This document shows, piece by piece, positions 1-23,355 of a DNA stretch of 23,355 nucleotides. Below the pieces are notes generated by a model. The model saw only the letters and a program-made list of their open reading frames with translations. It was not told where the DNA came from and did no database searches. The translations under genes were made by a program, and so were the position numbers. Position 1 is the stretch's first letter; the number at the start of each line of letters is the position of its first letter. The stretch comes from a virus, in IMG/VR virus record IMGVR_UViG_3300042516_001094, positions 1-23,355 of that record; one strand, 5' to 3'.

Positions 1-274
1 CGGCCAGGTCGGCGTCCATACCAAAGTGCGGCTGGATCGCGCCGCACGCGCCCGTCAAAAGGAACATCATGCTTTTTTTCGCAACGCCTCGAAACGATGC
101 CGCGCTGTTTAGCTGCCCGCTACTACAAGCAGCAATAGTGCCGCTAATGTAATCAACCACGCTCAGGACCACGAGCGTATGCACCGTGGGCGGCAAAGCA
201 GCCCAGAACGCCGTCAGAACGGCGACCGGCCAAAACGTTTTAACCGCCGTAACGGAAGCCGGTGCTTCGATCAT
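1..274 (-). CDS. phage holin (Phage_holin_4 type), partial at window edge
   Basis: The frame from the ATG at 274 stays open to the window edge, giving at least 91 residues with the C-terminus missing. It starts MIEAPASVTAVKTFWPVAVL and continues to a hydrophobic stretch (THTLVVLSVV-like, about 31-50). It has DYISG at 41-45 and then SFRGVAKKSMMFLLTG at 60-75. The motif 'llllivlDyltGilaa....lsS..gfrGi.rK' is characteristic of the Phage_holin_4 (toxin secretion/phage lysis) family. It would form membrane lesions that let the endolysin reach the wall. Two or three membrane segments are expected. The ATG follows the previous TAG after four bases. Position after the endolysin cluster agrees with the role. 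The end of the gene is beyond the window. Confidence 0.8.
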   Translation of the reverse strand, partial: MIEAPASVTAVKTFWPVAVLTAFWAALPPTVHTLVVLSVVDYISGTIAACSSGQLNSAASFRGVAKKSMMFLLTGACGAIQPHFGMDADLA

Positions 275-278
275 GGCT

Positions 279-608
279 CTATTGTCCTGCATGATCTCGC
301 ATCCGCACAACGGCGAGTTGAACGGCCAAGTCGATGACACGACCAGCCGCGCTGGGTACGCGCGCTTTCAGCGCGGAAGATGCGATCTGGAGCAATGCCC
401 GGCCACGCTCGGACGGCTCAAGGGCCAGCCATTGCTTCGCAATCGGCACGCCCAGCTCTTGCGCCGCGCGCAGTATCTCGTCGTCAGTCCGTGTCGGCGT
501 CAATGTCGCGACAAGCCGCACAATCGGCAGCGCCTGCTCGGCCAGCGATACGGCGTCGCGCATTTGACGACCGCCAAACCATGCACCAATTCTCATTAAC
601 CAGCTCAT
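279..608 (-). CDS. small protein of unknown function
   Basis: A 109-residue protein starting MSWLMRIGAWFGGRQMRDAV. It continues through SLAEQALPIVRLVATLTPTR and TDDEILRAAQELGVPIAKQW, and ends LAVQLAVVRMRDHAGQ. It is Ala/Leu/Arg-rich and helical with no obvious membrane segment or signal peptide. A short amphipathic start (MSWLMRIGAWFGG) might touch a membrane. Its ATG overlaps the stop of the preceding gene as ATGA, and it ends four bases before the holin gene, so it belongs to the lysis cluster by position. I cannot name a family. Candidate roles are a lysis regulator or anti-holin; neither is supported directly. Confidence 0.7.
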   Translation of the reverse strand: MSWLMRIGAWFGGRQMRDAVSLAEQALPIVRLVATLTPTRTDDEILRAAQELGVPIAKQWLALEPSERGRALLQIASSALKARVPSAAGRVIDLAVQLAVVRMRDHAGQ

Positions 609-1297
609 CGAATTGCTCCAAATATGGCCCCGCCAGCGATCGGCGCGACCAGCTTTAATATTCGCATACGCATCGAATCCGGCCTCGTCAGCCGGGCCAC
701 ATTCGCCGTCGTCACATCCACCGACTGCACAATCGACGGCACCGCCGCATTGATAGACCGCGCCGCTTTAGACGCCTCGCCCGCGGTCACCCGCGACGCC
801 CCCAGCAGCGCCGTCGTTTGCGCCTGCCAGCACGCGCCGTTGCCCCTGCAATCGGTCCACGGGTCCAGTCGTGCGCCGATCATGCGCGGCACAATCCGGT
901 ACTCGTCGAGCGCTGCCGTGGCCGCTTCCGTCGTCGGGCGCACCGTCGCCAGCACCGCCGCTCCCTGCCGGTCGATGGCGTCGCGGAGGTCCATCCTTGC
1001 GCCGGCCAATTGCGTCTCGGTCGCCACGCGCCATGCCGCGCTCTCGGCCACTGCCGCCGCACGGGCCCTGCCGCTTTCCAACGCCACCAGCCGCCGCCAA
1101 AGTGCGCTCTGGTCGGCCAGTTCGCCACGCGTCAACTCAGCCTCACGGGCCAGCGCCGCGTCAACCACATCCGGCACTTCGTCGATAATCCGCCGCGCGT
1201 CGCGCACGGCAAGCACCGCCTCAGCAGCCAGCCAAGCCAACGTGCCCAGCAGTACAATGACGACCGCTTCACGCACTACTTCGGCAGTTCGTCCCAT
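605..1297 (-). CDS. membrane-anchored coiled-coil protein in lysis region
   Basis: A 230-residue protein. It starts MGRTAEVVREAVVIVLLGTL and has one N-terminal membrane segment (about 11-31). A long Ala/Arg/Glu-rich helical part (about 32-135) follows, with coiled-coil character (VDAALAREAELTRGELADQS, LVALESGRARAAAVAESAAW). Then come a CRGNGAC pair of cysteines and a weakly hydrophobic end (LKLVAPIAGGAIFGAI). I chose the ATG at 1297, which has GGAG six bases upstream; an ATG four codons earlier has no ribosome site. The gene overlaps the end of the endolysin by 22 nt. One membrane helix plus a periplasmic coiled coil between endolysin and holin resembles an inner-membrane spanin, but no partner outer-membrane lipoprotein is seen, so the role is a guess. 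Confidence 0.72.
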   Translation of the reverse strand: MGRTAEVVREAVVIVLLGTLAWLAAEAVLAVRDARRIIDEVPDVVDAALAREAELTRGELADQSALWRRLVALESGRARAAAVAESAAWRVATETQLAGARMDLRDAIDRQGAAVLATVRPTTEAATAALDEYRIVPRMIGARLDPWTDCRGNGACWQAQTTALLGASRVTAGEASKAARSINAAVPSIVQSVDVTTANVARLTRPDSMRMRILKLVAPIAGGAIFGAIR

Positions 1298-1698
1298 CTG
1301 CCGCTCCATTTCACGTCTTTGCCGCTCCGGTCATACGCCCACACGACCCGCCCGCCGCTTGGCACGCCGGGCCGGATGTCGAGGTGAACGTACCCCTGAT
1401 GGATCGCCACGCCAACGCCCGCGAACTCAGGGAAGTTAACCAGCGCCTGCCAAATCGTCAACGGCGCAGGCCCCGCCACATCCGCCGCCAACCCCTTCGT
1501 ATGCCACCCCGGCGCGGCCTTCATCGCCTCGACTGGATGCTGGGCGCACCGGTAGCCGCTAGTGATCGTCACCGGCACGTTCAGCTTGTCGCGCAAGCCT
1601 TGCAGCGCCTCCACCAGCCGCAACTGTACGCCGAGCTGCCCGCAATGGCGGCAGGCAAACTCGGCGTCGGAAAAGTCGCGCGTCAGTTGATTAGGCAT
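1276..1698 (-). CDS. endolysin, M15-type D,D-peptidase
   Basis: A 140-residue zinc peptidase that would cut peptidoglycan cross-links to release progeny. The M15 pattern is clear: SGYRCAQHPVE (47-57), then WHTKGLAADV with His66 and Asp73 spaced as in the HxxGxAxD motif. YVHLDIR follows, with His105 and Asp107. Together they give the His/Asp/His zinc site. The C-terminus RVVWAYDRSGKDVKWSG is normal. A CxxC (16-19) in the N-terminal part is extra. The protein is a single catalytic domain with no cell-wall-binding repeat, which favours a Gram-negative host, by inference. It has no signal peptide, so it needs a holin to reach the wall. The ATG at 1698 lies just after the previous TAG; GGAG from the last Glu-Pro units is four bases upstream. 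Confidence 0.9.
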   Translation of the reverse strand: MPNQLTRDFSDAEFACRHCGQLGVQLRLVEALQGLRDKLNVPVTITSGYRCAQHPVEAMKAAPGWHTKGLAADVAGPAPLTIWQALVNFPEFAGVGVAIHQGYVHLDIRPGVPSGGRVVWAYDRSGKDVKWSGRWDELPK

Positions 1699-1699
1699 T

Positions 1700-2164
1700 C
1701 TACTCCGGCTCCGGCTCCGGCTCCGGCTCCGGTTCCGGCTCCGGTTCCGGTTCGGGTTCGGGTTCGGGTTCGGGTTCGGGTTCGGGTTCCGGTTCGGGTT
1801 CGGGTTCGGGAGGCGGTTGCGGAGGCGGCACGACCGGTAGCGCCGAAAGCTGAGCCAACGTAATAGGCTGCCCGCCAAGACTCAACGAAGGCATGAGCGG
1901 CGCAATCCGCACCGCCTCGACTGCGCGCTTCAAGCCGTTCAATTCGGCCTCCATCGCGGCAATCCTTGCCAATTGCTCCGGCGAGTGGTGCGCGCGCGGC
2001 AAAATGACGCCCTTCAAGACGTTTTCAAGTAGCTGGTGCAAAATGTATACCTCCAGATTCGGCATACCAAGGCTCACAGCGTAATCGTCGGCCACTGTCA
2101 CCGCGCGGTCCGGGATCGTCACTTCAATAGCGGGTAGCTCATCCCGCTGCAAAATAAATTTCAT
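1700..2164 (-). CDS. phage protein with C-terminal Glu-Pro repeat
   Basis: A 154-residue protein. Residues 1-110 look globular: MKFILQRDELPAIEVTIPDR, VTVADDYAVSLGMPNLEVYI, LHQLLENVLKGVILPRAHHS and a short coiled-coil segment PEQLARIAAMEAELNGLKRA. Residues 113-119 are Pro-rich, and the last 35 residues are an unbroken EPEPEP chain (17 units plus a final E) ending in a TAG. The ribosome site GAGGTG is four bases before the ATG. A (Glu-Pro) chain is stiff and extended, like the periplasm-spanning part of TonB, so the tail may act as a spacer or rod. I do not know the family. It lies directly before the endolysin, with two bases between the TAG and the endolysin ATG. Confidence 0.75.
   Translation of the reverse strand: MKFILQRDELPAIEVTIPDRAVTVADDYAVSLGMPNLEVYILHQLLENVLKGVILPRAHHSPEQLARIAAMEAELNGLKRAVEAVRIAPLMPSLSLGGQPITLAQLSALPVVPPPQPPPEPEPEPEPEPEPEPEPEPEPEPEPEPEPEPEPEPE
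1703..1810 (-). repeat. 108-bp hexanucleotide tandem repeat (18 units) encoding Glu-Pro
   Basis: The plus strand is a run of six-base units CTCCGG, TTCCGG or TTCGGG. Read on the minus strand these are GAG CCG, GAA CCG or GAA CCC, all coding Glu-Pro. The five units nearest the following endolysin gene are mostly GAG CCG and give GGAG on the mRNA, while the distal units are mostly GAA CCC. The tract can change length by slippage in six-base steps without shifting the frame. Confidence 0.9.
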
Positions 2165-2179
2165 AAAGCACCTCGATTG

Positions 2180-2833
2180 CTATCCTATCTTCCGCGCCGC
2201 ATAAATCCGCTGCTCGGCTCCAACCTCAATGATTCTCGCGTCATACGCCACAGTAGTAATGCGCATCTCGCCCGGCACGTCAAAGCGCCGCCCCGCCGTG
2301 CCGGAAAACGACACAATCGGCAACGACGACGCTATGACAACTGACCAGCCATCCATACTGGCTGCAGATTGCTGCTCGGTCGCGCGCGCCACGCTCCCGA
2401 CAAACGTTCCGGCTGCCGCCAAAAGCCTCTTCGCCGACGCACTCCGCGCCGCGCCGCTAAACGCACCGCCCGCCGCCTCCAGACTCTTGCCCACCACTTC
2501 GCCTGTCACCGCCGACCATACGCCCATGGCAGCTACGGCAGACTTACCCGTCACGGCTCGCCCAGTAGCCGACCAGGTGGCCGTGCTTGCCGCAACCGGC
2601 CTGCCAACATCCCTACTCGTAGCCCCAGCCCATGCGCCCATAGCGGGCGCCGCAAAATCGACGACGTACACCGCGCCGCCAAATGTAACGGTGGCGGACC
2701 ACGAGCCCATTTGGCCTGCGAGTTGCTTGCCGACCACCTCCCGCGTCGCCCCAGCCCACGACCCCATCGACGCACTAAACGACTGCGCAATGAGGCCAGT
2801 TGCCGCAGGCTGGAATAGCAGCAGGAGGCTCAT
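2180..2833 (-). CDS. repeat protein of eight ~19-residue units
   Basis: A 217-residue protein starting MSLLLLFQPAATGLIAQSFS. Residues 17-172 are eight imperfect units of 18-22 residues, with the theme A-A-x-M-G-x-W-S/A-G/A-x-T then V-G-K. Examples are SASMGSWAGATREVVGK, FAAPAMGAWAGATSRDVGR and AVAAMGVWSAVTGEVVGK; later units are more degenerate. The C-terminus (about 173-217) has small R-x-x-x-V repeats (MRITTVAYDARIIEVGAEQR). Similar repeat tails with 'GsfsltG' units are found in siphophage fibre and adhesion proteins. The hydrophobic first residues are too short and lack a positive charge for a proper signal peptide. No strong ribosome site is seen and the ATG is three bases after the previous stop. 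A beta-repeat shaft or surface-displayed stalk is plausible. Confidence 0.78.
   Translation of the reverse strand: MSLLLLFQPAATGLIAQSFSASMGSWAGATREVVGKQLAGQMGSWSATVTFGGAVYVVDFAAPAMGAWAGATSRDVGRPVAASTATWSATGRAVTGKSAVAAMGVWSAVTGEVVGKSLEAAGGAFSGAARSASAKRLLAAAGTFVGSVARATEQQSAASMDGWSVVIASSLPIVSFSGTAGRRFDVPGEMRITTVAYDARIIEVGAEQRIYAARKIG
2318..2785 (-). repeat. eight-unit repeat array in the 217-residue virion protein
   Basis: Eight consecutive protein units of 18-22 residues, with Trp or Phe at the same place in each (GSWAG, GSWSA, GAWAG, ATWSA, GVWSA, GAFSG, GTFVG, DGWSV). The DNA has diverged enough that the repeat is clearest at protein level. Unit two carries a few extra residues. This indicates old internal duplication rather than a recent expansion. 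Confidence 0.75.
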
Positions 2834-2836
2834 ATA

Positions 2837-4381
2837 CTACACCGGCGGAACGAGCAGTTCAAAGCACTCCTGACCGCTCGCCGTGACCTGCACCACAAAG
2901 CTAACCCGCGTAGGGTCATCCGTGAATATGGTCGTAGCCATGCGCGCCCCAACTGCCGCCGTACCCTGCGGGAAGCGCAAATAGAACGCTGGCAGTAGCA
3001 CCCGGTTCTTCATGTCGAACCGAAAGTGCCGCTGTGTACCCGACTGATTGATGACCGCGTACCGGCCCTCATTCGTCCACGGATCCAGCGCAATGCAACT
3101 ACCGGCAGCAAAAGTCGCACCAGCGTTGCCGACGGCAATCGTTGACGTCCAAGCCCCCGTCGCCGCGCCCGCAATGTCAAACAGATCCACCGTTGCTGCG
3201 CCGCCGCCGCGAAAAACGAAGACGTGCGAGTTGCGGCTGTTTTTTTCGGTGTCCGGGGTGATCGAAAACGCATGGGCTGCCACGCTTCCCGCCGCATGGG
3301 CTGCCGGTCGCGCCGCAAAGGTGGTCGTGTCCCAAGTGTTTGCGCCGATCTGGTAGGTATACGTTGAGGTCTGCGCCGACGTCCAGAGCAAAATCCGGTC
3401 GCCGTTGTTCTCGATCACAAACCGGGCCGATGCCGATGGCGTCACTGTCCAGGTTGGCACAGTGTATACCGCCGAGGGCCCGGCTGTGTGACTGGTAATG
3501 TTGCGCCGCTGGCCCACGCTGGTGGGCGTGGTCGTGTCCTCGACGATGCGGATCTGGAAGTTTCGGAACTCGTTGGCTACCACCGCAAAGTCCAGCGTTC
3601 CAACCGCGCCAGTGATCGACGTTGCAGCCGAGCCGGTCGCCGTAATAACGCCGAAGTAGCCAGTGCCCGGCGTCCGGTTGTGCGGCACATGGCCCTCATC
3701 TAGCCCGATGAAACTACTGTCCGTTCCTACCGACGCGGGCAAATTCGTGTTCGACAGATTGCCGCTGTAGCTGTTCGTCGCAAGGTCGTAATGCTTGAAG
3801 GCTCCCGCCGCCAACGTGCCAGCCGACAGCAGAAACAGCCGCCCGCTGAGGATCTCGTACCCATCGCCACTCGCCGGCGTAAACGTGAGAGCGGAATCAA
3901 GTACCAGTGTTGGTGTGGTGCCCGCCGTGTTGGCAACAATATACCGTTCCTCGACTTTGCCTGAGCCACCAGCAGTGTTGCCAATGATGCGAATCTTGAA
4001 CCCGCGCTCGTCGCCCCGGTTGGCTAACTGGTTGACGCCGACCGCCGCCGGGAGCGCAGTGGTCAGGGTTAAGCGAGTAGTCGTCGCGCCCGCCGCAATC
4101 GTCCCACGCGGGCCGAGCGACGGCATCATAACGCAGCCAGCGCCCGCGCCAAACGTGCCAGCCATAGCCGGAGAGCCGAGCGACGCCCAGTCGTCCGAGT
4201 ACGGGTTGTAAGTATCTAACGCTGTGTTGGTTCGAAAAAAATACAACAGCGGGTGCTGATCCGTGTTGTTTCGCAAGTCCTGAGCCATCGACCGACCGGC
4301 GGCGTGTGCAGCAATCGCCGGCGAAATTGGCCGCCATTCCGGCTTGTCAATAATCCCTTTGAAGTTGAGCGTCGTAGGCAC
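2837..4381 (-). CDS. large beta-rich virion protein, likely tail fibre or adhesion component
   Basis: A 514-residue protein with a GTG start that shares one base with the previous TAG (TAGTG). It starts MPTTLNFKGIIDKPEWRPIS. The rest is mostly Gly/Ala/Thr-rich beta sequence: DDWASLGSPAMAGTFGAGAG, MMPSLGPRGTIAAGATTTRL, TPTLVLDSALTFTPASGDGY, WTSAQTSTYTYQIGANTWDT. It also contains kelch-like or propeller-like turns (HVFVFRGGGAATVDLFDIAG, CIALDPWTNEGRYAVINQSG, HFRFDMKNRVLLPAFYLRF). A phage structural protein of this general type, with repeating short blades, is common near fibre genes. I do not see a catalytic motif (no clear pectate-lyase, endosialidase or lipase signature), so depolymerase activity is not supported. 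It is probably a receptor-binding or structural tip component, by position. Confidence 0.75.
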   Translation of the reverse strand: MPTTLNFKGIIDKPEWRPISPAIAAHAAGRSMAQDLRNNTDQHPLLYFFRTNTALDTYNPYSDDWASLGSPAMAGTFGAGAGCVMMPSLGPRGTIAAGATTTRLTLTTALPAAVGVNQLANRGDERGFKIRIIGNTAGGSGKVEERYIVANTAGTTPTLVLDSALTFTPASGDGYEILSGRLFLLSAGTLAAGAFKHYDLATNSYSGNLSNTNLPASVGTDSSFIGLDEGHVPHNRTPGTGYFGVITATGSAATSITGAVGTLDFAVVANEFRNFQIRIVEDTTTPTSVGQRRNITSHTAGPSAVYTVPTWTVTPSASARFVIENNGDRILLWTSAQTSTYTYQIGANTWDTTTFAARPAAHAAGSVAAHAFSITPDTEKNSRNSHVFVFRGGGAATVDLFDIAGAATGAWTSTIAVGNAGATFAAGSCIALDPWTNEGRYAVINQSGTQRHFRFDMKNRVLLPAFYLRFPQGTAAVGARMATTIFTDDPTRVSFVVQVTASGQECFELLVPPV

Positions 4382-4821
4382 TATGTGATCCTCCCCCGCA
4401 CGTTCTCGGCCCAGTTAGTGCGCATTAGCTGGTCGATGTGCACGTCTTTGATAGCAAAGCCGCCCAGGTTATTCAGCGACGTGACAGTTGAGCAGGTCGA
4501 CACCGTCGTCACCGTCGACACCGTCGTCACAGACGTCAGGGTGCCGGTCTGCACTTCAACCCTCGCAGCGCCCGTCAGCGGATTCGTCCACATTGGCCGC
4601 ACGATGGCGTTGACCGCGTTACGCAAACTGGCCTGGATGTCCTGCAACGATGCCCACACCGACCCAACCCCGGCCCCAGGCGCCGCCTCTTCAACGACCA
4701 AATGAATGGCGCTATCCGGCGTGCCATCGGTCAATTTCATGCGCTGGTAATTGTGCGGACCGACCTCGTCGGTCGCTATCGACGTGCCGGAGCCAGCAGT
4801 AATCTGTACGTTATCTGGCAT
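4381..4821 (-). CDS. conserved virion-associated protein
   Basis: A 146-residue protein starting MPDNVQITAGSGTSIATDEV, followed by GPHNYQRMKLTDGTPDSAIH, a pattern shared by a widespread phage structural family. A central helical part (SVWASLQDIQASLRNAVNAI) is followed by a Thr/Ser/Val repeat region (TLTSVTTVSTVTTVSTCSTV) and ends TNWAENVRGRIT. The Val/Thr repeats resemble the beta-strand repeats seen in fibre or tail-tip proteins. The ATG at 4821 overlaps the preceding TAA by one base; a longer in-frame start upstream would run through the previous gene and is rejected. The TAG stop shares one base with the GTG of the next gene. It is likely a structural subunit of the fibre region, with no enzymatic motif seen. 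Confidence 0.72.
   Translation of the reverse strand: MPDNVQITAGSGTSIATDEVGPHNYQRMKLTDGTPDSAIHLVVEEAAPGAGVGSVWASLQDIQASLRNAVNAIVRPMWTNPLTGAARVEVQTGTLTSVTTVSTVTTVSTCSTVTSLNNLGGFAIKDVHIDQLMRTNWAENVRGRIT
4496..4530 (-). repeat. 18-bp direct repeat pair
   Basis: GTCGACACCGTCGTCACC at 4496-4513 is followed at once by a near-identical copy from 4514, complete over at least 17 bases. It encodes the repeated VTTVST hexapeptide in the 146-residue virion protein. It is a small tandem duplication that keeps the frame. Confidence 0.75.
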
Positions 4822-5411
4822 TACGAGCCCCCTGCCGGAACCGTCAAAGTGTAAGTAAATTGGATGCTGTCGCCGTTGGCGACGTTGATAGCGGCGAACG
4901 TGCGTCGATCCCAAAGCGTGCCGGAGGTCGAGGCGGAAAACAGCCCCCACTCGGTTATGGCAAGCGTCGATGTAAAGTTAAACGTCGCCACCGTCCGGTA
5001 CTGCCCAGCCGTCGGCGTGCTTTGCGTGCCGCTCACCCGCGACAGGCCCGACGGCGTCTGCAGTGCCGTATCGCCGATGGCCATGGCCGTTGTGCCGGTG
5101 CCGCAGTCCTGCCAGTTGAAGGCGTTGATGCGCGCCGAAGACGCGGCCAAAAAGTCCGCAGCAAGATAGTTGGCCCCGGCAGTCGTCACCAAGCCGACCA
5201 ACACGCCGGGGTCCTGCCCGGCCAGTTCGGGATTCGCCGCCGCCCACACCGCAAACGCGGCAAGCGACAAATGCGGGAGCCACTTCCGCCAGCGCTCCCA
5301 TTCGCGCTCCCAATGCTTTTTCTGGCCGCCAAGGGCGATCTCTCGCGCCGAGCCGTCAGTCCTAATTACGACCGCCGCCAGTTCGGCGCGGGTTATCAAT
5401 TGCTGCTCCAT
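4821..5411 (-). CDS. conserved virion protein with Trp-rich N-terminal helix
   Basis: A 196-residue protein with strong ribosome site (AGGTAGGAG, four bases before the ATG). Residues 1-30 are hydrophilic (MEQQLITRAELAAVVIRTDG). Next is a Trp-rich charged helix (KKHWEREWERWRKWLPHL), then a short hydrophobic stretch (SLAAFAVWAAANPELAG). From about residue 70 the sequence VLVGLVTTAGANYLAADFLA, NWQDCGTGTTAMAIGDTALQ, RVSGTQSTPTAGQYRTVATF, LAITEWGLFSASTSGTLWDR and GDSIQFTYTLTVPAGG matches a phage structural family I know from many siphophages, commonly called minor structural or tail fibre-associated protein. Its stop overlaps the next ATG as TAATG. The function within the tail tip region is not known. 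The Trp-rich part may contact membranes or another virion protein. Confidence 0.75.
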   Translation of the reverse strand: MEQQLITRAELAAVVIRTDGSAREIALGGQKKHWEREWERWRKWLPHLSLAAFAVWAAANPELAGQDPGVLVGLVTTAGANYLAADFLAASSARINAFNWQDCGTGTTAMAIGDTALQTPSGLSRVSGTQSTPTAGQYRTVATFNFTSTLAITEWGLFSASTSGTLWDRRTFAAINVANGDSIQFTYTLTVPAGGS

Positions 5412-5418
5412 GATACTC

Positions 5419-5703
5419 CTACCTTTGCCTCACGCGAATCGTCAGGCTCCGCTCATCTGTGCGCCCGCCGCTGGTCACAATCCGATTCGTGACCGTGTAA
5501 TCCGTGCCCGCCACGCCGCCGGACAGCCATACCGTCGTTACTTTCCCGGCTGAAATGCCACTGGCGGCCTGCACAAGCCCAGCCGCTACGGTCCAGGTGG
5601 ACGTCGTCACGGTCTCGCCCGTTGCCAGCCAGCCGTCCGTCGCCCAGTCAAACCCGTAGTCGAGTTCGGCGGCGGGGTCCTTGATTATGACGGGGATGAC
5701 CAT
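5419..5703 (-). CDS. fibre-tail adaptor-like virion protein
   Basis: A 94-residue protein starting MVIPVIIKDPAAELDYGFDW. It contains LATGETVTTSTWTVAAGL, VTTVWLSGGVAGTDYTVTNR and IVTSGGRTDERSLTIRVRQR. The series 'kdP.a.LdY..DW...WL..gdtI.tStW.v..gl', '...WlsGG..g..Y.vtn.i.t..GR...rtl.i.v' is a well-known conserved phage family annotated as a fibre-tail adaptor. The fold is expected to be an all-beta sandwich with no membrane segment. It lies four bases after the signal-peptide gene with only a weak ribosome site. Its presence next to fibre-type genes fits a role linking fibres to the tail. The family match is strong but the exact role is from annotation tradition. Confidence 0.8.
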   Translation of the reverse strand: MVIPVIIKDPAAELDYGFDWATDGWLATGETVTTSTWTVAAGLVQAASGISAGKVTTVWLSGGVAGTDYTVTNRIVTSGGRTDERSLTIRVRQR

Positions 5704-5707
5704 GTGA

Positions 5708-6082
5708 CTAGTTTACCCGACTCTCTAGCGCCGCCCTTAGTTCGAGCACCGTCACGCCGACTACCTCAACGTCGCCCAGCAACCAGAACGCCGCGCTTTC
5801 CGGGTGCGGCAGCCGGTCCACGTACTGCACCGCTTCCACCTCGCGCCCGGCCTCCCGGTAGCGAATCGCTACGCGATAGCCGGTGATGCTGGAGTCGCTT
5901 GACGCAATCCATATCTGCTGCGCCTTTTTGTCGGGAAACAGCGTCATGCCGGTAATGCGCCGCATTGCCGGGTAGTCTACGCACGTCACGCGCACGTAGC
6001 CCGTAGCGGTGTTGCGCTGCTGGCCGCAAAGGTCAGCTAGTGCTGGCAGCGCCAATGCGAATAGTAAGCCTAAGGTCTTCAT
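5708..6082 (-). CDS. small protein with Sec signal peptide, unknown function
   Basis: A 124-residue protein beginning MKTLGLLFALALPALA, a clear Sec signal peptide with likely cleavage after Ala16. The Cys at 19 is not in a proper lipobox, so signal peptidase I is more likely than lipoprotein processing. The mature part has two Cys (19 and 34) that could form a disulphide bond. A beta-rich core includes MTLFPDKKAQQIWIASSDSS and ITGYRVAIRYREAGREVEAV. I chose the ATG at 6082, which overlaps the fibre stop as ATGA; an in-frame ATG four codons upstream is weaker. An exported protein inside a virion-gene run is unusual. It may act in the periplasm (superinfection exclusion, receptor masking, lysis), but this is inference. 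I do not recognise a family. Confidence 0.72.
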   Translation of the reverse strand: MKTLGLLFALALPALADLCGQQRNTATGYVRVTCVDYPAMRRITGMTLFPDKKAQQIWIASSDSSITGYRVAIRYREAGREVEAVQYVDRLPHPESAAFWLLGDVEVVGVTVLELRAALESRVN

Positions 6083-6840
6083 AATGCCACCCATGCGCCG
6101 CTGACTCGCGCCTGCATCTGGTTATCAGTCGTGTTGTAGAGTATCATTCCGTTGGTTGCCGTCATCGCGTTGCGCTGCGTGGTTGTCATGCGCGGCACAA
6201 GCAATGCGCCGGTTGTTGACGTGATGTCGAGCGCGGTAGACGCGGCAGGAGTCTGGGTGCCGATGGCAACGTTGCCCTGAGGCGTCACCCGCAAAATTTC
6301 CGTAAACGTCGCCGAGTTCTGCCTTGCGCCGAAACACAGTATGTTGCCCGCTAGTGTGCCAATCTTCCAACCAAACCCTGAGCCCGCCGGAGACATCTTG
6401 AACTCAAGCCCTCTAGACCCATCAATCGTGGCGGCCTCAAACGGATCCTGGATCTGCAAATACCCCCGAGTAGTCGCCTCGCCTGTTCCCGCGGCGTAAG
6501 ACCCGACGGTCAGCAATGTTTGCGGCAAGGTCGTGGCGATGCCCCACCGACCCGCCGTGTCAATCCGCCCGCGATCAACCTGTGAGCCGGTCTGGAATAT
6601 AATCGCGTCGGTCGTGCCCACGACGCTAGTAGAGCGAAGCGTTAGCGTAGAGCCCGCCGCGCCGCCGCCAGTCACCACAGGCATAATACCCGACGCCGCC
6701 GACACGATCACATTCGACAGCGTGTACCCACCACCGTTCACATTGTCGCCCCAGGCCCGAATATCGTTGCCGAGGTTGTTAATGTCGGTGAACGACAAGG
6801 TATCGGAAGCGATGAAATTGACCCGCGACAGCCACGCCAT
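6079..6840 (-). CDS. short tail fibre protein
   Basis: A 253-residue protein. It starts MAWLSRVNFIASDTLSFTDI and continues NNLGNDIRAWGDNVNGGGYT, an attachment-type N-terminus common in phage fibres. A Gly/Thr-rich beta middle follows (GGGAAGSTLTLRSTSVVGTT, TLPQTLLTVGSYAAGTGEAT, LRVTPQGNVAIGTQTPAAST). The C-terminus ALDITSTTGALLVPRMTTTQ then RNAMTATNGMILYNTTDNQM is a motif seen very widely at the ends of phage and environmental fibre or surface proteins, just before a terminal receptor-binding strand. The protein is short for a fibre and lacks a chaperone domain. It overlaps the upstream gene as TAATG and the next gene as ATGA. It is likely part of the adsorption apparatus. Confidence 0.82.
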   Translation of the reverse strand: MAWLSRVNFIASDTLSFTDINNLGNDIRAWGDNVNGGGYTLSNVIVSAASGIMPVVTGGGAAGSTLTLRSTSVVGTTDAIIFQTGSQVDRGRIDTAGRWGIATTLPQTLLTVGSYAAGTGEATTRGYLQIQDPFEAATIDGSRGLEFKMSPAGSGFGWKIGTLAGNILCFGARQNSATFTEILRVTPQGNVAIGTQTPAASTALDITSTTGALLVPRMTTTQRNAMTATNGMILYNTTDNQMQARVSGAWVAL

Positions 6841-7073
6841 TAGCTTGCCGCCTCGACGCGCACGAGCGCCGTTGCGTCATCGTTCATGCGGTAAGTGTCG
6901 TTGGCGTCAACCTCGTGCGACTCCAGAATCGTCTGCAGAACCATCTGCACCGTCATCTGCAGCGCCTTCTCAATGTCCTGAAGCGGCGCAATCTTCGCGC
7001 GGTTGGCGTTGATTTCCATGACGCACTGGTTGAGCCGCGCCTGCTGTTGTTTGGTGAGTTGGATCGTGTCCAT
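6840..7073 (-). CDS. small helical protein of unknown function
   Basis: A 77-residue protein starting MDTIQLTKQQQARLNQCVME. It continues through INANRAKIAPLQDIEKALQM and TVQMVLQTILESHEVDANDT to YRMNDDATALVRVEAAS. Almost all of it is predicted helical with heptad-like spacing of Leu, Ile and Val, so a coiled coil is likely. There is no signal peptide or membrane segment. It sits seven bases after the tail-tip gene and its TAA shares one base with the ATG of the tail fibre gene, so it belongs to the same operon. It could be a fibre chaperone or a small structural connector, but nothing in the sequence proves either. I do not recognise a named family. Confidence 0.7.
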   Translation of the reverse strand: MDTIQLTKQQQARLNQCVMEINANRAKIAPLQDIEKALQMTVQMVLQTILESHEVDANDTYRMNDDATALVRVEAAS

Positions 7074-7080
7074 AGGTCTA

Positions 7081-10000
7081 TTATGTCGTACGAATGCCGC
7101 CGGTAAAACCGAATGTCGCCGACGTCAGGCCCGACGCGCTGCCGACTGATGTTGTGGTCGAGGAAACGTTGCTGACCAGCGTGCTGCTGTTGCGGGTAAG
7201 GCTCACCGTCGATTGCGACGCGAACTCACTGATGGTGTCCGTCGTCGTGGTAATGCTTTGCACCACGGTCTCCGTCTGTGGGTTGCTGGAGTGGTCCAGG
7301 TAGTTGAGTGTAATCGCTGAATAGCTCACGCCGGTCACCACTGACGTCGTCGAGGTGTTAACGTTGGTCACGACCGTCTGACTGGCCGGCGCGTCGAGGT
7401 AGTTGATGCTGGTCGTCGTCTGGCCCACTGAAGACACGACGGTTGAACTGCTCACGGTCAGGCCGGTCAACACGCTGGAAGACGCGGTGACGCCGGGAGT
7501 TGCGCCGATGGAGAAGGAGCCGCCGGAGATTGCGCCGGTCGCTGTAATCGCCCCAGCGGTAAGCGTAAGCCCAACGCTCCCCGACGTATTCCGTAACTGA
7601 ATACTCGGCCCAGGATTCGGCCCAACGCCGTCAAATCCACTGTAAATTCGCAGGTTCTGCGAAGACGAGCCGCTTCCCGATCCATCGGAAAAAACAAGCT
7701 CATTCCGACTAACACTGCAAAACCACCCCGTCGAATTAGAGGTGCAAAAAAAACCAGCAAAGTTCGAATACGGATCGGCCCCATTAGATACCCGAGTCGT
7801 CAGCCCATTCGCGTTAAGTACCAGCGTCGCATCGTTGATCGTGACGTTCCCGCTGGAATCCGCCTTCAACTTGCCCGTGGCGAAGCTCGTGCCGCCCACT
7901 GACAACGTTTTAAACCACCCGCCCTCGTTGCCAGACTCCACGCCGATAAAGCCGATCTGTGATCCGCTCGCGTTGTAGACGCCGAACTTGCCGGGCTTCG
8001 ACCCACCGCCGCCGACGCTGATTTCGGTCGCGTCCAGCTTGGCGGTTGTGACGGCGTTCGCGGCTATGGTCCCAGCGGTAACGGCGTTGGTCGCGATCTT
8101 CCCGGCGATCACAGCGTTGGCCGCGATCTCATTGGCGGTGACGGCGTTCGCGGCTAGCTTCGCGGTAACGATGGCCCCGGCGGCGATCTCGTTGGCGGTC
8201 ACCGCATTCGCCGCGATCTTGGCAGTCGTGATGGCTCCGGCAATGATCTTCGGCGAGGTGACGGCGTCGGTAGCGATCTTTGTTTCGGTCACCGCCGACG
8301 TGTCTATCTTGGTGTTCGTCACCGCGCCGGTAGCGATCAAGCTGTCCGTGATGCCGCTCACGGCGACGCGCAAGTTGCCCGTGCCGTCGATGGTAATGGC
8401 CGTGCCAACCTTGACCTGCAGGAACGAGCCGTTGACCTGGAAGTTGTCCGTTGACGCCGGAAGAAACTTGCGGAGGTCCAGCGTGCCCGCTGCGCTGCCG
8501 ATGTTGAGGGTGTTTTGCGGCGTCCCGGCCACTTCGGAGTTGGTCCGATTGTTGACATCGAACGACACCAGCTTGGCTGTAACCGTCGTTGCCGCCGCCG
8601 GATTCGGGATATTGACCGAGATTGGCGAGGGCGTTGCCGCCACCGACGACAACAGCGTTGCCCCGTCGTAGACGCGCAGTTCAACGCCGCCCCAGGTCAC
8701 ATCAGACGGCGCGGTGAATGTCGCCGTGATGCGCTGTAGCGTAGTGCCGTCAGACCCGGCCACCGTTGCCGCCGCAAACGATGCGCCGGTAACGTGAGAG
8801 GTCCATTCCGTGCCAGCCGTGCCAGCCGACGGCGGCGAAACCGCGATGGTCGCCGACGGCGTACCCACTGCCGGGTTGCGCCCGTCCGTGTTGGCGTTTG
8901 CGTTGTTATCGACGCTGACGGCGTAGAACAACCACGTCGCCGCCGCTTGCGGAAACGCCGAGAACTCTGCCGTTAGGCCGGTGCCGGTTTCCGCGCCGGT
9001 CACTTGGATTTTCTCGTTGCCAGGCAAATGCAGCCAAATCACCACGCCGCCCCATCTCGCCAGCGCCGCCGCGCCGCTTGGTTGCGCCCAAGCTAGGTCG
9101 ATCAGCAGAGACTTCTGCCCTTGCCCGTTGGTAGCGTAACGGGCGTTGGTCGCCGTAAAACCGGTCACGTTGTCGGCGTAGGGCGTCAGCACCGGACGGC
9201 TAGCCAGCGGCCACGTAACAGTGGCGTTGGCTAATGGCGTCAGGCCAGAGACAATGGTGTTGATGCGCGGCTTCTCGCTCGCGTCCATAGACACAAACCA
9301 GCAACGAATGATCGACGACCCAACGAAAAGGTCGTACCAATCGCTGCGCGCCGTCGTCTCGTTGACCGCCAGCGCCGGGCCCTGCGCGCGGTTGCCGTCG
9401 GCGTATTCGTAAACGATCTGCACGCCGCCAAACTCGCGCTGCCAAGCCGCCGGAGGCGACGCTGGCGCGGTCCAGCCGAACACTAGTCTGTACTTCGGGG
9501 AGGCTACTTGCGAGTCGTCGTACTGCACGGTCACGCTTACGCCGGTCACCAACCGCGCGTACTCTTCGCCGGACTGGTAAATTGTGTCGCCGACGGTGAT
9601 GGTCACGTTGGGCGTTGCGTTGGTGTTGCCTGCGCGGACGAGCTCGGCCTCAGCCGTCTCGCTGTAGCTGGCCAGGTAAAACCGTTTGGTCTCCGCCTGG
9701 GTCGGGCGCGGAATGTAGATCGTTGCGGGGCTGGTGAGATGATAGCCCCGGTCAATCGGGGCGAAGGTTCCGCCCAAGTTGCGCGTGCCGCCCAGAGTCG
9801 CGGAGGAGTTGAGTGGCACCGCCCCGCCGGTCGATTGGTCTACCGGCTCCTCCCACACGTGGACGCCGATAAAGTCGCCGAGGGGCGACGGCGCGGTGAA
9901 AAACAGCTTCACCCGCACAGTCGTCTCGTCGGCGAACTCGCTGGTCGCCGTAACGCCCGTGACGTTGTCGGGTGCTGTCGGAGTGCTGGTGCTGTTGGTG

Positions 10001-11589
10001 CCGCCGCTGGTGCCGCTGATGGTGGAGACCGCCCCGCCCATGCCAGCCAACGCCCGCCAGTACTCCTGCACGCCAACGATGCTCGTGCCGGTGATGGCGC
10101 GGACGCGGAAGCGCAAATACAGCCCGGCCACGTCAATCACTTGCACATCGTGGATCAGATACGACGACGACGAAACGCCGCGCGGCGTGTTGGCAATCGT
10201 CTGAATCTGGCCAGGTCGCAACGTCACGCAGAGCGGCTCAACCTGCTCGTCGGTCTCGTAGCTGATTTCGGTTACCGGGTCCTTCTTCGCTGCGATGACC
10301 TGCTGGGCCTCGGCAAGCGCCTGTAGCTGGCCCAGGTCGCGCTCCAAGAACGCCTCGTAGCGTCCGCTGCCGCCGCCCTCCTGCGTGATGGTGCCGCTGA
10401 TGTCGCCCGCATCTTCCGCCGTGATCGTGTCAGCGCCCAGCGCCCGGTAAGATACCGTCAGCGTGTCAGCGCTGGTCAGCACGTCTGCGCCAGCGTCTTG
10501 GCGAATCTGCGTCGAGCCAAATTGCCAGTACCACGCCTTTTCGGTGTCCGACAGGTACTGGCCGAAGTCTACGTCTTGGTCGTTGAGGCGAATCGATACA
10601 ATCTGCCCCAGTCGCCGCGACAGCGTGAAGGCCCGCGCCGTGCCGTTGCCGGTGAACGGCTCCACCAGTGCCGCCACTTGCTCAGGCGGCACGCGCGACA
10701 GCGTGGCGTTGGCCTTGTCCTCGCGGGTGCGCCGAGCCTGCAGACTGCGATAGTTTGCGCTGCTGGTGGAAATGCTGAATGGCGCGGTCGCAAACGTGCG
10801 CGGCTTAAAGTACAGCTCGCGGTCTTCGTCGATCCACCAAACAAAGTTGCACAGCGCCGCAAGCTGGCCAATGGCTTCAGATACCGTGGTGCTTGCGTCG
10901 AACGTGACCACGTCCACCACAACGCCGTCATCGACGTTCGTGCTGCCGATGCCTTCGTTGGATGCAAAGTTGGTGATAAGGTCTTTGACGATCAGCCCAG
11001 CGCGCCCGGTCACGAGCACTTGATCCAGCGTGCCAGTGTCGGTGATGTCCACCGCCCCGCCGCCAGAGCTTAGCGACAGTTGCAGCGTGGTCGCGCCAGC
11101 GTTGACAACAAAGTACTCTGTGGTGCCGCTTAATCCGCCGCAAATGGCCCCCTGTGCGTGCGCCTTGACTCGGACCTTGTCACCGTTCACCCTGCCATGC
11201 GCGGACGCCGTGGTAAGCGTATTCGTGCTGGCGTCGGCAGTGTACACGAAGCTACCGTCGTAGTGCGCGGGTAGCGCCGTGGATGGATTGAAGCACCGCC
11301 GCCGGTCAAGCCGCTGCTCCCAAGTAATGCCCGAAATCTCATAATAGGCGCCTGGCGCCGCGCCTGCTTCGGTAATCGAGACTTCCGACACCTCGTCGAT
11401 GCTGCCCGCCCAGAGCTTCGTGCCGCCGGTCCAGATTTCGACCAATTGGCCCTGTTGTGGCCGATATGCGCCGCTCGTGGATACCACCCGACAGCCAAAG
11501 GTCGCCCGGTTGCCCAGAGTCGCCGACAGCGAAAGCGTGTACGGCACAATTTCGCGGATGGATCCGCCGATGTAAACGTCGATGCTCAC
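7081..11589 (-). CDS. tail hub / tip protein with FN3-like and decapeptide repeats
   Basis: A 1502-residue protein, the largest here, following the tape measure as tail-tip proteins do. It starts with GTG in a GTGA overlap. Residues 1 to about 520 resemble a baseplate-hub-like domain (GQLVEIWTGGTKLWAGSIDE, ISGITWEQRLDRRRCF, AGLIVKDLITNFASNEGI, WWIDEDRELYFKPR). It is split by an inserted beta-domain at about 111-195 (YTADASTNTLTTASAHGRVN, VVNAGATTLQLSLSSGG) that I know from many phage proteins. Residues about 530-1085 hold several FN3-like beta repeats (VKLFFTAPSPLGDFIGVHVW, ITATFTAPSDVTWGGVEL). Residues 1087-1186 are ten decapeptide repeats. The C-terminus is Ser/Thr/Val-rich with two SINYLD/TLNYLD repeats. 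It likely closes the tail end and carries receptor-binding or spike functions; host specificity is inferred. Confidence 0.85.
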   Translation of the reverse strand: MSIDVYIGGSIREIVPYTLSLSATLGNRATFGCRVVSTSGAYRPQQGQLVEIWTGGTKLWAGSIDEVSEVSITEAGAAPGAYYEISGITWEQRLDRRRCFNPSTALPAHYDGSFVYTADASTNTLTTASAHGRVNGDKVRVKAHAQGAICGGLSGTTEYFVVNAGATTLQLSLSSGGGAVDITDTGTLDQVLVTGRAGLIVKDLITNFASNEGIGSTNVDDGVVVDVVTFDASTTVSEAIGQLAALCNFVWWIDEDRELYFKPRTFATAPFSISTSSANYRSLQARRTREDKANATLSRVPPEQVAALVEPFTGNGTARAFTLSRRLGQIVSIRLNDQDVDFGQYLSDTEKAWYWQFGSTQIRQDAGADVLTSADTLTVSYRALGADTITAEDAGDISGTITQEGGGSGRYEAFLERDLGQLQALAEAQQVIAAKKDPVTEISYETDEQVEPLCVTLRPGQIQTIANTPRGVSSSSYLIHDVQVIDVAGLYLRFRVRAITGTSIVGVQEYWRALAGMGGAVSTISGTSGGTNSTSTPTAPDNVTGVTATSEFADETTVRVKLFFTAPSPLGDFIGVHVWEEPVDQSTGGAVPLNSSATLGGTRNLGGTFAPIDRGYHLTSPATIYIPRPTQAETKRFYLASYSETAEAELVRAGNTNATPNVTITVGDTIYQSGEEYARLVTGVSVTVQYDDSQVASPKYRLVFGWTAPASPPAAWQREFGGVQIVYEYADGNRAQGPALAVNETTARSDWYDLFVGSSIIRCWFVSMDASEKPRINTIVSGLTPLANATVTWPLASRPVLTPYADNVTGFTATNARYATNGQGQKSLLIDLAWAQPSGAAALARWGGVVIWLHLPGNEKIQVTGAETGTGLTAEFSAFPQAAATWLFYAVSVDNNANANTDGRNPAVGTPSATIAVSPPSAGTAGTEWTSHVTGASFAAATVAGSDGTTLQRITATFTAPSDVTWGGVELRVYDGATLLSSVAATPSPISVNIPNPAAATTVTAKLVSFDVNNRTNSEVAGTPQNTLNIGSAAGTLDLRKFLPASTDNFQVNGSFLQVKVGTAITIDGTGNLRVAVSGITDSLIATGAVTNTKIDTSAVTETKIATDAVTSPKIIAGAITTAKIAANAVTANEIAAGAIVTAKLAANAVTANEIAANAVIAGKIATNAVTAGTIAANAVTTAKLDATEISVGGGGSKPGKFGVYNASGSQIGFIGVESGNEGGWFKTLSVGGTSFATGKLKADSSGNVTINDATLVLNANGLTTRVSNGADPYSNFAGFFCTSNSTGWFCSVSRNELVFSDGSGSGSSSQNLRIYSGFDGVGPNPGPSIQLRNTSGSVGLTLTAGAITATGAISGGSFSIGATPGVTASSSVLTGLTVSSSTVVSSVGQTTTSINYLDAPASQTVVTNVNTSTTSVVTGVSYSAITLNYLDHSSNPQTETVVQSITTTTDTISEFASQSTVSLTRNSSTLVSNVSSTTTSVGSASGLTSATFGFTGGIRTT
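8032..8331 (-). repeat. ten 30-bp repeats coding decapeptides in the tail tip protein
   Basis: Exactly ten consecutive 10-residue units fill these 300 bases, running from TGAVTNTKID through ANAVTANEIA (twice) to ANAVTTAKLD. The consensus is (A/T)-x-A-(V/I)-T-x-x-K-(I/L)-A. Repeats of this kind occur in tail-tip proteins and fibre shafts and probably fold as a trimeric beta-structured or triple-helical shaft. The DNA repeats are similar but not identical, so copy number could change by recombination without breaking the frame. Confidence 0.85.
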
Positions 11590-14183
11590 CTGGGAATCAC
11601 TCCGAGCAGTTTCAATTCACGGGTCAATGCGTCGAGTAGCTGGCGCGTGTCGCCGGTCGTGCTGATGTTGATGGTTACCGCACCGCCGCCGCCAGCCAAG
11701 CCCATCTGGCGCGTCTCCATGCGGATCAGCGAGTCCCAAATATCTTTCAGCTTCGGCAGGTACTCATTGTTTTTTTCGAGCAGGTGTAGCAGGTGGATCT
11801 GTGAGTAGCGGACTTCCTTCTCGATAAGATCCAGCGTCTTGTTCATGGCCGAAAACTGGAAGTTCCCAATGATGCCGCTGATGGCCGAGGCTACCCCAGC
11901 CACCGCGCCTACAATCGCCGTTGCGCCGCCGGACGCTGCCGCTGCCGCTCCACCGACAGCCGTAGACGCGCCGCCAGCCACGCCCGGAACCGCAGCGCCC
12001 GCTGCGCTTGCCGCGCCACCCACAACGCCGGGGATGGCCGACGTAGCCGCCTTCGCCGTGCCGCCAAACAACCCGCCGATGGCCCCGGCTACGCCGCCGA
12101 GATTGGATAAAAGCCCGCCGAGAGCGGCGATCACTTTGTTGATGCCGTTCTCGATCACTGTGCGAATAAGCGACTTCGCTATCTGCTTGCCGAGTTCCTC
12201 GAACTTCTGGCCCACCTTGCCGCCGCTTACCATTATGTCGGCAAGGCCGCGCGACAGGTCAGTGACGATGGTCGACACCTGCCGGGAGATGGCCTGCTGC
12301 GTCTTTTTCCAGTCGCTCGCCACGTCGCGGGACAAAATCTTGATCATCTCCGCGCCACGCTTGGCGGAGCGGGCCTGCTCTGCCGCCCGCAATGCATCAT
12401 CATTCCGACGCGGCTCACCAGTCATGATGAGCTGCCCCAGCTCCAGCCCACGCGCAGACGATGCGGCCATCTGGATATCGCCAATGGCCATCATGGCCCG
12501 CTCACGCGCAAAGTCAAACGAATCGGCGACCTCTAGTGTCTTCGGGCGGATCGCGCCGAGGCCGTCGATCAGCTTTAGGTATTCTTGGCCTAGCGCTTCA
12601 GTGGCGCGTTGTAGGTCGACAGATGATACCTTGCCCTGCTCGTAGGCGACCTGGATACGCTCGACCGCCGTCCGGGCGAGCACAAACGAACCAATCACGT
12701 CGGTGGTATTGACCACGCCAAGCCGCTCAAAGCTGTTTGCGAGTTGATCCACAACCGGCTTGAGCTTTGTCTTTTTGTCGGCAAGCTCCATGGCCGCTTT
12801 GGCCCCAGCCAAATATTGATCTACCAGTTTTTCGGCGTCGGTTTTCGCATTCGCCATCGGCTTGGCGTTTTTTTGCAATTCGTGCTGGATCAAAATCAAG
12901 CCTTTATTGAACTCATCCAGCCCAATCTTGCCGCTGCGGTACTTGGCCTCTAGCTCGCCGACTGCCTTTGACTTTCCGCGAAGATGCTTAACAAGGTTTT
13001 CCGTGGAATTGCTATAGATCAGATTGCTTTGATTGAGGTTTTGTTCAGCAGCATATAGATCATAATGGGCAGCGATCAAAACACCAATGCCGACGACGGC
13101 AGCAGCCGCAGCAGCCGAAAACACGCCGAGCGCAATCGCTGCCTGAGTTGTGCCAGCCGCCACTCCGGCCATGGCCAGTACTTGTGCGCCAAGCGCAGAG
13201 CCAAAAGCCCCTATCGCGCCGATCGCCGCGACAATCAAGGTCCGCAGCTTAAACAGTCCGGCCATGACCGCGCCAAGTTTTTCTATGACGCTGCCCAAAA
13301 CAAATATTGCGGCAGGAATGGCAGCGCCAAACGCAACCACCTCAACCGTAGCCTTCTTCGTGCTGTCCGACAGGCCGTTAAAACCAATTGCCAAGTTCTT
13401 CGCGCTTTCAACTGCCGGATTGATAAAGTCTGCCAGCACCATCTTGCCGATTGGCAGCAAAGCCTTGCCAAGCTCTGCCGCTGTTTGGGCCGTTGCTTCT
13501 TGCAGATTCGCAAATGCAGTCTTAGCCCCCGCCGTTGCCCTCTCGCTCTTCCCAAGCTCGGCAGTGATAATTTGAATAAACTGCTGGGAGCTAATCCCCA
13601 TCTTCTCAAAGACCTTAGCTGGATCACCAAGCGCCGCTGCGCCAAACTTTTCCTTGATAATCGCCGCGATCTGCGGAATACGCTCAATAATGGGGTCAAG
13701 GTTCTCTTTCGTCACCTTTCCCACCGCGCCTAGCTGCGAAAGCTGCTTGATGACCTCGCTAAAATCTTCCTTGCCGCCACCAACCACGGCCAGGGCGTTC
13801 CCCAGCTCCATCATGATTCGACGCGATTCATCGGCGCTGTTGCCGAGTACCTGCAGCCTGATTGAGCCCTTAACGGCGTCTTCCAGATTCAGGCCGGGTA
13901 GCTTTGCCACCTGTTTCAGCCGCTCCATTTCCTCGGCGGCCGCCTTGGTGGACTTCATGGTAGCGGCCAAGCCGTTCCCCAGCGATTCCATCTTGGCAGC
14001 AGCGGCCAAAGCCCCAGCCGCCACCCCTGCCAGTGGCGCAGTTATGCCAATCGACAACGCCTGCCCGGCCTGAGCCACGTCGGCCCCAAACCGCTTGATT
14101 TTATTCAGGCTGGCATTGACCTTCTTATCAAAATCGTCGGTGCTGGCCCCGATGCGGACAATCAGGTTGCTGAGTACGGGCAT
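11586..14183 (-). CDS. tape measure protein
   Basis: An 865-residue protein that sets tail length and probably passes into the host envelope during DNA entry. It starts MPVLSNLIVRIGASTDDFDK, a frequent tape-measure start ('l.v.iga...~f...l'). The N-terminal domain includes MESLGNGLAATMKSTKAAAE and ILRL-like RLQVLGNSADESRRIM, the tape-measure N-terminal pattern. A long hydrophobic stretch at about 285-375 (AIFVLGSVIEKLGAVMAGLF, LIVAAIGAIGAFGSALGAQV) can form several membrane segments. Then come helical coiled-coil parts, and a Gly/Ala-rich hydrophobic stretch (about 680-770). At roughly 1.5 angstrom per helical residue the tail would be near 130 nm, by inference. The ATG overlaps the chaperone long-form stop by one base; its own stop overlaps the next start as GTGA. 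Confidence 0.93.
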   Translation of the reverse strand: MPVLSNLIVRIGASTDDFDKKVNASLNKIKRFGADVAQAGQALSIGITAPLAGVAAGALAAAAKMESLGNGLAATMKSTKAAAEEMERLKQVAKLPGLNLEDAVKGSIRLQVLGNSADESRRIMMELGNALAVVGGGKEDFSEVIKQLSQLGAVGKVTKENLDPIIERIPQIAAIIKEKFGAAALGDPAKVFEKMGISSQQFIQIITAELGKSERATAGAKTAFANLQEATAQTAAELGKALLPIGKMVLADFINPAVESAKNLAIGFNGLSDSTKKATVEVVAFGAAIPAAIFVLGSVIEKLGAVMAGLFKLRTLIVAAIGAIGAFGSALGAQVLAMAGVAAGTTQAAIALGVFSAAAAAAVVGIGVLIAAHYDLYAAEQNLNQSNLIYSNSTENLVKHLRGKSKAVGELEAKYRSGKIGLDEFNKGLILIQHELQKNAKPMANAKTDAEKLVDQYLAGAKAAMELADKKTKLKPVVDQLANSFERLGVVNTTDVIGSFVLARTAVERIQVAYEQGKVSSVDLQRATEALGQEYLKLIDGLGAIRPKTLEVADSFDFARERAMMAIGDIQMAASSARGLELGQLIMTGEPRRNDDALRAAEQARSAKRGAEMIKILSRDVASDWKKTQQAISRQVSTIVTDLSRGLADIMVSGGKVGQKFEELGKQIAKSLIRTVIENGINKVIAALGGLLSNLGGVAGAIGGLFGGTAKAATSAIPGVVGGAASAAGAAVPGVAGGASTAVGGAAAAASGGATAIVGAVAGVASAISGIIGNFQFSAMNKTLDLIEKEVRYSQIHLLHLLEKNNEYLPKLKDIWDSLIRMETRQMGLAGGGGAVTINISTTGDTRQLLDALTRELKLLGVIPR

Positions 14184-14694
14184 TAGCGGCGACCTCGCGC
14201 CTTAGCCGCCGCTTCTTTCGATGCCTTTTCTTGCTCCTGGTGCTTCATCTCCAGATACGCTCCCCATTCGGAAAACTCGCTCGATGACATCGTCGCCAGC
14301 AACTTACCCACTGTCATGTGCAAATGCTCGGCGAGCGCAAACGCAAACTTGCGCTCGCCGGTTAGTTTTTTGCCGCTTCAGCCGCCGCGTTCTCGGTCAG
14401 GCCGGAGATGCGGCAGATTTCCGTAACCACGCGGTCGATGACGCTGCCGGACATGCCCAGCAGCGCGTCCTGATGGGCCTGCTCGAATACAGGCTTGCCC
14501 GTCTCGGGGTCGAAGGCCGATGCGATCAGCAACCGCACCATGGCCAGCGCCGGGGTTTTCTTGGCGTCTTCGCCGAAACGGATGCGTTGGCCAGCGTCCA
14601 TCTCGGTAATTCCAATCTTCGCGTCCCACTCGGGCACGTCGATTACTTCGGTCTTGAGTTGCACCGCTAAAATGCGGTCAGCAAGGGTTTTCAT
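14183..14694 (-). CDS. tail assembly chaperone, -1 frameshift long form (gpGT-like)
   Basis: A -1 slip at A AAA AAC (14371-14365) avoids the TAA at 14364-14362. It adds 60 residues, beginning LTGERKFAFALAEHLHMTVG and continuing through KLLATMSSSEFSEWGAYLEM to KHQEQEKASKEAAAKARGRR, for a total of 170 residues. The added part has the 'la..l..tv.eLl..ms..Ef.eW.aY' pattern of gpT-type extensions and is charged and helical at its end. Its stop TAA at 14185-14183 shares one base with the ATG of the tape measure gene, so the extension fills the otherwise empty 178 nt exactly. In the lambda model the gpG part coats the tape measure and the T part recruits tube subunits. Coordinates are given as the full span; the join is at 14365. 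Confidence 0.88.
14329..14371 (-). promoter_or_regulatory. programmed -1 frameshift signal (slippery heptamer plus hairpin)
   Basis: On the minus strand the heptamer AAAAAAC occupies 14371-14365, in phase as A AAA AAC. The zero-frame stop TAA follows at once. After four bases comes a perfect 12-base-pair hairpin: CGGCGAGCGCAA (14360-14349), an eight-base loop (14348-14341) and TTGCGCTCGCCG (14340-14329). Slippery site, short spacer and strong stem are the classic elements of -1 frameshifting in tail chaperone genes. The four-base spacer is at the short end; melting of the first pair or two would lengthen it. Confidence 0.88.
14362..14694 (-). CDS. tail assembly chaperone, short form (gpG-like)
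   Basis: A 110-residue protein between the tail tube genes and the tape measure gene, the conserved place of the tail assembly chaperone in siphoviruses. It begins MKTLADRILAVQLKTEVIDV. It contains WDAKIGITEMDAGQRIRF, a helical part (AMVRLLIASAFDPETGKPVF) and GMSGSVIDRVVTEICRISGL. It ends EAAKN at a TAA placed directly after a slippery heptamer. This is the zero-frame product. Like lambda gpG, it would bind and protect the tape measure protein before the tube assembles around it. It starts two bases after the preceding stop (TAGTATG) with no strong ribosome site, so translation is probably coupled to the tube gene. Confidence 0.85.
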   Translation of the reverse strand: MKTLADRILAVQLKTEVIDVPEWDAKIGITEMDAGQRIRFGEDAKKTPALAMVRLLIASAFDPETGKPVFEQAHQDALLGMSGSVIDRVVTEICRISGLTENAAAEAAKN

Positions 14695-14695
14695 A

Positions 14696-15292
14696 CTAGT
14701 AGTCTACAATTCCAATCGTCGAGAAAGATACGTTCTCACGGATGATCTCGTTTTCGCCGACGCTGATTCCCACGGACGATTGCGACGCGCCAAAGCGCCA
14801 ACGGACGGTGTTGTTAAAGTCGGCGTACAGGTCGATAACGTAATAGCTGTTGGCGTTGGTCACAAAGTACGCGTCGTCATAGAAGCGGCCAAACGTACAC
14901 GTGCCCTCACGCTGCACCACGGCCCGCGACTTCCAGGCGTCGCCGAACACTTGGACCTCTTCAAGCGTCGGAGTGATATCGAGTGTCCAGTCGGTGCCCT
15001 GCGCCGCCTTCGACAGCGTCAGGAACGAGCCGGTCACCGTGATCGCGCCAGTCGGCGTGTAGTTCGAAAAAACAATCTTTCCATTGCCCCAAGCCACCTG
15101 ATAAAGCGCCGGGGAAACAGGCGTGACGCCGTCGAGAACGGTCAGCGAGGCGTTGGGATTAACCGCGCGGCGGGCGGCCAGCGTAATCTGGTAGACGCCG
15201 CCGCCTAGCGCGGTCGTCGCCTGTCCGGTCATGCCGGTGCCCGCCCCAGTAGCAAGGTGAATATCTGCGTTGCGGCCTGCGAGAACTGCCAT
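14696..15292 (-). CDS. tail tube protein 2 (larger paralogue)
   Basis: A 198-residue relative of the preceding gene product. Residues 101-137 (DWTLDITPTLEEVQVFGDAW then KSRAVVQREGTCTFGRF) align with residues 23-60 of tube protein 1 with the same WTLD, LEE, FGD, WK and GRF positions. The N-termini also match in style (MAVLAGRNAD against MAILVGNAGG). Between them this protein carries about 75 extra residues (about 20-98: VYQITLAARRAVNPNASLTV, YQVAWGNGKIVF, AITVTGSFLTL), a beta-domain pattern I know from other phage tube and minor tail proteins. The ribosome site AGGAGG is five bases before the ATG. It might be the main tube subunit with an exposed surface domain, or a specialised tail protein. 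Confidence 0.8.
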   Translation of the reverse strand: MAVLAGRNADIHLATGAGTGMTGQATTALGGGVYQITLAARRAVNPNASLTVLDGVTPVSPALYQVAWGNGKIVFSNYTPTGAITVTGSFLTLSKAAQGTDWTLDITPTLEEVQVFGDAWKSRAVVQREGTCTFGRFYDDAYFVTNANSYYVIDLYADFNNTVRWRFGASQSSVGISVGENEIIRENVSFSTIGIVDY

Positions 15293-15307
15293 GATGGCCT
15301 CCTAAGT

Positions 15308-15688
15308 CTAGGTGTACGTCAGTGCGCCGCTGCCGGTCAGTGTGTAACTAACGGTAACCAGCCCGTTCTCGCTGGCGTTCAGGCTCGCCTGCACAAAACA
15401 AGTTCCAGAGTAGTAATTCGTGGCATTGATGTAGAATCGCGCCGCGAAGTTCGTGCCGCCAAGAAGCGCCGTGTTCAAAGCGACGTGGCCGTTGGTGTCC
15501 GTGTTGTCGAAGCGGCCACTGGCCGTCCCGGTGAACTCGCGGATGGTGGCGGTCCTTTCCTTCCAGCCGTCGCCGAAAGACTGCGTCTCTTCGAGGCCGG
15601 TGGAGACATCCAGGGTCCAAGTGTCCATCTCAAGCACCACATTGGTGCCGATGCGAAACCCGCCTGCATTGCCCACTAAAATTGCCAT
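15308..15688 (-). CDS. tail tube protein 1
   Basis: A 126-residue protein that would polymerise into the inner tube of the non-contractile tail. It starts MAILVGNAGGFRIGTNVV. The core is TWTLDVSTGLEETQSFGD followed by WKERTATIREFTGTASGRF (residues 23-60), the recognised tail-tube pattern 'W.ld...~.~etT~fGd.wke...~...~GsfsG.fd'. It ends with a beta-rich section (ATNYYSGTCFVQASLNASEN). The ribosome site AAGGAG is eight bases before the ATG, consistent with high expression. The next gene is clearly related to it, so the phage has two tube-like proteins. Which one forms the main tube cannot be decided here. Confidence 0.85.
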   Translation of the reverse strand: MAILVGNAGGFRIGTNVVLEMDTWTLDVSTGLEETQSFGDGWKERTATIREFTGTASGRFDNTDTNGHVALNTALLGGTNFAARFYINATNYYSGTCFVQASLNASENGLVTVSYTLTGSGALTYT

Positions 15689-15700
15689 GGTTGGTTCTCC

Positions 15701-16120
15701 TTAAACGTCGTGAATGATGTCAAACTCCACGACCGTTGCGTACAGTTTCTTGTCGGTTTCGAGCGCGTCCTCGTACTCGTTTCTGCGCCCGTTGAGGTGT
15801 GTGCTGCGAACTGTAAGGCCGCTGGCCGTGGTGATGGCCGCTTCCTGGCCCATGATGGCGGTGTAGACGATGTCGGCCAAGTCGTCGCTGGCCTTGCCGT
15901 TGCCCTGCGCCATGCAGTAGAAATTGACCGGCCGGCGTGTTGCCGTCGGGACAGCCCCGATGCTGTGAAACTGCTGGTCGTCGATCATCTCGACGACGAC
16001 GCACGGGTACTTAGTGGCCCGGCCTTGGTCGGCGTGCGCGTCGTATACCCGCGTGCCCACCAGCGCCGTTACTGCCGCTTGCGTCTGCAGGTACTTGTAT
16101 AAAGCCTGATAAAGCCTCAT
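15701..16120 (-). CDS. tail completion / terminator protein (DUF3168-like)
   Basis: A 139-residue protein starting MRLYQALYKYLQTQAAVTAL, then VGTRVYDAHADQGRATKYPC, VVVEMIDDQQFHSIGA and NFYCMAQGNGKASDDLADIV. The pattern of a short helix, 'lvgtRVy...a.q....PyvV', and a central 'a..la..v...l' helix is the DUF3168 family, which includes tail completion and terminator proteins such as SPP1 gp17. It overlaps the gp10-like gene as ATGA. Its stop codon TAA forms part of the AAGGAG ribosome site of the first tail-tube gene, linking head-tail joining to tail production. Its likely role is to cap the tail tube and join it to the head. Confidence 0.85.
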   Translation of the reverse strand: MRLYQALYKYLQTQAAVTALVGTRVYDAHADQGRATKYPCVVVEMIDDQQFHSIGAVPTATRRPVNFYCMAQGNGKASDDLADIVYTAIMGQEAAITTASGLTVRSTHLNGRRNEYEDALETDKKLYATVVEFDIIHDV

Positions 16121-16653
16121 GCGGCCCTCGCAATCGCCTCAAAGGCGGCCTTGGCGCGGACCTCGATGAGCCGCTTGATCTGCAGGCGCTTGGCCTTAAT
16201 CGAGTCGCGGAAGAACCTGCTTGGCCGGGCGCCGGGGTGCTGAATCTTGGTGCGGACCTGGTCGCCGAGCCGCGCCAGCCAGCCGAACGCCGCGCCGCGA
16301 ATCCGCATCTTCTTGCCCTTGATCGTGTGCGCCTTTGTGCCAAACTCGACCATGTAGGCGTGCGGCGCAAGGTTTTTCAGCGTAAACGTGTAGGCCTGCA
16401 AAAAGTTCTTATGCTGGCGGCCTTTGGCCGACTTGATCGACTCTTTCAAATCGCCCGGATTGTAGATGCCGCGGAAGCGATGCGTCGCGTACGGCGCAAC
16501 CGGCGCTCGGCGCTCAACCTCATCTTCAAGCATTCGCGCGCCCTGCAGGATCGCGTCCTGCAGCGCTGGGCCTTCGGCTGTAGCCATGAGCTTCTTGAAG
16601 TGCTGCGTCAGTTCGTCCAGCCCCTCGACTCTGATATTCCGCGCGCGTGCCAT
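16117..16653 (-). CDS. HK97 gp10-like head-tail protein
   Basis: A 178-residue protein. It starts MARARNIRVEGLDELTQHFK, followed by a helix and LQDAILQGARMLEDEVERRA, then LAPHAYMVEFGTKAHTIKGK, the 'Y...vEfGT' signature of the HK97 gp10 family. A basic region (KGKKMRIRG) and PSRFFRDSIKAKRLQIKRLI, equivalent to the usual 'RPFLrPAl', come next. The C-terminal third is strongly basic and helical. The true start is the ATG at 16653, which overlaps the previous TAA by one base; the same frame is open for 120 codons upstream, but that stretch is antisense-free coding space of other genes. It ends in ATGA overlap with the next gene. Proteins of this family act in head-tail joining or tail completion. 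Confidence 0.85.
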   Translation of the reverse strand: MARARNIRVEGLDELTQHFKKLMATAEGPALQDAILQGARMLEDEVERRAPVAPYATHRFRGIYNPGDLKESIKSAKGRQHKNFLQAYTFTLKNLAPHAYMVEFGTKAHTIKGKKMRIRGAAFGWLARLGDQVRTKIQHPGARPSRFFRDSIKAKRLQIKRLIEVRAKAAFEAIARAA

Positions 16654-16991
16654 TAGATAAGCACCTCTAACGCCTGCATCACGAGCATTTCGTTGCGCTC
16701 GTCGGGATTCAAGATTGTGCGGATGTTGAAGTAACGGACCTTGCTTGTCTTCTGGTCCACATACTTCACGCGCATGTCTGGCTTCAAATCTTCGATGTAC
16801 CGTAGCCGGATCGTGTGAGTAAGGTCGGCCATGACCTGCCGCGCCGCGAAAAACTCGCGCCCGTTGCCGGTCTCGATACTGGCCCAGGTCGTCGCGTACT
16901 CGGTCCATGTGTCGGTGCGGTCGCCGTTTGCGTCCACGGCAATCGTCGGCTCTTGGATGATAATTAGGTGTTTCAACGCGCCTGCCCTCAT
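16653..16991 (-). CDS. head-tail adaptor / head closure protein
   Basis: A 112-residue protein of the phage head-tail joining type (SPP1 gp16-like). It begins MRAGALKHLIIIQEPTIAVD, the usual 'aG.LrhrI.i...' start. A WTEYATTWASIETGNGREF segment and THTIRLRYIEDLKPDMRVKY match the family closely, and it ends with a short beta section (ILNPDERNEMLVMQALEVLI). I chose the ATG at 16991 because it forms an ATGA overlap with the previous stop. A GTG two codons upstream is also in frame but has less support. The stop TAA shares one base with the ATG of the next gene. Such proteins close the portal channel and give the surface where the tail docks. Confidence 0.87.
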   Translation of the reverse strand: MRAGALKHLIIIQEPTIAVDANGDRTDTWTEYATTWASIETGNGREFFAARQVMADLTHTIRLRYIEDLKPDMRVKYVDQKTSKVRYFNIRTILNPDERNEMLVMQALEVLI

Positions 16992-17578
16992 AACCACACC
17001 CGGAACGGCGCAATCAGCGCCGAGACTGCGAACGGTAGTTCTTTTTCTTCAATCGCGTGTGCCGTCCCGATGATGACGGCTTCCCGATGCTCATAAAAAT
17101 GCGCCGCCAACATGCGAATGGCCTGGCGCAGTTGGTGCGGTACCTGCGTCGGCAGACCGTACCCACACGTAAACTGCACTTCGATTGGGTCCGTGTTGCG
17201 GAGCGTGTCCGTCGGCCAGTCTTTCTGGTATTCCAGGACGATGGCTCCCGGTGTCCGCGCCGTCGATACGCCGTACTCGGTCGCCGCAAAAGTGCGCTGT
17301 ACGCCAGTCGAGTCGGTGTACTTGACGTGCGCGACCGACACCAGCGGCGAGTACGGCAGGTGGATAATGCCGCTGCCTGGAAAGCAGTCCAGCAAAAGCT
17401 TCCAGGTCTGCGTCAGGCAGCGGCGATTGGTGATCGTTTCGATATGGTGGGTTGCGGCAAAGAGATACGGCTCCAGCTGCTCTAGCGGCTGGCCCATGGC
17501 GCGGGAGTGCGCTTCAAGGTCAGCCGCTTCAAGCGGGTAGCCGGTCGGGCCGGTCACGAGCTGGAGACGTAGGTCCAT
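16988..17578 (-). CDS. head-tail connector (gp6-like)
   Basis: A 196-residue protein of the gp6-like connector type, which forms the ring binding beneath the portal. The N-terminal helical part (LEAADLEAHSRAMGQPLEQL, then YLFAATHHIETITNRRCLTQ) is typical of the family. A beta section follows (FPGSGIIHLPYSPLVSVAHV, KYTDSTGVQRTF, FTCGYG) and then a C-terminal helix (PHQLRQAIRMLAAHFYEHRE), whose pattern 'aimmlaahwYenRE' is a hallmark of the family. The tail ELPFAVSALIAPFRVWL matches the usual ending. The gene begins three bases after the preceding stop and overlaps the next gene by ATGA. The length matches related connectors (about 180-220). Confidence 0.88.
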   Translation of the reverse strand: MDLRLQLVTGPTGYPLEAADLEAHSRAMGQPLEQLEPYLFAATHHIETITNRRCLTQTWKLLLDCFPGSGIIHLPYSPLVSVAHVKYTDSTGVQRTFAATEYGVSTARTPGAIVLEYQKDWPTDTLRNTDPIEVQFTCGYGLPTQVPHQLRQAIRMLAAHFYEHREAVIIGTAHAIEEKELPFAVSALIAPFRVWL

Positions 17579-17581
17579 GAA

Positions 17582-18058
17582 TTAGACAATCTCGGTTGCG
17601 GTAGCAGATCCGCCGAAGCGCGGGCCAGCTAGGGCGATGGCGATGCCGCCGAGAACAGGCGAATCGACAACCTCGACGCACTTCAGACGGACGCAATGGT
17701 AGCCGCTGGCGACCAGCTCTTCGACGTTAACCTGAATGGCGTAAATCTGGCTGCTCCCGGCCGTCGTCGTAAAGCCAGCCGCAGCGCGAGCCGTCATGGC
17801 TCCCTGAAGGTCCGTCGAAGTGATGGACTTGCTGAGAAAGCCCACAGCGCTGGTGTTGGTCGGCACAAAGTCGTCACAGGCCTCGACAGTTATAGTCGCA
17901 GTGCCAGTTGTGCCGACGCCCTTGTAAACCAAAAAAATGGCGCTTTCAAAGTTTTCAAGACTGACTACGTCCGAGGTCACCGTGCCGCTAAAAGCGTCGG
18001 CCACCGGATCGAGTCCCTTGACGAAGTGCAGATTGTTGAGTAATTCGTAACGAGGCAT
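17582..18058 (-). CDS. probable capsid-associated (decoration-type) protein
   Basis: A 158-residue protein placed directly after the major capsid gene, where many siphoviruses encode a decoration or minor head protein. It begins MPRYELLNNLHFVKGLDP and contains VSLENFESAIFLVYKGVGTT, ATITVEACDDFVPTNTSAV, YAIQVNVEELVASGYHCVRL and EVVDSPVLGGIAIAL. I recognise this pattern as a conserved protein family that follows the capsid gene in other phages and usually has no assigned function. The sequence is rich in beta-prone Val/Thr and has no signal peptide or membrane segment. The ribosome site AAGGAG is seven bases before the ATG. The decoration role is inferred from position only; it might instead be a minor structural protein or a tail component. 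Confidence 0.72.
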   Translation of the reverse strand: MPRYELLNNLHFVKGLDPVADAFSGTVTSDVVSLENFESAIFLVYKGVGTTGTATITVEACDDFVPTNTSAVGFLSKSITSTDLQGAMTARAAAGFTTTAGSSQIYAIQVNVEELVASGYHCVRLKCVEVVDSPVLGGIAIALAGPRFGGSATATEIV

Positions 18059-18074
18059 GTTGGGTCTCCTTAGC

Positions 18075-18096
18075 GCGGGCGACTTGCGCCGCCCGC
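18075..18096 (-). promoter_or_regulatory. GCAA-capped hairpin downstream of capsid gene
   Basis: On the minus strand the arms GCGGGCGGC (18096-18088) and GTCGCCCGC (18083-18075) form a nine-base-pair stem (one G-U pair) closed by GCAA, a GNRA tetraloop. It lies 14 nt after the capsid stop and a few bases before the AAGGAG (18071-18066) of the next gene. No run of T follows, so it is not a typical intrinsic terminator. It could protect the 3' end of capsid mRNA, act as a processing site or dampen transcription; the sequence does not say which. Confidence 0.6.
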
Positions 18097-18110
18097 TCCG
18101 GTGTTAGTGG

Positions 18111-19415
18111 TTAGGCGCGGGCCGCAGTCGTCACAAACGGCGACAGGGTGTTGGAGCCTTTGAACGGGGTGATCGGCTGTTTGACGGACGACTGGCCGTT
18201 GGCGTCGAACGACCATTTGAACGTCATTTCGTCGAAAATGAACCGAACGTGCATGGACTGCGCGGCGCGAAGGCCGCCCTGGGTGATCATCACGTACTTG
18301 GACATGTTGGCCAGTACGATATCCCCGGCGTCGCCGAGCGTTTCGGCCTGCTCAACAACAATCACCGGGAAACCAAAAAAGGTGCCGTACTGCATGGACC
18401 CAACTGCGCTGTTGTTCGGCAAAAACACCGGCTGAGTCCCTACGGTCAGCAGCGGAAATTGGCCGATAGTGTCGGGGTTGCAAAACCATGCGATGCGGTC
18501 GCCTGGGTCGCGCAGGAGGCGAGAAAGCATGGCCGTAGCGTTTTCGATCACGAATGTGTCGGCGGTCTGGCCGGACTTCTTGGCGACTTCGACCAACAGC
18601 CGAGAGCCGTAATTCTGCACGCTAAAACCGAGGGGCATACCGGCACCGTTGCCGCGCCAGATAGCGTCATCCAGTTTAAAGGCGATCTCCGAGGCAAAAG
18701 CGTTTTCAAGCACAGCACCCATGGCCGGGGCATTGCGAAGCAACCGCTCGGTGGCATAATGCAGACACTTCAGCGATTCGAGCCGCAGTTCGTGACGCGA
18801 CAGCTTGGGCTTGGTGGCCGTCGGCGCGTCGGCCTCACCGGTCCAGTAGGCCTGTACTCCGCCCCAGCGCGAGCCATTGGCTCGGCTGGTCTCGTCGATG
18901 TACGGCAGTTCGATGGAGTCAGACCCTTCGCCCATGGGGATTTCGTTCACCAGCGGAAAGATCCGCGCCGTTTCGCGGGCGCGCTGTAGCAGCACGTCGG
19001 AAAACTGCGTCGCGATGGCAAAGCCGCCGTCGGCCGGAATGCTGGCCGAGGACCCAGTGGCGGTCAGCGTCTCAAAGAGTCGCTTGTCGACTTTCCCGCC
19101 GAGCCCCTGAAACGAGCCAGCGGGGGACTGCGCAAAAGCAATGGCCTGCAGGTTCTCGCCGAAGCTGGCCCAGGGCCGCTTCGCTTCGTTGTCGCTGGTA
19201 ACGCGAGCAGGCTCACGGGTCACGTTGCTCTTGGCGCGCGCTTCCAGCGCCTCGACCGCCGCCAACTGCTCGCGGACGGAGTTCAGTTCGGCTGCTTTGG
19301 CGTCCACGGTAGCAAGATGCGCGACCGGGTCGGCGGCGACCGCAGAGGCCGCCAGTAATGCGCTGTAGTCGTTTTCCAGCGCGGAGACGGAGGAGAGTAG
19401 TTCTCGTTTCGTCAT
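18111..19415 (-). CDS. major capsid protein (HK97 fold)
   Basis: A 434-residue protein that builds the icosahedral head. Residues 1 to about 105 are Ala/Glu-rich and predicted helical (ENDYSALLAASAVAADP, VREQLAAVEALEARAK), matching the scaffold-like delta domain removed by the neighbouring protease. The mature part begins near the FAQSPAGSFQG region. IPMGEGSDSIELPYIDE and ANGSRWGGVQAYWTGEAD (about 160-200) fit the E-loop. LRNAPAMGAVLENAFASEIA, DAIWRGNGAGMPLGF and FGFPVIVVEQAETLGDAGDI are typical of the spine, A-domain and C-terminal core. The ribosome site is strong (AAGGAG, five bases before the ATG), as expected for the most abundant virion protein. A GC-rich hairpin follows 14 nt after its stop. 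Confidence 0.96.
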   Translation of the reverse strand: MTKRELLSSVSALENDYSALLAASAVAADPVAHLATVDAKAAELNSVREQLAAVEALEARAKSNVTREPARVTSDNEAKRPWASFGENLQAIAFAQSPAGSFQGLGGKVDKRLFETLTATGSSASIPADGGFAIATQFSDVLLQRARETARIFPLVNEIPMGEGSDSIELPYIDETSRANGSRWGGVQAYWTGEADAPTATKPKLSRHELRLESLKCLHYATERLLRNAPAMGAVLENAFASEIAFKLDDAIWRGNGAGMPLGFSVQNYGSRLLVEVAKKSGQTADTFVIENATAMLSRLLRDPGDRIAWFCNPDTIGQFPLLTVGTQPVFLPNNSAVGSMQYGTFFGFPVIVVEQAETLGDAGDIVLANMSKYVMITQGGLRAAQSMHVRFIFDEMTFKWSFDANGQSSVKQPITPFKGSNTLSPFVTTAARA

Positions 19416-19424
19416 GTGTGCTCC

Positions 19425-20087
19425 TTATTTGCCCAGCACCCGCCAACGCCGCTCTCGCAGCGCCAACTCGTGCCGGGCGTGGTGTTCAGCCGCGCTGGGC
19501 GCGGAAGAAATTCGTTTAGCCGCCGAAACGCTGGCCGACAAAAACTTGGCTCCGGGGTCCGCCCCGATGGGAACGATGGAGATTTCAAACGGCCTCCACT
19601 TGCTCGCCAGCAGGTGTGGCCGCTTGACCGTCGAATCCGGCGCCTGGGTCATTTCAACGATCTGAACGCCCATCGACACGCTGGTAAGAATGCCGTCCTC
19701 GATGTCTTGCCAGACCGGCGCAACATCTTCCCGGTCGCTGAACCGCAGCGTCGCCTCGTAACCGCGACGGGTGCGCCGTGGGCTTTCCACCACGCCAAGG
19801 ACATACTCGACTTCTTCCTTCTGGTGGCCGTCGAGAACAGGCTTGCCCGCCAACTGCGTCAGGTCGCCGCCGTCCATGGCAAACGACAGGTCGTAGAGGT
19901 CGCCGGACCACATGTCGACGCGCTCGACCTTCGCGCCGCTATAAAACAGCACGTCACGCTTGCGCTTGCCGGGAAGTTCGACCTTATCGCCCTCCTCCGG
20001 CATTTGGAGCAACTCGGCAGGCCGCAGCGAAGACAGGAGCGATTGCGGCGTCTGCAGCAATAGCTGCTGTGCTTGGTCTACATTCAT
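19425..20087 (-). CDS. prohead protease (HK97 gp4-like, S78 family)
   Basis: A 220-residue serine protease that trims the N-terminal scaffold (delta) domain from the capsid protein during head maturation. Visible family features are VLDGHQKEEV with the likely catalytic His88, ILTSVSMGVQIV with the likely catalytic Ser138, and KWRPFEISIVPIGADPGA with a probable third acidic residue (about Glu168). After about residue 180 there is an Ala/Ser/Arg-rich tail (APSAAEHHARHELALRER) without recognisable catalytic residues. Its start overlaps the portal stop as ATGA. Its TAA stop runs directly into the AAGGAG ribosome site of the capsid gene. Portal, protease, capsid is the standard HK97-type order. 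The residue assignments come from family pattern, not from an alignment. Confidence 0.9.
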   Translation of the reverse strand: MNVDQAQQLLLQTPQSLLSSLRPAELLQMPEEGDKVELPGKRKRDVLFYSGAKVERVDMWSGDLYDLSFAMDGGDLTQLAGKPVLDGHQKEEVEYVLGVVESPRRTRRGYEATLRFSDREDVAPVWQDIEDGILTSVSMGVQIVEMTQAPDSTVKRPHLLASKWRPFEISIVPIGADPGAKFLSASVSAAKRISSAPSAAEHHARHELALRERRWRVLGK

Positions 20088-21283
20088 TGCTGACCCCCTT
20101 GAAACGCTCCGGCCTGCGCGACCGGCACCATGGCACCCTGCACCAGATACAGCTCGCCACCGTCGTATGGGTTCATGTTCTCTTTGCTCCGGATCTCGTT
20201 AGCGTTCAGCGCGCCAATGTTCCGCATGGCCGAGTAGTAGCTGGCGCGACTGGCCGCGTCACCCCGCAGCAAGGCGTCCATGTTGAACTCGGCGTAATAG
20301 TTCGAGGCCTCGCGCGGGCCAAACAGTTGCAGGTTGATCCGCTTCTCAATTCGGGTCAGCCAGGGCCGGATAGTGTGCGTGGCAAAGTCGATGCCCTGGT
20401 GCTCGATGTTGTTGTTGGTGCTGCGCGTCAAGTCCTGGATCATGTGCGGCGGCACGCGGAAGATGGAGCAGATGTCGGCCTTCTGATACTGGCGCAACTC
20501 CAAAAACTGCATGTCGCGGTGGTTGATGGCGACGGTCTTAATTTCCGCGCCCTGCTCAAGCACGCCAATTTTCCCGGCGTTGCGAACGCCGCCGTAAGAC
20601 TCCATCAGCCACGTCTGCAGGTTCTTCCGCGCCTCGTTGCTCAACGCTTGCGGCACGGTCATGTAGGCGGGCGGGGTCGCGTTGTTCTTGAAGAAGTTGG
20701 CCCCGTACCCTTCGGCGTCTTGCGTCATGCTCAAGGCCTGCGCCATGTAGCCGACGGGCGAGTAGCCAGTCAAGCTGTCTTCGCCGTCGTAGCCCAAACC
20801 GGGGATGTGCAGGATGTCCGAGGCCGTGTACATGCTCTGCCCATAGTGGTAGACCATGACGCCGGTTTCCGGGTCGCGGAACACGCGCATGGACGACGGC
20901 GACAGCGGCGTAAGCTGCGTAACGTCGCCGCGCTGGTTGGTCTGGATCCGCGCGTAAAAGTTGCCAGACAGACACAGGCACTTCGCGGCCAACTCCCAAA
21001 ACTCAAACGCCGTCATGTCCGCATTCGGGGAGTCGTGCAGCAGGTAATACAGCGGGTGGTTGCGGTCCAGTTCGCGGCCATCTCGGCCACGCCGGTAGAT
21101 CCCTAGCGGCAGGCTGCCAATGGTCTCGGCAATTACGCGCACGCACGCCCAGACAGCAGTGATACGCATGGCCGACTCGCTCGACACAAAATACTTCGAA
21201 CCAGACACAGGCCGATACCAGAAGTCGTTATCTGGTGGCGGCGTTGCGCCGAGCTTGACCATGAGTCGCCCAAAAAGGTTCAT
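20084..21283 (-). CDS. portal protein (HK97 family)
   Basis: A 399-residue protein forming the dodecameric ring at one capsid vertex, through which DNA enters and to which the head-tail connector binds. Family signatures in order: SESAMRITAVWACVRVIAET (about 35-54), SLPLGIYRRG, HPLYYLLHDSPN, FEFWELAAKCLCLSGNFYA, then HIPGL and YSPVG. After these come the KADICSIFRVPPHMI stretch and the TRSTNNNIEHQGIDF segment that is highly characteristic of phage portals, and IRPWLTRIEKRINLQLF. The length is normal for the HK97 type (about 380-450). It starts after the dyad array, with AAGGA 11 bases upstream of the ATG, a long spacer that contains one repeat arm. It ends in an ATGA overlap with the prohead protease, so the two are translationally coupled. 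Confidence 0.95.
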   Translation of the reverse strand: MNLFGRLMVKLGATPPPDNDFWYRPVSGSKYFVSSESAMRITAVWACVRVIAETIGSLPLGIYRRGRDGRELDRNHPLYYLLHDSPNADMTAFEFWELAAKCLCLSGNFYARIQTNQRGDVTQLTPLSPSSMRVFRDPETGVMVYHYGQSMYTASDILHIPGLGYDGEDSLTGYSPVGYMAQALSMTQDAEGYGANFFKNNATPPAYMTVPQALSNEARKNLQTWLMESYGGVRNAGKIGVLEQGAEIKTVAINHRDMQFLELRQYQKADICSIFRVPPHMIQDLTRSTNNNIEHQGIDFATHTIRPWLTRIEKRINLQLFGPREASNYYAEFNMDALLRGDAASRASYYSAMRNIGALNANEIRSKENMNPYDGGELYLVQGAMVPVAQAGAFQGGQQ

Positions 21284-21286
21284 GCC

Positions 21287-21378
21287 GTATCACGTCCTTA
21301 CTGCATCGTGCTATCAGCGTAGCACAATTTTTTCGCAGCGTGATACCGCAGTAGCACGCAAGGCTTTTTTCGTGCTAC
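21287..21378. repeat. three tandem 32-bp dyad units between terL and portal
   Basis: Six copies of an 8-bp arm alternate in orientation. GTAKCACR-type arms begin at 21287 (GTATCACG), 21319 (GTAGCACA) and 21351 (GTAGCACG), exactly 32 bp apart. The inverse arms begin at 21307 (CGTGCTAT), 21339 (CGTGATAC) and 21371 (CGTGCTAC), also exactly 32 bp apart. Each 32-bp unit is therefore arm, 12-bp spacer, inverted arm, 4-bp linker. The third unit is a perfect inverted repeat and the others have one or two changes. Spacers differ in sequence while arms and spacing are kept. The array fills the intergenic gap: one end overlaps the terL stop codon and the other lies between the portal ribosome site (AAGGA, 21295-21299) and its ATG. 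It looks like a multi-site operator or a set of RNA hairpins. The function is not known. Confidence 0.85.
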
Positions 21379-22961
21379 CAGCCGAGAGTGACCGGCAGCA
21401 TGTCCTCGTATACGCTGCGCTCCTTCGGCTTGGCGCTGGTGCTGATTCCAGTTGCCATGACGCACGCGATGACTAGGTCGTTGCGGGTCGTTTCGCGATG
21501 GCGGTCTGGATGCACCGGCTTGATGTTGCCCGCCAAGTCGCTGGCGATCTCGCAGCATTCGATGTTCCATCGCAAAACCGGCGAGCCGTCGTGGACTAGC
21601 TGCCGCTCGTGGACTAGCTGCTCGAAGCGTTTGGCGGCTGGCGACATTGACACGTAACCCTGCCCGAACTCGACAACAGATATACCCGCGTCCTGTAGTT
21701 GCTGCGCCGTGTCGCGCGCCCCGTAACGGTCATAAGCAATGGCCTGGATGTTGTACTCTTCGGCCAGCTTCGTGATATGCGCCACCACGTACCGCCAGTC
21801 CACGGTGTTGCCGGGCATGGTCTCGATGTGGCCGCCCTGAGCCCACTGGACGTAAGGCACGCCGTCGGTTGCGGTCTTCTCGGCCAGCATCTTGCTTGGC
21901 AAGTAAGCCCAGGCCCGGTAGTAGACTTTGCCCTGATATGGCCAGCACAGTGCAAATGCGGTCAAGTCGCGCACAGCGGCAAGGTCCAGTCCGCCGTAGC
22001 ACGGCACGCCGGCCAGATCTGGGAACTCGTCAAAACACTGGTCCCAGTCGCGGAGCGGTATCCATGTCGTCGTGGCGCTCGTCCACTGGTTCAAGTACAA
22101 GCGCCGGAATGTGTTCTGCTTCTCGGGCCGGGCCAACGCCTGCCGAAACTCTTCTTGGTAGTCGCGGATATCATGCAGCACGCCGAGCGTCGGCAGGGCC
22201 ATCGGCCACAAGCTCTGGTCGGTCCAGTCGGCGTCGATAGGCACTTCGTAAATCAGGGGAAAGTAGCTTTCGTCCTGGATTTCGCCCGATGCCACGCGCT
22301 TGGCGTACTGATACTCTCGATAGCAGATGGATTCCTGGTTGCTGCCCGCAGTCGTGATCGTCACCCATAGCGGGTTGCGACGCGACTTTGATCCGGTGGT
22401 AAGCGCGTCGTAAAGCTCCTGCTCGGCAATGCCCCAGGCGTGCAATTCGTCAAAGACCACCAACGATGGGTTATAGCCGTGCTTCCCCGCGCCGTCGCTG
22501 CTCAGGGCGCGGATGATCGAGCCAGACTCGTTGTGCCGGATCAGCTTGCGAGACTCGGTGATCGTCACCAGCGGGAGCAGGTCCTCCGATGCGCGGATCA
22601 TGTCGGCGACGGCGTCGAAACAGATGCTCGCCTGGTCGCGGTCCTTCGCGGCCATATAAATCTCTTGCTTTTTTTCCTGACTCAGAAAAAACTCGGCCAC
22701 GACCAACGCGGCTACGGTTTGGGTTTTGGCTTGCTTGCGCCCCATCGACGCAAAGGCCTTCCGGTACAGGCGGCGACCGTCTGGCCGCTTCCAGCCGAGC
22801 AGGTTGGCGATCAGTTTCCTGCTGTGCGGCAGTAGCTCAAATGGCTCTGGACCGCCGGAGCGGGTGGCTTTGGTCAGCGTAAGGCCGCCGATGAGCGTCT
22901 CGGCCATTTGCACCGCGCTCAGGTCAAACCAGTTGCCGTTACTGGTGCTTTGCTTTGGCAA
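21375..22961 (-). CDS. terL: terminase large subunit (HK97-type, Terminase_1)
   Basis: The ATP-driven motor and nuclease that cuts the DNA concatemer and pumps it through the portal. With the TTG start at 22961 it has 528 residues. A Walker A-like loop GRKQAKT is at about 74-80, with Ala where the canonical Gly-Lys-Thr has Gly. Walker B SLVVFDELHAW is at about 166-176 and a coupling motif VTITTAG at about 199-205. The C-terminal nuclease domain shows acidic residues in GGLDLAAVRD, AYDRYGA and RNDLVIA. The reading frame is open to an ATG at 23045, but that would overlap the small terminase by about 107 nt. The TTG gives a 23-nt overlap, has AAGG nine bases upstream, and keeps the NWFDLSAVQ segment that the family normally carries. 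An ATG further in (before AETLIGG) would cut that segment. The exact start is uncertain; the identity is firm. Confidence 0.93.
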   Translation of the reverse strand: MPKQSTSNGNWFDLSAVQMAETLIGGLTLTKATRSGGPEPFELLPHSRKLIANLLGWKRPDGRRLYRKAFASMGRKQAKTQTVAALVVAEFFLSQEKKQEIYMAAKDRDQASICFDAVADMIRASEDLLPLVTITESRKLIRHNESGSIIRALSSDGAGKHGYNPSLVVFDELHAWGIAEQELYDALTTGSKSRRNPLWVTITTAGSNQESICYREYQYAKRVASGEIQDESYFPLIYEVPIDADWTDQSLWPMALPTLGVLHDIRDYQEEFRQALARPEKQNTFRRLYLNQWTSATTTWIPLRDWDQCFDEFPDLAGVPCYGGLDLAAVRDLTAFALCWPYQGKVYYRAWAYLPSKMLAEKTATDGVPYVQWAQGGHIETMPGNTVDWRYVVAHITKLAEEYNIQAIAYDRYGARDTAQQLQDAGISVVEFGQGYVSMSPAAKRFEQLVHERQLVHDGSPVLRWNIECCEIASDLAGNIKPVHPDRHRETTRNDLVIACVMATGISTSAKPKERSVYEDMLPVTLGW

Positions 22962-23325
22962 GTTCGAGCACCTTGGCAAGCGCCGTCTTGGCGACCGGCT
23001 TTTCGACGTCGCGGATCCCGGCGCGGCCACGGCTTCTGGGGCCAATGCACAGTTGGCCGCGCAATTCCTCCATTTGCCGCGTTAATGCAAGCCAGACGCG
23101 GTCGTCTGCTGCTGATTCGCGTCGATACGTCGCTGAGGCGAGGTCAGCGTACAGCGGGGCGTCGGCCTGGCGCATGGGAACGCCAGCGGCGCGATTGTCT
23201 TCGACGAGTTGCCGGAAGATGTCGACTTCTTCGGGGCACAGGTTGGCCGGCGGGGCGATGGATTCCTGGATGATCGGGCCCGGCTTCGGCGGCGGGTTTT
23301 TGGGTATCGGTCCTCGTAGTCCCAT
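22939..23325 (-). CDS. terS: terminase small subunit (P27-like)
   Basis: A 128-residue protein that would recognise phage DNA and load the large terminase. It begins MGLRGPIPKNPP, a basic Gly/Pro-rich start typical of the P27 family of small terminases. A predicted helical core follows (about residues 30-90, with CPEEVDIFRQLVEDN and YADLASATYRRE), then a basic Arg/Lys-rich tail (about 97-128). The length matches the family (roughly 100-160 residues). Its position directly ahead of the large terminase supports the call. The ATG at 23325 has only a weak TGGA-like ribosome site. It is the first gene of the block visible here, so a cos or pac site may lie just upstream, outside the window. No catalytic residues are expected in this family. 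Confidence 0.85.
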   Translation of the reverse strand: MGLRGPIPKNPPPKPGPIIQESIAPPANLCPEEVDIFRQLVEDNRAAGVPMRQADAPLYADLASATYRRESAADDRVWLALTRQMEELRGQLCIGPRSRGRAGIRDVEKPVAKTALAKVLELAKAKHQ

Positions 23326-23333
23326 AATTCCAA

Positions 23334-23347
23334 GTTATACCACTATA
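23334..23347 (-). promoter_or_regulatory. possible -10 element(s) upstream of small terminase
   Basis: Reading the minus strand, the 30 bases ahead of the small terminase start are AT-rich compared with the rest of the window. They contain TATAGT (23347-23342) and TATAAC (23339-23334); the second is preceded by TGG, as in an extended -10. Any -35 box for the second would lie beyond the window edge. The TATAAC element would leave almost no leader before the ATG at 23325. This is a weak suggestion of a late promoter, not an established one. Confidence 0.2.
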
Positions 23348-23355
23348 AACGTATC

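Follow-up and report, generated by a model that had tools for sequence, protein, structure and literature searches.

What is an ordered set of inverted repeats doing between the genes for the large terminase subunit (terL) and the portal protein? These two genes are usually direct neighbours in the packaging module, and it is assumed that they are transcribed together. We analyzed a 23-kb viral record (23,355 nucleotides; hereafter, the window). Its structural genes are on the minus strand, and the array of repeats is therefore located downstream of terL and directly upstream of the portal gene. The terL gene occupies positions 21375 to 23045 of the minus strand (phrog_9, E 1.3e-147; its start may be at 22961), and its stop codon TAG is at 21375-21377. 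The portal gene, which is the first gene downstream of the array, occupies positions 20084 to 21283 of the same strand (phrog_12, E 4.7e-129) with its ATG at 21281-21283. A Shine-Dalgarno-like AAGGA, read from the sequence, is at 21295-21299 of the minus strand, 11 nt before this ATG. Elsewhere in the window, a minus-strand ORF of 154 aa (1700-2164) has a run of Pro-Glu repeats at its C-terminus (1700-1830).

The terL-portal gap contains six arms of 8 bp, each of which is GTAKCACG or its inverse, and the spacings between their centres are 20-12-20-12-20 bp. As written on the plus strand, the arms of one orientation are GTATCACG at 21287, GTAGCACA at 21319 and GTAGCACG at 21351, and those of the inverse orientation are CGTGCTAT at 21307, CGTGATAC at 21339 and CGTGCTAC at 21371. 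All six arms of the original prediction were thus located, and the period of 32 bp in each orientation was exact. The prediction had allowed up to two changes in an arm; all arms stayed within that limit, but the maximum observed was only one base, as compared with GTAGCACG/CGTGCTAC. On the coding (minus) strand the order is arm A (GTAGCACG, 21371-21378), arm B (CGTGCTAC, 21351-21358), arm C (GTATCACG, 21339-21346), arm D (TGTGCTAC, 21319-21326), arm E (ATAGCACG, 21307-21314) and arm F (CGTGATAC, 21287-21294). As had been predicted, the two ends of the array run into the neighbouring genes: arm A overlaps the terL stop codon, and arm F lies between AAGGA and the portal ATG. Arms D and E, the counterparts of arms b and c of the conserved core, form a 20-bp dyad with an N4 centre (21307-21326), and this unit is present in every array-bearing lineage. 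Arms B and C form a second such dyad (21339-21358), which is an extra unit when compared to the two-unit relatives described below.

This arrangement is non-random. In an open search of the region, in which all period pairs and both orientations were considered, the best array was the same six arms (20/12, inverted) with 4 mismatches in 48 positions. The minimum was 13 mismatches (mean, 16.9) in 300 dinucleotide shuffles and 9 in 140 tiles taken from the remainder of the window. When up to three mismatches were allowed, GTAKCACG-N12-CGTGMTAC was found at three places in the window, all of them in the array. The arm centres lie at 0, 20, 32, 52, 64 and 84 bp, which by arithmetic (10.5 bp per turn) corresponds to 0, 1.9, 3.05, 4.95, 6.1 and 8.0 helical turns.

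A portal search gave 80 IMG/VR loci, and the DNA before the portal gene was read in 67 of them. The strict 32-bp form with three units was limited to the window and its near-copy L004. Most other relatives with 95-98% portal identity have two units, arranged as GTAGCACG-N12-CGTGATAC-N4-GTAGCACG-N12/13-TGTGATAC. The 85% group (L033 type) has four arms placed around TTGACA, and they read CGTGCTAC-AGTTGACAAAATT-CGTGCTAC-GCTG-(T/A)TAGCACG-N12-CGTGCTAC. The outermost array-bearing relative, L077 (78% portal identity), has one dyad, TTGACA-N3-CGTGATAC-GCTG-GTAGCACG. In L029/L030 (87%) and the 81-82% group there is no terL-portal gap, that is, terL abuts or overlaps the portal gene; arms were also absent from more distant relatives. 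When all IMG/VR contigs were scanned for the pattern, the array was confined to contigs of this clade of uncultured bacteriophages; it was located between terL and portal in every case and occurred once in each genome examined. Further copies of the motif in the array-bearing genomes were scattered single matches only. No similar DNA was found in named phages, and plasmids gave one weak match at chance level.

Relatives without arms would, according to the original prediction, argue for chance. We did find such relatives. Those that are closely related, however, are missing the gap altogether, and no lineage with a terL-portal gap is without arms; the gap and the array thus come together. On the portal tree, the array-bearing rows need two state changes; they occupy a single part of it, L029/L030 being the exception. 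A single gain and a single loss would account for this distribution, but the deep forks of the portal tree are weak. In L031 and L032, a two-unit gap is joined to an L033-type portal, and the terL side and the portal side of these loci are, as judged from this junction, recombined at or near the array.

We compared the arms with the spacers among the relatives. The same half-site, with spacings of 12 and 20-21 bp, is found in the window, the two-unit relatives and the 85% group; neighbouring half-sites are separated by steps of these sizes only, and the number of units varies. All array-bearing lineages share the 20-bp dyad CGTGMTAC-N4-DTAKCACG. The predicted 32-bp unit with a 28-bp N12 dyad is therefore not the common unit, and the pairing across N12 is secondary because L077 has no downstream arm. 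The arms are kept and the N12 spacers drift: a comparison of the window with L033 gave 2 differences in the 16 positions of the core arms and 9 in the 12 of the N12 spacer. The prediction that the sequence between the arms is not conserved accordingly holds for the N12 spacers, but less so for the N4 centre, which is GCTG in three of four lineages. This partial conservation could signal something beyond a simple dimer spacer. The clade-collapsed half-sites (26 arms) read S-G-T-A-K-C-A-C-G-A with TA and AC invariant, and the degenerate base is that at position 4; a degenerate position within the motif is seen in many protein-binding motifs. At one arm of the 85% group, GTGCTAC, GTACTAC or GTATCAC occurs at the same place, indicating that GT-N3-AC is kept and the centre changes.

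The array is thus real and conserved. Its conservation in motif and spacing among diverging relatives suggests a landing strip for a DNA-binding protein that controls the structural genes. An array at terL-portal that is present or absent as a block in close relatives would mean that these phages are able to place their structural genes under separate control. The array provides a defined bait for fishing out the regulator, and the phages with and without the site provide a natural comparison.

An inverted repeat can also act in the message. The original prediction had raised the possibility that RNA hairpins hide the portal start, and hairpins in the terL-portal message might also protect or end the transcript. 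The coding strand of the window indeed folds strongly (-41.5 kcal/mol, z -3.6; the arms pair A-B, C-F and D-E), L039 folds nearly as well (z -3.3), and the last arm is placed between the Shine-Dalgarno sequence and the ATG. However, folding was not clearly better than that of shuffles in most relatives. In the two-unit relatives, z was -0.3 to -2.0, and because their arms read GTAGCAC in one orientation but GTGATAC in the opposite one, each pairing of arms contains a G-A mismatch. Among 13 distinct sequences, examined for 16 pairs of two alternative structures, there were 0 compensatory changes, and paired cells were not above shuffles. Pair 4 of the outer helix is unpaired in 10 of the 13, and two pairs of the inner helix are unpaired in 6-7 of the 13; the changes that break pairing coincide with the degenerate position of the DNA motif. 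Rfam gave no match for the array. The lack of compensatory changes, the broken pairs and the folds near the shuffle level indicate selection on a double-stranded motif. The strong RNA fold of the window is a consequence of any good inverted repeat, and we rejected RNA hairpins as the main explanation; that they are what the array is for seems improbable.

We lean towards reading the array as a cis-acting DNA site to which a dimeric, sequence-specific protein binds, that is, as a cooperative operator or activator site of the portal operon. The operator-like site of the original prediction gains support, at the level of sequence, from the retention of the repeated motif over the spacers across relatives, from steps of only 12 and 20-21 bp, which phase the half-sites close to whole helical turns, and from TTGACA beside the core in two lineages. 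The non-random form, the single site per genome, the restriction to this clade and the joint occurrence of gap and array are in its favour as well. From these features we infer protein binding, a dimer, cooperativity and an effect on transcription. The dimeric protein would recognize the half-site (S)GTAKCACG(A), and the basic unit would be the 20-bp palindrome CGTGMTAC-N4-RTAKCACG with half-sites 12 bp apart. One dimer may bind the core dyad, and further dimers may load onto the phased neighbours. The bound array would set the timing of transcription of the structural genes from portal onward, independently of terL, possibly through repression or activation of a promoter within the gap or by stopping transcripts that read through from terL.

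In the L033 type and in L077, TTGACA precedes the core by 3-5 bp, and because it adjoins the core in these two lineages, the simplest picture for them would be that the array controls a promoter from which the portal transcript starts. No convincing -10 element was seen in any lineage. In the two-unit lineages and the window, where no -35 is visible, the site may work by activation without a -35 or by a block to terL read-through. Several points count against the operator reading: TTGACA is not retained in the window or the two-unit relatives, a search of the window gap gave no sigma-70-like promoter, relatives with an 81-87% identical portal manage without the element, and no cognate protein was identified. 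In addition, further operators elsewhere in the genome are usual for a phage regulator; none were seen.

As for the protein, all four array-bearing genomes that extend past the holin gene have a small ORF like those of ribbon-helix-helix (RHH) proteins just after it. The matches were to RHH_1 in G004 (E 7.5e-8) and with E 3e-4 in G003, and the ORFs of G012/G015 were recognized by alignment only. On the contigs, ORFs of this kind lie directly after holin at L101:2741-2887, L115:5157-5300 and L108:6351-6518. Short palindromes are found just upstream of the ORF in G004 and G003 (GTAGTC-N5-GACTAC and GTATTCG-N3-CGAATAC), and in G012, GGTTAGAA-N12-TTCTAACC ends at the ATG of the ORF, with the 8-12-8 geometry of the array in different letters. 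Between the RHH gene and recT, L101:3280-3470 contains short repeats like GGCAAGGC/GGCTCGGC, and similar low-complexity stretches are present in G003 and G012/G015. L101:10039-12291 is one ORF whose N-terminal half matches DNA helicase and whose C-terminal half matches N6/N4 DNA methylase. RHH dimers pack along closely spaced sites, and the presence of the ORF in all four genomes would suit a late-gene regulator bound to tandem half-sites in the manner of Arc, MetJ or ParR. On the other hand, the array-minus G017-G020 also carry RHH-like ORFs in the same region (judged by eye), the G012-type ORF gave no match to Pfam RHH models, and the array motif was not found upstream of the RHH-like genes. 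Moreover, the likely DNA-contacting strand varies (TSVRLT in G004, VLIKLS in G012 and IAISLS in L168), whereas the arms are unchanged. We thus regard the RHH protein as an unlikely partner of the array.

HTH_3 matches were obtained in two array-minus records only; the array-plus records searched, several of which are incomplete, gave no match to HTH_3 or to tyrosine integrase. In the array-minus G020, an integrase domain at 37741-38271 (PF00589, E 5e-21) is broken by an in-frame TAG stop. No GntR-type regulator was found in 13 phage records, and the serine recombinase PF00239 was absent from 13 records, some of them incomplete. No cognate regulator was found among the phage candidates examined. 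The lack of matches to these four families in the array-plus records searched makes a host factor a serious possibility. Since RHH proteins occur in both array-plus and array-minus phages, and their contact residues vary over constant arms, binding of the array by a host factor is no less likely than binding by a phage protein. A host search found the portal in one genome contig only, that of a Chloroflexi MAG, with 39% identity. It is a rather doubtful idea, but one worth stating, that a modular operator, which phages would acquire or lose in one piece, might put the structural operon of these phages, which have no integrase hit, under a host regulator, so that capsid production would follow the state of the host.

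The operator reading has further to be weighed against a role in DNA processing, in which the array would be a terminase/pac, partition, resolvase or recombination site and not regulatory. Three imperfect 28-bp dyads in about 92 bp are superficially like a resolvase res site, GTAKCACG resembles a parS half-site, and the junction in L031/L032 is at or near the array. That junction can, however, be ordinary homologous recombination, and no serine recombinase to go with a res site was found in the 13 records noted above. The HNH-terS-terL order of G004 points to cos packaging close to terS and upstream of terL; furthermore, between one and three dyads are present, and close relatives do without the site. 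Such a role is distinctly unlikely. That the array arose by chance or by neutral tandem duplication and has no function would agree with the slippage-like shifts of unit number between relatives, but the arms are retained while the N12 spacers diverge and the shuffles speak for non-randomness, and we think this very unlikely.

Among the known systems, CIRCE is TTAGCACTC-N9-GAGTGCTAA, and both half-sites occur in HrcA papers. The array has the inverted repeat TAGCAC/GTGCTA in common with it at nearly the same spacing: arms c-d of L033 read TTAGCAC-N14-GTGCTAC, versus N13 between the same hexamers in CIRCE. However, the conserved TC/GA flanks and N9 are absent, and flanks and spacing differ in all arms, the latter being one base longer. 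The array alternates N4 with N12, its N4 dyads are without a CIRCE counterpart, T is allowed at position 4, and the GTATCAC arms do not match. A site related to CIRCE and bound by the host heat-shock repressor HrcA is thus very unlikely. The arms can also be read as GT-N3-AC, an operator of the GntR/FadR type. P2-type late promoters have TGT-N12-ACA dyads served by the Ogr/Delta activators; like these, the array has a dyad spaced by 12 bp in front of late genes, but its arms are longer and different, and its common unit is N4. Mycobacteriophage stoperators are more than 20 asymmetric 13-mers spread over the genome, with their orientation following transcription (PMC9283540). The array is like them in that a short, putatively protein-bound motif occupies a small intergenic gap, where it could keep transcription from entering the structural genes. 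In contrast to such dispersed asymmetric sites, it is one cluster per genome with half-sites that alternate in inverted pairs, and the predicted likeness to a stoperator fails on this point. A literature search gave no description of an inverted-repeat late promoter at terL-portal; the kind of operator is known, and the place and motif of this array are not described for terL-portal in the papers found. Cooperative multi-site operators include those of the lambda OL/OR type and the tandem sites of the Arc/MetJ/ParR type. The array differs from these in lying between terL and portal, not in an immunity or early region, and in having a motif without clear identity to any known operator, but it resembles them in consisting of several palindromic or half-site copies of a motif, helically phased, upstream of a gene.
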